A DNA stretch of 64,000 bases from the NCBI RefSeq assembly GCF_001269385.1, contig NZ_CXOO01000026.1, positions 124,001-188,000 of the forward strand, read 5' to 3'. Positions 1 to 64,000 of the stretch are shown here, in pieces (position 1 is the first letter of the stretch; each line of letters starts with the position of its first letter). A model generated the notes under the pieces. It did not search any database. It was not told the origin of the DNA and saw only the letters and a list, made by a program, of their open reading frames with translations. A program made the position numbers and the translations under genes. Source of the stretch: Limnohabitans sp. DM1. Its GTDB lineage: Bacteria > Pseudomonadota > Gammaproteobacteria > Burkholderiales > Burkholderiaceae_C.

Positions 1-531
1 AACAAAACTGGCTCGGGCATCTGGCTGCACGGCACGCCCAGCGCGCAATACACCCGGGCGCCCGAATCCACCGATGGCTGCGTGGTGCTGGCCAACCCGG
101 AAATGGAAAAACTGCTGGATTTGCCCGGCCTGCGCATGACCCCCGTCATCATTGCCGACCAACTCGATTGGGCTCCTGCCGGTGGGACATCCAGCCTTTA
201 TGCGGATTTCAAGCCCACGCTCGACCAGTGGCTGCAAGCGCGCAACGGCCTCGACCCCGAAGTATTGAAACAGCACTACAGCAGTCGCTTTCAGCGCGAA
301 GAACTGGATCTGGACCACTGGTGGCCCAAATTGGCCAAGTTGTCCTTGGGGCATTACAAAAGCAAACCCCTGCAGTTGGTGTCTGTGTTGCGTTGGCAAG
401 ATGCCGAGGACACGCTGGTGGTAACCCTGAAAGACCCCAACCAGAAGCATCCGCAGGCACATCAATACCTGCGCACTTACTGGCAAAAAGAAGGCGCGGC
501 CTGGAAAGTGATCTTTGAAGGACCGACCTGA
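1..531 (+). CDS. L,D-transpeptidase, C-terminal part (5' end outside window)
   Basis: Frame 1 is open from the first base to the TGA at 529-531, so the start lies upstream of the window. The first residues contain the YkuD active-site pattern: a His-Gly, then about 15 residues, then S-T-D-G-C-V, with the Cys as the expected nucleophile that cross-links peptidoglycan stem peptides in the periplasm. After this domain, about 110 residues (from roughly base 200) look like an NTF2-like fold (DQWLQARNGLD, then alternating strands ending WKVIFEG), an arrangement seen in some proteobacterial L,D-transpeptidases. The ferredoxin gene follows two bases after the stop. The N-terminus, signal peptide and any repeats cannot be judged here. 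Confidence 0.8.
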   Translation, partial: NKTGSGIWLHGTPSAQYTRAPESTDGCVVLANPEMEKLLDLPGLRMTPVIIADQLDWAPAGGTSSLYADFKPTLDQWLQARNGLDPEVLKQHYSSRFQREELDLDHWWPKLAKLSLGHYKSKPLQLVSVLRWQDAEDTLVVTLKDPNQKHPQAHQYLRTYWQKEGAAWKVIFEGPT

Positions 532-533
532 CC

Positions 534-827
534 ATGCACCAGGACTTGCCGTTTTTCAACGCCCGCATCGACCCCGATGGCGGCAGTTTTGACGCCTGGC
601 GTGAGCAGTCCCTGCTCGACTCGATGGAGCAAGGCGGCTTGCAGTGGCCCAGCTCCTGCCGCTCGGGCAGCTGCCGCACTTGCATCGGCCACCTGATCAG
701 CGGCCAAGTGCGCTACGAGATGGCCTGGCCGGGCCTGACCGCCGAAGAAAAAGCCGAAGGATGCGTCCTGCCTTGCGTGGCCTTTCCGGTCAGCGATGTG
801 GTCCTCAAAGACCCCTTCACCGATTGA
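534..827 (+). CDS. 2Fe-2S ferredoxin-like protein
   Basis: A 97-residue protein with the plant-type [2Fe-2S] ligand pattern C-x4-C-x2-C (SSCRSGSCRTC) near residues 41-50 and the fourth Cys in the C-V-L-P-C segment near residue 80. It should be a small cytoplasmic electron carrier or donor; the partner is not identifiable. The ATG lies two bases after the transpeptidase stop, so the pair is probably co-transcribed, although no functional link is evident. Length matches stand-alone betaproteobacterial ferredoxins of this type. It converges on glnG, whose stop is 58 bases away. Confidence 0.85.
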   Translation: MHQDLPFFNARIDPDGGSFDAWREQSLLDSMEQGGLQWPSSCRSGSCRTCIGHLISGQVRYEMAWPGLTAEEKAEGCVLPCVAFPVSDVVLKDPFTD

Positions 828-885
828 CCCTTGGCGGTGTCGCACGGCAAACGCGGGACGCGGCGAGTGCCGACCTGATCGCCCC

Positions 886-2421
886 CTACTCTTCGATGCC
901 CAACTCCTGAATTTTGCGGGTGATGGTGTTGCGGCCGATGCCCAATTTCTGGGCGGCTTCGATGCGTCGGCCCCGAGTGGTGGCCAAGGCGGCCTGGATC
1001 AGGCTGGTTTCAAAACGGCGCGTCAGCACATCCCACACATCGGTGCGGTCAGTGGCCAGCAGGCGCAAGGCTTCAGCTTCCAGACCGGGCTCCCAGGTGC
1101 CAGACGCCAAAGGGGCTGACACAGGCGCTGCCGCCCAGGCGGCACTGGCTTCTGCAGAGGCCGAAGGGGCAGCATCGGGCACTGGCTGCGCAATGGGGAC
1201 CAGGGGCGCCTCGGCTTGCGGCGTCATGCTCTGTGGCGCTGCCACCGCAGGCGCTAGCACATCCAGCACTTCGGGTGGCAGGTCTTTGGTCTCGATGACT
1301 TGCGCAGGCGCCATGACGGTTAGCCAGTGGCAGATGTTTTCCAGCTGACGCACATTGCCCGGAAACTGGAAATGGCTCAGCCGCTCAATGGCCGCGTCGG
1401 AAATGCGCTTGGGCTCCACCCCCAGCTGCTGGGCGCTGCGCTGCAAAAAGTAGCGCGCCAGCATGGGAATGTCTTCACGGCGCTCGCGCAACGCGGGCAG
1501 ACGCAGGCGGATCACGTTCAGGCGGTGAAACAAGTCTTCGCGAAACACGCCTTCCTTGACGCGCTGCTCCAGGTTCTGGTGGGTGGCGGCGATCACGCGC
1601 ACATTGGCCTTGACGGCGCTGTGCCCGCCCACGCGGTAGAAGTTGCCGTCCGACAAAACGCGCAGCAAGCGGGTCTGTAGGTCAAAGGGCATGTCCCCGA
1701 TTTCGTCCAGAAATAAGGTGCCGCCATCGGCCTGCTCGAAACGGCCCCGGCGGGTGGTTTGCGCCCCGGTAAAGGCGCCACGCTCATGGCCAAAAAGTTC
1801 GCTCTCCAGCAAGTCTTTGGGAATGGCCGCCGTGTTGATGGCCACAAAGGGCTGGTTGGCACGCGGCGAGTGCTTGTGCAGGGCGTGCGCCACCAGTTCC
1901 TTGCCCGAGCCCGATTCGCCGGTGATCAGCACCGTCACATGGCTTTGCGCCAGGCGGCCGATGCCGCGAAACACGTCTTGCATGGCCGGGGCTTGGCCCA
2001 GCATTTCGGGGGTGTCGACCTGGGTTTTTTCGCTCACTTCTTCGCGTTGGCTCTCGCCCACGGCGCGCCGGATCAGCTCCACCGCTTTGGGCAGATCAAA
2101 CGGTTTGGGCAGGTATTCAAACGCACCGCTTTGAAACGCCGACACGGCGCTGTCCAGGTCGGAAAACGCGGTCATGATGATGACCGGCAAAGCGGGTAAA
2201 CGCGCCTTGATGGTTGTCAGCAAATCCAGGCCCGAGCCGCCGGGCATGCGGATGTCGCTGACCAGCACTTGCGGGCCCTCTCGGCCATCTTCCGAGTCCA
2301 GCGCCTTGAGCACCTCGCGCGGATTGGTGAAACTGCGGGTGGGCAAGCCTTCGCGCAAGAGTGCTTTTTCAAGCACAAAGCGGATGGATTGGTCATCGTC
2401 TACGATCCAGATCGGCTTCAT
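886..2421 (-). CDS. glnG: Nitrogen regulation protein NR(I), NtrC
   Basis: Sigma-54-dependent activator of nitrogen-assimilation genes, phosphorylated by NtrB. An N-terminal receiver domain has the acidic pocket D8-D10 and phospho-acceptor D56 (LVSDIRMPGG). The AAA+ domain has Walker A GESGSGKE and the sigma-54 contact motif GAFTGA. A Fis-type helix-turn-helix ends the protein (GIGRNTITRKIQ). I chose ATG 2421 because M-K-P-I-W-I-V-D-D-D aligns with the usual NtrC start; an in-frame start eight codons upstream exists. At 511 residues it is longer than the usual 460-490; the extra length is a Pro/Ala-rich linker around residues 385-455, before the DNA-binding domain. It lies 33 bases after glnL, in the normal glnA-glnL-glnG order. 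Confidence 0.96.
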   Translation of the reverse strand: MKPIWIVDDDQSIRFVLEKALLREGLPTRSFTNPREVLKALDSEDGREGPQVLVSDIRMPGGSGLDLLTTIKARLPALPVIIMTAFSDLDSAVSAFQSGAFEYLPKPFDLPKAVELIRRAVGESQREEVSEKTQVDTPEMLGQAPAMQDVFRGIGRLAQSHVTVLITGESGSGKELVAHALHKHSPRANQPFVAINTAAIPKDLLESELFGHERGAFTGAQTTRRGRFEQADGGTLFLDEIGDMPFDLQTRLLRVLSDGNFYRVGGHSAVKANVRVIAATHQNLEQRVKEGVFREDLFHRLNVIRLRLPALRERREDIPMLARYFLQRSAQQLGVEPKRISDAAIERLSHFQFPGNVRQLENICHWLTVMAPAQVIETKDLPPEVLDVLAPAVAAPQSMTPQAEAPLVPIAQPVPDAAPSASAEASAAWAAAPVSAPLASGTWEPGLEAEALRLLATDRTDVWDVLTRRFETSLIQAALATTRGRRIEAAQKLGIGRNTITRKIQELGIEE

Positions 2422-2454
2422 CGAAGTGGCACTTTCTGTGGGCACTCTTGTGCA

Positions 2455-3519
2455 TTAAGGCAAGGGAATCATGATCTTGAAATCCGTACGGCCGGGCTCG
2501 CTGTCACATTCGATCATGCCGTGGTGCTGCTGAACAAAGGTTTGCGCCAACGTCAGCCCCAGGCCCGAACCGCCCTCACGCCCCGAGATCAACGGGAAGA
2601 AAATGCGGTCCTTGATCGAGTCTGGAACACCAGGCCCGTTGTCCATCACATGCAATTCCAATGCCAGGCGATAACGCTGTTTGCCAAACGTGACTTGTCT
2701 CAAGATTCGGCTCTTGAACGTGATCTGCGCATCGCCCTGTGCCATGCGTTCTTGCAGGGCTTGCGCCGCGTTGTGGGTGATGTTGAGCACGGTCTGAATC
2801 AGCTGCTCACGGTCACCCCGAAACTCGGGGATGGAGATGTCGTAATCGCGCGTGACTTTGAGCCCCTTGGGAAACTCAGCCAGGATCAGGGCACGCACCC
2901 GCTCACACACCTCGTGGATATTCACATCGCCCACCAAATGCGGCCTGCGGTGCGGTGCCAGCAAGCGGTCCACCAGGGTTTGCAGGCGGTCGGCCTCATG
3001 AATGATCACCTGCGTGTATTCGGTCAGCTCCTTGTTGTCCAGCTCCATTTCCAGCAACTGGGCCGAGCCGCGAATGCCACCCAGCGGGTTCTTGATTTCA
3101 TGCGCCAGGTTGCGAATCAGTTCCTTGTTGGCCTGCGCTTGCTCCAGCAGGCGCTCTTCACGTTCCTGGCGGGTTTGCTGCTCCACCGGCAACAGCTCCA
3201 CGATCACCTCGTGGGGCTGGTCAGAAGGGGCCACGATCACATGTACGGGCAAGCTGTCGTTGTGATGCAGGCGGCGCAGTTGGGCCTCGTAGCGCAAGGC
3301 GGCAAACTCGTTGGATTGAGCGCCCACCAGGGCATTCGTCAGCGGCAGCGGGTCCAAAAAGTAGTCGGGCATGTGCGTGCCCTGCAAGCCTCGGCGCGAT
3401 AAGCCCATGGCATCTTCGAGTGCAGCATTGGCAAAGCGGATGCTGCCTCGACCGTCCAGAACAGCCACGGGGGTGGCCAGCAAATCAAAGGCCTGAAATC
3501 GGTGGGCAATCTGTGACAT
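2455..3519 (-). CDS. glnL: Nitrogen regulation sensor kinase/phosphatase NtrB
   Basis: Cytoplasmic histidine kinase that phosphorylates or dephosphorylates NtrC under control of PII. An N-terminal PAS-like domain (residues about 10-120) is followed by the H-box with H140 (RNLAHEIKNPLGG) and an ATPase domain with the N-box (NITHNAAQAL), G1 (DNGPGVP) and G2 (GGSGLGL) motifs. There is no membrane segment, as expected for NtrB. The 354-residue length is normal. The adjacent glnG and the upstream glnA form the classical nitrogen-regulation cluster; a DUF4124-like gene is inserted between glnA and glnL. Confidence 0.95.
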   Translation of the reverse strand: MSQIAHRFQAFDLLATPVAVLDGRGSIRFANAALEDAMGLSRRGLQGTHMPDYFLDPLPLTNALVGAQSNEFAALRYEAQLRRLHHNDSLPVHVIVAPSDQPHEVIVELLPVEQQTRQEREERLLEQAQANKELIRNLAHEIKNPLGGIRGSAQLLEMELDNKELTEYTQVIIHEADRLQTLVDRLLAPHRRPHLVGDVNIHEVCERVRALILAEFPKGLKVTRDYDISIPEFRGDREQLIQTVLNITHNAAQALQERMAQGDAQITFKSRILRQVTFGKQRYRLALELHVMDNGPGVPDSIKDRIFFPLISGREGGSGLGLTLAQTFVQQHHGMIECDSEPGRTDFKIMIPLP

Positions 3520-3533
3520 GGAGCTTCAGAGTC

Positions 3534-4058
3534 TCAAGGGTGGGTCGGTGCGGGGCGTCGGGCCAGTTCGCGCTGCAGGCTTTCCATGTCGCGCTCGGCT
3601 CGCTCAATGGCTGCTTTGAGCACAGCCATGCGCTCTTGGTGTTTGGCTTGTTCTCGCGACTCGGATGACCACAGCACCATGCCGCCCTGTTTGTACTCTT
3701 GGAGCATTTGCGCATGCTGTTGCTGCGTTTTTTCCAGTTCGGTGACCACAATGGTGCGGGCCTGAGCATCCCGGTCCTTTTGTGTGGTGACCTCTGCTTT
3801 GGCGGGGTCTATTTTGGTGCGGCCTTCTGCGGGCGCAGAGCCCGTGCCGCCCATGCTGGGGCGCGTGCCCTCGATCACGGTCACTGCTTGTGCTTGCAGC
3901 AACTGGCATCGGCTTTTGTCACGCGGCGCATTGGTGTATTCCTGACCACAGCGGTAAACGCTCTGCTGAGCCTGCACGCTCCACGCCACGCACAGGCCGC
4001 CCACCGCAACAGCCATCGCACGCATGGCGTCGTACCGATTCAAGGTTGGAGGTTTCAT
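3534..4058 (-). CDS. DUF4124-like exported protein with coiled coil
   Basis: About 174 residues. An N-terminal hydrophobic stretch (AVAVGGLCVAWSVQA) ending in A-Q-A looks like a signal peptide, followed by Q-S-V-Y-R-C-G and Y-T-N-A-P, the pattern of DUF4124 proteins, whose function is unknown. The C-terminal half is rich in E, K, Q and R with heptad-like spacing and probably forms a coiled coil. ATG 4058 is preferred over an ATG nine codons upstream because AAGG lies at suitable spacing. It sits between glnA and glnL on the same strand, downstream of a strong terminator, and is probably transcribed with glnL and glnG. Confidence 0.7.
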   Translation of the reverse strand: MKPPTLNRYDAMRAMAVAVGGLCVAWSVQAQQSVYRCGQEYTNAPRDKSRCQLLQAQAVTVIEGTRPSMGGTGSAPAEGRTKIDPAKAEVTTQKDRDAQARTIVVTELEKTQQQHAQMLQEYKQGGMVLWSSESREQAKHQERMAVLKAAIERAERDMESLQRELARRPAPTHP

Positions 4059-4107
4059 GGCTTGCACCTTTTCATCAACAGGCATTCAGGATCATGCCTG
4101 ATCGGAC

Positions 4108-4141
4108 TAAAAAAAAGGACGGCCGAAGCCGTCCTTTTTTG
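4108..4141 (-). terminator. Rho-independent terminator after glnA
   Basis: A GC-rich inverted repeat (AAGGACGGC / GCCGTCCTT around a CGAA loop) is flanked by an A-tract on one side and a T-tract on the other, so it could work in both directions. It lies just after the glnA stop and separates glnA from the glnL-glnG operon. Confidence 0.9.
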
Positions 4142-4171
4142 CACTGAGCTGTGCAATCCGCATGTGCAGGA

Positions 4172-5587
4172 TTACAGCGAGTAGTACATGTCGTACTCGA
4201 CCGGAGACACTTCCACGCGGCTGCGGTTGACTTCCTGCATCTTCAATTCGATGTAAGAGTCGATCCACGCGTCGGTGAACACGCCGCCCTTGGTCAAGAA
4301 AGCGCGGTCGGCGTTCAGTGCGTCCAAAGCCTGGTCCAAGCTGGAGCACACAGTAGGCACCAACTTGTCTTCTTCTGGAGGCAGGTGGTACAGGTCTTTG
4401 GTGGCTGCTTCGCCGGGATGGATCTTGTTTTCCACGCCGTCCAGGCCAGCCATCAACAAGGCTGCGAAGCCCAGGTAGGGGTTGCACAGTGGATCGGGGA
4501 AGCGGGCTTCCACGCGGCGGCCCTTGTCGGATGCGACGTTAGGGATGCGGATCGAAGCCGAGCGGTTCTTGGCGGAGTAAGCCAATTTCACGGGTGCTTC
4601 GTAGTGAGGCACCAAACGCTTGTAGCTGTTGGTGCCGGGGTTGGTGATCGCGTTCAGGGCGCGCGCGTGCTTGATGATGCCGCCGATGTAGAACAGGGCG
4701 AATTCAGACAATCCCGCGTAGCCATTGCCTGCAAACAGGTTCTTGCCATCTTTCCAGACGGACTGGTGAACGTGCATGCCGGAGCCGTTGTCGCCAGCGT
4801 AGGGCTTGGGCATGAAGGTGGCGGTTTTGCCGTAGGCATTGGCCACGTTGTGGATCACGTACTTTTGCATCAATGTCCAGTCGGCGCGCTCGACCAAGGT
4901 CGAGAAGCGGGTGCCGATTTCGCACTGACCGGCGCCCGCCACTTCGTGGTGGTGCACTTCAACGGGAATGCCGATGGACTCCAGAATCAGCGACATCTCG
5001 CTGCGCATGTCGTGGGTGCTGTCCACTGGGGGCACAGGGAAGTAGCCGCCCTTGACGCGGTTACGGTGGCCGCTGTTGCCGTTGTCCATCTTGGTGCCGC
5101 TGTTCCATGGGGCTTCGGCTTCGTCGATGGCGTAGAAAGTGTTGTTGGGCTCGGTGCTCCAGCGCACGTCGTCAAACAAGAAGAATTCGGGTTCTGGGCC
5201 GAAGAAGGCGGTGTCGCCCAGGCCAGCTTGCTTGAGGTAAGTCTCGGCGCGCTTGGCGATCGAGCGTGGGTCACGCTCGTAAGCTTTGCCGTCTGTGGGC
5301 TCAATCACGTCACAGATCAATACCAGGGTGACTTCTTCGAAGAAGGGGTCGATGAAGGCGCTGTTGGCGTCGGGGATCAACAGCATGTCGGAGGCTTCGA
5401 TGCCTTTCCAGCCTGCAATGGAAGAGCCGTCGAAGGCTTGACCGTCTTCGAACTTGCTTTCGTCAAACTGCGACACGGGCGCAGTGATGTGTTGCCACTT
5501 ACCACGGGTATCGGTGAAGCGGAAGTCAACAAATTTGACTTCATGTTCTTGCACCATCTTCATCACGTCTGCGACGGTCTTGGCCAT
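4172..5587 (-). CDS. glnA: Glutamine synthetase, type I
   Basis: Makes glutamine from glutamate, ammonia and ATP; a dodecameric cytosolic enzyme. The 471-residue length fits the E. coli-type GSI-beta family. Visible motifs include [11 protein letters not shown] near the N-terminus, the metal/substrate segments EPEFFLFDD and GSGMHVH, the ATP-site segment NRSASIRIP, and [10 protein letters not shown] near residue 400, whose Tyr is the expected adenylylation site. ATG 5587 is preferred over the TTG one codon upstream because AGGAG lies six bases before it. A sigma-54 promoter and an NtrC-type site lie upstream, so NtrC encoded nearby probably activates it. Confidence 0.98.
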
Positions 5588-5635
5588 CAAATTCTCCTGG
5601 TTGGAAAGGGGTTGAAATACGTACTTTCATGCAAT

Positions 5636-5650
5636 GCAGTTTTTGTGCCA
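5636..5650 (-). promoter_or_regulatory. Sigma-54 (-24/-12) promoter of glnA
   Basis: Read on the minus strand this is TGGCACAAAAACTGCA, with GG and GC separated by exactly ten bases as sigma-54 promoters require. It lies 49-63 bases upstream of the glnA start codon. The TTGC element is CTGC, one mismatch from consensus. Confidence 0.82.
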
Positions 5651-5849
5651 GCTAGAGCCAAATACTGCAAATTCCGAATACGCAGTGATTGTGCCTTCGT
5701 CGCGGCCCGGTTCGCCACTTGCTCAGAAAAAAGTCTTCCACCTTGACTGCGCCCAATGGCCCGGCTAGTCAGCCCTCAAAAAACCACGCACTGGCCTGCA
5801 GGCATCTGTGGCAGCAGGCTGACGCTAACGCATTGTTTTGGTGCATTTT

Positions 5850-5866
5850 TGCACAAAATCGGTGCA
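5850..5866. promoter_or_regulatory. NtrC-type enhancer site
   Basis: TGCACAAAATCGGTGCA is a 17-base site with symmetrical TGCAC/GTGCA ends, matching the known NtrC consensus (TGCAC-N7-GTGCA). It lies about 230 bases upstream of the predicted glnA transcription start, a normal enhancer distance. A partly overlapping GTGCA/TGCAC pair is at 5841-5854. Confidence 0.75.
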
Positions 5867-5873
5867 AATCAAC

Positions 5874-6701
5874 TCAACGCACCATTTCGGGGCCGTATTG
5901 CACATCAAACACCTTCAGCCCTTGTCGCAAATCCAGATAAGCTTTGTCTGCCTGCTCGGGCGCACCTTTGACACCCAGTTCGATGTGACGCCCCCATTGC
6001 GGGTGGTCCACACTGGGCAGGCTGAACACCTTGACCCCCGGGTGAGCGGCTTCCACCGACTCCATCAAGGGCGTGAGTGTCGCCTCCATCGAACCGAGCA
6101 CGATGACCGACTTTTCAAGCCAGGCGTTTTGATGGAAATGCGCGGCATAACGCGCATCCAGTACCGACGCCACCATGGGCCAGGCCATCACCGGAAAGCC
6201 CGGCACAAAATGCACCGCACCACCGCCCGGCCCCTGACAGGTGAAGCCCGGAATCTTGTTGTAGGGGTTGGCAATGATGCCAGCCCCTTCGGGAAACACG
6301 CCCATGTTGAGCCTTTGCACGTTGTCGTCGCGATCAGGCTCATAGGGAAGGCCCTGCTCTTTGGCCACGTCCTGCATGCGCTCTTGAATCAGCAGCTTGG
6401 CCTGCGGGTGCAAGGCCAGCGGCACACCCAGAGCGCGCGCTGCACACTGGCGGGTGTGGTCGTCGGGCGTCGCGCCAATGCCGCCACATGAAAACACCAC
6501 ATCCGCCGAAGCAAACGCCCGTTGCAACGTTGCCGTGATGCGCTCTGGCGAATCGCCCACGTAGTCGGCCCAGGACAGACTCAGCCCGCGCTCAGACAGC
6601 AGCTCAATGACTTTGGGCATGTGCTTGTCCTGGCGTTTGCCAGACATGATTTCGTCGCCAATGATGATCAGGCCAAAGATGGGGGTCGTCTTCAAGGTCA
6701 T
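5874..6701 (-). CDS. MoaB/CinA-type molybdopterin-binding domain protein
   Basis: About 275 residues. It starts T-P-I-F-G-L-I-I-I-G-D-E-I, the usual start of the MoCF/CinA N-terminal domain, with the family motif SCGGIGATPDD near residue 80. Related stand-alone proteins are annotated as competence/damage-inducible protein A or nicotinamide-nucleotide-metabolism homologues; the C-terminal amidase domain of full CinA is absent. ATG 6701 is chosen over an upstream TTG. The stop lies only eight bases beyond the NtrC-type site. The substrate is not determinable from sequence. Confidence 0.82.
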   Translation of the reverse strand: MTLKTTPIFGLIIIGDEIMSGKRQDKHMPKVIELLSERGLSLSWADYVGDSPERITATLQRAFASADVVFSCGGIGATPDDHTRQCAARALGVPLALHPQAKLLIQERMQDVAKEQGLPYEPDRDDNVQRLNMGVFPEGAGIIANPYNKIPGFTCQGPGGGAVHFVPGFPVMAWPMVASVLDARYAAHFHQNAWLEKSVIVLGSMEATLTPLMESVEAAHPGVKVFSLPSVDHPQWGRHIELGVKGAPEQADKAYLDLRQGLKVFDVQYGPEMVR

Positions 6702-6752
6702 GGAATGTCGTGAAAAATTCTGGATCAAAAAGGTGATGCGTTTGGCAATGAC

Positions 6753-7691
6753 TCAGGGACTGGAGCGCGGCAGCACATCGGTGATGTTGTCCAGTTTGGC
6801 CTGATCGTCTGCGCCCAGCCGAGCGGCTGCGTGGGGCGATGCGGCGTTGCTCGAAGAAGGCGCCGCGGCCAATACATCGTCCACCGCGCCTGGTCGAGGT
6901 TCATCGCGCAAGGCTTGCAAAGCAGCCAGTGCAAAGTGAGCAAACCACAGCGAGGAAAAAGCAAACACCAAGGTGTAGATCCAGATGGCCACAGGCACCA
7001 AGATCACAAAAGCCGCCGCAAACAAGGCTCCCGAGGCCCATACCAGGCTGGGCGCTGCGCCCATGAGACCGGTGACCACGCCCATGGCCAAAAAGCTCAT
7101 GCGGTGACGGGCCATGAGGGCGTGGCGTTCGTCGGCACTGGCAAATTCGGCCAGCACGTCAAACGCCATGACGCGGTAAGTGAGCCAGCCCCATATGAAA
7201 GCGGGCAGCACCAAGGCCAGCGGCGGCACCAGCCACATGGGCAAAGTGATCACCAATGCACCCAAGGCCAGCACCAGAGAGAAAAAGGTCCACCACAAAC
7301 TCATCAGCAAACTGCCTCCGTGCTTGCGCTGCAAACCCGCAAAGCGCCTGTCAGCCACCATGCGGGTGAGCGCCGGGGTCATGAAAAACGACACCGCCAG
7401 CAAAGACGCCACCACCACCAACGGCGTGAAAGAAAAGATCACCAACAAGGGCGCCACCACGGTTTTGAGGTCGGGCAAACCCACACCCTCGAGCCAGCGC
7501 CAGACCACGTCCAACCAGCTGGAGGCATCCAACCACCCGCGAACAAAGGTGACAGCCACATCCCAATACAGCCAGCCCAGCCCCCCGGACGCCGCCACGA
7601 TCAGCACCAAGGGCAACACGGACAAGCCAATCGCCTTGGGATACAGGCAATACAAGGCAGCACGCCAAAAAGAATCCATCAACAGTTTCAT
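6753..7691 (-). CDS. EI24/CysZ-like integral membrane protein
   Basis: A 312-residue protein with about five or six hydrophobic segments (for example SVLPLVLIVAASGGLGWLYW, VALGALVITLPMWLV-like stretches and a long C-terminal pair around FAAAFVILVPVAIWIY). The start M-D-S-F-W-R-A-A-L-Y-C-L-Y-P-K fits the EI24 domain family (PF07264), which includes the sulfate-uptake protein CysZ. Length is somewhat above CysZ, and no sulfate genes are nearby, so the transported substrate is unknown. The last 45 residues are a polar, low-complexity tail. Confidence 0.75.
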   Translation of the reverse strand: MKLLMDSFWRAALYCLYPKAIGLSVLPLVLIVAASGGLGWLYWDVAVTFVRGWLDASSWLDVVWRWLEGVGLPDLKTVVAPLLVIFSFTPLVVVASLLAVSFFMTPALTRMVADRRFAGLQRKHGGSLLMSLWWTFFSLVLALGALVITLPMWLVPPLALVLPAFIWGWLTYRVMAFDVLAEFASADERHALMARHRMSFLAMGVVTGLMGAAPSLVWASGALFAAAFVILVPVAIWIYTLVFAFSSLWFAHFALAALQALRDEPRPGAVDDVLAAAPSSSNAASPHAAARLGADDQAKLDNITDVLPRSSP

Positions 7692-7740
7692 GCGCGAAAG
7701 CTTAACAGTTCAGCCAAGAATGTCAGTCTCTTCGAGTTCA

Positions 7741-7800
7741 GACCTACGGGGACCGTGTATTCGTAGGTCGGTGGTCGAAGACCCCGATGTTGTTTGGCCG
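7741..7800. repeat. Palindromic repeat family B, copy 1
   Basis: Contains GACCTACGGGG at 7741 followed by GTAGGTCGG-GGTCGAAGACCCCGA from 7763. The second part is nearly identical to 13433-13460, and both parts recur at 12177-12328. It looks like the junction of two element ends. No gene is seen between 7692 and 7842. Confidence 0.7.
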
Positions 7801-7842
7801 CCGATACCGCCCGATCAGACGCGCAAGCGTTATGACCAATGC

Positions 7843-8250
7843 TCACGCATCTGCATGCCAGTTCAAGCACTGCAAACCCGGCACACGCGCAAACTCGCGC
7901 ACGTTGCGTGTGATCAGCATGGCTTGATGGCGCAGTGCAGTGGCGGCGATCAGGGTGTCGTGTGGGCCAATGGGGGTGCCTGCGGCCTCCAGCGTGGTGC
8001 GGATGCGGGCGGCATGCGCGGCACATTCGGCATCGAATGGCAGCATTTGCATGGGCCTGAGCAATTGCGCCAATGCGGCCAACCGGGGCGCCGCCGCCTC
8101 TTGCGGCAGCCGCAGCAGGCCGAAGCGCAGCTCGTATTCCACGATGGCCGGAACCCCTAAATCCGCAGGGCGCAGGGCTTGCAAGCGCGGCACGACTTGC
8201 GGGTCACCCCGGAAGTAATAACTGATGGTGTTGCTGTCGAGGACGAACAT
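7843..8250 (-). CDS. vapC: PIN-domain ribonuclease toxin, VapC-like
   Basis: 135 residues, typical for VapC. The first acidic residue of the PIN fold is in F-V-L-D-S-N-T-I-S; a conserved Glu follows in VEYELRFGLL, and the later acidic/polar cluster is HDTLIAATAL and ITRNVREFARVPGL. VapC toxins cleave RNA, often initiator tRNA or rRNA, using a Mg-binding acidic site. It starts nine bases after the small ribbon-helix-helix gene, which should encode its antitoxin. The exact RNA target cannot be predicted. Confidence 0.9.
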   Translation of the reverse strand: MFVLDSNTISYYFRGDPQVVPRLQALRPADLGVPAIVEYELRFGLLRLPQEAAAPRLAALAQLLRPMQMLPFDAECAAHAARIRTTLEAAGTPIGPHDTLIAATALRHQAMLITRNVREFARVPGLQCLNWHADA

Positions 8251-8259
8251 ACCGGCCGC

Positions 8260-8490
8260 TCAAAAACCCAGGCGCGGCACGTCAGCGGGCTGCGGCGTGG
8301 CCGTGTCTTCGCGCATGGGGAAATCTGCAAAGCGCCCGGCCAATGTCAGGCAATCGTGCGGCCAGTCGTGGGAGGCATAGGTTCGAATGATGTCAGCCAC
8401 CCAACGGCTTTTGGACACACCGCTGGCCTTGGCCGCTTCATCCACCAAAGCCTGGGTGGCGTCATCGAGGTAGAGCGTGATTTGTGACAT
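8260..8490 (-). CDS. Ribbon-helix-helix antitoxin (VapB/CopG-like)
   Basis: 76 residues. The start S-Q-I-T-L-Y-L-D-D-A-T is a typical RHH beta strand, followed by two helices (ALVDEAAKASGVS, SRWVADIIRTYA). The C-terminal 35 residues are polar and probably wrap around the toxin. It precedes vapC, the normal antitoxin-first order. A tandem repeat lies directly upstream and is probably its own operator, so the pair is likely autorepressed. Confidence 0.85.
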   Translation of the reverse strand: MSQITLYLDDATQALVDEAAKASGVSKSRWVADIIRTYASHDWPHDCLTLAGRFADFPMREDTATPQPADVPRLGF

Positions 8491-8507
8491 GGTCTTGCTC
8501 CTGAATA

Positions 8508-8531
8508 CAAGTATACGTGCAAGTATATGTG
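8508..8531. promoter_or_regulatory. Tandem 12-bp operator upstream of antitoxin gene
   Basis: Two head-to-tail copies of CAAGTATA(C/T)GTG occur, each containing a GTATAC-like core. They lie 18-41 bases upstream of the antitoxin start codon, overlapping the likely promoter. RHH proteins bind such tandem sites as multiple dimers. Confidence 0.7.
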
Positions 8532-8545
8532 CTCATGAGAATACT

Positions 8546-9508
8546 TCAAGCCCTGCCCACCAAACGCAGCACCCCCTGCCACTGCTGCGCCCAAAAGCCC
8601 CGTCCGTAGTCGCGGCCCTTCTCCACCTGGTCGCGCACGCCCGTGGGGTCGTAGCGCAGCTGGAAGTCGGCGGTACCAAAGAGCATGTCCCACCAGGGCA
8701 GCAGCACGCCGAAGTTGCAGCCTCCCAGAACGGTTCGCCCCTGCACGTCAGACTCATGACCGATGCCGATGCTGTGGTGTCTGCGGTGAAAGCGCGGGCT
8801 AACCCACAGGCGCTCGCCGATGCGGCCAAACCAGATGCGCACATTGGCGTGCTGGAAGTTTTCGCTCAGTTGGCCAATGGCCACCAGGGCCACAAACTGC
8901 CCCGGCCCCACCCCGATGAGCACGGCCACGGCCGACAAAATCAGACTGGTCGCGATGTCGTCCAGCAGGTGGTTGCGGTTGTCGCTCCACATGGTCATCT
9001 GCCGCTGCGCGTGGTGCATTGAGTGCAGCGCCCACCAGGTGTTCGACTGGTGTTGTGCCCGGTGAATCCAGTAATGCACAAAATCAAACACCACCAGATA
9101 CACCAAAAAGCTGAACACGGCGCCGTCGCTCACGCCAGGCCACAACTGGTCCAGGTGCCAGGTGGGCAGACCCATGACGCGCAGCATGCCCAGGCCTTGC
9201 TCGAACAACGCTTCGAGGCTGAAAAACATCGCCAGTTTGAACAAACCCAGGCGGTGGATCAGGGTGTAGAGCATGTCTACCCGCACGGCGTGTTTGTCCT
9301 GCACGGACTCGGCGGGCCACAGGCGCTGCATGGGGCCCAACACGGTGACCATGACCAGGATTTGCAGCACGCCGACCACCACCCAGCCACTGCCTTCGTA
9401 GGCTTTTTCCAGCAAGTTGTCTTGCCCTAGGGCCAGCGTCAGGGGTTGCAACACATCTTCAAAAAACAGTTGTTGCAAATCAGAAAAAATGTCAATCAGC
9501 GCGTCCAT
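8546..9508 (-). CDS. Sterol desaturase/fatty acid hydroxylase family membrane protein
   Basis: 320 residues with several hydrophobic helices and the di-iron His motifs of the family: HYWIH (HxxxH), LHSMHH (HxxHH) and HRRHH (HxxHH). The family hydroxylates or desaturates lipid substrates in the membrane using O2; the actual lipid is unknown. It ends 46 bases before the VapBC operator and begins three bases after the stop of the deacetylase gene, so it is probably co-transcribed with the deacetylase and beta-propeller genes. Confidence 0.88.
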   Translation of the reverse strand: MDALIDIFSDLQQLFFEDVLQPLTLALGQDNLLEKAYEGSGWVVVGVLQILVMVTVLGPMQRLWPAESVQDKHAVRVDMLYTLIHRLGLFKLAMFFSLEALFEQGLGMLRVMGLPTWHLDQLWPGVSDGAVFSFLVYLVVFDFVHYWIHRAQHQSNTWWALHSMHHAQRQMTMWSDNRNHLLDDIATSLILSAVAVLIGVGPGQFVALVAIGQLSENFQHANVRIWFGRIGERLWVSPRFHRRHHSIGIGHESDVQGRTVLGGCNFGVLLPWWDMLFGTADFQLRYDPTGVRDQVEKGRDYGRGFWAQQWQGVLRLVGRA

Positions 9509-9511
9509 GCC

Positions 9512-10339
9512 TCACCTTTGCGCGTCGGTCTGCCCCGAGAGTTTCAGGGGCTGTTGAAGAATCCAGTCACGGTACTGTGGGTGTTCTCGCAGGGTGGCAA
9601 AGCACAGACCGCGCGCCTTCAGGCCCACGATCAGTGGCTCCAGCACGGCAGGTGCCCAAGGGTCTTGGCGCGACCAAATGCCCAGGTGGGCCATCAAGAC
9701 GTCGCCTGCCCGGATGTTGTTGAGGGCTTTTTTCAGCAATTGCGCATTCGGATAGACGTCGCTGGGCAATTCGTCCCCCAAAAAGCCCGCATCAGCCCAG
9801 CCCACATGCACAAAACCGCACTGTTTGGCAGCCGCCAGCAAGCGCGGCGAAGTTTTGCCGCCAGGTGCCCTGAACAGGGGCAAGGGCGCCTGCCCAGTCA
9901 GCACTTGCAAACGACTGGCCGCTTGACGCAGGTTGTCGCAGTATTCCTTGGCCGACCACACCAGGTTCTGGCCAGCCTGCGCGCCCGCCGAGGGGCGAAT
10001 GCGAAAGCTGTCAGCGCCCAGATCGGCCCGCCAATAAGCGTGGTCCCAGGTGTGCGAGGCAAAGGCATGGCCTTCGGCGGCGCGGGCTCGCCACCAGGGC
10101 GCCCAGTGCTGGCCCAAGCTGCCGTCCCCTTCATGGGTTTTTTCGTGGGCGGCAAAAAACGTGACCTGCACTTGCTGGCGCTGCAGCACTTGGGCAATCA
10201 GGGGTGCCACGGCCATGTGGCCGGTGTCAAAGGTGAGGTAAACAGGTTGGGTGCAGGCCGCCGCCCAGGCCAACGCGGGCGCGGCGCTGGCCAGGCCTGC
10301 GAGCAAGGCGCGAATGGCTTTGTCAGTTCCTGGGCGCAT
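9512..10339 (-). CDS. Polysaccharide deacetylase (NodB-homology) family protein
   Basis: About 275 residues with a signal peptide (AIRALLAGLASAAPALAWAA). NodB motif 1 reads TFDTGH instead of TFDDG, keeping the first Asp but replacing the second, a usual metal ligand, by Thr. Motif 2 is present as SHTWDH, motif 3 as FRAPGGKT, and a later L-M-A-H-L segment fits motif 5. The protein probably acts on a periplasmic or envelope glycan, with altered metal binding possible. ATG 10339 is preferred because it starts the signal peptide; it overlaps the 3' end of the beta-propeller gene by 17 bases, suggesting translational coupling. Confidence 0.8.
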   Translation of the reverse strand: MRPGTDKAIRALLAGLASAAPALAWAAACTQPVYLTFDTGHMAVAPLIAQVLQRQQVQVTFFAAHEKTHEGDGSLGQHWAPWWRARAAEGHAFASHTWDHAYWRADLGADSFRIRPSAGAQAGQNLVWSAKEYCDNLRQAASRLQVLTGQAPLPLFRAPGGKTSPRLLAAAKQCGFVHVGWADAGFLGDELPSDVYPNAQLLKKALNNIRAGDVLMAHLGIWSRQDPWAPAVLEPLIVGLKARGLCFATLREHPQYRDWILQQPLKLSGQTDAQR

Positions 10340-11312
10340 GGTCCAGCGTCCACACCCCGTGGGGCGATTTACCCACGGGCACTTGGCGCACCACTTTGCG
10401 GGCAGCGATGTCAACCACCGTCAATTTTTTGGCCCAACGCGACGCCACCAAAATGAATCGACCATCGGCCGAGACCTCCATGCAGTCCGGACCTGAAGGC
10501 GCCGGCAATTCGGCCACCACCTGCAAAGTGGCGTAGTCGATCTGGCTGATGGTGTTGGCCACGCGATTGCTCACAAACACATGGCGTTTGTCGCCCAGCG
10601 CCCGAAAGGCGTGCGCGCCTTTGCCGGTGGGCAGCATCTTGATCAAGCGAGGCTGGGTGCCTGTGATGTCATACACCTCCACCCCGGTGCCGCCGGTGAT
10701 GCCCACGAGCAGGGTTTTGTCGTCCGGGGTGCCAAACACGTCGGCGGGCATGGTGCCCGTGGCGATGCGGGACTTGAGCGTTTGCGTGGCCAGATCAATC
10801 GAGATCAGCTCATTGTCGTCTTGAATGGAAGCCCAGACGGTGGTGCTTTTGCTGTCGATCCACAAGTGACTGGGGGTTTTGCCGGTCTTGAGACGCTTGG
10901 CCAGGGTGAGTTTGTGGCCGTCCCAGCGGTAGATGTCGACATGGTTCAGGCGGTTGGCCGCCGTTACAAACCACTTCATGTCGGGCGAAAAGCGCAGGTG
11001 ATAGGGGTCCAAAATGCCCGTCATCACACGCTGGATTTGTGCCGTGCGCGGGTCAATGAAGGTCAGCGAGTCGCCCAAGGCGTTGGCCACAATCACCGAC
11101 TTTTCATCGGGCGTGAGGTACAGGTGGTGCGGCTCTTTGCCGGTGGGAATGCGCTTTTTCTCCGTCCAGGTCTGGGGATCGATCACGCTGACGTTACCGT
11201 CCAGCGAATTGAGTACAAAAACCGGAGCCGGACTGGCCGACGCCATGGCGTGAAACTGGAAAAACAGGGCGAAAAAACCCAAAAATCGGATCGTACGGGA
11301 CAAAGAAATCAC
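10323..11312 (-). CDS. YncE-like exported beta-propeller protein
   Basis: About 330 residues. A hydrophobic leader (IRFLGFFALFFQFHAMASA) precedes seven or so blades with the repeating pattern VIDPQT..TGKEPHHLYLTPDEK, typical of the YVTN/40-residue beta-propeller family found in YncE. Such proteins sit in the periplasm and bind unknown ligands or DNA. I chose the GTG at 11312 because it places a complete leader at the N-terminus; an ATG at 11246 would remove it. Its 3' end overlaps the deacetylase start. It diverges from the hydrolase gene at 11368. Confidence 0.75.
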   Translation of the reverse strand: MISLSRTIRFLGFFALFFQFHAMASASPAPVFVLNSLDGNVSVIDPQTWTEKKRIPTGKEPHHLYLTPDEKSVIVANALGDSLTFIDPRTAQIQRVMTGILDPYHLRFSPDMKWFVTAANRLNHVDIYRWDGHKLTLAKRLKTGKTPSHLWIDSKSTTVWASIQDDNELISIDLATQTLKSRIATGTMPADVFGTPDDKTLLVGITGGTGVEVYDITGTQPRLIKMLPTGKGAHAFRALGDKRHVFVSNRVANTISQIDYATLQVVAELPAPSGPDCMEVSADGRFILVASRWAKKLTVVDIAARKVVRQVPVGKSPHGVWTLDHAPRN

Positions 11313-11367
11313 AAAAACGCTTTCAAAATCACATTCAAGTGTAATCGGGCCGACTTGAGGAAAGCAG

Positions 11368-12180
11368 ATGCAGATCAAAAGCACCACAAAAATGACCGTT
11401 TTGGGCCTTGACCTAGAAGTGCAAAGCCTGTCCGCCCCCACCCCCACCGATGCGCCCACCCTGGTTTTTTTGCACGAAGGGCTGGGCAGCGTCGCCTTGT
11501 GGCGCGACTGGCCGCAACAACTGTGCGCGCGTCTGGGCTGTGCCGGGCTGGTGTATTCCCGCCAAGGCTATGGCCAGTCGCAGGCCACGCCCGATGTGCG
11601 TGGCGCATCGCGGCAGGTCCATGGCCAGCGCCACGGACGACTGCTGCCCGACTACATGCACCACGAAGCACTGGTGGTGCTGCCCGCGCTGCTGCAGGCG
11701 CTGGGCATCCAACGGCCCGTGCTCTTGGGCCATTCGGACGGCGGCACCATCGCACTGATCCACGCCAGCCGCCACCCGGTGGCAGGCTGCATCGTCATGG
11801 CGCCGCATGTCATGGTCGAAGACATCTCGGTACAGGCCATCACCGCCGCGCGTGAGGACTTTGAACACGGCCGCCTGCGCCAGCGCCTTATGCCCTTCCA
11901 TGCCGATGTGGACTGCGCCTTCTGGCAGTGGAACGATGTCTGGCTCAGCGATGCCTTCCGCACGTTTGACATCCGCACTGAACTGCCGGGCATCACCGCG
12001 CCCTTGCTGGCGATTCAAGGCGAAGCCGACCCCTACGGCACCATGGCCCAGATCGACGACATCGCACGGGCCGTGCCGCATGCGCAGCTGCTCAAGCTGC
12101 CCGACTGCGGCCACTCGCCCCACCGCGACCAAGCCGAAGCCGTCGCGCAAGCCGTGCAAGCGTTTGTGGGGGATCTGTAG
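11368..12180 (+). CDS. Alpha/beta-fold hydrolase
   Basis: 270 residues. The nucleophile elbow is GHSDGG near residue 120; an oxyanion-type segment FLHEGLGS lies near residue 35, an acidic residue in QGEADPYGT near residue 230, and the catalytic His in PDCGHSPHRD near residue 250. These form the usual Ser-Asp-His triad. GAGG lies eight bases before ATG 11368, supporting this start. The substrate is unknown; similar enzymes in Burkholderiales occur with aromatic or ester metabolism. The stop codon TAG is part of a dispersed repeat that begins exactly here. Confidence 0.85.
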   Translation: MQIKSTTKMTVLGLDLEVQSLSAPTPTDAPTLVFLHEGLGSVALWRDWPQQLCARLGCAGLVYSRQGYGQSQATPDVRGASRQVHGQRHGRLLPDYMHHEALVVLPALLQALGIQRPVLLGHSDGGTIALIHASRHPVAGCIVMAPHVMVEDISVQAITAAREDFEHGRLRQRLMPFHADVDCAFWQWNDVWLSDAFRTFDIRTELPGITAPLLAIQGEADPYGTMAQIDDIARAVPHAQLLKLPDCGHSPHRDQAEAVAQAVQAFVGDL

Positions 12181-12324
12181 GTCGGCGGCTGTGGACCCGG
12201 CATTCGTCCTTTTTCCCGTCATTGCGAGCAAAGCGTGGCAATCCAGTGCTTGGACAATCACCGCATCTGGATCACCGCGAACCGCCACATCACTTCGCTC
12301 CTCGCGGCTGCAGCTGCGACCTAC
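12177..12324. repeat. Composite palindromic repeat, family B copy 3
   Basis: A 148-bp block bounded by GTAGGTCG and CGACCTAC. Inside are two inverted arms: CGTCATTGCGAGCAAAGCG...CAATCCAG (12217-12246) and CTGGATCACCGCG...CACTTCGCTCCTCGCGG (12267-12307), the layout of the widespread 'CGTCATTGCGAG...' intergenic element of proteobacteria. The hydrolase stop codon lies in its first bases. Confidence 0.7.
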
Positions 12325-12352
12325 GGGGCCTTGTCGGACCGGAAGGTAAAGC

Positions 12353-13096
12353 TCAGGCCTTGAGCAAGGCCAGGTCTTCCTCTGTCAACCAGCGCCACTG
12401 ACCGGGCGCCAGATCGTTCAGCACCAGACCGCCGATTTGCGAACGGTGCAGGCCCTCAACCCGGTTGCCCACTGCTGCCAGCATGCGTTTGACCTGGTGG
12501 TATTTGCCCTCGGTCAGGGTCAGCTTCAGGTGCAGCTCGCCCACAGCCTCGCAGGCAGCGGCTTTGACCGGCTTGGGGTCATCGTCCAGGACCACGCCCG
12601 ACAAAAGCTTGTTCACCATCTCGGGCGTGATCGGGTGCTTGGTGGTGACCTCATAGACCTTGGGCACATGGTGCTTGGGCGAGCTCATTTTGTGGATGAA
12701 CTTGCCGTCATCGGTCAGCAGCAGCAAACCCGTGGTGTCCTGGTCCAGCCTGCCCACAGCTTGCACACCCTGGACAGCGGCCTTTTGCGGGCGCTGGCGC
12801 AAGGGGGGTGGCAGCAAGGTGTAGATGCTTGGCCAGGTTGAGGGTTTTTGCGAACACTCGGTGCCCGCCGGTTTGTTCAGCAGCACATAGGCTTGCTCTT
12901 TGAAGGGCCAGTCGGTGCCTTGCACATTGAACTGGAGATCTTCAGGTTCAAAAAATTCGCCCGCATCGGTTACGGTTTCGCCGTTGACTTGCACATAGCC
13001 TTGCTGCACGAGACCTGCACACACCCGGCGGGTGCCAAAGCCCTGGCTGAACAAGATGTCTTCGAGGCGCATGGGTTTGAGGGATTTGGCTTTCAT
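12353..13096 (-). CDS. rsuA: RsuA-family 16S rRNA pseudouridine synthase
   Basis: About 247 residues. An N-terminal S4 RNA-binding domain (MRLEDILFSQGFGTRRVC, residues about 9-60) precedes the RsuA/RluB/E/F catalytic domain with GRLDQDTTGLLLLTDDG, whose first Asp is the catalytic residue. The family isomerises a single uridine in rRNA; RsuA acts on U516 of 16S rRNA, but RluE-like specificity cannot be fully excluded. ATG 13096 places the S4 domain at the N-terminus; an in-frame upstream start would add 34 non-conserved residues. It diverges from the small gene at 13158. Confidence 0.85.
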   Translation of the reverse strand: MKAKSLKPMRLEDILFSQGFGTRRVCAGLVQQGYVQVNGETVTDAGEFFEPEDLQFNVQGTDWPFKEQAYVLLNKPAGTECSQKPSTWPSIYTLLPPPLRQRPQKAAVQGVQAVGRLDQDTTGLLLLTDDGKFIHKMSSPKHHVPKVYEVTTKHPITPEMVNKLLSGVVLDDDPKPVKAAACEAVGELHLKLTLTEGKYHQVKRMLAAVGNRVEGLHRSQIGGLVLNDLAPGQWRWLTEEDLALLKA

Positions 13097-13157
13097 GGGG
13101 CATGATTGTCGCCGCGAATTCGCCCCAAACACCCCACCTTGCCGGAGACCCTTGCCC

Positions 13158-13436
13158 ATGAACGCCGCCCTGGACACCCTGACCCGCATGACCGACACGC
13201 TGGCAGCCTGCCAACAAGGCGCTTTGCCTCAAATCGACATGATCCGCCAGTGGCGCAGCGACGCGACCAGCCTGCCTTTGCCGGACAAGTTTGGGGATGT
13301 GCTGGCCAACTTGCTCGACCGCATCGAAGCCAGCGCCCTGTTCAGCGAAGAAAGCTGCTCGTTCAGCCAAAAAGACTTGTTCGACAGCCTGCACCTATGG
13401 GCCAACAAGGCGCGGAGTCGGCTGGCCAATTCGTAG
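13158..13436 (+). CDS. Hypothetical protein, 92 residues
   Basis: A small, soluble, mostly helical protein beginning MNAALDTLTRMTDTLAACQ. It contains no recognisable motif; two Cys are present but not paired in a known pattern. ATG 13158 follows GGAGACC and is preferred to an ATG overlapping rsuA. Its stop TAG lies in the first bases of a family B repeat. The high-GC third positions and divergent arrangement with rsuA suggest a real gene. Confidence 0.6.
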   Translation: MNAALDTLTRMTDTLAACQQGALPQIDMIRQWRSDATSLPLPDKFGDVLANLLDRIEASALFSEESCSFSQKDLFDSLHLWANKARSRLANS

Positions 13437-13503
13437 GTCGGCGGTCGAAGACCCCGACATGAAGCACCAACAATACATGTCGTGGCTGAAGTCGCCGACC
13501 TAC
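13433..13503. repeat. Palindromic repeat family B, copy 2
   Basis: A 71-bp inverted repeat: GTAGGTCGGCG at the left end and CGCCGACCTAC at the right end, with a second internal pair CGACATG/CATGTCG around a short loop. It is the cleanest family B copy. Its TAG ends the preceding open reading frame. Confidence 0.8.
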
Positions 13504-13569
13504 AAAACTCGGAGATGCCCATGGTCTTTGTCGCTTTTGAGCGGCAAGGTGAGGCGAATTTGGCCGGTT

Positions 13570-13646
13570 TTTGTCGGAGCTTGCCCTGCAAGCGATGGCT
13601 TGTGGACCACAAGCGTTCTATCGCCAGCAGGGCTGGCTCCCACAAG
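13570..13646. repeat. REP-like repeat family A, copy 1
   Basis: About 75 bp starting GTCGGAGCTTGCCCTGCAAG and ending GCCAGCAGGGCTGGCTCCCAC. It shares most positions with copies at 41523-41597 and 48396-48471. Ends are inverted (GGAGC...GCTCC) and an internal hairpin CTTGTGGACCACAAG is present. Confidence 0.8.
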
Positions 13647-13711
13647 GCACATCAGGGCATGCCAATTGCTGACGTCATGACCCCCCTCATCCATCAGGTG
13701 CCCCACCAACG

Positions 13712-13737
13712 ACAACGGGCCCCAAAGGGCCCGTTGT
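13712..13737. terminator. Strong hairpin after ettA
   Basis: An 11-bp perfect stem (ACAACGGGCCC / GGGCCCGTTGT) with a CAAA loop lies 20 bases after the ettA stop. There is no T-tract, so it may act as a transcript-end stabiliser rather than as a full rho-independent terminator. Confidence 0.6.
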
Positions 13738-13756
13738 GTTGTGCAATGCGGCTGAA

Positions 13757-15418
13757 TTACTTCAATGCCTTGAAGCGCACGCGCTTGGGTTTGGCGCCCT
13801 CTTCGCCCAGACGCTTTTTCTTGTCGGCTTCGTATTCCTGGTAGTTGCCGTCAAAGAACACCCACTGGCTGTCGCCTTCGGCGGCCAAAATGTGCGTCGC
13901 AATGCGGTCCAGGAACCAGCGGTCGTGGCTGATGACCATGACCGAGCCTGCGAATTCCAGCAGCGCGTCTTCCAGGGCACGCAAGGTTTCCACGTCCAGG
14001 TCGTTGGAGGGTTCGTCCAGCAGCAACACGTTGCCGCCTTCGATCAGGGTCTTGGCCAAGTGCAAACGGCCGCGCTCACCACCCGACAACATGCCGACCT
14101 TCTTTTGCTGGTCGCCACCGTTGAAGTTGAAACGGCCGCAATACGCACGGCTGGCCATCTGGAACTTGCCCACGTTGATGATGTCCAGACCGCCCGAGAC
14201 GTCTTCCCACACGGTCTTGTTGTTGTCCAGGTCGTCGCGGTTCTGGTCCACAAAAGCCATTTTCACGGTCTGGCCGATCTTGACTTCACCGCTGTCAGGC
14301 TGCTCCCGGCCCGAGATCAGCTTGAACAGGGTCGACTTACCGGCGCCGTTGGGGCCGATGATGCCAACGATGGCGCCCGCTGGCACCTTGAAGCTCAGGT
14401 TGTCGATCAGCATGCGGTCGCCAAAGGACTTGCTGACGTTCGTGAACTCGAACACTTCGTTGCCCAGACGCTCGGCCACAGGAATGAAAATTTCCTGGGT
14501 TTCGTTGCGCTGCTGGTATTCGTAGTCGCTCAGTTCTTCAAAGCGGGCCAGACGGGCCTTGCTCTTGGCTTGACGGCCCTTGGGGTTGGCGCGGGCCCAC
14601 TCCAGTTCCTTTTTCATGGCCTTGGTGCGGGCGTCTTCGGTGCGCTGCTCCTGCTCCAGGCGGGCTTCTTTTTGTTCCAGCCAGGTGGAGTAGTTGCCCT
14701 TGTAGGGGATGCCGTGGCCACGGTCGAGTTCCAAAATCCACTCGGCGGCGTTGTCCAGGAAGTAGCGGTCGTGGGTGATGGCCACCACGGTGCCCGAGAA
14801 ACGCGACAGGAACTGCTCCAGCCAGTCCACCGATTCGGCGTCCAAGTGGTTGGTCGGTTCGTCGAGCAGCAGCATGTCGGGGCGCGACAGCAGCAAGCGG
14901 CACAGCGCCACACGGCGCTTTTCACCGCCCGACAGGTTGCCGATCACGGCGTCCCATGGGGGCAGGCGCAGCGCGTCGGCGGCGATTTCGAGTTGGTGGT
15001 CAGAGGCGTCGCCTGCGGTGGCAATGATCGCTTCGAGCTTGGCCTGCTCAGCGGCCAGCGCGTCAAAGTCGGCGTCTTCTTCGGCGTAGGCGGCATACAC
15101 CTCTTCGAGGCGGGCTTGCGCGGCCTTGATCTCGCCCATGCCGTTTTCGACCGACTGGCGCACGGTTTCGGTGGGGTCAAGCTGGGGCTCTTGCGGCAAA
15201 TACCCGATCTTCAGGCCCGACATGGGGATGGCTTCGCCTTCGATCTCTTTGTCGATGCCGGCCATGATCTTGAGCAAAGTGGACTTGCCCGAGCCGTTGG
15301 TGCCCAGCACGCCGATCTTGGCGCCGGGGAAAAAGGACAGCGAAATGTCTTTGAGGATCTGACGCTTGGGCGGCACGATCTTGCCGACCCGGTTCATGGA
15401 AAAAACGTATTGAGCCAT
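13757..15418 (-). CDS. ettA: Energy-dependent translational throttle protein EttA (ABC-F)
   Basis: 553 residues, matching EttA (555 in E. coli). ABC-F proteins bind the ribosomal E site; EttA gates translation by the ATP/ADP ratio. Two ABC domains are visible: Walker A GTNGSGKST with signature LSGGEKRR and Walker B LLLDEPTNHLDAES, then GPNGAGKST with signature LSGGERGR and LLLDEPSNDLD. A charged linker between them includes EQKEARLEQEQRTEDARTK. There are no membrane segments, as expected. ATG 15418 (MAQYVFSMNRV) matches the family start; upstream in-frame codons lack similarity to it. Confidence 0.96.
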   Translation of the reverse strand: MAQYVFSMNRVGKIVPPKRQILKDISLSFFPGAKIGVLGTNGSGKSTLLKIMAGIDKEIEGEAIPMSGLKIGYLPQEPQLDPTETVRQSVENGMGEIKAAQARLEEVYAAYAEEDADFDALAAEQAKLEAIIATAGDASDHQLEIAADALRLPPWDAVIGNLSGGEKRRVALCRLLLSRPDMLLLDEPTNHLDAESVDWLEQFLSRFSGTVVAITHDRYFLDNAAEWILELDRGHGIPYKGNYSTWLEQKEARLEQEQRTEDARTKAMKKELEWARANPKGRQAKSKARLARFEELSDYEYQQRNETQEIFIPVAERLGNEVFEFTNVSKSFGDRMLIDNLSFKVPAGAIVGIIGPNGAGKSTLFKLISGREQPDSGEVKIGQTVKMAFVDQNRDDLDNNKTVWEDVSGGLDIINVGKFQMASRAYCGRFNFNGGDQQKKVGMLSGGERGRLHLAKTLIEGGNVLLLDEPSNDLDVETLRALEDALLEFAGSVMVISHDRWFLDRIATHILAAEGDSQWVFFDGNYQEYEADKKKRLGEEGAKPKRVRFKALK

Positions 15419-15583
15419 TTGAAAACCCTGAATAAAAATTGGCAGAGACTGAACACCCCGTGGGTGCCAGCTCAAGACCTCAAGCCGGTAGATGGGGGCG
15501 TGTGGTGTCTGTGCAACCCGGCATTATCCCAGACAGACACGGTTGCAGGTATCGCCAAGGCTTGCGGGGCGCTGGCACAGGCC

Positions 15584-16735
15584 TCACAGGGCGCGTTCGG
15601 TGATGCGCCCGGCCCGGCTGGAAAACTGCACCTGGCTGTCCATGGCTTCCAGTTGCACCCGGGCGCTGCGCTGGCCATAGACCTCGGCCCGAAGCCAAGT
15701 GCACTCGGCGTCCAGCAATTCGTCCGAACCCAGACTGCACCACCAGACCCGGCCTTCGCCGTCCCAGCGGTAGCCGCGTGCCTTGAGTTTGTCCTTGGCC
15801 TCAAACGGGGCACCCATGGCGCGCAGCTTGTAGCGGGTCTGCCCGGCACCCGCCAAGAGGCGCGACAAACCGGTCAAACCATCTCCCAGGGGCGAGGCCA
15901 GCACCTGCAGCAAGGCGTGGCAATCGACCTGCGCCCGGTGCGCGTCGTAAAACCAGCCGCGCTCAGACGCCAAAAACTCCAGCTTGGCCGAGCCGCTGCC
16001 CTCTTTTTTCCAGTCAATGCCCATGAAGGAGCAATTCCAGGCCTTGCGGGCAAACACCGGCAGCCGGGCTTCGACAAAAGGCCGGTCAAACCCGGCGTTG
16101 TGCGCCACGATCAGATCGGCCTGCTCCACCAGCGCGGTCACTGCCGCATCGTCGATGCGCTGTCCCTGCACCATGGTGTCGTCAATGCCCGTGATGTCCT
16201 GAATGGCCGGTGGAATCGGCTTGCCCGGGTCTTCAAACGACTCGTAAATGGCCACAGGCCCCACCGGCAAACCCGTGGCCACATCCACCTGCACCGACAA
16301 CATGGCCAGCTCGATGATTTTTTCGTTTTTGCTGTCCAGCCCGGTGGTTTCGGTGTCCAGCACGATCACGCGCTGCGTGGCCTGCCCCTGCAAGCCGCCG
16401 TAGTCGGCGCACGGCACCAAACGGCGCAGCACCCGAAAGTCCGGGTGCTGGGCCAGGGCCTGGGCCATGGCTTCGGGGTAGGCACTGGCATGCGGGCTTT
16501 CTGGCGGGGAGGGCAAGTTGCTGGGGGCCTGCGCCGGGTTCTGGCTGGATGCTGTGGGTGTGTCAGCCAAGGCGTGTGCGTTAGCCAAGGCAGGAGAGAC
16601 GGGCACAACCATGGGCAAGGCTGCGGCCGGGGACACGGCCACCGGCTTGGCCAGCCGGGGACGCCCCGCCTTCTTGGGCTTGTCCACCCCGCCCGGCTCG
16701 AAGCCGAAAAAACTCATCTGATCGGTTTTGTTCAT
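15584..16735 (-). CDS. DEDDh 3'-5' exonuclease (DNA polymerase III epsilon-like)
   Basis: 383 residues. Residues 1-120 are a Pro/Ala-rich low-complexity region; the exonuclease domain follows with ExoI VLDTETTG, ExoII HNAGFDRPF and ExoIII HRAQVDCHAL, the DEDDh pattern of DnaQ-type enzymes. A C-terminal segment around APFEAKDKLKARGYRWDG followed by WWC is shared with related stand-alone exonucleases and is not in DnaQ. It could serve in repair or RNA/DNA end trimming. The disordered N-terminus may be partly non-essential, and the start is therefore less certain. Confidence 0.82.
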   Translation of the reverse strand: MNKTDQMSFFGFEPGGVDKPKKAGRPRLAKPVAVSPAAALPMVVPVSPALANAHALADTPTASSQNPAQAPSNLPSPPESPHASAYPEAMAQALAQHPDFRVLRRLVPCADYGGLQGQATQRVIVLDTETTGLDSKNEKIIELAMLSVQVDVATGLPVGPVAIYESFEDPGKPIPPAIQDITGIDDTMVQGQRIDDAAVTALVEQADLIVAHNAGFDRPFVEARLPVFARKAWNCSFMGIDWKKEGSGSAKLEFLASERGWFYDAHRAQVDCHALLQVLASPLGDGLTGLSRLLAGAGQTRYKLRAMGAPFEAKDKLKARGYRWDGEGRVWWCSLGSDELLDAECTWLRAEVYGQRSARVQLEAMDSQVQFSSRAGRITERAL

Positions 16736-16812
16736 AGGCCGAGATTAAACCGCGACTTCGGGCATATCGGCCCACGAAATTGATCCTGAGCTTGCGGGCA
16801 TGTGTAAGGCAC

Positions 16813-17531
16813 TCATGAAACGGCCAACTCTGAAATGTGTTGAATCTTGATCAGCAGATCCGGCAAACGCGCTTGGCTCGCGCCATCGGGTGGCAAGTGC
16901 CCCGGCAAGGCACCAACAAAATGACGATCCGTCAAAAGATGTTGAAACTGCGCAGCCAAAAACGCACGCAAAGGTGCAAGGCTTTCCTGGCATTCATTCA
17001 GCAAGGAAGCGCGACCATCAATCACGCTGATGATGTCGCCCATATCGTGGCTGAACAAATAATCTCCGCTGCCTCAACCATAAAACGCCTCCAGCTTGGT
17101 GGCAATGAATTCGGGCGCGCGCAACACTCGAATGGGCACACCACTGGGCAATGTGAGCGTTTGGGAAGTGGCCATGCCCATGCGATACCACCGGTTGGCA
17201 AAGCCCAAAATTTCTTCTTTCGTGGGCATCAGGTCAACCGATACACCATCTACGCACCAACGGCACACGGGTGCATCGGGGCTTTGGTCTTGCACAAAGC
17301 CCATGTCTCGAAACTGATCCTCAAAGCGGTAATAGTCGGCCAAGGCTTCGGCGTTGGTGACGATGTCACATTTTCCGTGCGGCGAATGGGCGGCATGGCC
17401 AAATCGGTGATGAGCAAACCTGCGGCGGCACCGCCCACAAACACCAATTGACTGCACAGTTCGGGGCCCAAACTGCGGGCGACATGCTCCAGCATGGCCA
17501 CGTTCGGGTCATTGGGGTTGAACACCTGCAT
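16813..17531 (-). pseudogene. AbiEii-like nucleotidyltransferase, disrupted by frameshift and stop
   Basis: Reading from ATG 17531, the frame encodes F-V-G-G-A-A-A-G-L-L-I-T-D-L-A-M-P-P-I-R-R-T-E-N, the nucleotidyltransferase GG motif region of AbiEii/AbiGii-like toxins. Near 17370 one base is missing; after restoring it the product continues D-I-V-T-N-A-E-A-L-A-D-Y-Y-R and then ATKLEAFYG. At 17074-17076 an in-frame TGA stands where related proteins have Arg (KLEAF-G-R-G-x-G-D), and the same frame continues G-S-G-D-Y-L-F-S-H-D-M to 16813. With one base added the length is exactly 240 codons. The start overlaps the stop of the upstream regulator (TGATG). Confidence 0.85.
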
Positions 17532-18076
17532 CAACTGGCCCAGCGTTTGTCCAGCTCGGCAATGGCCAAAGCACGCTCGCGCATGCTGCCCCCGCGCACG
17601 GCATCCACCAAAGCCAGCAGCTCGTACAAGGCGGGGTTGTTTTTGGCAGCATCGGGCACCGTGGGGTACAGCGGGTAAAACGCCACACCGCGTGCCGTGC
17701 CATCTTTGTGCGGCCAAACGGGCACGGGCTCGGTACTTTGCACAATCAACTTGTTCAGTGGCGCAGCCGCATGCGCCGTGGGCATGCCCCGGCCCATGGG
17801 GCCATGCGTGGCCGGAAAGCTGTAGCGCACACCATGCTGCACAAACAGACGTAAGGCATGCAACAACAACACGGGCTTGCCTGATTCGTCTTTGCGAGCC
17901 AGCTGCGCGGCCACGGCACGGTCTACGCCCGCGTGAATTTCGGAGGCCGTGAGCTTGAGCTCCTCCGCCAAAGCGGCATAAGTTGGCACGCTGTCTGTCC
18001 CCAAAGACAATCGCAGCAGCACCACCATGTCTTGAAGGCGCAGCACCATTTGGGGGTTGGAAATTGTTCGGCTCAT
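17531..18076 (-). CDS. Winged-helix/MarR-like regulator, partner of decayed nucleotidyltransferase
   Basis: 181 residues. The N-terminal part (residues about 10-70: MVLRLQDMVVLLRL, then TYAALAEELKLTASEIHAGVDRAVAAQL) reads as a winged-helix DNA-binding domain. The rest (HGPMGRGMPTAHAAAPLNK, and VPVWPHKDGTARG) does not match a family I can name. It overlaps the start of the AbiEii-like pseudogene by one base, so the two form a regulator/nucleotidyltransferase pair resembling AbiE-type toxin-antitoxin modules. A 32-bp palindrome upstream suggests autoregulation. The gene looks intact although its partner is broken. Confidence 0.72.
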   Translation of the reverse strand: MSRTISNPQMVLRLQDMVVLLRLSLGTDSVPTYAALAEELKLTASEIHAGVDRAVAAQLARKDESGKPVLLLHALRLFVQHGVRYSFPATHGPMGRGMPTAHAAAPLNKLIVQSTEPVPVWPHKDGTARGVAFYPLYPTVPDAAKNNPALYELLALVDAVRGGSMRERALAIAELDKRWAS

Positions 18077-18091
18077 GGGGCGAGTTGAGTC

Positions 18092-18123
18092 GTTTATTCG
18101 CTATTCGCGAATGCCGAATAAAC
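18092..18123. promoter_or_regulatory. 32-bp palindromic operator upstream of the regulator
   Basis: The ends GTTTATTCG and CGAATAAAC and the core ATTCGCGAAT make 28 of 32 positions symmetrical. It lies 16-47 bases before the start codon at 18076. Another ATTCG half-site is at 18135. It is a likely binding site for the encoded winged-helix protein. Confidence 0.72.
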
Positions 18124-18213
18124 GGCAAAATTGGCATTCGAAACACATCCAGCTTCCATTCAAACTTGGCCAGTCACCCTTTCGATGGTTTCGCGAAAAG
18201 CCAACAACGGCGT

Positions 18214-19221
18214 TCAGTCCAGCTTGATCCCCAAATCCACCGCCAGCTTGATCCAGACGGGCACTTCGGCCTCCCAGTCTTTGCGCGTGTCGGCCAGGTT
18301 TTTGGGTTTGTTGGGGATGGCGAAGGTTTCGCGCAGCTTGGCGGCGCGTTCGGTGTTGGACCAGGCCACGGCTTCATCGGCCATGCGTTTGAGCACCGCT
18401 TCGGGCGTGCCCGCAGGGGCCACCAGGGGCAAGCCGCCTTCCAGCGTGACGAGTTTTTCGGTGTTGCCTTGCTCGGTCAGGGTGGGCACATCGGGCAGTT
18501 TGGGTGATCGGTAGCTGCCCGTCACGCCAATGGCACGCACGCCTCGGGTGGCCACGGTGTTGAAGGCCTGGAAACTGCCTACAGCGATTTGCAACTGGCC
18601 CGATGCCACATCGAGCCACATGGGCGCTTCGCCCCGGTAGTGCACCGACTGGATGCTGGTGCCTTGCTGGCGGTTGGTCTGGTCGGCCACCATGTGCGGG
18701 TAAGAACCCGGCGCATACGTGCCCATAGATGTGGGGTTCTTTTTGGCCCAGGCCACGAACTCGGCCATGTTCTTGGCGGGGATCTTGTCGGGGATGCCCA
18801 CCACCAGCGGGCCGGAGGGGAACACGGTCACGGGCGTGAGGTCTTTGTCCAGGTTGTAGGGCAGCTTGGAATAAAGGATGCGGTTTTGCCAGTAAGTGCC
18901 TGAGGTGCTCATGCCAAAGGTGTAACCATCGGCGGGGGACTTGGCCACCGCGTCGATGCCGATGATGGCCCCCGCGCCGGGCTTGTTTTCGATGATGACG
19001 GGCACGCCCAATCGGGTGCTCAGGTAGTCACCATAGTTGCGCGCATAGGCATCGGTCAGGCCACCGGGCGGAAAGGCCACCACGATCTTGATCGGCTTGG
19101 CTGGCCACGGTGCGGCTTGGGCCTGGACCTGGCCCACGAAAACCATGCCGCTCAGGCAGGCGGCAAGGGTTGTGGAGGCCACCAGAGATTGGCGGCGTGG
19201 CGTTTTGGATGGCTGTGTCAT
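18214..19221 (-). CDS. Bug/TctC-family periplasmic solute-binding protein
   Basis: 335 residues. A signal peptide (SLVASTTLAACLSGMVFVGQVQA) precedes the family start PAKPIKIVVAFPPGGLTDAYAR and then N-K-P-G-A-G-A-I-I-G-I-D, characteristic of tripartite tricarboxylate transporter receptors (Bug proteins), which bind carboxylates such as aspartate, citrate or aromatic acids. ATG 19221 is chosen because GGGGAG lies six bases upstream. No TctA/TctB membrane genes are adjacent, which is common for these expanded orphan receptors. The ligand cannot be predicted. Confidence 0.9.
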   Translation of the reverse strand: MTQPSKTPRRQSLVASTTLAACLSGMVFVGQVQAQAAPWPAKPIKIVVAFPPGGLTDAYARNYGDYLSTRLGVPVIIENKPGAGAIIGIDAVAKSPADGYTFGMSTSGTYWQNRILYSKLPYNLDKDLTPVTVFPSGPLVVGIPDKIPAKNMAEFVAWAKKNPTSMGTYAPGSYPHMVADQTNRQQGTSIQSVHYRGEAPMWLDVASGQLQIAVGSFQAFNTVATRGVRAIGVTGSYRSPKLPDVPTLTEQGNTEKLVTLEGGLPLVAPAGTPEAVLKRMADEAVAWSNTERAAKLRETFAIPNKPKNLADTRKDWEAEVPVWIKLAVDLGIKLD

Positions 19222-19556
19222 GGCTGTCTCCCCAGAATTCAAGTGCGTCTTTACATGTCCAGTCTAGGGCTGCGGCGGTCGGCTTTGAATTGGGGTTTGA
19301 ACCCATGACGCGCAAGAGACAACGGCCACACCAGGGCGACATAAAAAGCACCCGACTCGCTTTGTGCGACAATGCACCTCGCTGAGGCCTCCAGTTGCCC
19401 CAGCATCAGCACTTCTGCTGGGGCCTGACCCAGGCAACGCTCAAAACAAGCGCCTGCGGTTTCCATGCCCACCTTAAGACTTGTCGACCCACACTGGTCA
19501 CTGCCAACAGCAGTTGATTGAGTCGATGCCTGCGCCGGACATGGCGCTCTGTAAAA
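19222..19556. other. Intergenic region with strong hairpin between tctC-like gene and rhlE
   Basis: No credible ORF. From about 19388 the plus strand holds a long interrupted stem: GTTGCC/GGCAAC enclosing GCCCCAGCA/TGCTGGGGC with a loop ACATC-like. This could be an rhlE 5' leader or a small RNA; no family was recognised. Confidence 0.5.
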
Positions 19557-21380
19557 ATGAACTTTGAAGAATTGAATCTGGCCCCGGCCATCATGCAAGC
19601 TGTGCGCGAGCTCGGCTACGAAACCCCCACGCCCATCCAGGCCCAAGCCATTCCCGCCGTCCTGGCCGGACAAGACTTGTTGGCTGGCGCGCAAACCGGC
19701 ACCGGCAAAACCGCCGCCTTCACGCTGCCCATGCTGCACAAGCTGAGCCTGACAGAGCCGGGCAAAAACCGCTTTGGCGGCAAAGCCATCCGTGCCTTGG
19801 TGCTCACGCCTACCCGCGAATTGGCCGCCCAGGTCGAAGAGTCGGTGCGCGACTACGGCAAATACCTCCAGCTCGACTCCACTGTGATCTTCGGTGGTGT
19901 GGGCATGAACCCGCAAATCAGCAAGATCAAAAAAGGCGTAGACATTCTGGTGGCCACACCGGGCCGTCTGCTGGACCTGCAGGGTCAGGGTTTCCTGGAC
20001 CTGTCCACCGTTGAGATGCTGGTGCTCGACGAAGCCGACCGCATGTTGGACATGGGCTTCATCCACGACGTGAAAAAGGTGCTGGCCCTGGTGCCCAAAG
20101 AAAAGCAGAGCCTGCTGTTCTCGGCCACCTTCAGCGACGAAATCCGCGAGTTGGCGGGCAACCTGCTCAAGAATCCTCAGAGCATTCAGGTCACGCCCAG
20201 CAACACCACGGTGCAGCGCATCACGCAGGTGATCCACCCCGTGGGCCGCAGCAAGAAAAAAGACGTGTTGCTGCACATCATCCAGAAGCACGACTGGAGC
20301 CAGGTGCTGGTGTTCACCCGCACCAAGTTTGGTGCCAACAATGTGGCCGACTTCCTGACCAAAAATGGCGTGAAAGCCATGGCACTGCACGGCAACAAGA
20401 GCCAGACCGCCCGCACACAAGCGCTGGCCGGTTTCAAGAGCGGCGAGATCCGCGCTTTGGTGGCCACCGACATCGCGGCGCGCGGCATCGACATCGAAGA
20501 CTTGCCACACGTCGTGAACTTTGAGATCCCGAACGTGTCGGAAGACTATGTGCACCGCATTGGCCGTACAGGCCGCGCGGGCGCGAGCGGCGAGGCCGTG
20601 AGCCTGGTCTGCTTGGACGAAGAAGGCTTCATGATGGACATCGAGCGCTTCACCAAGCAAGAGATTCCAGTTCAGTTGCTCGAAGGCTTTGGCCCTGAGC
20701 CAGGCGAAGTGGCCGAGCCCATCGCCATGGGTCGCCAGACTTTGTGGGGCGGCGCAGGCAAGCCGCCAAGCCGTGATGTGATGGCCGCAGCCGCCAAGGC
20801 CGCACGCCAGGACATGATGCAACGCATCCGCGACAACAAGGCTTCTGGCGGTGGTCAGGGACCGCGCCAGCCTCGCGCCGAAGGTCAGGGCCAGCCCCGC
20901 CCTTCGCGCAATGGTCCAGCGCCATCGCGCCGCAACAACCCCCAAGGCGAAGCCCGCTTTGAAGGCCAGGGCGAAGGTCGCCGTGAGGGCGCCGGCTTCC
21001 AGGGTGGTCGGGGCGATGCTCGCGGCGATGCACGCTTTGACAACCGTGGCGAAGGCCGCAACGGCCCACGCAACAACGGCCCACGCCCTGAAGGGCGTGG
21101 CCCCAATGCCAACCGGGGTGGTAGCCAAGGCGGTCAAGACCGCCGCCGCCAGGACAGCGATGAATTGCCACGCCACATTGACCCGCTGAAAACCACCCAG
21201 TTTGCCCGCCTGGACTTGCCCAACCGCAAGCCCGTTCGCACCAGCGGCCAGCCTGATCCCACACGCACCAGCATCGACAGCCTGGCCAGCGGCAACCGCC
21301 GTCATGGCGGTGGCAATGGTGGTGGTGGCCGTGGCTTTGGCGGCGGTGGCGGCGGCGGTGGCCGAGGCTTCGGTCGCTGA
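19557..21380 (+). CDS. rhlE: DEAD-box ATP-dependent RNA helicase RhlE
   Basis: 607 residues. All DEAD-box motifs are visible: Q motif (F-E-E-L-N-L...TPIQAQAIP), I AQTGTGKT, Ia PTRELA, Ib TPGR, II DEAD, III SAT, V RGID and [12 protein letters not shown]. RhlE unwinds RNA in ribosome assembly and mRNA turnover. From about residue 400 the protein has a long R/G/Q/P-rich tail and finishes with glycine-rich repeats ([19 protein letters not shown]), a low-complexity RNA-binding tail longer than in E. coli RhlE. ATG 19557 fits the family N-terminus; an upstream in-frame ATG adds 13 residues. A terminator follows at 21402. Confidence 0.94.
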
Positions 21381-21401
21381 TCCACGCGAATCCCCCCAAA
21401 T

Positions 21402-21427
21402 GAGCCCGCTGATGCGGGCTTTTTTTG
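21402..21427 (+). terminator. Rho-independent terminator after rhlE
   Basis: AGCCCGC-TGAT-GCGGGCT is followed by a run of seven T. It lies 22 bases after the rhlE stop. Confidence 0.92.
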
Positions 21428-21559
21428 TGCAAACGGCTGCGGTTTGTGCTGCTGAAAATAGCTGCACTGAGGGGCGCTCGGTGAAGCAGCACACTGCCAA
21501 CATCCTGCAGAGTTGGCCCAGCTTTGGCATGACTTTGGGCATGGCTGCTGCGCCTCATG

Positions 21560-21595
21560 TATGATCCGCCCGCCACTGCGACACCAACGCAGTGG
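21560..21595 (+). promoter_or_regulatory. Probable thi operon promoter and 5' hairpin
   Basis: TATGAT at 21560-21565 is a good -10 box; TTGGGC at 21535-21540 is a weak -35 box at 19-base spacing. A transcript starting near 21572 would begin with a perfect 8-bp hairpin (CCACTGCG / CGCAGTGG, 21573-21595) directly before the riboswitch. Confidence 0.55.
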
Positions 21596-21600
21596 CATTC

Positions 21601-21686
21601 GCTAGGGGTGTTGAGGACCGTGAAGTCTTCGACTGAGAAAGTCCCTTTGAACCTGATTGAGGTAATCCTCGCGCAGGGAAGCTAGT
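21601..21686 (+). ncRNA. TPP (THI-box) riboswitch
   Basis: The conserved THI elements occur in order: AGGGGTG near the 5' end, CTGAGAAAGTCCC, TTGAACCTGATTGAGGTAAT and GCGCAGGGAAGCTAG. The outer stem is formed by CTAG at both ends. It lies about 75 bases before thiM, so TPP should repress thiM and the following genes. The region after it contains TGCCCCC/GGGTGC-like pairing, and the thiM ribosome site AAAGGA sits between ACGTT and AACGT, consistent with control of translation. Confidence 0.97.
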
Positions 21687-21762
21687 CCAAAGAACGGTGC
21701 CCCCTTCCGGGTGCGTCACGTTCGCAGCCAGCCGACCTGCCATAACGTTAAAGGAAAACGTC

Positions 21763-22605
21763 ATGGCATTTTTTTCGCCCGACATCACCGCCCACGACCT
21801 GTGGATCGACATTGAGGCTGTTCGCACACAGTCGCCTCTGGTGCACAGCATCACCAACCTGGTGGTCATGAACCTGAACGCCAATGTGTTGCTGGCCGCA
21901 GGGGCATCGCCCGTCATGGCCCACGCCCACGAAGAAGTCAAAGCCATGGTCGGCATTGCGCAGTCGCTGGTGCTGAACATCGGCACGCTCGACCCGTATG
22001 GGGTGGACAGCATGAAAATCGCCCTGGCCGCGGCGCACCAGCGCGGCATCCCGACCGTGCTGGACCCTGTGGGTGCAGGCGCCACGCCTTACCGCAACCA
22101 GACCCTGAATGAATTGCTGAATGTGGCCAGCCCCAGCGTGATCCGGGGCAATGGCTCTGAAATCATGAGCACCGCCAACGCGGCCATTCAGACACGCGGC
22201 GTGGACAGCAGCGCCAGCGCCAACGATGCCTTGGGCGCAGCCCGGGCATTGACCGCCCGCACCCTGGGCACCGTGTGCGTGAGCGGCGAAACCGACCACA
22301 TCTTGGACGCCCACCAGCGCTGGGCGCGCCTGTCCAACGGCCATGTCTGGATGACCAAAATCACTGGCGTGGGCTGCTCGGCTACCGCACTGATCGGCGC
22401 TTTTTGTGCCGTGCAAGCCGACGCCTGGCGTGCCACCACGGCGGCCATGGCGCTCATGAGCATCGCAGGCGAAGTGGCGGCAGAAAAAGCCCAGGCCTGC
22501 GGCCAGGGTGTGGGCAGCATGGCCGCCATGCTGCTGGACGAATTGCAGTTGCTGGATGATGCCACTTTCAAGGCCAGGCTGAAGCTGCAAACCGCTTCGC
22601 TCTGA
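21763..22605 (+). CDS. thiM: Hydroxyethylthiazole kinase
   Basis: 280 residues. Phosphorylates 4-methyl-5-hydroxyethylthiazole for thiamin salvage. Motifs: [18 protein letters not shown] near the N-terminus, the substrate region [12 protein letters not shown], and the anion-hole/catalytic stretch [14 protein letters not shown] near residue 205, in which Cys replaces the general-base-neighbouring residue as in many ThiM proteins. ATG 21763 is preceded by AAAGGA. It is the first gene after the TPP riboswitch. Confidence 0.95.
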
Positions 22606-22621
22606 ACGAACGGTTGCCATC

Positions 22622-23275
22622 ATGAAACACTGGAAGAGCGAAAGTCTTCGCCTCTATCTGGTCACCGACAACGCCCTGTCCAAAGGCCGTACCCTGACCG
22701 ATGTGGTCACGGCGGCCGTGGCAGGTGGTGTGACCTGTGTACAGCTGCGCGAAAAAAACCTGTCTTCGCGGGATTTTCTGGCCCAGGCCTTGGCCATCCA
22801 GTCCGTGCTGGCCAACACCCAGGTGCCCTTGGTCATCAACGACCGCATCGACATCGCGCTGGCTTGCGGGGCCGACGGTGTGCACCTGGGCCAAAGTGAT
22901 TTACCGGTGGCGCAAGCCAGGCGACTTTTGCCTGCGCATGTGTTCATCGGCTGGTCGGTCGAAACACTGGCCGATGTGGCGCGTGCCCACAGCTTGCCGG
23001 TGGACTATCTGGGCGTGAGCCCCGTATTTGCAACCCCCACCAAAACCGACACCCAAACCCCCTGGGGGCTGGACGGTTTGCGTCTGGCCAGACAAGCCAC
23101 CGCCTTGCCGCTGGTGGCCATTGGCGGCATCCACATGGGCAATGCCCACGAGGTGTTGCAAGCCGGTGCCGATGGACTGGCCGTGGTCAGCGCCATTTGC
23201 TCAGCCGACGACCCGCGCCACGCCGCCGCCCAGTTGCAGGCCTTGAGCCAAGCCCATTTTCAGGAGGTCCATTGA
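22622..23275 (+). CDS. thiE: Thiamine-phosphate synthase
   Basis: 217 residues; joins HMP-pyrophosphate with thiazole phosphate to make thiamin phosphate. TIM-barrel motifs: VTCVQLREKNLSSRDF, VINDRIDIALACGADGVHLGQSD, the phosphate/Mg segment SPVFATPTKTDTQTPWG (residues about 138-155) and LPLVAIGGIH. It lies 16 bases after thiM and two bases before thiD. Confidence 0.96.
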   Translation: MKHWKSESLRLYLVTDNALSKGRTLTDVVTAAVAGGVTCVQLREKNLSSRDFLAQALAIQSVLANTQVPLVINDRIDIALACGADGVHLGQSDLPVAQARRLLPAHVFIGWSVETLADVARAHSLPVDYLGVSPVFATPTKTDTQTPWGLDGLRLARQATALPLVAIGGIHMGNAHEVLQAGADGLAVVSAICSADDPRHAAAQLQALSQAHFQEVH

Positions 23276-23277
23276 CC

Positions 23278-24120
23278 ATGCGCACCCCGACCTTGACCCA
23301 CGAATACCCGCGCGTGTTGTCCATTGCCGGATCGGACAGCGGCGGCGGCGCAGGCATCCAGGCCGATCTGAAAACCTTTGCCGCTTTAGGCTGCTACGGC
23401 ATGACCGCCATCACGGCCTTGACGGCTCAAAACACCCAGGGGGTTCGGTCCATTCAGGGCACAACGCCGGCCATGCTGCTCGATCAGATTGACGCTGTGG
23501 TCGAAGACATTGGCGTGCATGCCGTCAAGATCGGCATGCTGCACTCGGCAGACATCGTGCAAGCCGTGACGCAGGCCATCGACAAGCACCAACTGAGCCG
23601 CATCGTGCTCGATCCGGTCATGGTGGCCACGAGTGGTGCCGTGCTCATCAGCGATGACGCTGTGGCCGAGCTGGTCAACCAGCTGTTTGGCAAGGCCGCC
23701 CTCATCACGCCCAACCTGGACGAAGCCGCCTTGCTGGTCGGCCACCCGCTGCTCAACGAAGCCGACATCGAAGCGGCCGCCCGGCAACTGCTGGACCAAG
23801 GCGCGCCAGCTGTCTTGCTCAAAGGCGGGCACCTGGCGGGGGATGTGGTCAGCGACTTGTTCATGACCCGCCATGGCCAATCCTTCTGGTTGCGCGCTCC
23901 GCGCATTGCCAGCCCCAACACCCACGGCACGGGCTGCACCTTGTCATCGGCCATTGCAGCCCACCTGGCCTTGGGCGACTCGCTGCCAGACGCCGTGCGT
24001 GCCGGACACGCCTTTGTGCGTATCGCCCTGGCAGCAGGTGCCAGCGTCCGCACTGGCGCAGGCAGCGGCCCGCTGAACCACGGCGCAGCCCCGCGCCCCA
24101 TGCAACTGTTACCCCTCTGA
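23278..24120 (+). CDS. thiD: Bifunctional HMP kinase/HMP-phosphate kinase
   Basis: 280 residues; ribokinase-fold enzyme giving HMP-pyrophosphate. Motifs: SIAGSDSGGGAGIQADLKTF at the N-terminus, VMVATSGAVLI, TPNLDEA and the C-terminal anion hole NTHGTGCTLSSAIAA. ATG 23278 lies two bases after the thiE stop, so the genes are coupled. An in-frame start at 23197 would overlap thiE by 79 bases and is rejected. Confidence 0.96.
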   Translation: MRTPTLTHEYPRVLSIAGSDSGGGAGIQADLKTFAALGCYGMTAITALTAQNTQGVRSIQGTTPAMLLDQIDAVVEDIGVHAVKIGMLHSADIVQAVTQAIDKHQLSRIVLDPVMVATSGAVLISDDAVAELVNQLFGKAALITPNLDEAALLVGHPLLNEADIEAAARQLLDQGAPAVLLKGGHLAGDVVSDLFMTRHGQSFWLRAPRIASPNTHGTGCTLSSAIAAHLALGDSLPDAVRAGHAFVRIALAAGASVRTGAGSGPLNHGAAPRPMQLLPL

Positions 24121-24133
24121 ATGGAGACACCCC

Positions 24134-25411
24134 ATGTCCAAGCACTCTCTTTCCAAAGACTCACTGGCGCCGGTTGCGGCCGTCGAACGCGTGTTCACAG
24201 GCGTCTCGCACGCCTCGCTCTGGTTCAGCCTGGGCGTGGGCCTGCTGGTCATGCAAGTGGGCGCTTATCTGGTGCCTGCCATGGGTACGCAAGACGCCAT
24301 GCTGGCCATCGTGATGGGCTCCTTGCTGGGCTCGGGCTGGCTTGCCTGGGTTGCCAAAATCGCTTGCGACAGTGGCCTGTCGAGCGCGGGCCTGATCCAC
24401 CGGGTTTATGGCCCGTCGTTTGCCCGACTGCCGGTGTTGCTCAACATCGTGCAGCTCATCGGCTGGACCACGTTCGAGCTGGTGATCATGCGTGATGGCA
24501 CCCACGCCATCACCCAAAAAGCCTTTGGCATGGATCTCTCGCCCCTGTGGACCACGGTGCTGTGGGGCGGCGTGCTGACCTTGCTGATGACGGGCTCCAT
24601 GCTCACCCTCGTGCGCCGCTTTGTCAGCCGCGTGGGCCTGCCGCTGGTGATCTTGTCCCTGCTGTGGCTGAGCTGGCATTTTGTGGGCCTTGCACAGCAA
24701 CAGGGCTGGGCTGCCTTCATGGCCCGCCCGGGCAATGGCTCGATGGGCATGCTGTCCGCCATGGATCTGGTGATGGCCATGCCCGTGTCCTGGCTACCCC
24801 TGGTGGCGGACTATGCGCGGCATGGGCGCACCGGAGCCAGCACTTTGCGTGGCACCTGGCTCGGCTATGCCTTGGCCAATGTCTGGTGCTACGCCCTCGG
24901 TGTGCTGGTGGCCAGCGTGTCTGAGCCAGGCACCGATCTGGTCACGGCCTTGCTGCTGGCGCAAGGTGGATTGCTGGCCCTGGGTTTGATCTTGCTGGAC
25001 GAATTCGACAACGCCTATGGTGATGTGTATTCGGGCGCGATGTCGTCGCGCAGCTTGCATGCCAGCTGGTCTTTGCGCCGCTGGGGGGTCACCATCGCGG
25101 TCTTGTGTACCGCATTGGCCCTGGTCTTGCCCATGCACAGTCTGGAGCCTTTCTTGCTGATGCTCAGCTCGATTTTTGTGCCGCTTTATGGCGTCATCCT
25201 GGGCAGACTGGGCACGACATCTGCCCCAACCGGCACGACGGCCAAAGGCATGAATGTACCGGCCGCTGCCATCTGGTTTGTGGGCATTGCGGTGTTTCAC
25301 GCATCCGCCCACTGGACCCCTCAATGGGGCTCGGCCATTCCGAGCCTGATCGTCACCTTCGCATTGGCCTTGGCCACGCGTTCTTCCAACCCAGAAGCTT
25401 CCCCCCAATGA
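24134..25411 (+). CDS. cytX: Putative hydroxymethylpyrimidine transporter CytX
   Basis: 425 residues with about 12 hydrophobic segments. It belongs to the nucleobase:cation symporter-1 (cytosine permease) family; members beside thiamin genes are annotated CytX and are thought to import HMP across the inner membrane. Features include the N-terminal SLWFSLGVGLLVMQVGAYLV and, near the middle, VMAMPVSWLPLVADYARHGR, a family pattern. Its stop overlaps the ATG of the TonB receptor (ATGA). Position in the riboswitch operon supports the transport role. Confidence 0.88.
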   Translation: MSKHSLSKDSLAPVAAVERVFTGVSHASLWFSLGVGLLVMQVGAYLVPAMGTQDAMLAIVMGSLLGSGWLAWVAKIACDSGLSSAGLIHRVYGPSFARLPVLLNIVQLIGWTTFELVIMRDGTHAITQKAFGMDLSPLWTTVLWGGVLTLLMTGSMLTLVRRFVSRVGLPLVILSLLWLSWHFVGLAQQQGWAAFMARPGNGSMGMLSAMDLVMAMPVSWLPLVADYARHGRTGASTLRGTWLGYALANVWCYALGVLVASVSEPGTDLVTALLLAQGGLLALGLILLDEFDNAYGDVYSGAMSSRSLHASWSLRRWGVTIAVLCTALALVLPMHSLEPFLLMLSSIFVPLYGVILGRLGTTSAPTGTTAKGMNVPAAAIWFVGIAVFHASAHWTPQWGSAIPSLIVTFALALATRSSNPEASPQ

Positions 25412-27633
25412 AAACGTTCAACACTTTCCGCGCCTGCCACATCGCCAGCGCTGTGGCCCTGCTGGTGCTGGGCCACGCCCATGCGCAAAACACCACAGAA
25501 ATCACCATCACCGACACCGCCCCCTCACAGGTGAGCGGCTTTGGCGATGTGCCGCTGCGCAAAGCACCTTTCAGCGCCGTCAGTTTTGACCGCCAGACGC
25601 TGCAAGACATCGGCGCGCAACGCGTCTCGGACGCCCTGCGCTTGGATGCCAGCGTGAGCGACAGCTACAACTCGCCCGCTTATTGGGACATGCTGAGTGT
25701 GCGGGGCTACACGCTGGACAACCGCTACAACTACCGCCGCGAAGGCCTGCCGATTTCCGCCGAAACCATGATCCCCATGGACAACAAGGAGCGCATTGAG
25801 CTGTTCAAAGGCACCAGCGGCATCCAGGCGGGCACCAGTGCACCGGGAGGGCTGGTCAACTACGTGGTCAAGCGCCCACCGACCGCGGCCAACGACACCA
25901 TTCGCAGCGTGAGCGCCAGCTACGGCCCAGGCAAGAGCAGCAGCGTGGCACTCGACCTGGGCGGTCGCCTGGGCGAAAACAAGGATGTGGGCTACCGCTT
26001 CAATGCGGCCTATGAAGACCTCGACCCCTACATCCAGAACACCCAAGGGCACCACCACTTGCTGGCCCTGGCCATGGACTGGCGCATCACGCCTGACAGC
26101 AAGCTGGAGTGGGAGTTTGAAAAAAGCGAACGTCAGCAGATGGGGGTGAATGCCTACAGCGTGCTGGCCAACCCCAACGATCCTTATGGCGTACCGTCTT
26201 TGCCAGCCACCGTGGACGGCAAACTCAACATCACACGCCAGCCCTGGTCTGTGCCCGGAGCCTTTGCCAGCCAAACGGGCAGTGTGCGCTTCAAGCAAAA
26301 CCTGTCAGACGGCTGGCTGTGGACCACGCAATACGGCGGACAGCGCCTGAAAACGGACGACCGCTTGAGTTTTGCCCTGGGCCACAACTGCTATGGGGTA
26401 CTCGATACCTCAACCGGCGCCACCAAGCTGTGCGACCGCTTTACATCGGATGGACGATTTGAGCTGGCCGATTTCCGCAGCAACGATGAGCGGCGACTGG
26501 TGGATGCCTTGCAAACCGAAGTGGCTGGCCAAACCCGCTGGGGCAAAACCACACATCACCTGGCCCTTTCTCTGACCCGGCAGCGGCAACTCGACAGGCT
26601 GCCTGCCCTGCAAGCTTGGAATTCTGCTGGCGAAGGCAGCATCTACGGTGGAGGCACCAGCCAAGCGGCCCCCAAACCCGAGTACCCCAACACCAACAAG
26701 AGTGAATACAGCACAGAAATTGCCGTCAAAGATCGCATGGCGTTGAGTGCAACAACGGCCGTCTGGGCAGGACTGCGCTACACGTCCTATAGCCGCAGCA
26801 GTGAGCAAAACGGGATCTGTGATCCTGTCACTTACGTGTGCACACCCGCCGCAGGCACCAACCCAATCAGCAGCAAAGGCAACATCACCACCCCATGGAT
26901 CGGCCTGACACAGCAAATGGGGCAGCACATGGTGTTCGTGTCGCATGGGCATGGCATTGAACTGCTGGCGGTCCCGAACACACCCGGCTACACCAACGCA
27001 GGCCAGTTGCTTGACGTGGCACGCAGCAAGCAAACTGAAGTGGGCATCCGCAGCTTGACCACGGCTGACCGCGCCACACCATGGAGCTGGAATGCCAGCG
27101 TGTTCCAAATCGAACGCCCCTTGACTTATGACGTTGCAGATGGCAGTTTGCTCAAACGAGTCAGCGACGGTCAGCAAATCCATCAAGGGATGGATGCAGG
27201 TGTTCAGTGGCGCTCAGCGGCTTGGTCACTCCAGGCACAAGGGCAATGGCTCCATGCACGCATCTCTGCTGCGACCCTCAACACCGCATTGAACGGTCAA
27301 ACGCCAGTCAACGTCCCCACCATGACCCTGCGCGCTCTGGCCCAATACCGCTTTGCAAACATCCCCGGCCTGCGCACCAGCTTGCGCGTGAACCACGAAG
27401 GCCAGCGCCGCGTACTGGAAGACGGCAGCCTCAATCTACCCAGCTGGACCAGCGCAGATTTGGCAGCCCATTACGACACCCGCATCGACGGCACACGCAC
27501 GCAATGGACGATGGCCATCGACAACCTGGCTGATCGCGATTACTGGCGTGAATCCCCCAAACAATTTGGCCACTACTATCTGTACCCCGGCGCGCCACGC
27601 ACCCTGCGAATTGCCGTAAAAGCCAGCTTCTGA
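25408..27633 (+). CDS. TonB-dependent outer-membrane receptor, probably for thiamin or HMP
   Basis: 741 residues. A signal peptide (ASAVALLVLGHAHA-Q) is followed by a putative TonB box around residues 29-38, a plug domain (RVSDALRLDASVSDSYN, SVRGYTLDNRYNYRREGLPI, ERIELFKGTSG, GGLVNYVVKRP), and a beta barrel ending in the terminal Phe. The plug resembles siderophore-type receptors such as FhuE/FpvA. The ATGA overlap with cytX, and the TPP riboswitch at the operon head, argue that it takes up thiamin, HMP or a thiamin precursor rather than iron. There are two Cys pairs in the barrel (C-x8-C-like near residue 330 and near 470). Confidence 0.88.
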   Translation: MKTFNTFRACHIASAVALLVLGHAHAQNTTEITITDTAPSQVSGFGDVPLRKAPFSAVSFDRQTLQDIGAQRVSDALRLDASVSDSYNSPAYWDMLSVRGYTLDNRYNYRREGLPISAETMIPMDNKERIELFKGTSGIQAGTSAPGGLVNYVVKRPPTAANDTIRSVSASYGPGKSSSVALDLGGRLGENKDVGYRFNAAYEDLDPYIQNTQGHHHLLALAMDWRITPDSKLEWEFEKSERQQMGVNAYSVLANPNDPYGVPSLPATVDGKLNITRQPWSVPGAFASQTGSVRFKQNLSDGWLWTTQYGGQRLKTDDRLSFALGHNCYGVLDTSTGATKLCDRFTSDGRFELADFRSNDERRLVDALQTEVAGQTRWGKTTHHLALSLTRQRQLDRLPALQAWNSAGEGSIYGGGTSQAAPKPEYPNTNKSEYSTEIAVKDRMALSATTAVWAGLRYTSYSRSSEQNGICDPVTYVCTPAAGTNPISSKGNITTPWIGLTQQMGQHMVFVSHGHGIELLAVPNTPGYTNAGQLLDVARSKQTEVGIRSLTTADRATPWSWNASVFQIERPLTYDVADGSLLKRVSDGQQIHQGMDAGVQWRSAAWSLQAQGQWLHARISAATLNTALNGQTPVNVPTMTLRALAQYRFANIPGLRTSLRVNHEGQRRVLEDGSLNLPSWTSADLAAHYDTRIDGTRTQWTMAIDNLADRDYWRESPKQFGHYYLYPGAPRTLRIAVKASF

Positions 27634-27711
27634 AACTCATGCTGCTTTTTTCTGAAATTGCACGCTCCACCCTCAAAAGTGGCCTGTAAATGACGCTATA
27701 ATTACGCCTAT

Positions 27712-27787
27712 TCCTCAATAGCTCAGTCGGTAGAGCGCCGGACTGTTAATCCGTAGGTCCCTGGTTCGAGCCCAGGTTGAGGAGCCA
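27712..27787 (+). tRNA. tRNA-Asn (GTT)
   Basis: A 76-base cloverleaf: acceptor TCCTCAA/TTGAGGA with discriminator G and encoded CCA, anticodon loop CTGTTAA (anticodon GTT), T loop GGTTCGAGCC. A TATAAT box is at 27697, about ten bases upstream of the mature 5' end. Confidence 0.98.
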
Positions 27788-27797
27788 GAAAAATACA

Positions 27798-27828
27798 AGC
27801 CCTTGCAGCAATGCAAGGGCTTTTTTTT
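27798..27828 (+). terminator. Rho-independent terminator after tRNA-Asn
   Basis: AGCCCTTGCA / TGCAAGGGCT with a GCAA-like loop, followed by a run of T, lies 11 bases after the tRNA. Confidence 0.93.
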
Positions 27829-28103
27829 CGCCTGCGCTGTCACAGGTTTCATCAAATGCTTGGCTGCAATTGCGTGCAATCTGTCGGCACGAACAGGCCT
27901 CTTGGTGCCCAGGTCATTGCCGTCTAGCGGCATTCTTCTGCACACGATGTGGGCCCACCTCCTAGCGCACTCTAGGGCGTCTTCAGGCCGCCTCTTAAAT
28001 TCACTGAATTCCGGTGGAATTTTGTTAAATTTGCCATAAATATAGTAATATTGGCATCCAAATGCGCTTAATGCATAAAATCAACAAATAATCAATCTTT
28101 TCC
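27829..28103. other. Gene-free AT-rich region before the OmpA-domain gene
   Basis: No credible ORF. An imperfect inverted repeat TTGCCATAA...TATTGGCA lies at 28031-28056, and TTGGCA followed after about 17-19 bases by TAAAAT (28076) could be a promoter for the downstream trio. Confidence 0.45.
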
Positions 28104-28700
28104 ATGGAACTCATTGCTGTTGCCTTGCTGGGGCTGGGAATCTGGCTCGGCCAAACGCCTGCGCCTGAAAAAATCACTGAACGCATCATCTTGCTGCCCT
28201 CAGCCGATGGCGCACGCAGTGCGATCATCGTTCATGGTCTGAAGGGTGATCGGCTGATGGATGTACCGTATGCCAGTTTGGAAGTCACACCCTCGGGCTC
28301 ATTCACCGATGCGTCGCTGACTGAAACTGCAGTGCGCGATCGTTACACCAGCTTGCTGGATGCGCAAGCGCCACGCCCGCGCAGTTTTCTGCTCTACTTT
28401 GTCACAGGCTCGGACAATAAGCTGACGGCTGAATCTCAGCAAACATTGACGGGCTTGCAAGACTTTTTGCAATCGCGCCCCGCCCCGGAAGTCACCTTGA
28501 TCGGCCACACCGACCGCTCGGGCAGTGCAGCCATCAATGATGCCTTGTCACTCAAGCGCGCACAGGCTGTGCGCGATTTGATCCGGCAGTCGGGCATCTC
28601 AACCGACAAAGTGCCCGTTTATGGCAGAGGGTCGAGGGAACCCATTGCATCCGGCGCGCAAGAAGGCCTGAACCGGCGCGTTGAGATCCATGTGCGCTAA
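28104..28700 (+). CDS. OmpA-domain envelope protein
   Basis: 198 residues. The N-terminus (MELIAVALLGLGIWLGQ) is a single hydrophobic segment, likely an anchor or uncleaved signal. The C-terminal OmpA domain (about residues 90-195) has FVTGSDNKLTAESQQTL, VTLIGHTDRSGSAAINDALSLKRAQAVRDLI and the closing NRRVEI, the peptidoglycan-binding pattern. It precedes a CHASE2 gene and a FecR gene, a combination known in proteobacterial genomes. The start is the first ATG, with no strong ribosome site. Confidence 0.83.
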   Translation: MELIAVALLGLGIWLGQTPAPEKITERIILLPSADGARSAIIVHGLKGDRLMDVPYASLEVTPSGSFTDASLTETAVRDRYTSLLDAQAPRPRSFLLYFVTGSDNKLTAESQQTLTGLQDFLQSRPAPEVTLIGHTDRSGSAAINDALSLKRAQAVRDLIRQSGISTDKVPVYGRGSREPIASGAQEGLNRRVEIHVR

Positions 28701-28715
28701 GAACTGGAGTTGCGC

Positions 28716-30218
28716 ATGAACTTCCTCAAACGATTGCTGACCTCCGGAAAAGGCCGACCTGTTGCGATCGGCATTTTGCTGTGGACATTGCTGATCAACA
28801 CCCTGACTGAACTGCCACCCACTTGGCAAAACCTGCCTTGGCCAGTCGAAAAAGTGGTCGATGCCGTGGGATCGCCTTTCACTACGGGCCGCAATCTCCT
28901 GTTCGATGGTTATCAAAAAGAGCACACCCGAAAACAACAATCGCAACCGGTGACGATTGTTGCGATTGACGAAAAGAGTTTGCAGGAACTGGGCCAATGG
29001 CCCTGGCCCAGATACCGCCTTGCAAAACTGCTGGACGCCATCGCTGTGCACAAACCTGCCGCTGTGGGGCTGGACATTTACATGCCCGAAGCAGACCAGA
29101 CTTCGCCGGACAAGGTTGCTTTGGGACTGGGGCCGGAACACAAAGCCCTGGCGCAGCAACTGAAACAGTTACCGCCCAATGATGTGCGACTGAGTGAGGC
29201 GCTCAGACGCACCCCATCGGTTTTGAGCGCTGCAGGCTTTGATTTCAAGGCCTTCACCACCACCGAAGGCATGCGCACCTGGCCAATAACGCTTGAAGGC
29301 GACGACACATTGCCTGTGTTTGTCCGCCGCTTTGACCAAGTGTTGGCCAGTCTGCCGCAATTGCAAGCCGCTGCCAGCGGTCAAGCGATGGTCAGCGTGG
29401 ACCTGGAAAACGGAGTGGTTCGCCACATCCCCTTGGTCATGAACCTGTCAGATCAGCCGGTGTCCACTTTGGCCATCGAAATGCTGCGGGTGGCCACCCA
29501 ATCCCCCTCAGTCAAAGTCAAACTCAGTCCGGCAGGAGTGAGCGCTGTTGAAGTGGCAGACTTGTCTGTGCCCACGCTGGCCAAGGGTGACATACGCCTG
29601 CACTTTGCCAAACATGCCGACATGGCTTCTCGCCATGTCTCGGCCGCAGATGTGCTCAGCGGCAAAGTTGATCCTGAGATGTTGAATGGCAAATTGGTCT
29701 TGCTGGGCCTCACAGGCGCAGGCCTGAACGACATGCGAACCAACGCCCTTGGCGAAACCGTTCCCGGCATCGAAATTCAAGCCCAAGTGATTGAATCACT
29801 GTTCGATGGCCGCATCCTCATGCGCCCCCAGTGGCTTAAATGGGCCGAATCTGGGGCTTTGCTGTTTATCGGTGGCCTGCTGATTTGGTACATACCGCGC
29901 CCCCGCTCTGCCTTCGCACTGTACCTGCGCAAAGTACCCCAGGCTGGCTTGTGGCTGACCCTGGGCACCAACGCATTGATTGCAGCCATTGGCCTACAAG
30001 TCTTCATCAGAACCGCTTACCTCTTCGATGCCGCCTCTTTCTTTCTGGTGCTCGGCGGGGTCATGGGGTCCTTGGTTTCTTCATCCTTGGCCGATATGGA
30101 CATACGTAAAAAGGCCAAACAATTGGCACAGCAAGAACAAGCTTTGCAAGAAGCCCGTTTGGCAGGTGCGCGTGAGCCACGCCAAGCACTCAATATTGCG
30201 GCTGCCCCTGCGCCGTGA
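28716..30218 (+). CDS. CHASE2-domain membrane protein without an output domain
   Basis: 500 residues. One N-terminal membrane segment (IGILLWTLLINTL), a CHASE2 extracytoplasmic sensor (residues about 45-370, including VAIDEKSLQELGQWPWPR, AVGLDIYMPEAD, FDRVL-type and NGKLVLLGLTGAGLND motifs), then three membrane helices at the C-terminus. CHASE2 proteins usually carry a cyclase, kinase or GGDEF output; here only a short charged coil (QLAQQEQALQEARLAGAREP) and Pro/Ala tail follow the last helix. ATG 28716 has GGAG six bases upstream. Its stop overlaps an in-frame start region of the FecR gene. Confidence 0.82.
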   Translation: MNFLKRLLTSGKGRPVAIGILLWTLLINTLTELPPTWQNLPWPVEKVVDAVGSPFTTGRNLLFDGYQKEHTRKQQSQPVTIVAIDEKSLQELGQWPWPRYRLAKLLDAIAVHKPAAVGLDIYMPEADQTSPDKVALGLGPEHKALAQQLKQLPPNDVRLSEALRRTPSVLSAAGFDFKAFTTTEGMRTWPITLEGDDTLPVFVRRFDQVLASLPQLQAAASGQAMVSVDLENGVVRHIPLVMNLSDQPVSTLAIEMLRVATQSPSVKVKLSPAGVSAVEVADLSVPTLAKGDIRLHFAKHADMASRHVSAADVLSGKVDPEMLNGKLVLLGLTGAGLNDMRTNALGETVPGIEIQAQVIESLFDGRILMRPQWLKWAESGALLFIGGLLIWYIPRPRSAFALYLRKVPQAGLWLTLGTNALIAAIGLQVFIRTAYLFDAASFFLVLGGVMGSLVSSSLADMDIRKKAKQLAQQEQALQEARLAGAREPRQALNIAAAPAP

Positions 30219-30244
30219 GCCGCTTGAACAGATTGGAGACAAGC

Positions 30245-30691
30245 ATGAAAAACCCAAGCATCTGGCTGCTTTGGCTCTGCTGCGCTGCCTCAGTTCAGGC
30301 TGCAGAGTCCGCAGGCACTGTCAAAACCCTCAAAGGGACTGCACACATCGAACGCGGCAAAGCCCGCATAGAAGTGGCCGTGGGCACATCTTTGCAGACG
30401 CAGGACCGATTGCACAGCGGACCTGCCAGCGGTGTCGGCATCACGCTTCGCGACAGCACCTTGCTGACCGTCGGCGCAAACTCCATGATCGAGCTGAACA
30501 AATACGCATTTGACCGCAGCACCAATGCAGGCCAGATGGACGCCTCGATCAAGCGCGGCACCTTGGCCGTGGTCTCTGGCCAGATAGCCAAGAACAACCC
30601 CAACGAAGTGGTCTTTCGCACCAACACCGTCACCCTGGGCGTTCGGGGCACGGAGTTCATCATTGACGTGGGTGAGGAAGCCCCGCGCTGA
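30245..30691 (+). CDS. Exported FecR-domain protein
   Basis: 148 residues with a signal peptide (IWLLWLCCAASVQA-A). The remainder is a FecR-type domain: VKTLKGTAHIERGKARIEV, GTSLQTQDRLHSGPASGVGI, and the end motif VTLGVRGTEFIID. It lacks the cytoplasmic anti-sigma part of true FecR, so it is more likely a periplasmic scaffold or sensor. ATG 30245 has GGAGAC upstream. It is the third gene of the OmpA/CHASE2/FecR trio and the last gene before the integrated element. Confidence 0.85.
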   Translation: MKNPSIWLLWLCCAASVQAAESAGTVKTLKGTAHIERGKARIEVAVGTSLQTQDRLHSGPASGVGITLRDSTLLTVGANSMIELNKYAFDRSTNAGQMDASIKRGTLAVVSGQIAKNNPNEVVFRTNTVTLGVRGTEFIIDVGEEAPR

Positions 30692-30876
30692 GCACCGCAG
30701 CGCAATGGGCTGTCTTGGGCATCTTCAACGCCGATCCGTCCAAAAGTCGCCTGTCACAAAGAACGATGAGCTGGCGTGGATGGCCTTCATCAGACCCAAC
30801 TTGTTGCTTTTCGGCGGTGTGGCTAAAAGTGTGGCTGATTGCCAATAAATGCAGTGGAATGTGCCGTGGAAATTAA
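30692..30876. other. Gene-free region between FecR gene and the att duplication
   Basis: Only short ORFs without similarity to known proteins occur here. No remnant of an integrase or transposase was recognised. It leads into the 146-bp duplicated segment that starts at 30877. Confidence 0.5.
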
Positions 30877-31022
30877 GGGGCAATCAGGGGGCAATTTGAG
30901 GGGGCATTCCCGGAAAGAAAAACGGGTCACGCCCTTGTGAGGCGTAACCCGTTGATTTAATTAGGAATAAATGGTCGGCGTGGCGGGATTCGAACTCGCT
31001 ACCCCTTGCACCCCATGCAAGT
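30877..31022. repeat. Left att-region duplicate (tRNA-Pro 3' fragment, terminator, G-rich arm repeats)
   Basis: This segment aligns without gaps from 30887 onward to 38451-38586 at an offset of 7,564 bases. It contains GGGGCAATCAGGGGGCAATTT, a terminator-like hairpin (30921-30953), and a 51-base copy of the tRNA-Pro 3' end (30972-31022), with one mismatch at 31000. The identity stops inside the tRNA anticodon stem at 31022, marking the left junction of the element. Confidence 0.9.
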
Positions 31023-31159
31023 TTTGTATTTTTTGTATTGCCTCATACATCAACCAAAACTTTAAAAATAATCATTTAAAATCAATGACTTATAAAGCTA
31101 AAGCCGAAAAATATTGTCCATCTGATTCCATCAAGATACACTGAGAGCCTGTAAAAACA

Positions 31160-31183
31160 GGGGGGCAATCAGGGGGGCAATTT
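31160..31183 (+). repeat. Integrase arm-type repeat, middle copy
   Basis: GGGGGCAATCAGGGGGGCAA followed by TTT lies 18 bases before the integrase start. It matches copies at 30877-30897 and 38438-38461. Direct GGGGGCAA units spaced 11-12 bases suggest binding sites for the integrase N-terminal domain. Confidence 0.65.
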
Positions 31184-31200
31184 CCCCATGCCTCAAACAC

Positions 31201-32532
31201 ATGGCAAAGATCACCACCAAAGCACTGGAAGCCCTTAAGCACTCAGACCACGGCAAACGACTGGCAGACGGTGACCGCATGTTTGGCATCGTCCGGGCGG
31301 TCAAAAACGATCCTGAGGCTGTATCAGTTGATTTTGAGTGGCGTTACAACTTCGGGGGCAAAGTCCGACAGGTACGCATTGGCACATGGCCACGAATGAC
31401 ACTCAAAGCCCTGCGCGATGAACGCGATGCGCTCAAGGGAAAACTCAAAGATGGCATAGACCCGCTTGCCGAAAAAGAAGCCGACCGCCTGAAACAACAG
31501 GCCGACCAGATCGAGGCCAAGCAAACTCAGATCACCCGCCTGCAAGAACTCGCGGCCAAAGACGCCAGAATGACCGTCCGGGGCTTGTTTGAGTTATGGC
31601 AAAGCACAGACCTGAAGAAGCGCCAAGATGGAGGAAGTGAGGCGCTCAGAGCATTTGAGGCTGACGTTTTCCCGCTCATTGGTGACGTGGCAGCGGCTGA
31701 CGTGACCAAGGCGCACATTCAGCGAATCATTGACACCATGTTGGCCCGTGGCGTCAAACGCATGACCGAGCGGGTATTCAGCGACCTGCGCCAGCTTTTC
31801 GGCTTTGCATTGGATCGCGACCACATCGAGGCCGACCCGACCGCACGAATCAAAAAGCACAAGATCGGCGGCAGCGTGGAGCGTGATCGGGTTTTGTCTG
31901 AGGCTGAACTGATCGAGTTTTTCAATCGCCTACCTGAATCGGGTTTGGTGGCGTCATCCCAATGCGCCCTGACCATCCAGCTTGCAACCATCACCCGCAT
32001 CGGTGAAGTCTTGGGCGCACGGTGGGAGCATGTTGATTTTGAGCGGCGCATCTGGACACTGCCTGAGACCAAGAACGGCAAGCGGCACACGGTCAACCTC
32101 AATGACCTGGCCCTGAAGCAATTCGAAGCCCTGCGCCAGCACACCGGACTGACAGAATGGGTTTTCCCAGCATCGAGGTTGAACGGCCCGGTTTGCCCCA
32201 AAACCGTCACCAAGCAGGTGGCAGACAGGCAGCGCGGCGATGATGATCCCATGAGCGGCCGCAGCAAGCAGACCGATTCGCTGGCGCTGTCAGGCGGGCA
32301 ATGGCGACCGCACGACCTCAGGCGCACCGGGGCCACCCTCATGGCTGAATTGGGCGTTTTGCCTGACGTGATCGAGCGATGCCTGAACCACACCGAACAA
32401 ACCAAAGTAAAGCGCATCTATCAACGGGCGCAATATGAAGCCCCTATGCGCGAAGCGTGGAAGCGATTGGGAGATCGCTTAATCTTGTTGACCAACAAGC
32501 TTGATAACGTTGTAGTCCTCCTGAATCCGTGA
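31201..32532 (+). CDS. Tyrosine recombinase integrase (DUF4102/P4 type)
   Basis: 443 residues. An N-terminal DUF4102-like arm-binding domain (residues 1-90: GKRLADGD through GTWPRMTLKALRDERD) is followed by a coil, a core-binding domain, and the catalytic domain. The catalytic residues are R266 (ATITRIGEVLGARW), H371-x-x-R374 (RPHDLRRTGATL), H397 (CLNHTEQ) and nucleophile Y407 (RIYQRA). It lies at the left end of the element. Its last codons LNP and the TGA are supplied by the inserted IS; the uninterrupted gene would have ended in R-K-T-I-F. The catalytic core is intact, so activity is plausible. Confidence 0.92.
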   Translation: MAKITTKALEALKHSDHGKRLADGDRMFGIVRAVKNDPEAVSVDFEWRYNFGGKVRQVRIGTWPRMTLKALRDERDALKGKLKDGIDPLAEKEADRLKQQADQIEAKQTQITRLQELAAKDARMTVRGLFELWQSTDLKKRQDGGSEALRAFEADVFPLIGDVAAADVTKAHIQRIIDTMLARGVKRMTERVFSDLRQLFGFALDRDHIEADPTARIKKHKIGGSVERDRVLSEAELIEFFNRLPESGLVASSQCALTIQLATITRIGEVLGARWEHVDFERRIWTLPETKNGKRHTVNLNDLALKQFEALRQHTGLTEWVFPASRLNGPVCPKTVTKQVADRQRGDDDPMSGRSKQTDSLALSGGQWRPHDLRRTGATLMAELGVLPDVIERCLNHTEQTKVKRIYQRAQYEAPMREAWKRLGDRLILLTNKLDNVVVLLNP

Positions 32533-34215
32533 CCCGGCAATAAATCAGATTCTCCTGTTCTGATTTTCCCCAAACACCGCCACTTTCTTCGTGACACGCG
32601 CATTTCAATCAATATCCCGAGCTGTTTTCGCGCGTGTTTTCGCCCGCTCTCGACTGCCATGGGATGCATCTTCAAATTTGGCTTGCACCCATCCCCGCCG
32701 CTTTCATGCAGCTGCGTTTTCTGACCCCTCCATGGTGTTGCCGGTAACGACCCGGCTACGCGCCCCGCAACTGCCCGTAATGCAGCGCAAACACCTCAAA
32801 CGCCCCATCGTTGCGCCCCAAGCCCAGCACCAGCTGACCGGCATGGCTGATCATGCGTGCGGCCTTGCCCATCAACTCCTGGAGCACCGTTTTGATGCGC
32901 CTTCTCTTGGCCTTGTGGCGCACCGGCGAGCCCGGCTCGTTCAACGTGTGCTGGCCAATCAAGCGCAGCAAATTCATCGCCACCGCAGCCAACTGGCACA
33001 CCAAATAGTTGGTGTCGAATTTGCCCGAGGGCAAACGCTCCAAATCCATGTCACTCTTGAACTCCGAATGAAACTGCTCATGCGTGGCGTGATCACAGTA
33101 CAGCTCTATCACTTGCAGGGGCTTGAAGCTGGCATCCAACGTGGTCGTCCAGCCCTCCAGCACGTACTCGGGCAAGAGCAGAGGCTGGCCGTGCTTGTTG
33201 ATGGTGCGCTCAGTCAATCGATAAATGCGCCGCGCAGGGCATTTCTCAGAGCCCACTCGCTCGAGTTCCAGCGCCTCTTGCCACACGCAAAAGCGCTTGC
33301 CTTCGCGCTCCAGGCACCATTGCACCGTGGGGTCTGCGCTCCTTTTGGCGGCGATGGCCTCCACGGGTGTGGTGCGCGGGTTCCACTTGATGATGAAAGC
33401 CATCGCGTGCTTGCGCTCATTGGCTTGCGCGGTGATGGCTTGCATCAGCTTGAGCGAACAAAAGCCCGAATCGGCGCGCACCAACAAAGGGGTGTCCACC
33501 AAGCTCGCTGCCATGGGCAAGACGCGCTCAAGGTTGTACTCGCTCTCGTTGGCCGAGTGCTGGGTGCCAGGGCGCAAAGCCAGCTCCAGACAATAGCCCT
33601 CAGTGCCCAGATAGGCGGCCAAAGGGCAATAGCCATCAACCCCCGCGTAGGTGCGCCCCACCAGCTCTTTGCTGGTGCCGCTGTTGTCCATGGCAAAAGT
33701 GTCGATGTCCAGCGGCGTGTAGCCGCAGGGCAGCTGTCCGAAGTCAATCGGCTTGCCGTTGATGCGGCCACTCAGCAGCGCGGTATTGAGCTGCATTGCC
33801 AGATCAAACCAGTTGGCTGCATGGGCATTCATGCGCTGGCGCAGCGTGGGGCTCGAAGGCACGGTTTGCAGGCCCAGCGAGCGCTTGAAAAAGGCATCGG
33901 TGCGAAAGCCTTCGATGGTGTCGAAATCGTTCTTGCCCAGGCACAGCAAGCCCAGGTAGGAGCGCAAGATGCAGCTGTTGGCAACGCCCGAGCGAACGGG
34001 GAATTTGGGGTCGACGAGGGCGCTGAAGTTGATGCGCTTGAGATATTGACCGACAAGGGCCAGACCGGCATGGGAGCTGAGGTCGTAGGGGAGTTTCTTG
34101 ATAATGAAATCGGTCATGGGAAGGATCACCTGCGGGGTGAAGAGTACCTGATGACTAAGCGCTTGATTTCAATGGGGAAACGTCACTATCTCAGAGCTCA
34201 ACTCACGGATTCAGG
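32520..34215. mobile_element. IS1380-family insertion sequence (1,696 bp)
   Basis: Perfect 13-bp terminal inverted repeats CCTGAATCCGTGA (32520-32532) and TCACGGATTCAGG (34203-34215) enclose one transposase gene. The flanks show a direct repeat GTCCT at 32515-32519 and 34216-34220, a target-site duplication. Size and gene content fit the IS1380 family. It sits within the 3' end of the integrase gene. Confidence 0.9.
32756..34117 (-). CDS. IS1380-family transposase
   Basis: About 453 residues. The DDE-type transposase has blocks typical of the family: FAMDNSGTSKELVGRTYAG, LVRADSGFCS and THEQFHSEFKSDMDLERLPSGKF, carrying the expected acidic residues. The reading frame is intact between the inverted repeats, so the element may still be mobile. 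ATG 34117 is preferred to a GTG four codons upstream. It is transcribed opposite to the integrase. Codon use is GC-rich, unlike the surrounding cargo. Confidence 0.93.
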   Translation of the reverse strand: MTDFIIKKLPYDLSSHAGLALVGQYLKRINFSALVDPKFPVRSGVANSCILRSYLGLLCLGKNDFDTIEGFRTDAFFKRSLGLQTVPSSPTLRQRMNAHAANWFDLAMQLNTALLSGRINGKPIDFGQLPCGYTPLDIDTFAMDNSGTSKELVGRTYAGVDGYCPLAAYLGTEGYCLELALRPGTQHSANESEYNLERVLPMAASLVDTPLLVRADSGFCSLKLMQAITAQANERKHAMAFIIKWNPRTTPVEAIAAKRSADPTVQWCLEREGKRFCVWQEALELERVGSEKCPARRIYRLTERTINKHGQPLLLPEYVLEGWTTTLDASFKPLQVIELYCDHATHEQFHSEFKSDMDLERLPSGKFDTNYLVCQLAAVAMNLLRLIGQHTLNEPGSPVRHKAKRRRIKTVLQELMGKAARMISHAGQLVLGLGRNDGAFEVFALHYGQLRGA

Positions 34216-34348
34216 GTCCTCAGAAAGACCATATTTTGAGTAGGGCTAAACAATAAATATTTGTTGGTCTGTGAACCAATCGTTTGGCGTAGCGCGATCA
34301 ACGGGTTGGCCGTCTATTTACAGCCCAAAATTGACCTCTATGATTGCC

Positions 34349-34421
34349 ACGGGACTCTACAAAAGTCCCGTTAAGTTCACAGAAAAAAGAAAGGGAACCA
34401 CTGACATGGCTCCCTTTCCGA
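34349..34421. other. Two adjacent stem-loops between the IS and alpA-like gene
   Basis: The first is ACGGGACT-CTACAAA-AGTCCCGT (34349-34371). The second is GAAAGGGA...TCCCTTTC with an inner CCA/TGG pair (34390-34419); read on the minus strand it is followed by a T-rich tract and so could be a terminator. The 34221-34516 stretch has no gene. An origin of transfer is another possibility. Confidence 0.55.
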
Positions 34422-34516
34422 TTCAAGATGATCTCGAACCCGCCTCCTAAGCGTGGGTTCATTGTAGGTCGTTTTGCATCCTGTGGGAAATGGTAATCCA
34501 ATGAAGGATCAACAAA

Positions 34517-34726
34517 ATGAATGAAGCGATTCAACCCCCAGCCGCCCTTTTGGGCAGAAGTAAAGTTCAAGAACGAACCACACTGAGCCGTTCAAGTCTG
34601 TACGCCATGATCGCCCGTGGTGACTTTCCCGCCCCCGTGAAGATCAGCGGTCGGCGCGTGGCATGGCCCGAAGCAACTGTTAACGAGTGGATTCAATCGC
34701 GCATTGATTCCTCACCCACGATCTAA
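34517..34726 (+). CDS. AlpA-family transcriptional regulator/excisionase
   Basis: 69 residues. The MerR-like helix-turn-helix is visible as TTLSRSSLYAMIARGDFPAPVKISGRRVAWPEATVNEWI, split here as TTLSRSSLYAMIARGDF, PAPVKISGRRVAWP and EATVNEWI. AlpA-type proteins activate integrase genes or direct excision in P4-like elements. It is the first gene after the IS, 15 bases before the next ORF, on the integrase strand. Confidence 0.9.
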   Translation: MNEAIQPPAALLGRSKVQERTTLSRSSLYAMIARGDFPAPVKISGRRVAWPEATVNEWIQSRIDSSPTI

Positions 34727-34740
34727 ACAGGGGCGTAAAC

Positions 34741-35058
34741 ATGAATACCAGCACTATGACCTTCGGGTCAGGAATAGCCACGCCCAAAACCAGCAAACTC
34801 GCAACCATCCTTCAATTGTTTTTGCAGGGGTTAAGCCTGAACAGATTTGAAGCTGAGCGGCATCACGACCATTGTTTGCACAGCACCGTCAGCACCTTGC
34901 AGAACGGGCATGGCATTCTGATTGCCCGCGAGCATGAGTCGGTCCCTTGCAAGCAAGGCGCGGAAATGACAAGGGTTTGCAGATACCGCATAGACCCGCA
35001 TCCTGACAACATCAAACGAGCGCGTGACCTACTGGTGAAGCTGGAGCGCACAACATGA
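34741..35058 (+). CDS. Small HTH-like accessory protein of the mobilization module
   Basis: 105 residues. The pattern SKLATILQLFLQGLSLNRFEAER followed by HSTVSTLQNGHGILIARE is that of a winged-helix-like protein found beside relaxase or replication genes on mobile elements, usually assigned no function. Residues 1-20 look disordered. Its TGA overlaps the ATG of the relaxase gene (ATGA), so the two are probably translated together. A role in relaxosome formation or regulation is inference from position. Confidence 0.65.
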   Translation: MNTSTMTFGSGIATPKTSKLATILQLFLQGLSLNRFEAERHHDHCLHSTVSTLQNGHGILIAREHESVPCKQGAEMTRVCRYRIDPHPDNIKRARDLLVKLERTT

Positions 35059-36170
35059 GCGGGGCCGCTTTTCTGAAGCTGAAAAAGCTGACAGGCAGCG
35101 GCATCATAGGCAAGGCGGCACGCCATAACAGGCGTGTCATTCAGGCTGAGTTGGGCGCATCAGGACCAATTGACGTGACTCGCTCACACCTGAACATCAC
35201 TCTCATGGGGCCGTCAACAGCCGATGAAGTCGCCAAACTGGCCAAAGCCAAGATGATGGCAGCAGGTATCACCAAGGACCGGAAAAATGGGGTCATGGGC
35301 GTGGAGTTGGTTTTCAGTTTGCCGACAGATCACACGCATGACGTGACTACTTATTTCACTGCCTCCGCCCAATGGGCTGGCGCACAGTTTGGAGGCATGG
35401 ACAACATCGTGAGCGTGGACATTCACCGCGATGAAGCCCAAGACCATGCCCATGTTTTGCTTGTCCCATTGTTTGAGGGCCGCTTACGTGGGTCCGATGC
35501 GGTCGGCAACAAACGAAAGCTGAGCGAACTACAAACCAACTTTTACAACGCTGTGGCGGCGGGGTTTGGATTCAGCAAACCAAGGGCGCGACTGAGCGGC
35601 AACAATAAAGCACAGATCACCCGGCAGGTACTGGACAGGCTGCGTCAAGACCCAGTGGCAAAGTCGGCTGCGTGGGCGGTCATACGTGACAGCGTGGAGC
35701 GTGACCCCCAGCCCTATGCGCTGGCGCTGGGCATCACCATTACCGTGACCCCAAACAAACCCGCGAAGACCATGAGGCAGATTTTCACTGGCAATGGCAA
35801 GGGGCCGCGAAAAGAAAAACCTATAGGGTTTCAAACTGGAAAGCCCTATAGGGTTTCAGGGGGTGCCGATTTGCAAACCCTAGGTCACTGTAGGGAATCG
35901 ATTTCCAAACAACAGAGCAAGGCACCAGAAGCGCCAGCACCTCAAAGCACAATGGGGGGGACGGTGAATACGAAACAGCATGAAGCCGAACAGCCTGGAC
36001 GGCAAGCGGCTGAGTTGGGCCAGATCGTTAGGATTCGTGAGTGTGATTTTCCAGCTGGTAGCTACGACCCGGACACTGGCGATTTCTATCCCCAAATACC
36101 AGCACGAAAATCAGCGAAAGCCGAAGCTGATCACTGGGTGAGGGAGGCACTTCATGGAGCCCACGGCTAG
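35055..36170 (+). CDS. MobV/Mob_Pre-type relaxase
   Basis: 371 residues. The N-terminal relaxase motif I is present as R-H-N-R-R with H24 (as in MobM of pMV158, H-N-E-R), followed by TRSHLNITLMG, equivalent to the SRSHLNYEL block of MobM. Motif III is H124-R-D126-E127-A-Q-D-H131-A-H133 (HxDE-x3-HxH, then VLLVP), the metal site. This should nick the element at an oriT for mobilization. The C-terminal third is variable and ends shortly after a region with DNA-level repeats. No type IV secretion genes are nearby. Confidence 0.85.
   Translation: MSGAAFLKLKKLTGSGIIGKAARHNRRVIQAELGASGPIDVTRSHLNITLMGPSTADEVAKLAKAKMMAAGITKDRKNGVMGVELVFSLPTDHTHDVTTYFTASAQWAGAQFGGMDNIVSVDIHRDEAQDHAHVLLVPLFEGRLRGSDAVGNKRKLSELQTNFYNAVAAGFGFSKPRARLSGNNKAQITRQVLDRLRQDPVAKSAAWAVIRDSVERDPQPYALALGITITVTPNKPAKTMRQIFTGNGKGPRKEKPIGFQTGKPYRVSGGADLQTLGHCRESISKQQSKAPEAPAPQSTMGGTVNTKQHEAEQPGRQAAELGQIVRIRECDFPAGSYDPDTGDFYPQIPARKSAKAEADHWVREALHGAHG
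35819..35885 (+). repeat. Iteron-like repeats inside the relaxase gene
   Basis: CCTATAGGGTTTCA occurs at 35820-35833 and 35845-35858 in direct orientation, and AAACCCTAGG at 35876-35885 is an inverted, slightly shorter version. The two direct copies are in different reading frames, so they are not a protein repeat. They may be binding sites or part of oriT. Confidence 0.6.
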
Positions 36171-36269
36171 TCCTGAACTATGTGAGCAAGGACGGGGATG
36201 AAGGAATCAGATCATTCATCTTCGTCTTAGGCTCGGCGCAACATTGAATTTAGCGATCAAGCCCAAATG
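36171..36269. other. Short gap between convergent relaxase and cargo genes
   Basis: No gene or clear terminator hairpin is seen. The relaxase gene (plus strand) and the five-gene cargo operon (minus strand) converge here. Confidence 0.5.
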
Positions 36270-36509
36270 CTACGAAAATTTTCGAGTGAGCCCGATGATC
36301 GCTGCGATAAGAAAAAAACCGCCCCACATTTTGAACAGCGCTCGCTCACCAGCAAAATGCAATACCAGACCGCTCAGAACCATAAACAAGATTGCCGGAC
36401 CAGATAGCCCAGAATCTCCATCATCCAAGATGTTTCCAGCGCGATCAATTTGCGCCTGAACTGCTACGCTATTCAAAGCTATCGCCAAGTGGATCAATAA
36501 TTTCTTCAT
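36270..36509 (-). CDS. Small exported or membrane protein of the element (cargo gene 5)
   Basis: 79 residues starting MKKLLIHLAIALNSVAVQAQ, a clear signal peptide. The mature part starts I-D-R-A-G-N-I-L-D-D-G-D-S-G and has two hydrophobic stretches (AILFMVLSGLVLHF and MWGGFFLIAAIIGL), so it is probably an inner-membrane protein. I recognise no family. It is the last gene in the minus-strand cargo operon and is more AT-rich than the chromosome. A longer in-frame start at 36608 lacks a leader at its N-terminus. Confidence 0.55.
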   Translation of the reverse strand: MKKLLIHLAIALNSVAVQAQIDRAGNILDDGDSGLSGPAILFMVLSGLVLHFAGERALFKMWGGFFLIAAIIGLTRKFS

Positions 36510-36556
36510 AGATCGAGCAATGTATCGACTCAGGGTGGTTTTTCTCGTGGTGTAAC

Positions 36557-36841
36557 TTATTCGACCTCGATGGTCGCTGGGCAAAAGCCACCTCGAATGG
36601 TCACCCAAAATTTGTCAAAGCCCGTTGTGTACTCGCACTTTACGATTTGCTGACCTGTAACGGAGGTTGCGTATTCCATGCGCCCAGTATGTGTGGCCAT
36701 CATGGCAAAGACCGCACCAGAAAACGTCATTGCCAAGAGCGATATCACAGCACTGCGTTTGATCCGATTCATCGCTAAAAAATCGCTGGTTGACTGTTCT
36801 GCGGATTTGTTCTGCAAAGAATTTTCATTTTGATAAATCAT
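36557..36841 (-). CDS. Small membrane-anchored or exported protein of the element (cargo gene 4)
   Basis: 94 residues. A polar N-terminus of about 25 residues precedes a hydrophobic segment (AVISLLAMTFSGAVFAMMA), then a polar domain with two Cys (IVKCEYTTGFDKFWV and GGFCPATIEVE) that could form a disulfide outside the cytoplasm. No family was recognised. ATG 36841 overlaps the 3' end of the preceding cargo gene by 17 bases, so it is probably translated together with it. Confidence 0.55.
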   Translation of the reverse strand: MIYQNENSLQNKSAEQSTSDFLAMNRIKRSAVISLLAMTFSGAVFAMMATHTGRMEYATSVTGQQIVKCEYTTGFDKFWVTIRGGFCPATIEVE

Positions 36842-37268
36842 TTTGATTTTTCCCAATTTCTCTATTAAAGCGCTGAATTAATGTCTCTGGTGCTTGTGGC
36901 GGTTTGCAATCCAGTTCGGTGATGCGATATGACCCCATCACTTTGTTATCTAAGGTCAGGTACAGTGAGTTAAGCCCCTTCAGCCCTGAGGGAAAGAGGC
37001 CACTCATTTTGCCGTCACACAGTTCTGAGGCCATCAATTCTTTCAAGCCAGATATAACCTTGGGGTAGTTGGCTCTGGACGAATGAGGTGAATCGATCTT
37101 GTAGACATAAAAAACTTCGTTGTTGTGGCTGTCCGCTGAGATAGCAGTTGTCATACTATCGATGCGCTTGGGTAATTTTGCTTTTAGTGCCTCCGCCATT
37201 TCTTGCGCAACACCAGCATGCGATAGGGTTGTAAACATTGCCATTACGAGGGCTGAGATGTATTTCAT
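36825..37268 (-). CDS. Exported protein of unknown family, paralogue 3 (cargo gene 3)
   Basis: 147 residues with signal peptide MKYISALVMAMFTTLSHA. The mature part shares a pattern with the next two upstream genes: P-K-R-I-D-S-M-T-T, then GLKELMASELCDGKMSGLFPSGL, then a Y-x(5)D segment and a C-terminal ELDC. The two conserved Cys (C-D-G-K and L-D-C-K) probably form a disulfide. It adds a 20-residue charged tail. No known function. Start ATG 37268 is chosen for the leader; an ATG 12 codons upstream exists. Confidence 0.7.
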   Translation of the reverse strand: MKYISALVMAMFTTLSHAGVAQEMAEALKAKLPKRIDSMTTAISADSHNNEVFYVYKIDSPHSSRANYPKVISGLKELMASELCDGKMSGLFPSGLKGLNSLYLTLDNKVMGSYRITELDCKPPQAPETLIQRFNREIGKNQNDLSK

Positions 37269-37300
37269 CAATGTAATTCCACTCAATTCGTTGGGCCGTT

Positions 37301-37684
37301 TCACTGCGGCTTACAGTCATCCTTTGAGATCGCATAACCGAAGAGCATCGTGCCATCTTTTGCAAAATACACGGCCCGGAGATAGCGAAGCCCAGCAGGA
37401 AACAAACCGCTCATCTGGCCCTTGCAAAGTTCTTCAACCATTAGACTTTTCATGCCCTCTGCAAAGATTTTTTTCTTCGCCTCGCTGTGAGTTGATACGT
37501 CTACACCGTAGGTGTACCAAAGCTCGTCCCCTTTCGCTTTAACGCTCAATAGCGTGGTCATGAAGTCGAGTTTTTTTGGAAGATATGGCTTGACTGCTTT
37601 TTCTACATCGTCCGCCACGCCTGCGTATGACAAAGTAGCAAATGATGCGAGAGCAATGACTACTACTGATACGACACGTTTCAT
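37301..37684 (-). CDS. Exported protein of unknown family, paralogue 2 (cargo gene 2)
   Basis: 127 residues with signal peptide VVSVVVIALASFATLSYA. Shared pattern: LPKKLDFMTTLLSVKAKGDELWY, then GMKSLMVEELCKGQMSGLFPAGL, then MLFGYAISKDDC. It is the shortest paralogue and ends at the conserved second Cys. ATG 37684 gives a leader aligned with the paralogues and has GGGGGCGAA before it; another ATG at 37723 overlaps the previous stop (ATGA). The family is unknown to me. Confidence 0.7.
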   Translation of the reverse strand: MKRVVSVVVIALASFATLSYAGVADDVEKAVKPYLPKKLDFMTTLLSVKAKGDELWYTYGVDVSTHSEAKKKIFAEGMKSLMVEELCKGQMSGLFPAGLRYLRAVYFAKDGTMLFGYAISKDDCKPQ

Positions 37685-37719
37685 TTCGCCCCCAAGTCTT
37701 GCATGTTCATATTTCATGC

Positions 37720-38145
37720 TCATTTCGTTTTCCCTTCCATCAGGCGTTTGATATTTTCTGTGGTGCCAGCGGGTGGATGAGCGCAATCGTTTTTTGTGAT
37801 GCTGAAGTTAAACATCAATTTGTCATCTTTGGAAAAGTACCCGGCGTGGTATCCGATCAACCCTGAAGCAAACCAACTGCTTACCTTGCCGTTGCACAGC
37901 TCTTCAGTCATCAGTCCCTTAAGTCCATCACCGATAGCTTTGTTGTTAGCTCCGTTGTCAGCGGGAGTATTGACCTTGAAGATGAAATACACAGCGTTGT
38001 TTTTTGCTCCAACGTTTACAAGCGTGGTCATGCCGTCAATCTTTTGTGGCAGGTAAGGTTTGTTCTTGTCTGCAATTTCTTCTGCAATACCAGCATTTGT
38101 CACAGTTGCGATTACTGAGAGCCCGAGGGTCGCGATACGTTTCAC
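37720..38145 (-). CDS. Exported protein of unknown family, paralogue 1 (cargo gene 1)
   Basis: 141 residues, starting at a GTG with signal peptide KRIATLGLSVIATVTNA. Shared pattern: LPQKIDGMTTLVNVGAKNNAVYF, then GLKGLMTEELCNGKVSSWFASGL, then DKLMFNFSITKNDC. It carries about 16 polar residues after the second Cys. It is first in the cargo operon; the preceding 290 bases hold no ORF but do hold a nested inverted repeat. The function is unknown; a periplasmic location is inferred. Confidence 0.7.
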   Translation of the reverse strand: MKRIATLGLSVIATVTNAGIAEEIADKNKPYLPQKIDGMTTLVNVGAKNNAVYFIFKVNTPADNGANNKAIGDGLKGLMTEELCNGKVSSWFASGLIGYHAGYFSKDDKLMFNFSITKNDCAHPPAGTTENIKRLMEGKTK

Positions 38146-38320
38146 TGACTTTCCATGTTTTATTGGTTGCCGTCTTGAAGGTACTTTTTGAACCGACCGC
38201 CCGTGGTCGTATCAAAGATCCAAAATGCAAATGAAAAAGCAACTTCTGAAGTACCGGGCCGTGTTTACGTCTAACGGTCAAAGTTGGGTACTTACTTTTT
38301 TGTTGAACTATAAAGTATTA

Positions 38321-38377
38321 GATAACGTTGCGTTGCCAATAGGTAACTTTTTGTTGACAAAAAGTTGCAGCGTTATC
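38321..38377. repeat. Nested inverted repeat near the right end of the element
   Basis: Outer arms GATAACGTTGC (38321-38331) and GCAGCGTTATC (38367-38377) enclose a perfect 10-bp palindrome AACTTTTTGT-TG-ACAAAAAGTT (38345-38366). It lies in a gene-free stretch (38146-38437). It could be an operator, an oriT hairpin or an accessory recombination site. Confidence 0.6.
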
Positions 38378-38437
38378 TTGTCCACAGCAAACATCTTCAG
38401 CAAGGGCGGTTGCTGGGTCGCCTAGGAAACGTAAATA

Positions 38438-38535
38438 GGGGGGCAATCAGGGGGGCAATTTGAGGGTTCAGATCCGGAAAGAAAAACGGGTCACAGCCTT
38501 GTGAGCTGTAACCCGTTGATTTCATTACGAATAAA
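38438..38535. repeat. Right arm-type repeats and tRNA-Pro downstream region
   Basis: Contains GGGGGGCAATCAGGGGGGCA then ATTT (38438-38461), matching the copies at 30877 and 31160, and then the terminator of tRNA-Pro. This segment is the counterpart of 30877-30971. Confidence 0.75.
38476..38517 (-). terminator. Rho-independent terminator of tRNA-Pro
   Basis: On the minus strand AACGGGTTACAGC pairs with GCTGTGACCCGTT around a TCACAAG loop and is followed by TTTCTTTCC. The left duplicate (30921-30953) differs at two stem base pairs, and both partner bases changed, keeping the stem. Confidence 0.88.
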
Positions 38536-38612
38536 TGGTCGGCGTGGCGGGATTCGAACTCGCGACCCCTTGCACCCCATGCAAGTGCGCTACCAGGCTG
38601 CGCTACACGCCG
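38536..38612 (-). tRNA. tRNA-Pro (GGG), integration target
   Basis: A 77-base cloverleaf: acceptor CGGCGTG/CACGCCG, discriminator A, encoded CCA, anticodon loop ATGGGGT (anticodon GGG), T arm GCGAGTTCGAATCCCGC. The element joins inside its 3' half, and the tRNA stays intact because the element carries the missing 3' part. Confidence 0.98.
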
Positions 38613-38645
38613 ACAAGCTTCAAATTATAGACTGAAAAGCCGGCC

Positions 38646-39092
38646 TCAAAGAGTTAGCAAAGTGCGAATTTCGAAAAGTTCATGGCGGATGGCCGGGTAG
38701 TCCGCTCGGTTCTTGTTCAAGGGGAATGACTCAAAGGAAGGAAAGCCAGTTGTCATGGACTCCTTGAACGATGGCACCAGTTGGTCTGCGGGCTGCGGCT
38801 GCATCAGCTCAGGGGGCATCATCAAGCGATCCGCCTGCACCTGCTCCTGTAGTTTGTTGCGCGCACCGCTGATGGTGAAACCCTGGTCATAGAGCAAATC
38901 ACGAATACGCCGGATCATCAACACTTCGTGGTGCTGGTAATAACGCCGGTTGCCACGGCGTTTGACAGGCCGTAATTGGGTGAACTCCTGCTCCCAATAG
39001 CGAAGCACATGCGGCTTGACCCCACACAACTCACCCACTTCACCGATGGTGAAGTAGCGCTTGGCTGGAATGGGTGGAAGTGAACTGTCCAT
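38646..39092 (-). CDS. MerR-family transcriptional regulator
   Basis: 148 residues. The N-terminal MerR helix-turn-helix is clear: RYFTIGEVGELCGVKPHVLRYWEQEF, then LRPVKRRGNRRYYQHHEVLMI. The C-terminal part lacks metal-binding Cys, so it is not MerR/CueR-like but the type found beside ihfA and tRNA-Pro in betaproteobacteria. ATG 39092 is chosen four codons inside the longest ORF. Targets unknown. The expected ihfA is not in this window upstream; instead the gentisate operon diverges at 39244. Confidence 0.85.
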   Translation of the reverse strand: MDSSLPPIPAKRYFTIGEVGELCGVKPHVLRYWEQEFTQLRPVKRRGNRRYYQHHEVLMIRRIRDLLYDQGFTISGARNKLQEQVQADRLMMPPELMQPQPADQLVPSFKESMTTGFPSFESFPLNKNRADYPAIRHELFEIRTLLTL

Positions 39093-39243
39093 GAATGACA
39101 ACAAGTTACTGAAGGAACCTTGTAGCTTACTGCAACTTGATGTTCCGAGTCTGCACCCTGTGCATGTAATTGCGGGTTATTGCTGAGGCCTGATTTAATA
39201 TGCATGCTTACAATTAAACCTGACTGACTTGGTAGGACACCCC

Positions 39244-40455
39244 ATGAGTACGCACACTTATCACCCACCCGTCCTCGTCGCAGGCGGCGGCATCGGCGGC
39301 TTGGCAGCCGCTTTGGCTCTGGTGCGTCAAGGCTTTGCCGTCACCGTGCTGGAACAAGCCCCTGAAATCGGCGAGATCGGCGCGGGCATCCAAATTGGAC
39401 CGAACGGGTTTCATGCATTTGACGCATTGGGCGTCGGTGACAAAGCCCGTGGCCGCGCCGTTTACACCGACTTCATGGTGATGCATGACGCGCTCGACGA
39501 GTACCAAGTCGGCAAGATCCCCACGGATGAAAAATTTCGCCAGCGTTTTGGCAACCCTTATGCGGTGATCCACCGGGCCGATGTGCATTTGTCCTTGCTC
39601 GAAGCAGCGCAAGAAACCGGGCAAGTGCAATTTCACACCAGCACCCGCGTGGTGCGCATCGAGCAAGGCGAGCACAGCTTGACCGTGTGGGACCAAAACG
39701 GCAAAGCTTTCCAAGGCTGCGCCCTGATCGGGGCCGACGGCGTCAAATCGGTGGTGCGCGAGCAGTTTGTGGGCGACCCAGCCCGCGTCACGGGCCATGT
39801 GGTTTACCGCGCTGTGGTTGACAAAAAGGATTTTCCAGCCGACCTGCAATGGAACGCCGCAGCCATTTGGGTCGGCCCCAACTGCCACCTGGTGCACTAC
39901 CCACTGCGTGGTGGCGAGCAATACAACGTGGTCGTGACATTCCACAGCCGCGAGCAAGAAGAATGGGGCGTCAAAGACGGCAGCAAAGAAGAAGTGCAAA
40001 GCTACTTCCAGGGCATTTGCCCCAAAGCCCGCCAATTGATCGACCTGCCCAAGACTTGGAAACGCTGGGCCACCGCCGACCGCGAGCCGATTGGCCAGTG
40101 GACTTATGGCCGCGTGACCTTGCTGGGCGACGCCGCCCACCCCACCACGCAGTACATGGCCCAAGGCGCCTGCATGGCCATGGAAGACGCCGTGACACTG
40201 GGCGAAGCCCTGCGCACACACCACAACGACTGGCCCAAGGCTTTGGACATGTACCAACGCGCCCGTGTGGCCCGCACGGCCCGCATTGTGCTGTCGAGCC
40301 GAGAGATGGGCCGCATCTACCACGCCAAGGGCGTCGAGCGCCTGGTGCGCAACGACCTGTGGCGTGGCCGCAGCCCCGAGCGCTTTTATGATGCGATGGC
40401 ATGGCTGTACGGCTGGAACGTGGGCAACTGCCTCGACGCCGCACAGCACAACTGA
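39244..40455 (+). CDS. nagX: 3-Hydroxybenzoate 6-monooxygenase
   Basis: 403 residues; flavin monooxygenase of the salicylate hydroxylase-like family that converts 3-hydroxybenzoate to gentisate. FAD-binding motif VAGGGIGGLAAALALVRQGF at the N-terminus, DG motif CALIGADGVKS near residue 165, and GDAAHPTTQYMAQGA near residue 290. Assignment to 3-hydroxybenzoate rather than salicylate rests on its place ahead of the gentisate genes, since both substrates give related enzymes. ATG 39244 is preferred to an in-frame start five codons upstream. Confidence 0.86.
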   Translation: MSTHTYHPPVLVAGGGIGGLAAALALVRQGFAVTVLEQAPEIGEIGAGIQIGPNGFHAFDALGVGDKARGRAVYTDFMVMHDALDEYQVGKIPTDEKFRQRFGNPYAVIHRADVHLSLLEAAQETGQVQFHTSTRVVRIEQGEHSLTVWDQNGKAFQGCALIGADGVKSVVREQFVGDPARVTGHVVYRAVVDKKDFPADLQWNAAAIWVGPNCHLVHYPLRGGEQYNVVVTFHSREQEEWGVKDGSKEEVQSYFQGICPKARQLIDLPKTWKRWATADREPIGQWTYGRVTLLGDAAHPTTQYMAQGACMAMEDAVTLGEALRTHHNDWPKALDMYQRARVARTARIVLSSREMGRIYHAKGVERLVRNDLWRGRSPERFYDAMAWLYGWNVGNCLDAAQHN

Positions 40456-40473
40456 ATAGAACGAAGACAAAAA

Positions 40474-41511
40474 ATGAACGACCTCGGCCGAATCGAAGAC
40501 CTGCCCCCAGACTATGTGCAGGACCTGCGCAACGTGAACCTGGTGCCCCTGTGGCCCAGTCTGCGCGGCGTGCTGCCCCCCAAAGTGCCCACCCGCCAGA
40601 CCCAGCCAACTTGCTGGGCTTACAAAGACATCAAGCCGCTCTTGCTCAAAGCGGGCGGGCTGACCCCGATTGAAAAAGCCGAACGCCGCGTGCTGGTGCT
40701 GGCCAACCCCGGCCACGGCCTCGACAAAATGCAGGCCAGCGCGGCCATGTACTTGGGCATGCAACTGCTCATGCCCGGCGAGTGGGCTCCCAGCCACCGC
40801 CACACGCCCAACGCGGTGCGCATGGTGGTGGAAGGCGAAGGTGCCTGGACCACGGTGGACGGCGCGAAATGCCCCATGAGCCGGGGTGACTTGATCCTGA
40901 CGCCCACAGGCCTGTGGCACGAGCACGGCCACGACGGCACCGAGCCCGTCATCTGGCTCGACGTGCTGGACCTGCCGCTGGTCTATTACATGGAGGCCAG
41001 CTACCACATCAACGGCGACCGCCAGACCGTGGTGCCCGGCCAAGGTGACAAGCAATACGCCCGAGGTGGTGTGGTGCCCTCACATGTGTTTGAGCGCAGC
41101 AAGAAGGCTTATCCCATGCTGCGCTACGCCTGGAAAGACGCCAAGGCCGCGCTCGAATCGCTGGCCTCTGACGATACCGGTTTGGAGCAAGTGCAAGTCA
41201 CATACACCAACCCCGAGACGGGTGGCGATGCGGAAAACATCCTGGGCTTTTACGCCCTGATGCTGCGCCCCGCCCAAACCCTGCGCTTGCCAGCGCGCTC
41301 GCCCGCGCAGATCTTCCATGTGATTGAAGGCGCGGTGCATGCGCAAATCGTTGCCAGCACCTTCACCCTGGCCGAAGCCGACACCTGCTGCGCGCCCGGC
41401 TATGAAGCCGTGACGCTGAGCAACCTGAACGCCAACCAGCCTGCGTTCGTGTTCATCGCCGACGAATCACCGCTGCACCGCAAGTTGGGTGTGTACGAGA
41501 ACCGAGGCTGA
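40474..41511 (+). CDS. nagI: Gentisate 1,2-dioxygenase
   Basis: 345 residues; bicupin Fe(II) dioxygenase that opens gentisate to maleylpyruvate. The N-terminal cupin has the metal motif PSHRHTPNAVRMVVEGEG with later LWHEHGHDG; the C-terminal cupin is seen as AQIFHVIEGAVHAQI. Length and the starting segment VNLVPLWPSLRG fit the family. It lies 18 bases after nagX. A REP-like element separates it from nagK. Confidence 0.95.
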   Translation: MNDLGRIEDLPPDYVQDLRNVNLVPLWPSLRGVLPPKVPTRQTQPTCWAYKDIKPLLLKAGGLTPIEKAERRVLVLANPGHGLDKMQASAAMYLGMQLLMPGEWAPSHRHTPNAVRMVVEGEGAWTTVDGAKCPMSRGDLILTPTGLWHEHGHDGTEPVIWLDVLDLPLVYYMEASYHINGDRQTVVPGQGDKQYARGGVVPSHVFERSKKAYPMLRYAWKDAKAALESLASDDTGLEQVQVTYTNPETGGDAENILGFYALMLRPAQTLRLPARSPAQIFHVIEGAVHAQIVASTFTLAEADTCCAPGYEAVTLSNLNANQPAFVFIADESPLHRKLGVYENRG

Positions 41512-41522
41512 TGCCCAGCATT

Positions 41523-41597
41523 TGTAGGAGCTTGCCTGCAAGCGATGGTCTGCGGGCCGCAAGCGCTTGAATCGCCAGCAGGCTGGCTCCTACAAAA
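41523..41597. repeat. REP-like repeat family A, copy 2 (inside the nag operon)
   Basis: GTAGGAGCTTGCCTGCAAGC at the start and GCCAGCAGGCTGGCTCCTAC at the end form a strong inverted repeat. It lies between nagI and nagK and could stabilise or attenuate the transcript. Confidence 0.85.
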
Positions 41598-41623
41598 AAA
41601 CCTTTCACCCTCTGAATGACCCC

Positions 41624-42325
41624 ATGACCACTTACCTCTTCAATCCCACTGCGGTCCAATCCCTGCTCATCCGCGGCAAAACCGAGCGCTTCCCCGTCAA
41701 CCGCATCTTCTGCGTGGGCCGCAATTACCACGCACACGCTGTCGAAATGGGCCGTCCCGTCGACAAGCGCGTCGAGCAAGCCTTCTACTTCACCAAGTCG
41801 CCGCAGACCCTGGTGGAAAGCGGCCAGGCCGTGGCCTACCCACCGCGCACCAGCAACTACCACTTCGAGATGGAGCTGGTGCTTGCCATCGGCAAAGCAG
41901 GTTTCCGCGTGAGCGAAGCCCAAGCGCATGAGCTGGTTTACGGCTACGCCGCAGGTTTGGACATGACCCGCCGCGACCTCCAGTTGGTGGCACGAGACAA
42001 AGGCCGCCCCTGGGACACCGGCAAGGACATCGAGCAAGGCTCGGTCTGCTCCGAGATCGTGCCCATGCCCGGCGTGGTGATCGAGCGCGGCGCGATTGCG
42101 CTGGAAGTCAACGGTGCCACCAAGCAGTCGTCCGATGTGGACAAACTGATCTGGAATATCCGCGAAATCATTGCCGACCTGTCCACCTATTACCACCTGC
42201 AGCCCGGCGACCTGATCTACACCGGAACGCCAGAGGGTGTGGGCGCAGTGCTGCCCGGCGACAAGATAACGGGCCGTGTGGAAGGCGTGGCAGAAGTGGC
42301 GCTGACGATTGGCGCAGCAGAATAA
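41624..42325 (+). CDS. nagK: Fumarylpyruvate hydrolase
   Basis: 233 residues of the fumarylacetoacetate hydrolase family; splits fumarylpyruvate to fumarate and pyruvate. Motifs: FCVGRNYHAHAVEMG, NYHFEMELVLAIGK (metal-binding E-x-E), YAAGLDMTRRDLQ and GDLIYTGTPEGVGAV. Size and context in the gentisate operon make NagK more likely than other family members. ATG 41624 starts the conserved region; the longer ORF runs into the repeat. Confidence 0.93.
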   Translation: MTTYLFNPTAVQSLLIRGKTERFPVNRIFCVGRNYHAHAVEMGRPVDKRVEQAFYFTKSPQTLVESGQAVAYPPRTSNYHFEMELVLAIGKAGFRVSEAQAHELVYGYAAGLDMTRRDLQLVARDKGRPWDTGKDIEQGSVCSEIVPMPGVVIERGAIALEVNGATKQSSDVDKLIWNIREIIADLSTYYHLQPGDLIYTGTPEGVGAVLPGDKITGRVEGVAEVALTIGAAE

Positions 42326-42411
42326 ATAGACGACCCATCTGGCAAGCTCGAACATCCATCACCCCGCATGGACAGCCACGCTGACTCACCATCACCCACC
42401 AGGAGAATTCC

Positions 42412-43047
42412 ATGAAGCTCTACAGTTTTTTCAGAAGCGGCACCTCGCACCGACTGCGCATTGCGCTCAACCTCAAAGGCATAGCCACCGACTATGTGGC
42501 GGTAGACCTGCGGGTGGACGAGCAGCAAAACGAAGCGTTCAAGGCCATCAACCCGCAAGGCTTGGTGCCCGCGCTCGACACCGGCGAGCAGGTACTGATC
42601 CAGTCGCCCGCCATCATCGAGTGGCTGGAAGAAAAATACCCCACGCCGGCGCTGTTGCCTGCGGGTGCTGACGCCCGTGCGCATGTGCGGGCACTGGCGG
42701 CGATGGTGGGTTGCGACATCCACCCGATCAACAACCGCCGCATTTTGCAAACCTTGCGCCAGCAGTTTGGGGCCAACGAAGACGCCATCAACGCCTGGTG
42801 CGGCACATGGATCAGCGAGGGTTTTGACGCCTACGAAACGCTGATTGCTGCTGACAAGACGCGCGGCCGTTTCAGCTTTGGCGACACCCCCACGCTGGCC
42901 GATGTGTATTTGATCCCGCAAGTGGAAAGCGCCCGCCGCTTCAAGGTGGATCTGGCGCGCTGGCCCCTGATCAGCGCCATCGACAAGGCCTGCGGCGAAC
43001 TGGACGCGTTCAAACAGGCTGCACCCATGGCCCAGCCTGACGCATGA
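42412..43047 (+). CDS. nagL: Maleylpyruvate isomerase (zeta-class GST-like)
   Basis: 211 residues; glutathione-dependent isomerase that turns maleylpyruvate into fumarylpyruvate. Zeta-GST motifs: YSFFRSGTSHRLRIALNLKG, VPALDTGEQVLIQSPAIIEW and DIHPINNRRIL, the last characteristic of MaiA/NagL. AGGAG lies upstream of ATG 42412. Together with nagX, nagI and nagK it completes conversion of 3-hydroxybenzoate to pyruvate and fumarate; regulator and transporter genes are not seen next to it. Confidence 0.93.
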   Translation: MKLYSFFRSGTSHRLRIALNLKGIATDYVAVDLRVDEQQNEAFKAINPQGLVPALDTGEQVLIQSPAIIEWLEEKYPTPALLPAGADARAHVRALAAMVGCDIHPINNRRILQTLRQQFGANEDAINAWCGTWISEGFDAYETLIAADKTRGRFSFGDTPTLADVYLIPQVESARRFKVDLARWPLISAIDKACGELDAFKQAAPMAQPDA

Positions 43048-43068
43048 ATGGTTGGGCGCTTTAGGTTA

Positions 43069-43194
43069 AGCGTTGAGCGTTGAGCGTTGAGCGTTGAGCG
43101 TTGGGCGTTGGGCGTTGGGCGTTGGGCGTTGGGCGTTGGGCGTTGGGCGTTGGGCGTTGAGCCTTGAACCTTGAGCGTCTAGCCTTGAGCGTTG
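43069..43194. repeat. Heptanucleotide tandem array 1
   Basis: Five AGCGTTG units (43069-43103) are followed by eight GGCGTTG units (43104-43159) and about five degenerate units (AGCCTTG, AACCTTG, AGCGTCT, AGCCTTG, AGCGTTG). It lies after nagL. Confidence 0.95.
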
Positions 43195-43220
43195 ATGCTC
43201 AGGTGAGTGCGCAATACGCT

Positions 43221-43276
43221 GAACCCTGAACCCTGAACCCTGAACCCTGAACCCTGAACCCTGAACACTGAACGCT
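43221..43276. repeat. Heptanucleotide tandem array 2
   Basis: Six GAACCCT units and then GAACACT and GAACGCT. On the opposite strand this reads AGGGTTC, similar to array 1 units, so the two arrays are roughly inverted. The last unit overlaps the aldo/keto reductase stop codon. Confidence 0.95.
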
Positions 43277-44282
43277 AGACGCCAAACACCTCGGTATCCA
43301 CCTCGCTGTTGGCCTGCGCGTTGTATCGGTTACCCGCCACCGTGTTCTGGTTGATCAATGCCTCCAGGCGCATCAACAAACCCGCGTCCAAGTTCACATC
43401 CACCGCCCCCAAGTCATCGCACAAATGTGCCACGGATGTGGTGCCGGGGATGGGGATGATGTGGTCCGCCTTGTGCAACAGCCAGGCCAGCGCCAGCTGG
43501 GCAGGGCTGCAAGCGGCTTCCCGTGCCAGGGCGTGGTAGGCGGGCAGCAGCTTCTGATTGGCCGCGAAGTTTTCCGGGGCAAAACGCGGCATGCTGCGGC
43601 GGATGTCCTTGGCGTCCAGACGTTCGATGTCAATCGGCTCGCCACACAAAAAACCACGGGCCACCGGGCTGAACGCCACAAAGGCGGCGCCCAGTTCACG
43701 GCAAGCTTTCAAGAGCGCGATTTCGGGATTGCGCGTCCACAGCGAGTATTCAGTCTGCACGGCCGCAATGGGGTGTACGGCATGCGCTTTGCGCAGTGTA
43801 TGGGCTGACACCTCTGACAGGCCAATGGCTTGAATCTTGCCCTGACGGACCAGGTCGCTCAAGGCGCCCACACTGTCTTCAATCGGCACCTTTTTGTCCC
43901 AGCGGTGCAGGTAATACAAGTCAATCACGTCCGTCTGCAGCCGACGCAGGGCGTCTTCACAGGTCTTTTTGATCGATTCCGGACGGCCATCGATCACCCG
44001 CACCAGTTTGCCGTCACCCGGGTCCACGCCCTGCATGCCGCATTTGCTGGCCAATGTGAACTTTTGGCGGTGGGCCTTCAACACCTTGCCCAGCAAGGTT
44101 TCATTGGCGCCAAAGCCATACAGGGCAGCGGTGTCAAAAAAGGTCACGCCCTGGTCGAGCGCCGTAAGCAAGACGCGCTCAGCCTGCTCGGCCGAGACAG
44201 GGGCACCATAAGCGTGGCTCAGGTTCATGCAGCCCAGGCCGATGGCACTGACTTGGAAAGAGGCAATGTGTCGATTTTTCAT
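43275..44282 (-). CDS. Aldo/keto reductase
   Basis: 335 residues; NAD(P)H-dependent (beta/alpha)8 oxidoreductase. The catalytic tetrad is visible: Asp and Tyr in FFDTAALYGFGANE, Lys in LASKCGM and His in YYLHRWD. Cofactor-binding region: FSPVARGFL and IPIPGTTSVAHLCDDLGA. The physiological substrate is unknown. The gene converges on nagL across the repeat arrays. Confidence 0.92.
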   Translation of the reverse strand: MKNRHIASFQVSAIGLGCMNLSHAYGAPVSAEQAERVLLTALDQGVTFFDTAALYGFGANETLLGKVLKAHRQKFTLASKCGMQGVDPGDGKLVRVIDGRPESIKKTCEDALRRLQTDVIDLYYLHRWDKKVPIEDSVGALSDLVRQGKIQAIGLSEVSAHTLRKAHAVHPIAAVQTEYSLWTRNPEIALLKACRELGAAFVAFSPVARGFLCGEPIDIERLDAKDIRRSMPRFAPENFAANQKLLPAYHALAREAACSPAQLALAWLLHKADHIIPIPGTTSVAHLCDDLGAVDVNLDAGLLMRLEALINQNTVAGNRYNAQANSEVDTEVFGV

Positions 44283-44378
44283 CCCGCCATCTTAGACGCT
44301 CCATGCGCACGCCCCACAGGCTCAAACTCTGGCAACACAGCCCCTTGTCAGCCTCAACCCAAGCGTCAGCCCTGCAAC

Positions 44379-47300
44379 TCAACGCAGGGTAAGGGTCAGC
44401 GTGGCTCGGGGTGTAAAGCCCCCTTGTTTCGCCGCTTCCGTGCGCGCTGTGCCCATGAAAATTTGGCCAGCGGGCACCTTCCTGGCCATCAGCGCATCAC
44501 GTACAGCCGAACCTCGCGCCTCGGCCAAAGACTGCATATCGGCCGGCGTCACATCCATGGCCGCCAACAGCAAAGCCGACATGTCGGCGGGCGAAATGTC
44601 TTTGGGCATGCCCAGCAGATTGCGCGGCTTGGGCACGTTCGAGCGCATATAAACAGCCTTGAGCAAGGCCTCCTGCTCGTCGGCAGACAGGCCTGTTGCC
44701 GCTGTCGCATCCTGACCCTCACGTCTAAGCCTGCGGCGTTTTTCCGCCAAGAGCTGGTCCTGCAGCCTGGCCTGACGGTAGGCCTCACGCTCAGCGTCCA
44801 TGTCGCTGTAGCCCGCCACAGTGAGCTGCAAATTCGGGCGATCCATCAAGGCCTGGGCCACCTTTTGAATGGACTGTTCAGCCTCTTCGGTCAATGAGGC
44901 GGTGCCAGGGGCAAAGCCCAACTGCTGAAGGTCTTCTTGCCCGCTCAAAAGACCCGTGATCAGATTCAGCGGCGAGGTGATGGCCTTTCCCACCAGGTTC
45001 ATCAGCAGTTTCCAGACAATGGCGCCCACGCGGAAATCCGGGTCATTGATGGAGCCGCTCACGGGCAGCTGGATGTCAATCACGCCCTGACTGTCAGCCA
45101 GCAAAGCGGCCGCCAACTTGAACGGCAGATTGGGGGCCGTACTGCCTTCGGCCCGATCACTGAAGCGCAATTGGTGGAGGATGAGCTGATGGTTCGCCTG
45201 CAACTGACCCTCGCGGTCCAGGTGGTAGTTCAGCGTGGCTGAGAGCTTGCCGCGCTCAATGCCATAGCCTGCGTATTTGCTGCTGTAGGGCGACAGCTGG
45301 GGAAGTTCCAGGTCACGCAACTGCCCTTTCACATCCAGCACCATGGGTTTGACCAGTGGATTGATGAGGCCCTCGACCTCGACACTGGCTGAGCCAGCGC
45401 CCAAGCCGCGCAGGCTCAGCTTGGCCAATTCAGGTGCATGTGCACTGGCCACCTGGTTGGAGACCGCCGACAAACTGCCGCTCAGGCCGTGCAACTCGGT
45501 GGAGACATGGGGCTGCACATACACGTCAGAAAAAGCCACCCGCCCGTTGACCAAGGCCATCGGCCCCAGTGCAATCACGGGCTGCAGCCCTACAGCGGTC
45601 GCATGGGACGCAAGGGGCGCAGGTGCCACTGGCGAACCCTTGCGCAAGCCCAGCCAATTGAGGTGCCCCGCTGCATCAATCGCAATGCGGGCTGAAAAAT
45701 CACTGAGCACGGTTTGCGCCACCTTCAGGCTGTGCAGGGCACCGGCCTGAATGCTCACATCCAAGCCACGCAAATTCAGGTTTTTGGCATCCAGCAAGGG
45801 CGCATGTGTGGACCGCTCTTCGGTACGCAAGGCGCTCAGGGTCAGATCACCTTGCAGGCCCAGGCCCAGACCCGCTGGCGCCAAGCGCACATCCAGTGCC
45901 CCGGCATAGCTCAGGTCTGCACGCTTGAACGTCACATCCAGCACGGGGGCCAGATAAGGCCCCAACTTGTGCGCCGGAAACTTGTCCATCTGCAAGCGAC
46001 CCGACAGCGCCAAGGGCTGAGCTGGGGTGTCGGATTTTGACGGCTCGGACCAATGTACACGGCCATCAAATTCGACACGACCAGGCGCTCGTCGGGTTTC
46101 ACGACCGTCTTGACCACTTTCTCGGCGCACATTGACAACCGTCAGTTGTCCTTGCAGGGTCATCGGCTCATGTGCCTGGCCCGTGGCGTGCCAAGCCCCG
46201 GTGAGCACGTTCACATCTTGCAATTGCAGCTGCACCCCGGCAGGCACAGCGCGATCATCCCAATGGACCTGCCCCCCAGTGACCCGAACCTGGTGAACAC
46301 CCCCTGTCCAAGGCTTTTGGCCCGGTGCCTTGGCCCCAAGCGCAGTGGAAATGGCCGGATCTGCAGACACGGGGGCTGAAGTTGCCCCAACGGCAGGCGC
46401 AAGCCGCCAGTCTTCAAACATCCAGCGCCCGTTGGCTTGGCGCATGATCTTGGCCACCGGCCCAGTCCACGCCAGTTGCCCCACCCGCCACTGCGACCGC
46501 AGCCAGTCCACCTCCAACTGCGCCAACTCCAGCGAGTCCCAGGACAGTTCCGGCTGGTTGGGCGAGCCCAAAGACACCTTGTCCAAACGCACCGACGCAG
46601 CCTTGAGCAACATCTGCCCATCACCGGCCCCAGCTGAGCTGGCGTTTTTCCAGTCCAGCGTCAAGTCTGCCGAAATCTGCCCCGCCATCTGGTTCAACAA
46701 CTCTGGGCGCACATGCGCGGCGCCATAGCCCGCACCTGCAGCCAAGGGCAGCGCTTGGGCGTTCACGCGCAATTGCCCACGGGTCAAGTTGGTTTCGCCC
46801 TGCCAGCGGATGCGTCCACCCTCCAGCGTTGCCGAGCCCTCCAGTTTGGCCAAGCCCACAGATGCGCCCGTGGGCCACTTCAGGTCATTGGCCTTGAGCA
46901 CCACATCCCCCAGCGACAGCTGGGTGGGCACAGGTGTGCTGGCATCGACCCAATGCACTTGCCCGCCCGAAATGTTCAGGCGCTGCAAACTGAATACAGA
47001 CGTCGGCCCAGAAGTCGTATCGAGTGCAGGCGCATCGTGGCCGGGTGCCTTGTCCGAAGCCACTGGCCACAAGGCCTGTAACTGTCCCTGTGCATTCCGG
47101 CGCACATGCAGCACCGGCTTGACCACGTCCAGCGAAGCGAGCTTGAACACCTGCTCGAGCGGTCGCCATTCATCGACTTTCAGCGCCAGGCTGGCCACTT
47201 CAAACAGCGACAAAGCGGCATTTTGTCCGGCAGCCTTTTCCTGCAATTGCACGCCCTGTGCCGACAACTGCCCCGAGATCCCTACTTGGGGACTGTCCGT

Positions 47301-48113
47301 TTGCTTGAACGTGACCGTCAAGTCCAGATCCCCACGCCCCTGCGTCCAGCGCACGGGCCAGGCAGCAGGCCAGTAGCGCACATAAGGCGCCACATCCAGC
47401 CCTTTGATGTGAAGCTGGGCCTGGGCGCGCCTGTCTTGGGCAAAAGGCGCCGTTTCGGCTTCGCTGTCGAACGCCACACCGTTGAGCTTGAATGCCAAAC
47501 GTGGGTGTGTGCTGACCTCGCGGCGCGCACCGATGTTGCTCAAAAACGGGATGTGCAGCGTCACCTCATCCAGGGTGTGCGTCAGCGACTTGGGCGCATC
47601 GTGAAACACCACACGCCCCCCTTCAATGCGCACATTGAACAACGAAAACCGAGGCATCTGTCCTGGGCCATCGCCTGGACTGCGCCCCAGGCCCAGCAAA
47701 TCGTCCACATCAAAATGCCCCTGCCCTGAATGCGTCAGCTGCCACAGTGGCTGGCGCACCACCACTTCGTCCAGCACAGGCGCCCCATGCCACAAAGACG
47801 CCAGCGCCAGATTCAGGCGCACCTCCTCAATTTGCAAGGGCGGCGACGCTGTAAGCTGCGCAGCGCCTGCCGGCCCCACGCGCAAGCCCCGCAGCACCAG
47901 CGCCATCGACCAAGGCTGAAACGAAACGGAATCGACCTGGACGACACGCCCCAGCGCCTGACTGCCCTGCGTCTGCACCAGCCAACGCGTCCCCAAAGGA
48001 ACGCACAGGGCGCTGAGCCCCCACAGCAGCGCCCAGCCCACCAGCACACCCGCCACCCAACGCCAGCCGCTGTGCAGGCGACGCCATTTTGGAAATAATT
48101 CTTTGTGATTCAT
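44379..48113 (-). CDS. DUF748 (AsmA-like) giant envelope protein
   Basis: 1,244 residues. A single N-terminal membrane anchor (WRWVAGVLVGWALLWGLSA) precedes a very long, beta-rich region with repeated DUF748/AsmA features (for example FSLFNVRIEGGRVVFHD, GTSPYSSKYAGYGIERGKL-like SPYSSKYAGYGIERGKLS, and IQLPVSGSINDPDFRVG). The C-terminal part (EEAEQSIQKVAQALMDRPNLQLTVAGYSD cut here as IQKVAQALMDRPNL, LTVAGYSD) resembles an OmpA-like fold. Related AsmA-superfamily proteins bridge the periplasm and move phospholipids; that role here is inference. Confidence 0.85.
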   Translation of the reverse strand: MNHKELFPKWRRLHSGWRWVAGVLVGWALLWGLSALCVPLGTRWLVQTQGSQALGRVVQVDSVSFQPWSMALVLRGLRVGPAGAAQLTASPPLQIEEVRLNLALASLWHGAPVLDEVVVRQPLWQLTHSGQGHFDVDDLLGLGRSPGDGPGQMPRFSLFNVRIEGGRVVFHDAPKSLTHTLDEVTLHIPFLSNIGARREVSTHPRLAFKLNGVAFDSEAETAPFAQDRRAQAQLHIKGLDVAPYVRYWPAAWPVRWTQGRGDLDLTVTFKQTDSPQVGISGQLSAQGVQLQEKAAGQNAALSLFEVASLALKVDEWRPLEQVFKLASLDVVKPVLHVRRNAQGQLQALWPVASDKAPGHDAPALDTTSGPTSVFSLQRLNISGGQVHWVDASTPVPTQLSLGDVVLKANDLKWPTGASVGLAKLEGSATLEGGRIRWQGETNLTRGQLRVNAQALPLAAGAGYGAAHVRPELLNQMAGQISADLTLDWKNASSAGAGDGQMLLKAASVRLDKVSLGSPNQPELSWDSLELAQLEVDWLRSQWRVGQLAWTGPVAKIMRQANGRWMFEDWRLAPAVGATSAPVSADPAISTALGAKAPGQKPWTGGVHQVRVTGGQVHWDDRAVPAGVQLQLQDVNVLTGAWHATGQAHEPMTLQGQLTVVNVRRESGQDGRETRRAPGRVEFDGRVHWSEPSKSDTPAQPLALSGRLQMDKFPAHKLGPYLAPVLDVTFKRADLSYAGALDVRLAPAGLGLGLQGDLTLSALRTEERSTHAPLLDAKNLNLRGLDVSIQAGALHSLKVAQTVLSDFSARIAIDAAGHLNWLGLRKGSPVAPAPLASHATAVGLQPVIALGPMALVNGRVAFSDVYVQPHVSTELHGLSGSLSAVSNQVASAHAPELAKLSLRGLGAGSASVEVEGLINPLVKPMVLDVKGQLRDLELPQLSPYSSKYAGYGIERGKLSATLNYHLDREGQLQANHQLILHQLRFSDRAEGSTAPNLPFKLAAALLADSQGVIDIQLPVSGSINDPDFRVGAIVWKLLMNLVGKAITSPLNLITGLLSGQEDLQQLGFAPGTASLTEEAEQSIQKVAQALMDRPNLQLTVAGYSDMDAEREAYRQARLQDQLLAEKRRRLRREGQDATAATGLSADEQEALLKAVYMRSNVPKPRNLLGMPKDISPADMSALLLAAMDVTPADMQSLAEARGSAVRDALMARKVPAGQIFMGTARTEAAKQGGFTPRATLTLTLR

Positions 48114-48395
48114 AGAGGCCCCGATTCTCTATGATCCTCGGGCCCCCCATCGCTGCCGATGGTGCATCGACTCACTTCAGCCGAAAACGCTGCAAGGCTT
48201 GCACGGCCACCGGGGACTGTGCAAGCCAAGGCAGCACAAAAAGGCTTTGGAAGCAATTTTTCCTAACCCGCGCCATTTGCCTGCGCGCGCCTTCCTATTG
48301 ATTCGGCACGCTGAAGTTTGAATTTTTTGCGCCGTCACTGCTTATAAATTCGGCCCGATGAAGTCTGAGCCGTGTGTGGCCAGTTGGGAGGATTT
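48114..48395. other. Gene-free stretch upstream of the DUF748 gene
   Basis: No supported ORF. It contains the presumed DUF748 promoter and GC-rich pairs such as TGCAAGGCTTGCA at about 48191, but nothing was assigned with confidence. Confidence 0.4.
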
Positions 48396-48471
48396 TGTGG
48401 GAGCTTGCCAGCCAAGCGAAAAGCCTGTGGTCCACAAGCGTCTGATCGCCAGCAGGGCTAGCTCCCACAAG
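48396..48471. repeat. REP-like repeat family A, copy 3
   Basis: TGTGGGAGCTTGCCAGCCAA at one end and CCAGCAGGGCTAGCTCCCAC at the other; internal CCTGTGGTCCACAAG hairpin. It is nearest to copy 1 in sequence. Confidence 0.85.
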
Positions 48472-48552
48472 GTGCAAGATTGAAGTCACCCTGCAAACTT
48501 CACAGGGCCGGATCAATAGAAAGAACGCTCAAGTAGCACTTGCTCTACCCCC

Positions 48553-49917
48553 TCACGTCCCGGAAACAGGCTGCACAGCATGAGGCTGCAGGGAATGACG
48601 ACACACCGTATCCACATCCAAGTCAGTCAAAGTACCCGGGCCTGTCATGGGTCGGAATTTATCGATCAAGCTGCTGGATGCGGAAAGCACTCGCCCATCC
48701 TTGTCCTTGAACCACTCCATGCCGGACGGCTTGACTGAGAAATCCTGATGCTGCTGACGCTCTTGCTCCAAAAGATCGGCCATGAGCTTTTTCTCCTGAG
48801 TCACATCAATCAAGACCAGCGCACACTCCTCACCCAAGTCATCAAGCGTACCCTCAATACGCACGGTCATGTCTGCCCGACGTCCTGTACCGGACAAGGT
48901 GACCTCCAAATGGTCGCGGCACTTGCCGCTGAGCACCGACTGGTGAAACGCCAGGAATCGTTCGTGATCCTCTGCAGAAATGAAGCTCAAAAAAGAATGC
49001 TTGCTGCGACTCGATCGCTGAACACCCAGCATGATGGCCCCCGCCAAATTGGTGTGAACGACCTGACACTGGGCATTCAAACTGACAAAACCCACCGGGG
49101 CGAAATCGTAGGCATCTTGATACTTTTGCAACAAACGCGCATCCGGTGTTGACAATGCATCGCCTGTCTGAAGCGTCTCTGATTCAACGCTGCTCATGCG
49201 CAGGGCACGCTCGTACAAGCGTTGCTTTTCCGCTGTTACCAAAGAAAAACATTCACACACCTGCCGCGTCAAACCTTCGCGGTCCAATATGGCAATTTTT
49301 CCACGTCCACTGGACACCAGTCCTGCCGATTGCAACTTGCCCAAAGCCTGCGTCACAGATTCCCGGCGAACACCCAACATGTGGGCAATCATCTCATGGG
49401 TGATTTTGATGGGCTCTTCAGGCAGGGCATCGCCATTGAACAGTAGCCAATAACACAGTCGCTCACTGACCGCATGGTGCCCAATGCAAAGAATGCTTTG
49501 CGACATTTGCGTGATCATGGCTTGCACATAAGACAAAGCCAAATGCTGCAAAGCCTTGGAATGCAGCAACTCTGCCTCAAAAACATCGGCAGACATTCTG
49601 AACGCACGCCCAGCGCGCTGCACCATGACACGGTGATTCATGGATGCCCCACCCAAAACCAGGGGGATACCCACCAACCCATCACGACCTGTCATCGCCA
49701 GCTCGGAGGTTTCACCATCTTGCGTCTGCAACACGAGACTTGTCGTGCATGTGGTTGGGAAATACACAAAGTCCAAACTCTCCCCTGGTTCATAAATCAC
49801 TTGCCCTGTGAGCAGATCAATTGACTTCAAGTGCTCTGCAATGCGGGCGTATTGACTCAAGGGCAATGCGGCTAAAATAAGATTTTTGCGCGCACTTTCA
49901 AGCATAGGGTAAGACAT
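48553..49917 (-). CDS. Crp/Fnr-family regulator fused to a PAS domain
   Basis: 454 residues. The N-terminal cyclic-nucleotide-binding-like fold (residues about 15-130, GQVIYEPGESLDFVYFP) has no FNR-type Cys cluster. The helix-turn-helix follows near residue 170 (ITHEMIAHMLGVRRESVTQALGKL). From about residue 260 a PAS domain is seen (YDFAPVGFVSLNAQCQVVHTN, then LVLIDVTQEKKLMADLLEQE), ending in a coil and low-complexity tail. Most Crp-family proteins lack a PAS module, so it may sense two signals. ATG 49917 has GAGG seven bases upstream. Confidence 0.85.
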   Translation of the reverse strand: MSYPMLESARKNLILAALPLSQYARIAEHLKSIDLLTGQVIYEPGESLDFVYFPTTCTTSLVLQTQDGETSELAMTGRDGLVGIPLVLGGASMNHRVMVQRAGRAFRMSADVFEAELLHSKALQHLALSYVQAMITQMSQSILCIGHHAVSERLCYWLLFNGDALPEEPIKITHEMIAHMLGVRRESVTQALGKLQSAGLVSSGRGKIAILDREGLTRQVCECFSLVTAEKQRLYERALRMSSVESETLQTGDALSTPDARLLQKYQDAYDFAPVGFVSLNAQCQVVHTNLAGAIMLGVQRSSRSKHSFLSFISAEDHERFLAFHQSVLSGKCRDHLEVTLSGTGRRADMTVRIEGTLDDLGEECALVLIDVTQEKKLMADLLEQERQQHQDFSVKPSGMEWFKDKDGRVLSASSSLIDKFRPMTGPGTLTDLDVDTVCRHSLQPHAVQPVSGT

Positions 49918-50584
49918 AAATATCCTCTTCAAGCGTTGTGAAAATGCAAGCCGATACAGCTTTCACGCCAGAGACAGGTCCTAAAAAAAACCCATTGGCT
50001 CTACTGCATGGTCTGCGAATGGTTCTCCAATTGCTATTGATCAAACGATATGAAATCATTGGCATTTCGATATCTATCTTTCGATCTATCCGGCAGCACT
50101 ATGGACTCGTACACACCGCGCATTGAGCATGCACTGATCGAAGCTTTGAACCCTCTGCAAGAAGCTCTGACATCAAGTTCAGCGACACACCTTGATGATG
50201 TGAAAGCGTCCATATCACTGGCACCCAAGTCCTTAATTTAGTACCTATCGCGTGGCCTGTCCGTTCGTTGAACGACATGCCACCTGCAGACGCCAAGCAG
50301 GAAGTAACCCAAAACACACAACCGAATTTTGCGTGCTCTGGCGCACATACTTATTGCCCTAAAAAATGCACCATATGCGGTGCACAGGGACAAAAAATTC
50401 AAAAATGGTCAGACATACCAGTGCTGATTTTTCCGCGCCAGGGCGGCAAATTTTCACGGCATGTCTGCACAAAGAGCCCATCTGCCAGACCCATTGACCG
50501 GGTTTCAAGCGCAAATGACCTGGGGGTATCAAGCCCCAGATGAATCCATTGCACCTGATCTTCAACCTTCACCGAGGACTCTCC
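49918..50584. other. Divergent intergenic region with an NtrC-like palindrome
   Basis: About 650 bases between the Crp-PAS gene and the glutaminase-like gene. Short ORFs here (for example 50050-50241 and 50268-50543) lack recognisable features. An 18-bp palindrome TGCACCATATGCGGTGCA lies at 50367-50384, close to an NtrC site but one base longer. Confidence 0.5.
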
Positions 50585-51358
50585 ATGAGTGGCATCATCG
50601 GCGCAGTCTCGCAAAGAAACATCGTTCCCGCATTGGTCAAGGGTCTGCAGCATATGGCGTTACATGCTCATGACACTTGCGGTCTGGCCGTGCATGGCAT
50701 GTTGAACGCAAAAATTGCACCCTCCAAATTGCTCAGGATGCGCAGTGTCCACGGCATGGCCGACTTAGCTTCACGGTCCACAGACCCACTGCTGGGCCTG
50801 CAAGGCACAACCGGAATGGGACACATACGATCAGCCACGCAGGCCGAAGCCACCCTTTGCAATGCACATCCGCACTTCAGCTATGGCCCACACGCAGATC
50901 TGAGTCAACCGGCACAGGTGGCCTTGGTGCATAACGGCACCATCGACAACCACCAGGGTCTACGCACCAACCTCATGGAACGGGCCTACACCTTCACCAG
51001 CCAAACAGACACCGAAGTCATTGCACACCTGATGAACGCCACCTACCAAGGCGATGCCCTGCAGGCCGTTCAACGGACTCTGGGACTGCTACAAGGCACT
51101 TACGCCTTGGCCGTCATGTTTCATGACCAGCCTCAGCGCATCCTTGCAACTCATTCGGGTTTACCTTTGATTTTGGGCATCGTTCAGCAGGCGCTTTATA
51201 TCGCCAGTGACAAGATGGCCTTGCCTGAAAACACAGAACATGTGGTGTACCTGTGCGAGGGCGATGTGGTCGACATTCGCCACAAGCAATACGCCATCAC
51301 TGACCGGACGGGCAAACACCTCAATCGCCCCATTCACGACGTGCGGACTTGCCACTGA
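50585..51358 (+). CDS. Stand-alone GlmS-type glutaminase domain with Cys-to-Ser at the active site
   Basis: 257 residues aligned with the N-terminal glutaminase half of GlmS: MSGIIGAVSQRNIVPALVKG, VHNAHPHFS-like CNAHPHFSYG, LVHNGTIDNHQGLR, and SSQTDTEV-like SQTDTEVIAHLM. The isomerase half is missing. The nucleophile Cys after Met in GlmS (M-C-G-I) is Ser here, the R-G-Y-D segment is H-A-H-D, and the R-W-A-T segment is R-S-A-T. N-G and TDTEV, other active-site parts, are kept. It is therefore probably not a normal glutaminase; a binding or regulatory role is possible. ATG 50585 follows GAGGACTCTCC. Confidence 0.85.
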   Translation: MSGIIGAVSQRNIVPALVKGLQHMALHAHDTCGLAVHGMLNAKIAPSKLLRMRSVHGMADLASRSTDPLLGLQGTTGMGHIRSATQAEATLCNAHPHFSYGPHADLSQPAQVALVHNGTIDNHQGLRTNLMERAYTFTSQTDTEVIAHLMNATYQGDALQAVQRTLGLLQGTYALAVMFHDQPQRILATHSGLPLILGIVQQALYIASDKMALPENTEHVVYLCEGDVVDIRHKQYAITDRTGKHLNRPIHDVRTCH

Positions 51359-51423
51359 CAGCGCAAGCCTGGATATGTAAGCCCGGGCCTTCAAGCCCAC
51401 CCTGGATGCAGACCGCGAGCTGC

Positions 51424-52275
51424 TCAATCAGGTGTCTGAAGTGACTCGCCCATTCGCGCCACACGGCGCAGCACCTCGGCAGTTGTGGTGGGCAAGCCGA
51501 AAAATTCCAGATAGGCCGGGATCTGTTCGTACAGCATGTCGGTGCCCACCTGGGTGCAGCAGCCGCGTGATTGCGCTTCGGCCAGAAATGCGGTGGTTTC
51601 GGCACGCATGACCACTTCGCCCACGAAGGTGCCCGGTGAAAAGCGCGACACATCCACCGGCAGCGGGTCGCCCTCGTTCATGCCCAGGGGCGTGGCGTTG
51701 ACCACCAGGTCGTGGTCCGCCGGGTCATTTGATCCGGTGCGCACTTCAATTTGGGGGTGAGTGTTTTTCAGGCGTTGGGCCAGCGCGTTGCAGCTGGCGC
51801 CGTTCACATCGAACAAACTGATAGCCGCCACGCCTGCGCCAGCCAGCGAGGCGGCTATGGCACACCCCACGCCCCCCGTGCCCACCACCAGCACGCGCTT
51901 GGCGGCCACATCAAAACCTTTGCGCTGCACACCGCGCACAAAACCCGCACCGTCAAACATGTCGCCCACCAAGCGGCCATCCGGTAAGCGCTTGACGGCG
52001 TTGCACGCTCCGGCCACGCGCACGGTGTCTGTGACCTCATCCAACAAGCCAACGGTGCTGACTTTGTGCGGCATGGTGATCAAAGCGCCACGGATATTTT
52101 CAAGCGTGAACACCGACTTCAAAAATGCCGGGTAATTCTCGCTTTTGCAACCCATGGGCACGACGACGGCGTTGATACCCGCCTGCTCAAAATAAGGGTT
52201 GTAGATCATCGGCGACTTGAAGCTGTGGGTGGGGTAGCCGATGTGGGCAATGATGTCTGTGTGGCCGTTGATCAT
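51424..52275 (-). CDS. Shikimate/quinate dehydrogenase-like protein
   Basis: 283 residues of the AroE family. Motifs: IGYPTHSFKSPMIYN (a variant of the usual GxPxxHSxSP substrate loop), ALITMPHKVSTVGLLDEV with the catalytic Lys (MPHK), and the Rossmann motif VVGTGGVGCAIAASLAGAG. It is 100 bases downstream of the TRAP transporter genes, so it probably works in catabolism (quinate, shikimate or a related hydroxy-acid) rather than as the biosynthetic aroE. ATG 52275 gives a normal N-terminus. Confidence 0.82.
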   Translation of the reverse strand: MINGHTDIIAHIGYPTHSFKSPMIYNPYFEQAGINAVVVPMGCKSENYPAFLKSVFTLENIRGALITMPHKVSTVGLLDEVTDTVRVAGACNAVKRLPDGRLVGDMFDGAGFVRGVQRKGFDVAAKRVLVVGTGGVGCAIAASLAGAGVAAISLFDVNGASCNALAQRLKNTHPQIEVRTGSNDPADHDLVVNATPLGMNEGDPLPVDVSRFSPGTFVGEVVMRAETTAFLAEAQSRGCCTQVGTDMLYEQIPAYLEFFGLPTTTAEVLRRVARMGESLQTPD

Positions 52276-52375
52276 GGGAAAAGTTGGCGTGTCAAAAAAG
52301 GTCGGGCCAACAAGCAAGCCAGCCCAGCGGCCTCACGCAGGCGAAAGACGCAGGCGTGAGGCTGCTTGTGTGGCT

Positions 52376-53404
52376 TTACTTGCCCGACTTCTTGGCCGGT
52401 GCAGCAGCAGTGCGCACCTTCTCGATTTCGGCTTGCAGTTCCTTGACCAGGTCCTGTCCCACGGTCACGCCGTATTTGGCGGTCACGGGGCGCATCTTGT
52501 CGCGCAGCTTGGCCATTTCGGACTCAGGCAGTTGCGACACTTGCATGCCGTTTTTCTTCAGGTTGTCCAAAATGCTGGCTTCCAGAGTGCGGGCTTTTTC
52601 GCGTTGAAACTTGGCCGATTCGGTGGCCGCATCGGACACGATTTTCTTTTCGGCAGCCGACAATTTATCCCAGAATTTCTTGCTGATCACGACCGACTGG
52701 GGGTTGTACTGGTGACCGGTCAACGCCAGGTGCTTTTGCACTTCGTACAGCTTGGCACCATTGATGGTGGCCACCGGGTTTTCCTGTCCGTCCACGGCTT
52801 TTTGCTCCAACGCCGCATAAAGCTCAGGAAACGGCAGCGGTGTGGGGTTGGCCCCCAAGGCTTTGACCCAGTCCACGTTGATCGGGTTGGGGATCACGCG
52901 CAATTTGAGGCCTTCGAGGTCTTCCACCTTGTTGATGGCACGCTTGCTGTTGGTGATGTTGCGAAAGCCCAGCTCGTAAAAGCCCAGGCCGATGATGCCC
53001 TTGTCCTCGAGTTTGGCGTGCAGCTTTTTGCCAAACGCGCCGTCCACCGCCGCATCAGCTTCTTTGCCCGAACCGAACATGAAGGGGAAGTCAAAAATCG
53101 CGAACTCCTTGACCTGCGAGGCAAAGATACCCGAGTTCATGGAGGCCATCTCCAAAGTGCCGCCCTGAATGGCCGACACGTTGGCCTGGTCGCTGCCCAG
53201 TGCGCCGCCAGGGAACACGTTGACCTTGATTTTGCCGCCCGAATTCTTCTCGACAATTTCCTTGAACTTTTCCATGCCCAGCACGATGGGGTGGCCTGCT
53301 GCGTTCTGGTTGGCGAACTTGATGGTTTTGTCCTGCGCCGAAGCCACGCCCATGGCGGCCAGCGCCACGGTGGCGATCAGGGATTGGATGAATACACGTT
53401 TCAT
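52376..53404 (-). CDS. dctP: TRAP transporter substrate-binding protein DctP
   Basis: 342 residues with a signal peptide (QSLIATVALAAMGVASA-Q). The DctP family pattern is visible: FAIFDFPFMFG, LEGLKLRVIPNPINVDWVKA, then FPELYAALEQKAVDGQENP, the last covering the carboxylate-binding Arg region. It binds an organic acid for the DctQM permease encoded next. GGAG lies eight bases before ATG 53404. A Lys-rich tail ends the protein. Confidence 0.93.
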   Translation of the reverse strand: MKRVFIQSLIATVALAAMGVASAQDKTIKFANQNAAGHPIVLGMEKFKEIVEKNSGGKIKVNVFPGGALGSDQANVSAIQGGTLEMASMNSGIFASQVKEFAIFDFPFMFGSGKEADAAVDGAFGKKLHAKLEDKGIIGLGFYELGFRNITNSKRAINKVEDLEGLKLRVIPNPINVDWVKALGANPTPLPFPELYAALEQKAVDGQENPVATINGAKLYEVQKHLALTGHQYNPQSVVISKKFWDKLSAAEKKIVSDAATESAKFQREKARTLEASILDNLKKNGMQVSQLPESEMAKLRDKMRPVTAKYGVTVGQDLVKELQAEIEKVRTAAAPAKKSGK

Positions 53405-53494
53405 GAGATGTCTCCAGAAAAAAGAAGGACGTACGCTGTGCATCAAAGGGAGGTTGTCAGGCGTACCCGGTCAGACAACCCTACCCACATCAAA

Positions 53495-54772
53495 TCAATA
53501 GAACCAACGCGCCGGCACCATCACCAAAGCCGGGAAGGCCACCATGGCGAACAGGATGGTGAACTGGGCCAGCATGAAGGGCATCACGCCGCGCGTGACT
53601 TCATCCATGCTGATTTTGCCCACCCCCGCCACCGCGTTGAGCACCGTGCCCACAGGCGGGGTGATCAGACCAATGGCGTTGTTGATGATGAACAGCACGC
53701 CAAAGTAAACCGGGTCAATGCCCGCAGCCTTGACCACCGGCATCAACACGGGTGTCAACAGCAAGATGGTTGGCGTCATGTCCAGCGCGGTGCCCACCAC
53801 CAGGGTGATCACCATGATGGTCAGCATCAGCAGGCGTGGGCTGTCCAGCAAAGGCTGCAGCAACTCGATCAACTGGGCGGGCAAATTGGCCACCGTGATG
53901 AGCCAGGCCGAGACCATGGCCGCGGCCACCAAGAACATCACGATGGCGCTGGTTTTGGCGGCACTCACAAACAAGGGGTACATGTCTTTCAGACCCAGCT
54001 CGCGGTAAATGAAGGTCGAAATGAACAAGGCATACACGGCGGCCACCACCGCCGCTTCGGTCGGGGTAAAGACCCCAAACTTCAGTCCAAAAACCACAAT
54101 GAGCGGCATCACCAGGGCCCAGGTGGCTTCGCGCATGGCCACGCCAATTTCACCCATGGATTTGCGCGGAGGCACCTGCACCACTTCGCGCCGCGCCAAC
54201 CACCACCAAGTGACCCAGAGGGAAACGCCCAGCAGGATGCCCGGCACGATACCGGCCATGAAGAGCTTGGAAATGGACACATTGCCCGCCACACCAAAGA
54301 TCACAAAACCAATGCTGGGCGGAATCACCGGAGCGATGATGCCGGCCGAAGCGATCAAGCCCGCCGAGCGAGCCCGGTCATGGCCTGCCGACACCATCAT
54401 GGGCAAGAGCAAAGCCGACAAGGCCGCCGCATCGGCCACCGCCGAGCCCGACAGCGCCGCCATGATCACCGCAGCCATGATGGTCACATAGCCCAAGCCG
54501 CCTTTGATGTGCCCCACGCAGGCCATGGCAAAGTTCACAATGCGGCGCGACAAACCGCCCGCATTCATGACCTCTCCGGCCAACATGAAAAACGGCACGG
54601 CCAGCAAAGGAAAGCTGTTCGATCCTTCGAGCAGGTTTTGCGCCAGGATTTGCGCGTCGAACATGTCCAGGTGCCACATCAAAGCCACACCGCAAAGCAG
54701 CAGTGAAAAAGCGATCGGGATGCCGATGGCCATCGCGCCCAGCAGAGACAAAACAAAAATGGCAATCGTCAT
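53495..54772 (-). CDS. dctM: TRAP transporter large permease DctM
   Basis: 425 residues with about 12 membrane segments. DctM family pattern: ALSGSAVADAAALSALLLP, IVPGILLG, GLITPPVGTVLNAV near the C-terminus. It forms the cation-driven symport channel. It is 18 bases after dctQ. Confidence 0.95.
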   Translation of the reverse strand: MTIAIFVLSLLGAMAIGIPIAFSLLLCGVALMWHLDMFDAQILAQNLLEGSNSFPLLAVPFFMLAGEVMNAGGLSRRIVNFAMACVGHIKGGLGYVTIMAAVIMAALSGSAVADAAALSALLLPMMVSAGHDRARSAGLIASAGIIAPVIPPSIGFVIFGVAGNVSISKLFMAGIVPGILLGVSLWVTWWWLARREVVQVPPRKSMGEIGVAMREATWALVMPLIVVFGLKFGVFTPTEAAVVAAVYALFISTFIYRELGLKDMYPLFVSAAKTSAIVMFLVAAAMVSAWLITVANLPAQLIELLQPLLDSPRLLMLTIMVITLVVGTALDMTPTILLLTPVLMPVVKAAGIDPVYFGVLFIINNAIGLITPPVGTVLNAVAGVGKISMDEVTRGVMPFMLAQFTILFAMVAFPALVMVPARWFY

Positions 54773-54789
54773 GTCGGTCCCCTGCCCGC

Positions 54790-55323
54790 TCAGGCTTGGC
54801 CTGCGCCGTGGGGCGACTCTTCGGATTCCTGGACCATGACCAGGTCTTCATCGCGCATTTGCCCCGTGAGCAAACGCAGCAACTCGGTCAGCAGCATCAT
54901 GCCCCCCAACACCGCAAACACCACACCGGGCGCATAAACCCAGGCCATGGACACTTCCATCACTGCACTGGTGCTGTCCCAATTGATCAGGGTTTGCTGG
55001 TAGGCACCGCTGAACAACAGCCAGCAGATGTACAGCATCAAGCCATAAGACAGCGCCAAGCAAAACTTTTTGCCGCCGGGCCCCAACTTGCCCACCAGCA
55101 TGTCAGTGCCCAGGTGGCCACGCTCCTTCAAGGCCACGATCGCACCCATGAAGGTCATCCACACAAACAACCAGCGCGACAACTCTTCGGACAAGGTGAT
55201 GCCCGAGTTGAAGGCATAGCGCATGACCACATTGCCAAACACCAGCACCACCATCACGGCCAGGCAAGCGGCCATGACCATGCTCAGGGCGATGCAAAAC
55301 CTGTCGATGACTTTTTGGACCAT
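54790..55323 (-). CDS. dctQ: TRAP transporter small permease DctQ
   Basis: 177 residues with four hydrophobic helices. Family pattern: NVVMRYAFNSGITLSEELSRWLFVWMTFMGA (written here as MRYAFNSGITLSEEL and SRWLFVWMTF). It couples the binding protein to DctM. It leads the transporter genes; the TetR gene lies 160 bases upstream on the same strand. Confidence 0.93.
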   Translation of the reverse strand: MVQKVIDRFCIALSMVMAACLAVMVVLVFGNVVMRYAFNSGITLSEELSRWLFVWMTFMGAIVALKERGHLGTDMLVGKLGPGGKKFCLALSYGLMLYICWLLFSGAYQQTLINWDSTSAVMEVSMAWVYAPGVVFAVLGGMMLLTELLRLLTGQMRDEDLVMVQESEESPHGAGQA

Positions 55324-55482
55324 CGCACGACTCCAAGTATGAATTCGCCGATTATGTACGAACTGGTTAGTTTTTCAGGGGCGGATTTACCCGTACAGGC
55401 CCACGACATCAACACATGCACCGATGCATCCGGCTTGTTGAAGCCCCTCCACCAGCTGCAAGGCGTTGGGCTTTGAACCGAA

Positions 55483-56169
55483 TCAAGCGGGCGGAATCGA
55501 CCGGCTGACGAAACGCAAAATCAACTCGACCACATGCACCCGCTTGAGGGTATTGGCCTTGTCCTGGCTGGCGCGGTCCTGAAAAATCAGGCCAAAGGTG
55601 TGGCGGTTGGAGACGTTGAAGAACGTGAAGGCTGAAATCGCCGAGTGGATGTCCACCGGGTCCAGCCCAGACCGGAACAGGCCCTCGGCCACACCCCGGT
55701 CATACACCTCGCGCACCGACTCGATGGCCTTGGAGTTGAGCTGCTGGATGCTCTGGCTTTGGCGCAAATAGTCGCCGCGCTGAATGTTCTCGTTCATCAC
55801 CAAGCGGATGAAGTCTTCATTGTCGCGGTGGTGGTCGTAGGTGAATTCCACCAGCCGCTGCAAGGCCTGCACGGGCGGCAAATCGTCCAGATGCAGGTCA
55901 GATTCGATGGCCCGCATGCGCCGATAGGCTTCTTCCAGCACCGCCAGATACAGGCCGTCCTTGCTGCCGAAGTAGTAATAGATCATGCGCTTGCTGGTGC
56001 GCGTGGCCGCTGCGATCTCGTCGATGCGGGCCCCGGTGAGTCCTTTGTCGGCAAACTCATGCGTGGCCACGGCCAGAATCTCGGCCATGGTGCGCGCCGG
56101 GTCGTTGGTGCGGCCGGTGCCTGTGCTCGTGGGCGGTTGTGGCTCTGAAAAATGCACCGGTTCATTCAT
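55483..56169 (-). CDS. TetR-family transcriptional regulator
   Basis: 228 residues. The N-terminal helix-turn-helix is clear: EFADKGLTGARIDEIAAATRTSKRMIYYYFGSKD (split here as GLTGARIDEIAAATRTSKRM and IYYYFGSKDG). The C-terminal ligand domain includes FTYDHHRDNEDFIRLVMNEN. It is divergent to the oxidoreductase gene and upstream of the TRAP genes, so it may control either or both. The ligand is unknown. Confidence 0.92.
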   Translation of the reverse strand: MNEPVHFSEPQPPTSTGTGRTNDPARTMAEILAVATHEFADKGLTGARIDEIAAATRTSKRMIYYYFGSKDGLYLAVLEEAYRRMRAIESDLHLDDLPPVQALQRLVEFTYDHHRDNEDFIRLVMNENIQRGDYLRQSQSIQQLNSKAIESVREVYDRGVAEGLFRSGLDPVDIHSAISAFTFFNVSNRHTFGLIFQDRASQDKANTLKRVHVVELILRFVSRSIPPA

Positions 56170-56297
56170 TCGGGGAGTATAGAGGGCCTGCGCTTGCTTC
56201 TAAGCCGCCCTGCTCGCCAGATTGGCAAACAAGTGACGCCCTGCTGCGCAAGTCCCGGCTACAGTTGCCGCCAATCTGTTCACTCAAAGGTACACGC

Positions 56298-57179
56298 ATG
56301 AAAACAATCGGCATGATCGGCATCGGCATGATGGGCCACGGCATCGCAAGCAATTTGCTCAAGCACGGCCAAAGCCTCATGGTGCTCGAACACCCTGGCA
56401 ACCAGCCGCTGGATGCCCTGCTGGCCGCAGGCGCACGCACCTGCACCACGCCCCAGGCCTTGGCGGCGCAGTCGGATGTGATCATTTTGTGCGTGACCGG
56501 CACGCCCCAGGTCGAGGCCGTGCTGCTGGGTGAAGACGGCGTGCTCAAGGGCATGCGTCCCGGCACCATCGTCATCGACTGTTCCACCGCCGTGCCCGCC
56601 TCCACCGAAAAAGTCGCGGCCTTGGTCACGGCGCAAGGCGGGCAGTTTCTGGACTCGCCCATGACCCGCACCCCCAAAGAAGCCGCCGAAGGCCGACTGA
56701 ACTTGCTGGTCGGTGGTGATGCCGCCTTGTTTGAGGTTTGCAAGCCCATCCTGTCGTGCTTTGCTGAAAACATCGTGCACACCGGCCCGATTGGCTCGGG
56801 CCACCGCATGAAGCTTTTGCACAACTACGTCTCACTGGGCACCGTCACCCTGCTGGCCGAAGCCGCCGCGTGCGCGCAGCTGTCGGGCGTGAATGCCCAG
56901 ACCTTTGTGGACGTGCTGGCCATGGGCGGCGGCTGGGGCGCGGCGCTGGAACGCCTCAAGCCCACGCTGGCCACAGGCGACACGTCGGGCCTGCGCTTTT
57001 CCATGAGCAATGCGCTCAAGGACCTGAGTTACTACAACCAGATGGCCAGCGACACCCACGCCGACCACACCGTGGCACAAGCCGTCAAAAACACGCTGGA
57101 AGCCGCCTGCCAAGAAGGCGACCCGAACGCCCTGGTGCCCGAATTGATTGGCTTGTTGGTCAAGCGCCAAGGGGCTTGA
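56298..57179 (+). CDS. 3-Hydroxyisobutyrate dehydrogenase-like NAD(P)-dependent oxidoreductase
   Basis: 293 residues of the beta-hydroxyacid dehydrogenase family. Rossmann motif GMIGIGMMGHGIASNLLKHG, substrate motif FLDSPMTRTPKEA (the family has D-A-P-V-S-G; here S-P-M-T-R), the catalytic Lys in G-S-G-H-R-M-K-L-L-H-N, and C-terminal KDLSYY. ATG 56298 has AAAGGT upstream. It diverges from the TetR gene. The substrate may be related to the acid imported by the TRAP system, which is inference. Confidence 0.88.
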   Translation: MKTIGMIGIGMMGHGIASNLLKHGQSLMVLEHPGNQPLDALLAAGARTCTTPQALAAQSDVIILCVTGTPQVEAVLLGEDGVLKGMRPGTIVIDCSTAVPASTEKVAALVTAQGGQFLDSPMTRTPKEAAEGRLNLLVGGDAALFEVCKPILSCFAENIVHTGPIGSGHRMKLLHNYVSLGTVTLLAEAAACAQLSGVNAQTFVDVLAMGGGWGAALERLKPTLATGDTSGLRFSMSNALKDLSYYNQMASDTHADHTVAQAVKNTLEAACQEGDPNALVPELIGLLVKRQGA

Positions 57180-57263
57180 AACTCGGCACGGATTGGCAGC
57201 TCAAGCAACTGACCATGGACTGGCGACATGCCCTCGGGATGAAGGGCCGTGGTATGCGCGGCC

Positions 57264-57506
57264 TCATGGCGGCGAGGGCACCTCTGCTAACGGTGATGGT
57301 GTCTTGATCATCGTGATCACCCCAAACGGACAACGCCGGGCGCACAGGCTGCAACCGGTGCAAGCTTCGGGCTCATGCAGCACCGAATGCTTGCGCCAGG
57401 CCACGACCTGCAAGCTCAGCACATGCGGGGGACACGCCGCCACACACCAGCCGCAACCGGTGCAACGGGGGGTGTTGATGTGGGGCAACAGCATGTCAAC
57501 ACCCAT
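57264..57506 (-). CDS. 2x[4Fe-4S] ferredoxin
   Basis: 80 residues with two ligand sets: C-T-G-C-G-W-C-V-A-A-C-P and C-T-G-C-S-L-C-A-R-R-C-P, the bacterial 2[4Fe-4S] pattern. It starts two bases after arsC stop (TGAGCATG), so they are probably translated together; an ATG at 57494 is also possible. Its partner is unknown; redox coupling with ArsC is not established. Confidence 0.88.
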   Translation of the reverse strand: MGVDMLLPHINTPRCTGCGWCVAACPPHVLSLQVVAWRKHSVLHEPEACTGCSLCARRCPFGVITMIKTPSPLAEVPSPP

Positions 57507-57508
57507 GC

Positions 57509-57871
57509 TCAGCGGCTTGACGGCAAGATTTCCAGCACTGTCTGTGGTGGGCGGCACACCCGCACGCCCAAAGGTGTGACCACGATCGGACGCTGGATCA
57601 GAGCCGGGTGCTGCGCGATGAAGGCCAGCAGTTGTGCATCTGTCCACTTCGGGTTGCCCAGGTCCAGTTCTTCATATGGCGTGCCTTTTTGGCGCATTAC
57701 ATCGCGCACGCCGGCGCCCATGCGTTGCACCAGCGACAGGATTTCATCGCTGCTGGGCGGGGTCTTGAGGTATTCCACCACGGTGGGCTCCACACCGCTT
57801 TCGCGAATCAGGGCCAGCGCACCGCGCGAGTTGCTGCATTGGGGGTTGTGATAGATGGTGATGCTGGACAT
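57509..57871 (-). CDS. arsC: Arsenate reductase (glutaredoxin-dependent), ArsC
   Basis: 120 residues of the ArsC/Spx thioredoxin-like family. The active site is HNPQCSNSRG with Cys and Arg of the C-x3-R-type pattern, and RPIVVTPLGVRV matches the later anion-binding Arg. It could also be an ArsC-related protein of unknown substrate. ATG 57871 is the family start. There are no other arsenic genes in view. Confidence 0.88.
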   Translation of the reverse strand: MSSITIYHNPQCSNSRGALALIRESGVEPTVVEYLKTPPSSDEILSLVQRMGAGVRDVMRQKGTPYEELDLGNPKWTDAQLLAFIAQHPALIQRPIVVTPLGVRVCRPPQTVLEILPSSR

Positions 57872-57971
57872 GGTGGTTTCGATTTCAATGTTTCCGATTG
57901 TCACCGTCAGATGTCAGTGATCGCAGTCTGTGAATTTTCACATCGCTGGATTCGACTTGTCTCAACCCATT

Positions 57972-60767
57972 TCACATTCTGCGCACACTCAGGTACCGCC
58001 AAACGGCCTTTTCGAGTTCGACCAAAAGGAACACCGCACAGGCCAGAACACCGATAAGCACCCAACTTGTGGTGTCCAGGGACTGCGTCTGAAAGGCCGC
58101 TTGCATGAAGGGCGCGTAGGTAAACAGCAACTGAATCACCACCATGAGCAGGCCCACACCGATGGCCACCGGGTTGCCGGTGAGCGTTTCCAGGCGAAAA
58201 GCCGAGCGGGTGAAGTGGCGCGCATGGAACAGGTAAAACAACTCGCTCAGGACCAGCATATTGACGGCGCCAGTGCGGGCCAACTCCAGGCTACTGCCGC
58301 GTGCAAGCTCCCATTCAAACACAAAGAAGGTGACCACCACCATGAGCAGACTGACGAAAACGATGCGCAGCACCAATGGTCGTGTCAGCAAAGGCTCTTG
58401 CGGCGGGCGTGGACCATGCCGCATGACCCCCTCTTCACCTGGCTCGAAAGCCAGTGCCAAGGACAGCGTGACGGCGGTGATCAGATTGACCCACAAAATT
58501 TGTCCTGCCGTCACCGGCATCGCCACTCCCGCAAAAATAGCCAACAAAATCACGCCCGCCTCGCCGCCGTTGGTGGGCAGGGTGAACAACAGGGTTTTCT
58601 TGATGTTGTCAAACACCACGCGGCCCTCACGCACGGCACGGGCGATGGTGGCGAAATTGTCATCGGTCAGCACCATGTCTGCGGCCTCGCGAGCCGCATC
58701 CGTGCCTTTGTGCCCCATGGCCACGCCCAGATTAGCCGCCTTCAGTGCCGGGGCATCGTTCACCCCATCGCCAGTCATGGCCACCAGATGCCCTTGTGCT
58801 TGCAGTGCGTGCACCAGGCGCAGCTTGTGCACCGGGCTGGATCGGGCAAACACATCGGTTTGCAGCGCACAGGTTTTCAGGGTCTCGTCATCCATCGCCT
58901 CAATGGCTTCGCCTGTGAGGGTGTGGTCTGCGGTCAGACCCAGTTGCGCGCCGATGGCCGCTGCCGTGAGGGCGTGGTCGCCGGTGATCATCTTCACGCG
59001 GATACCAGCCTGCTGACATTGCGCCACTGCGTCCATGGCCTCGGGCCTTGGGGGGTCAATGAGGCCCACCAAACCCAGCAACTCAAAGCGCGGCGTGATG
59101 TCGTCCATGCTTACATGCCGTGTGCCCTCGGGCACAGCGCATTGCGCCAGCGCCAGCACACGCTGGCCCAAGGCCGCAGAGTCAGCCACCGCCGCTTGCC
59201 AATGCGCCAGGTCCAAAGGCATGCCGCCACTGGTGGTGCACAGATTGAGTACCACCTCGGGGGCACCCTTGAGCAACAACAGACACTGATCCTGCGCCCC
59301 GGCATCTTGCGGCAACGCCCCCTGCACCAGCGTCGCCATGAAACGGTGTTGCGATTCAAAAGGAATCACATCGAGCCGCTGATAGGTTCGGCCCAGCACA
59401 TCGGCGGTCAATCCAGCTTTGCAGGCCAAGGTGATGAGTGCGCCTTCGGTCGGGTCACCCACCATCTGCCAGACCCCAGCCGCGCCAGCAGCACCATCGT
59501 CTGCATTGCCCTTTGCAACGCGCTCAATCCGCGCCTCGTTGCACAAACCAGCACAACGGGCCAAGGCCAGCAAGGCAGGCTCTTGGGCAGGGTCCACGGC
59601 TTGATCGCCGTCCCAAAAACCGCCCACGGGTGCGTACCCTACACCTTCAATGCGCAGCTCACGCTGGGGCAGCGCCAGATGCACAGCGGTCATTTCATTT
59701 TGAGTCAGCGTCCCGGTTTTGTCAGTGCAAATGACGCTGACTGACCCCAGCGCCTCCACCGCTGGCAAGCGCCGAACAATCGCTTTTTGCCGTGCCATGT
59801 TGCGCGTACCAATGGCCAGCACCACCGTTACCATGGCAGGCAAACCCTCTGGAATGGCGGCCACCGCCAAGCCCACAACCGCCATGAACAGGTCATGCAC
59901 GGGCATGTGCATCACCGCATAGCCATAGGCAAAAGACAAAGCCCCCACGCCCAAAATGAAAGCGGTGATCTGAGTCGCAAATTGATCGAGCCGGTGCGTC
60001 AACGGCGTGACCAAGGACTGCACGCCCCCCACCAGCGTGCCGATCTGCCCGATCGCTGTGCGCGCCCCGGTCGCCACCACCACACCCATGCCCTGCCCCA
60101 CGGCCACCAGCGTGCCGGAATACGCCATGCTGCTGCGATCGCCCATCGGCGCAGTCTCTGGCACTGCATCGCTGTGTTTATTGACCGGCACCGACTCGCC
60201 CGTGAGCGCAGCCTCGGTGATGCGCAGGTTTTTACAGCGCACCAGGCGCATGTCGGCGGGCACCTTGTCACCCGATTCCAGCAACACCAAGTCGCCCGGA
60301 ACCAGTTGTTCGGCCGTGATTTGTTGACGCACGCCATCGCGCCACACCATGGCCCGGCTGGCCAGCATGCCGCGTACCGCGTTCATGGCTTTTTCGGCCT
60401 GGCCTTCCTGCACAAAGCCAATCAGGGCGTTGATCACCACGACGAGCAAGATCACCGCCGCATCCATGTAGGCCTGTAGCGCCATGGTGAGCACACCGGC
60501 GATCAGCAAAACGTAGATCAAGGGGTTGTGAAACTGCAGCAACAAGCGCCGCCAAGCGGGCTGACCCGGCACGACAGGCAAACGGTTGAAGCCATGCTGC
60601 TGCAAGCGCAAGGCCACAGCCGAGCTGCTCAGTCCGTTTTGTATTTCTACCGCTTGGTCTTGCAACACCTGCTGCAGGTTTTGGGCATGCCAGTTGGTGG
60701 GGCGCTGCGCTGAGTTGTCAGGCGCCGCGCCAGATGGCGAGGAAACTCGCAGAAGCGGCCAAACCAT
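57972..60767 (-). CDS. P-type cation-transporting ATPase (P2A-like)
   Basis: 931 residues with the P-type core: TGES in [11 protein letters not shown], phosphorylation site CTDKTGTLT, and [12 protein letters not shown]. Membrane segment 4 reads [15 protein letters not shown], the P-E-G-L-P pattern of Ca2+-type (SERCA/PMR1-like) pumps, so a divalent cation such as Ca2+ or Mn2+ is likely. About ten membrane helices fit. The start is seven bases after the UspA gene, so they form an operon. Confidence 0.92.
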
Positions 60768-60774
60768 GCCGCCC

Positions 60775-61212
60775 TCAGGCCCTCAAGACCATCACGGGCA
60801 CCGTTGACTGTGCCAGCACTTTTTGCGCAACACTGCCCAGCACCAGGGCCGAAACGCCACCGCGCCCATGCGAACCCAGTGCAATCAAGTCACAGCCCAG
60901 CGATTGTTGCGCCTCCAAAATGCCTTTGATCACCGACTTGTTTTCGACCGTGGCGCTGTGAAAGGGCAGCTTCAAACCGTCGCACTCGCGGCGCAAAACG
61001 CCCAAGTGCTGCTCGGCCCATGCCATAGCCTCTTGGCTATGGGCTTGCTGCCCCCAAGTGGACGCCTGCCCCACCCCGATGTACAGGTAAGGGTCAATGA
61101 CCACCAGGCCAAACACCTCGGCACCCTGGCATTGAGCAAATTCAATGGCCATGTGGGCTGCAGCCATAGACGCCTCAGACCCATCAATGGGCAGCAAAAT
61201 TTTTTTGACCAC
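60775..61212 (-). CDS. Universal stress protein, UspA family
   Basis: 145 residues. N-terminal KKILLPIDGSEAS and the ATP-binding motif GSHGRGGVSALVLGSVAQ (G-x2-G-x9-G-S/T) are present, so it probably binds ATP. It precedes the P-type ATPase by seven bases. Confidence 0.93.
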   Translation of the reverse strand: MVKKILLPIDGSEASMAAAHMAIEFAQCQGAEVFGLVVIDPYLYIGVGQASTWGQQAHSQEAMAWAEQHLGVLRRECDGLKLPFHSATVENKSVIKGILEAQQSLGCDLIALGSHGRGGVSALVLGSVAQKVLAQSTVPVMVLRA

Positions 61213-61352
61213 GGCAGATACTCCTTTTGATGCATCGAAAGAAACATCCTAAAGACAAGCGCCGGTCAGTTTCTTGACCTAAGTCGTGAAAACCCGCTCC
61301 AATGGACTCAAGGCTTCAGTGAGGATGGATGCCATCAAGCTTGCACGGCCCT

Positions 61353-64000
61353 TCAAGCCTGTTGGTACTGCAAATAGTCCACCAAGCGCTTGGATTCACT
61401 GACGCCATCGTGCGGTATCAGCAAATATTTCCAGGGCTTGCCACCAACAGAAGCCGCGTAGTCTGAGGCGTGCTTGCACCACTGCACCGCCGCATCGGCT
61501 TTGGCCAACACTTCGCCAGATTTCAACTCGTCTTTGGCCTTGGTTTCGGCCATCAAAATAAAGCCATCGGTCTCGACCACAAAGTCCGGAATGTATTCAG
61601 GCTGCTCGGTGCCCAACTTGTAGAAAATCTGAAACTGCCCCTTCGCAGGTTTGAACCACTTGATCGCATCGCGTTCCAAGATCACCGCAAAGCGGCGCTC
61701 GGTGTCCGAGTCAAACTTTTGCAGCGGGTACAAACACTTGGCAAAGCCACCAAACAACATCTGGCGAATCTTGCTGACCTCCTTCAGCGTTTCGCGAATC
61801 AGCTGCACGGGCTGGCCCGATACCGCCGTGTAGTTGCAGGGCCGCAGCTCGGTAAAGCCCCGGCTGACCTTCACTTCGTAACTGCTGGCCTTCTCCCAAA
61901 AGTGCGCCATCATTTGCGCATGAATGGCGTTGGCAATCGTGCGGCGATGCCCATCCAACACATTCACAATGTCGGCCTCTTCGGTCAAATACGTCTTGAG
62001 GTGCGCCACCATCTGCCCGGCCAAGTCATACAGCAAATCAGCCTGGGTGAAGTAATCGATGTCGTCAAACTCCACCAACTCTCGGACGATGTAATCCTCC
62101 AGCCGTGACTCGTCCTGGCGCACTTGCGAAGCCAATTGCCTTTGCAAGTTGGTCTGCAAACTCTGGATCAAGATTTCGCGTTCACTCGGCTGCAAATGCA
62201 GACCGGCCACATCCAGCTTGAACGGGTGAAACCCCGTAGTCACGTCCCCCGAAGGCACCACCGCAATGCGAGGAATGTCGATGGTCTGCTGCACCACCAC
62301 CTCGGCGGTTTTGGCGACCACCGCCGCAACATCCAGCAAATGGGCTTGGCTGTCGGCATCGCCCAGCACATCGCCCTGCTTGGGCTGCAGGCGGGCCTGC
62401 ACCTCGGCCACAATTTGCGCCTGCACAGCGGGCGTGAGCAATGCGCCGCTGGTGGGCACGGTGTCACGCTTGACCTCGTACTGTGCAATCACCTCCAAGG
62501 CAATGACGGCTGCACTGCGCTCGGCATCGGTCGTGAACAAGGGCTTGGCCGCAGGCTGCACCGGGTCTTGAGTCGGGCTTTGCGGGGAACCTGTAGGCGA
62601 TACGGTCGGCTGACCAGGTATCACTGGCGCAGCAGGTGTCAGTCCCAAGGCCGACATCACCCCCGACTGCACCTGCACACTCACCTTGCGTTCTTCTTTG
62701 TCGGTCGGCTCCAAGATGATGGTCTTGAGCTTGAGTGGCGAGTCCCCTTTGTTGGCCTCGTCGACGATCTCTTGAAACTTGTCGTGCGCCACGATGGTCA
62801 GGCGGTCCACCACCTCCACGCCCGTGCGCTTGCCGTAGGGCAGGCGCAAGCCCCGGCCAATGGACTGCTCCACCAGCGTACGGGCATTGGCTGCACGCAG
62901 CGGAACGATGGTGTAAAGGTTGGTCACGTCCCAGCCCTCTTTGAGCATGTTGACGTGAATCACAATTTCGGTCGGCTCGTCCACGCTCTCCACCGCCAGC
63001 AGGCGGGAAATCATTTCTTCTTCCTCTGCCCCGGTGCGGCTGGAGTCCACCTGAATCACCTTGCCCGTGTAACGGCCTTCAAAGAACGCAGGCGACTCGA
63101 TCAGGTCTTTCAGCTGCGCGGCATGCGTGGTGTCGCGGGCAATAACAAGCATGAAGGGCTTCACCCGCTTCACGCCGTTGTCCAGCGCATAGGTTTGCAG
63201 CTCCACCTTGGTGTTTTCGTGCAGGCGCACGCCGTCTTCGAGCTTGATCTTTTCAATCTCTTCGGCGCTGTGCGCTTTCGCGTCAAAGTTGCGCTGGGTG
63301 GCTACCGCAGGCTCTTTCACAAACCCGTCTTCCATGGCCCGGGCCAGTGGGTAGTCCATCACCACGTTCTTGAAAGGCACAGGACCTTTGGTGGATTCCA
63401 CAAACGGCGTGGCCGTAACTTCCAAGCCCATCAAAGGCCGCAACTCGTTGATGGAGCGCACACCCGCGCTGGCGCGGTAACGGTGCGACTCGTCCATCAG
63501 CATCACCAAGTCCGGCAAATTGGCCAAGTGGTTGAAATAGCTGTCGCCCAGCACCACTTTCATCCGCTTGATGCGCGGCTCTTTGCCGCCGCGCACTTCG
63601 GAGTTGATTTTGGAAATGTTGAAGATGTTGATGCGCACATCGTGCGCAAAGCCAACGGGCGCATCGGCCACAGCCGCACCCGACTGGTCGTAGTTGTCGC
63701 CCGTGATGATCAGCGGGGGCTGCTGCGCAAACTCGGCAATGCCCTTGAACACATACTTGGCCGTGTTGGGCGTGAAGTCGGCAATCAGCTTGTTGTAAAT
63801 CGTCAGGTTGGGGGCCAAAACAAAGAAGTTGTTGATGCCATGCGCCAAATGCAGATAAGTCACAAAAGCGCCCATCAACCGTGTTTTGCCCACGCCCGTG
63901 GCCAAGGCAAAACACAGCGAAGGAAACTCGCGTTCAAAGTCTTCCAGCGTGGCGAACTGGCCCTTCAGGCTGTTCAAAATCGCGCTCACATCACGGGCCT
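61353..64000 (-). CDS. Type III restriction-like helicase/nuclease (Res), 3' part only
   Basis: The frame is open to the window edge, so the N-terminus is missing; 878 residues are shown from the GTG at 63989. It has SF2 helicase motifs: Walker A ATGVGKT, DESH box MLMDESHRYRA, VTATPF and the motif VI stretch QSIGRGLRLP. A C-terminal PD-(D/E)xK nuclease is visible as YIPDFVVETDGFILMAETKAK (P-D, then E-T-K, split). Residues about 450-530 are a low-complexity Pro/Thr-rich linker. No methyltransferase (mod) is seen in this window, so a Type III RM system is not proved; a related defence or repair enzyme remains possible. Confidence 0.85.
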   Translation of the reverse strand, partial: ARDVSAILNSLKGQFATLEDFEREFPSLCFALATGVGKTRLMGAFVTYLHLAHGINNFFVLAPNLTIYNKLIADFTPNTAKYVFKGIAEFAQQPPLIITGDNYDQSGAAVADAPVGFAHDVRINIFNISKINSEVRGGKEPRIKRMKVVLGDSYFNHLANLPDLVMLMDESHRYRASAGVRSINELRPLMGLEVTATPFVESTKGPVPFKNVVMDYPLARAMEDGFVKEPAVATQRNFDAKAHSAEEIEKIKLEDGVRLHENTKVELQTYALDNGVKRVKPFMLVIARDTTHAAQLKDLIESPAFFEGRYTGKVIQVDSSRTGAEEEEMISRLLAVESVDEPTEIVIHVNMLKEGWDVTNLYTIVPLRAANARTLVEQSIGRGLRLPYGKRTGVEVVDRLTIVAHDKFQEIVDEANKGDSPLKLKTIILEPTDKEERKVSVQVQSGVMSALGLTPAAPVIPGQPTVSPTGSPQSPTQDPVQPAAKPLFTTDAERSAAVIALEVIAQYEVKRDTVPTSGALLTPAVQAQIVAEVQARLQPKQGDVLGDADSQAHLLDVAAVVAKTAEVVVQQTIDIPRIAVVPSGDVTTGFHPFKLDVAGLHLQPSEREILIQSLQTNLQRQLASQVRQDESRLEDYIVRELVEFDDIDYFTQADLLYDLAGQMVAHLKTYLTEEADIVNVLDGHRRTIANAIHAQMMAHFWEKASSYEVKVSRGFTELRPCNYTAVSGQPVQLIRETLKEVSKIRQMLFGGFAKCLYPLQKFDSDTERRFAVILERDAIKWFKPAKGQFQIFYKLGTEQPEYIPDFVVETDGFILMAETKAKDELKSGEVLAKADAAVQWCKHASDYAASVGGKPWKYLLIPHDGVSESKRLVDYLQYQQA

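Follow-up and report, generated by a model that had tools for sequence, protein, structure and literature searches.

Three tandem exported paralogs with a predicted AspS/EpsS/PA3611 fold as cargo of a mobilizable element at tRNA-Pro in Limnohabitans sp. DM1

A small integrative mobilizable element

The window analysed here is a 64,000-nt stretch (positions 124001-188000 of contig C26) of the 4.9-Mb genome of the freshwater bacterium Limnohabitans sp. DM1. The features under study are the following, in window coordinates.

30887..31022, no strand: left repeat copy, attL-like; 136-nt direct repeat with the tRNA-Pro 3′ part and terminator region
31201..32532, plus strand: tyrosine integrase (Phage_integrase, Arm-DNA-bind_3; 80.9 bits, cut-off 27.1)
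32520..34215, minus strand: IS1380-family insertion sequence, transposase at 32756-34129 (NF033539, 322.6 bits)
34517..34726, plus strand: AlpA-type excisionase/regulator (51 bits, cut-off 21)
35055..36170, plus strand: MobV/Mob_Pre relaxase (Pfam Mob_Pre 61.6 bits, cut-off 25.5)
36270..36509, minus strand: gene E, 79 aa, signal-like N-terminus and hydrophobic segment(s) by eye
36557..36772, minus strand: gene D, 71 aa, small predicted exported two-Cys protein (TGQQ..KCEY..CP.TIEVE)
36825..37268, minus strand: gene C (P0002), 147 aa from ATG 37268, exported paralog with the same fold in an independent model
37301..37684, minus strand: gene B, 127 aa from ATG 37684 within P0003, exported paralog by sequence
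37720..38145, minus strand: gene A (P0001), 141 aa, predicted exported AspS/PA3611-fold protein
38451..38586, no strand: right repeat copy, attR-like; 51 nt of the tRNA-Pro 3′ end and a terminator-like hairpin
38536..38612, minus strand: tRNA-Pro(GGG), integration target

The repeat copies are 91% alike and lie 7564 nt apart, and the hairpin inside the repeat comprises 14 pairs. A 105-aa ORF also lies between them, together with the integrase, IS1380, AlpA, relaxase and cargo genes. The insertion sequence has 13-bp terminal inverted repeats (32520-32532 and 34203-34215); the left one occupies the terminal 13 nt of the integrase ORF, whose final codons are thus IS-derived. Minus IS1380, the element would be about the size of its 6.0-kb sister (see below). 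Against the NCBIfam MobV model the relaxase scored 84.2 bits, below the cut-off of 100, and no coupling-protein, mating-pore or further transfer gene was found among the ORFs scanned between the repeats. GC content is 46% in the cargo, compared with 55-57% in the relaxase and integrase and 60-61% in the flanks.

The element is a small integrative mobilizable element (IME), which would excise and be mobilised in trans. It shares with canonical IMEs an integrase, att repeats at a tRNA, a MobV-type relaxase, a size within 5-15 kb and exchangeable cargo, and likewise encodes its own relaxase without a coupling protein or mating pore. It differs in being proteobacterial: as stated in an excerpt of a 2017 review, no canonical IME then described came from Proteobacteria (PMC5704250). 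A 29-nt G-rich repeat lies beside both att ends, with an extra copy (31155-31183) just upstream of the integrase, and is possibly a binding site for the integrase or AlpA. Elsewhere in the genome, on contig C16, locus L042 encodes a secretin-like lipoprotein, and a neighbouring gene resembles R64 thin-pilus PilN/PilO by eye; this likeness suggests a conjugation-pilus cluster that could help to mobilise the element.

The relaxase recurs at E ≤ 1e-20 in 5 of 100 relatives searched, including this genome. Its closest counterpart (69% identical) is that of genome G027, where AlpA and a related integrase also occur and the att repeats at tRNA-Pro lie 6017 nt apart. There, the cargo slot (L023:4522-6888) is filled by different small proteins rather than by A, B and C. 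Four of these proteins were scanned with no Pfam match at E ≤ 0.01, and two appear by eye to be exported and Cys-rich. The initial annotation had described the genes as cargo of a mobilizable integrating element, and the integrase, att repeats, relaxase and G027 sister bear this out; its suggestion to look for the same operon in MobV elements yielded none, the other four relaxase genomes having no match at E ≤ 0.001 to A1, the profile of the three window proteins. Given this absence and the other cargo of G027, we regard the cargo slot as exchangeable, a judgement that rests on one complete sister element.

Three paralogs and two small genes

Genes A, B and C are 39.5-41.9% identical in pairs over 124-129 aa (E 3e-37 to 2e-35), a likeness that is not due to chance. 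All three ORFs lie on the minus strand and begin with a hydrophobic stretch, judged by hydropathy and pattern, in agreement with the tandem exported paralogs first described from the sequence. L32 P33, D37, M39 T40 T41, E82 L83 C84, G86, S89, F92, G95 L96, Y103 and D120 C121 are invariant among them. Two blocks of the initial annotation, MTT and a C-terminal D-C, thus recur as M39-T41 and D120 C121; its [GE]LC motif is present with E as the first residue in all three (ELCxG[KQ][VM]Sxx-F-x-[SA]GL). C84 and C121, 37 residues apart, are the only cysteines of the proteins and are consistent with the disulfide it proposed. No lipobox pattern occurs within the first 40 residues of A, B or C, and we infer that they are export-bound soluble proteins that are not lipidated, with the export route likewise predicted.

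Two further proteins support the reality of these genes. P0004, on a 4270-bp JGI contig, is 73% identical to gene C. P0005, on a 2087-bp ENA contig, is a fusion, possibly through assembly error, whose two modules keep the arrangement of the window, one being 64% identical to A and the other 65% identical to B.

With signal-peptide starts, the gaps within the cargo block are 35, 32, 52 and 47 nt; the ATG of gene B is preceded by a good Shine-Dalgarno sequence by eye. The single operon proposed initially therefore holds as an operon-like block on one strand, without start/stop overlaps, which arise solely when start codons further upstream are chosen, for example GTG 37304. Of the two small membrane proteins proposed alongside, gene E is probably one, as its sequence features suggest, whereas gene D looks like a small exported protein. 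Gene D has one relative (38% identity), from another genus, among 348 other genomes of the family sample, and none in IMG/VR viral contigs, plasmids or 89 other genus genomes. No family match to gene E was found in Pfam, NCBIfam, PADLOC or PHROGs.

Relatives of the three paralogs

Searches of Pfam, NCBIfam, PADLOC and PHROGs with A, B and C gave nothing above curated cut-offs or of evident meaning, and PADLOC on five proteins gave one irrelevant weak match (MTase_II, 13.3 bits). A single-sequence homology search returned the window's own protein alone. Plasmid records (tblastn with genes A and B), phage records (tblastn with P0005), IMG/VR contigs (scanned with A1, P0018 and A9) and genome contigs (scanned with A1) yielded no relative, and profile A3 matched only this genome among 250 genomes of the family. 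Low-scoring Pfam matches, to MCEL_GT_NTPase, DUF1456 and other names, were scattered and below threshold. DUF4854 (cut-off 28 bits) recurs below threshold in gene B (12.8), L065 (13.6) and P0005 (24.8; E 3e-5), scores that may reflect a link to another family.

More relatives surfaced only through intermediates from the same genus. Among 100 relatives, A1 gave two weak same-genus matches (E 3.6e-4 and 4.6e-4), and the full ORFs of both show the C, Y, C pattern, in one of them beyond the matched part. When the relative in genome G017 was used as the query, 7 of 90 genus genomes matched at E ≤ 0.01, namely G017, five others and the DM1 genome itself, where the match is gene B (E 0.009). Of 2282 candidates, 59 matched a ten-row profile at E ≤ 0.1, P0001 being one of them; this list is not exhaustive, because genes B, C and P0004 are missing from it. 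A 49-row profile, A6, was built from 43 of the 62 P-numbered proteins and 6 loci, omitting by eye 19 proteins, most of them near-duplicates or shorter and one of them the two-domain P0005. At E ≤ 0.001 its matches fall in 7 of the 369 class genomes searched: this one and six representing six different genera (E 4e-7 to 3e-15). Five of the six other-genus matches were read, and the match in L067 lies in a different frame from the listed ORF.

The domain occurs as an exported protein, as an N-terminally anchored protein, in two-domain proteins (P0005 and L068) and at the C-terminus of a larger protein (L064); many relatives appear to be held by an N-terminal hydrophobic segment. Ten members compared with NCBIfam and six compared with Pfam gave no match above cut-off. 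The cysteines are 37 residues apart in 59 of the 62 P-numbered proteins; P0051 has lost one cysteine, and P0054 and P0062 are shorter. Among more remote members, 37 residues separate the pair in L064, L066 and each domain of L068, compared with 36 in L063 and 35 in L065. Residues P33, D37, T40, C84 and C121 are invariant in A11, the enlarged-family profile. In titles and the opening parts of abstracts, the open-access literature on AspS and pilotins, PA3611, MobV IMEs, secretin or phage exclusion and Limnohabitans islands does not describe this branch.

The genomic settings of the relatives are varied. In G026 the relative and a neighbouring lipoprotein gene follow tRNA-Met, with no duplicated tRNA end and at most a 19-nt match in the surroundings; in G350 the relative follows tRNA-Pro, with no direct repeat of at least 25 nt around it. 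In G039 the relative and a lipoprotein gene adjoin two ORFs resembling a split integrase. No tRNA or integrase was noticed beside the genes of G017, G347 and G372, and by our own reading an IS21-like helper lies near that of G347. Across these genomes, the window's set alone is thus shown to lie within an element.

Among the distant members, L027:6240-6707 (G350) is located between tRNA-Pro and a sigma-54-activator gene (Pfam), and L028:6387-7013 (G017) between a UmuC-like gene (by eye) and a sigma-54-activator gene; the surrounding stretch is syntenic with chromosomal DNA adjoining the window's element. Recent capture by the element of a resident gene beside tRNA-Pro, such as the one in G350, finds no support, the G350 protein being less than 20% identical to gene A. 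A small lipoprotein (GCSTLT...GNIIFGGGIGAIIDHN) accompanies the anchored members L014:875-1791, L029:305-1307 and L031:2350-3312, possibly as a two-gene module; the L014 copy had no Pfam match at E ≤ 0.01. In L064:1-2931 a 477-aa protein has the domain as its C-terminal part, and an adjoining 493-aa ORF resembles a ClpP-like membrane protease by eye.

Predicted fold and its known counterparts

Structure models cover genes A and C, one of them built with four close sequences only. For both models, AspS, EpsS and PA3611 were the sole PDB matches at E ≤ 0.001 in Foldseek and scored well above unrelated rows by VIA; a BFVD search gave no match at E ≤ 0.001. The superpositions are loose, with rmsd of 3.4-4.5 by VIA and 5.2 and 5.7 for two Foldseek rows. 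The modelled order of elements, helix-(short strand)-strand-strand-helix-helix-strand-strand-helix, matches the published description of AspS. Excerpts of the structural reports give AspS five strands and four helices, and AspS and EpsS a disulfide, Cys74-Cys111, that joins helices 2 and 4 (PMC3542185, PMC6532946). The predicted C84-C121 bond would link the C-terminal helix with the one that finishes at C84. No family had been recognised initially; models, Foldseek and profile comparison now place A, B and C in a predicted AspS/EpsS/PA3611 alpha/beta fold.

Profile comparison with the window trio was not significant against AspS (8 of 100 shuffles equal or higher) or PF13652 (16 of 100), nor was that of A6 with PF13652 (10 of 100). 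The comparisons with A11 were significant, yet with hhalign probabilities of just 75 and 35. Even between the AspS and PF13652 profiles themselves the match is marginal (E 0.031). At the sequence level, the link to the fold is real for the enlarged family profile and out of reach from the window trio alone.

With AspS and EpsS (GspS-beta, PF16549) the gene A and C models have the predicted alpha/beta pilotin fold in common, and all three paralogs the spacing of 37 residues between the cysteines, whose bond is predicted here. GspS-beta proteins are lipoproteins with a signal peptidase II lipobox and Lol sorting, whereas A, B and C have no lipobox and form tandem paralogs on a mobile element without type II secretion neighbours. 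They adjoin mobile-element genes, and the GspD-like secretin, its type judged by eye, is on a separate contig, C42. PF16549 matched no window protein (E ≤ 1) and nothing in this genome (E ≤ 0.1), and matched 6 of the 49 A6 members at E ≤ 0.1 (best 0.0017). PA3611/QSregVF (PF13652, DUF4146) shares the predicted fold, export and the missing lipid anchor, the last as described in part of the same reports (PMC3542185, PMC6532946). The cysteines are 38 residues apart in the ten PF13652 proteins aligned, compared with 37 in A, B and C, and PF13652 has one match per genome in 11 of 299 genomes above cut-off, compared with three in tandem here. No PF13652 match was found in this genome at E ≤ 0.01.

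Possible role of the triplet

Fold likeness alone does not establish function. Our main reading starts from the element anatomy, paralogy, cysteine geometry, lipobox absence and predicted fold, all established or strongly supported by computation. It takes A, B and C to be a soluble exported cargo triplet of this fold on the tRNA-Pro element and a putative helix-binding adaptor, to which we assign a probability of roughly 0.4. Given the pilotin-type fold, the proteins may act on a cell-envelope machine, and given the missing lipid anchor, as in PA3611, a soluble periplasmic adaptor is proposed. According to the reports (PMC3542185, PMC6532946), the pocket that AspS and EpsS form above the sheet accommodates an S-domain helix of the secretin; by analogy, the pocket here would bind an amphipathic helix of a partner. 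Three diverged copies would correspond to three partners or to a multi-subunit adaptor. A secretin would be the first candidate partner, and the genome encodes, by our own naming, one GspD-like (C42), one PilQ-like (C3) and a weak third, R64 PilN-like (C16). As A, B and C have no lipid anchor, they cannot pilot a secretin via the Lol route and would instead stabilise, compete for or block it.

Against this reading stand the loose superpositions and weak profile links noted above, as well as features of the pocket and of the host. Of the pocket-floor positions, two are hydrophobic throughout A6 and two are not; the equivalent of Ile91 is hydrophobic in 8% of A6 and that of Tyr73 in 65%. The Ile48 equivalent was placed by the HMMER alignment and moves in the MAFFT alignment. 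By eye, the host GspD-like secretin ends in a Pro/Ala-rich tail with no Vibrio-type S-domain helix at its C-terminus, and no secretion genes lie near the operon.

The alternative that fares best, though we consider it unlikely, is a chaperone of benefit to the host, in which the soluble proteins would stabilise envelope or secreted proteins. Dunstan et al. suggested that PA3611 might do so for secretins; however, the role of PA3611 is itself unsettled, and the operon has no tie to a secretion locus. A defence or surface-exclusion role, raised in the initial annotation, is a guess. Its most specific form, in which a periplasmic block of secretin or type IV pilus assembly would make the host resist pilus- or secretin-dependent phages or competing elements, draws on the fold of secretin-binding proteins, the several small exported proteins among the mobile cargo and the GspD-like, PilQ-like and R64 PilN-like secretins of the genome. 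We rate it as improbable, as the searches made found no phage or plasmid relative and no defence match, and relatives also occur in chromosomal settings that seem ordinary by eye. Release from the cell to act outside, by analogy with PA3611, which is described as secreted in an excerpt of one report (PMC8860233), would agree with the shared fold and the signal-like N-termini. This possibility earns still less credence from us, because it would require a route out of the periplasm and many relatives appear anchored. A PD-(D/E)XK-type enzyme of similar topology, to which weak Foldseek likenesses point (cap-snatching endonucleases, Rai1/DXO and phage PD-(D/E)XK proteins, none at E ≤ 0.001), was rejected, as the A11 invariants P33, D37, T40, C84 and C121 hold no D...(D/E)xK signature and the proteins look exported.

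A wider and frankly speculative extension of the helix-binding adaptor reading is that AspS-fold domains form a widespread family without a Pfam or NCBIfam name, acting as exported helix-binding adaptors in soluble, anchored, tandem and fused forms. Freshwater mobile elements would carry soluble decoys that capture secretin tails, so controlling pilus, secretion or phage traffic.

What had been three hypothetical exported proteins can now be assigned, by prediction, to a fold superfamily that includes solved structures, with a candidate binding pocket. The AspS/PA3611 fold is known from pilotins of Vibrio and from one Pseudomonas protein whose role is unsettled; it would extend to a further branch that has no name and that a mobile element carries here. 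Should A, B or C bind a secretin, mobile DNA would gain a periplasmic handle on pili, secretion and phage export.
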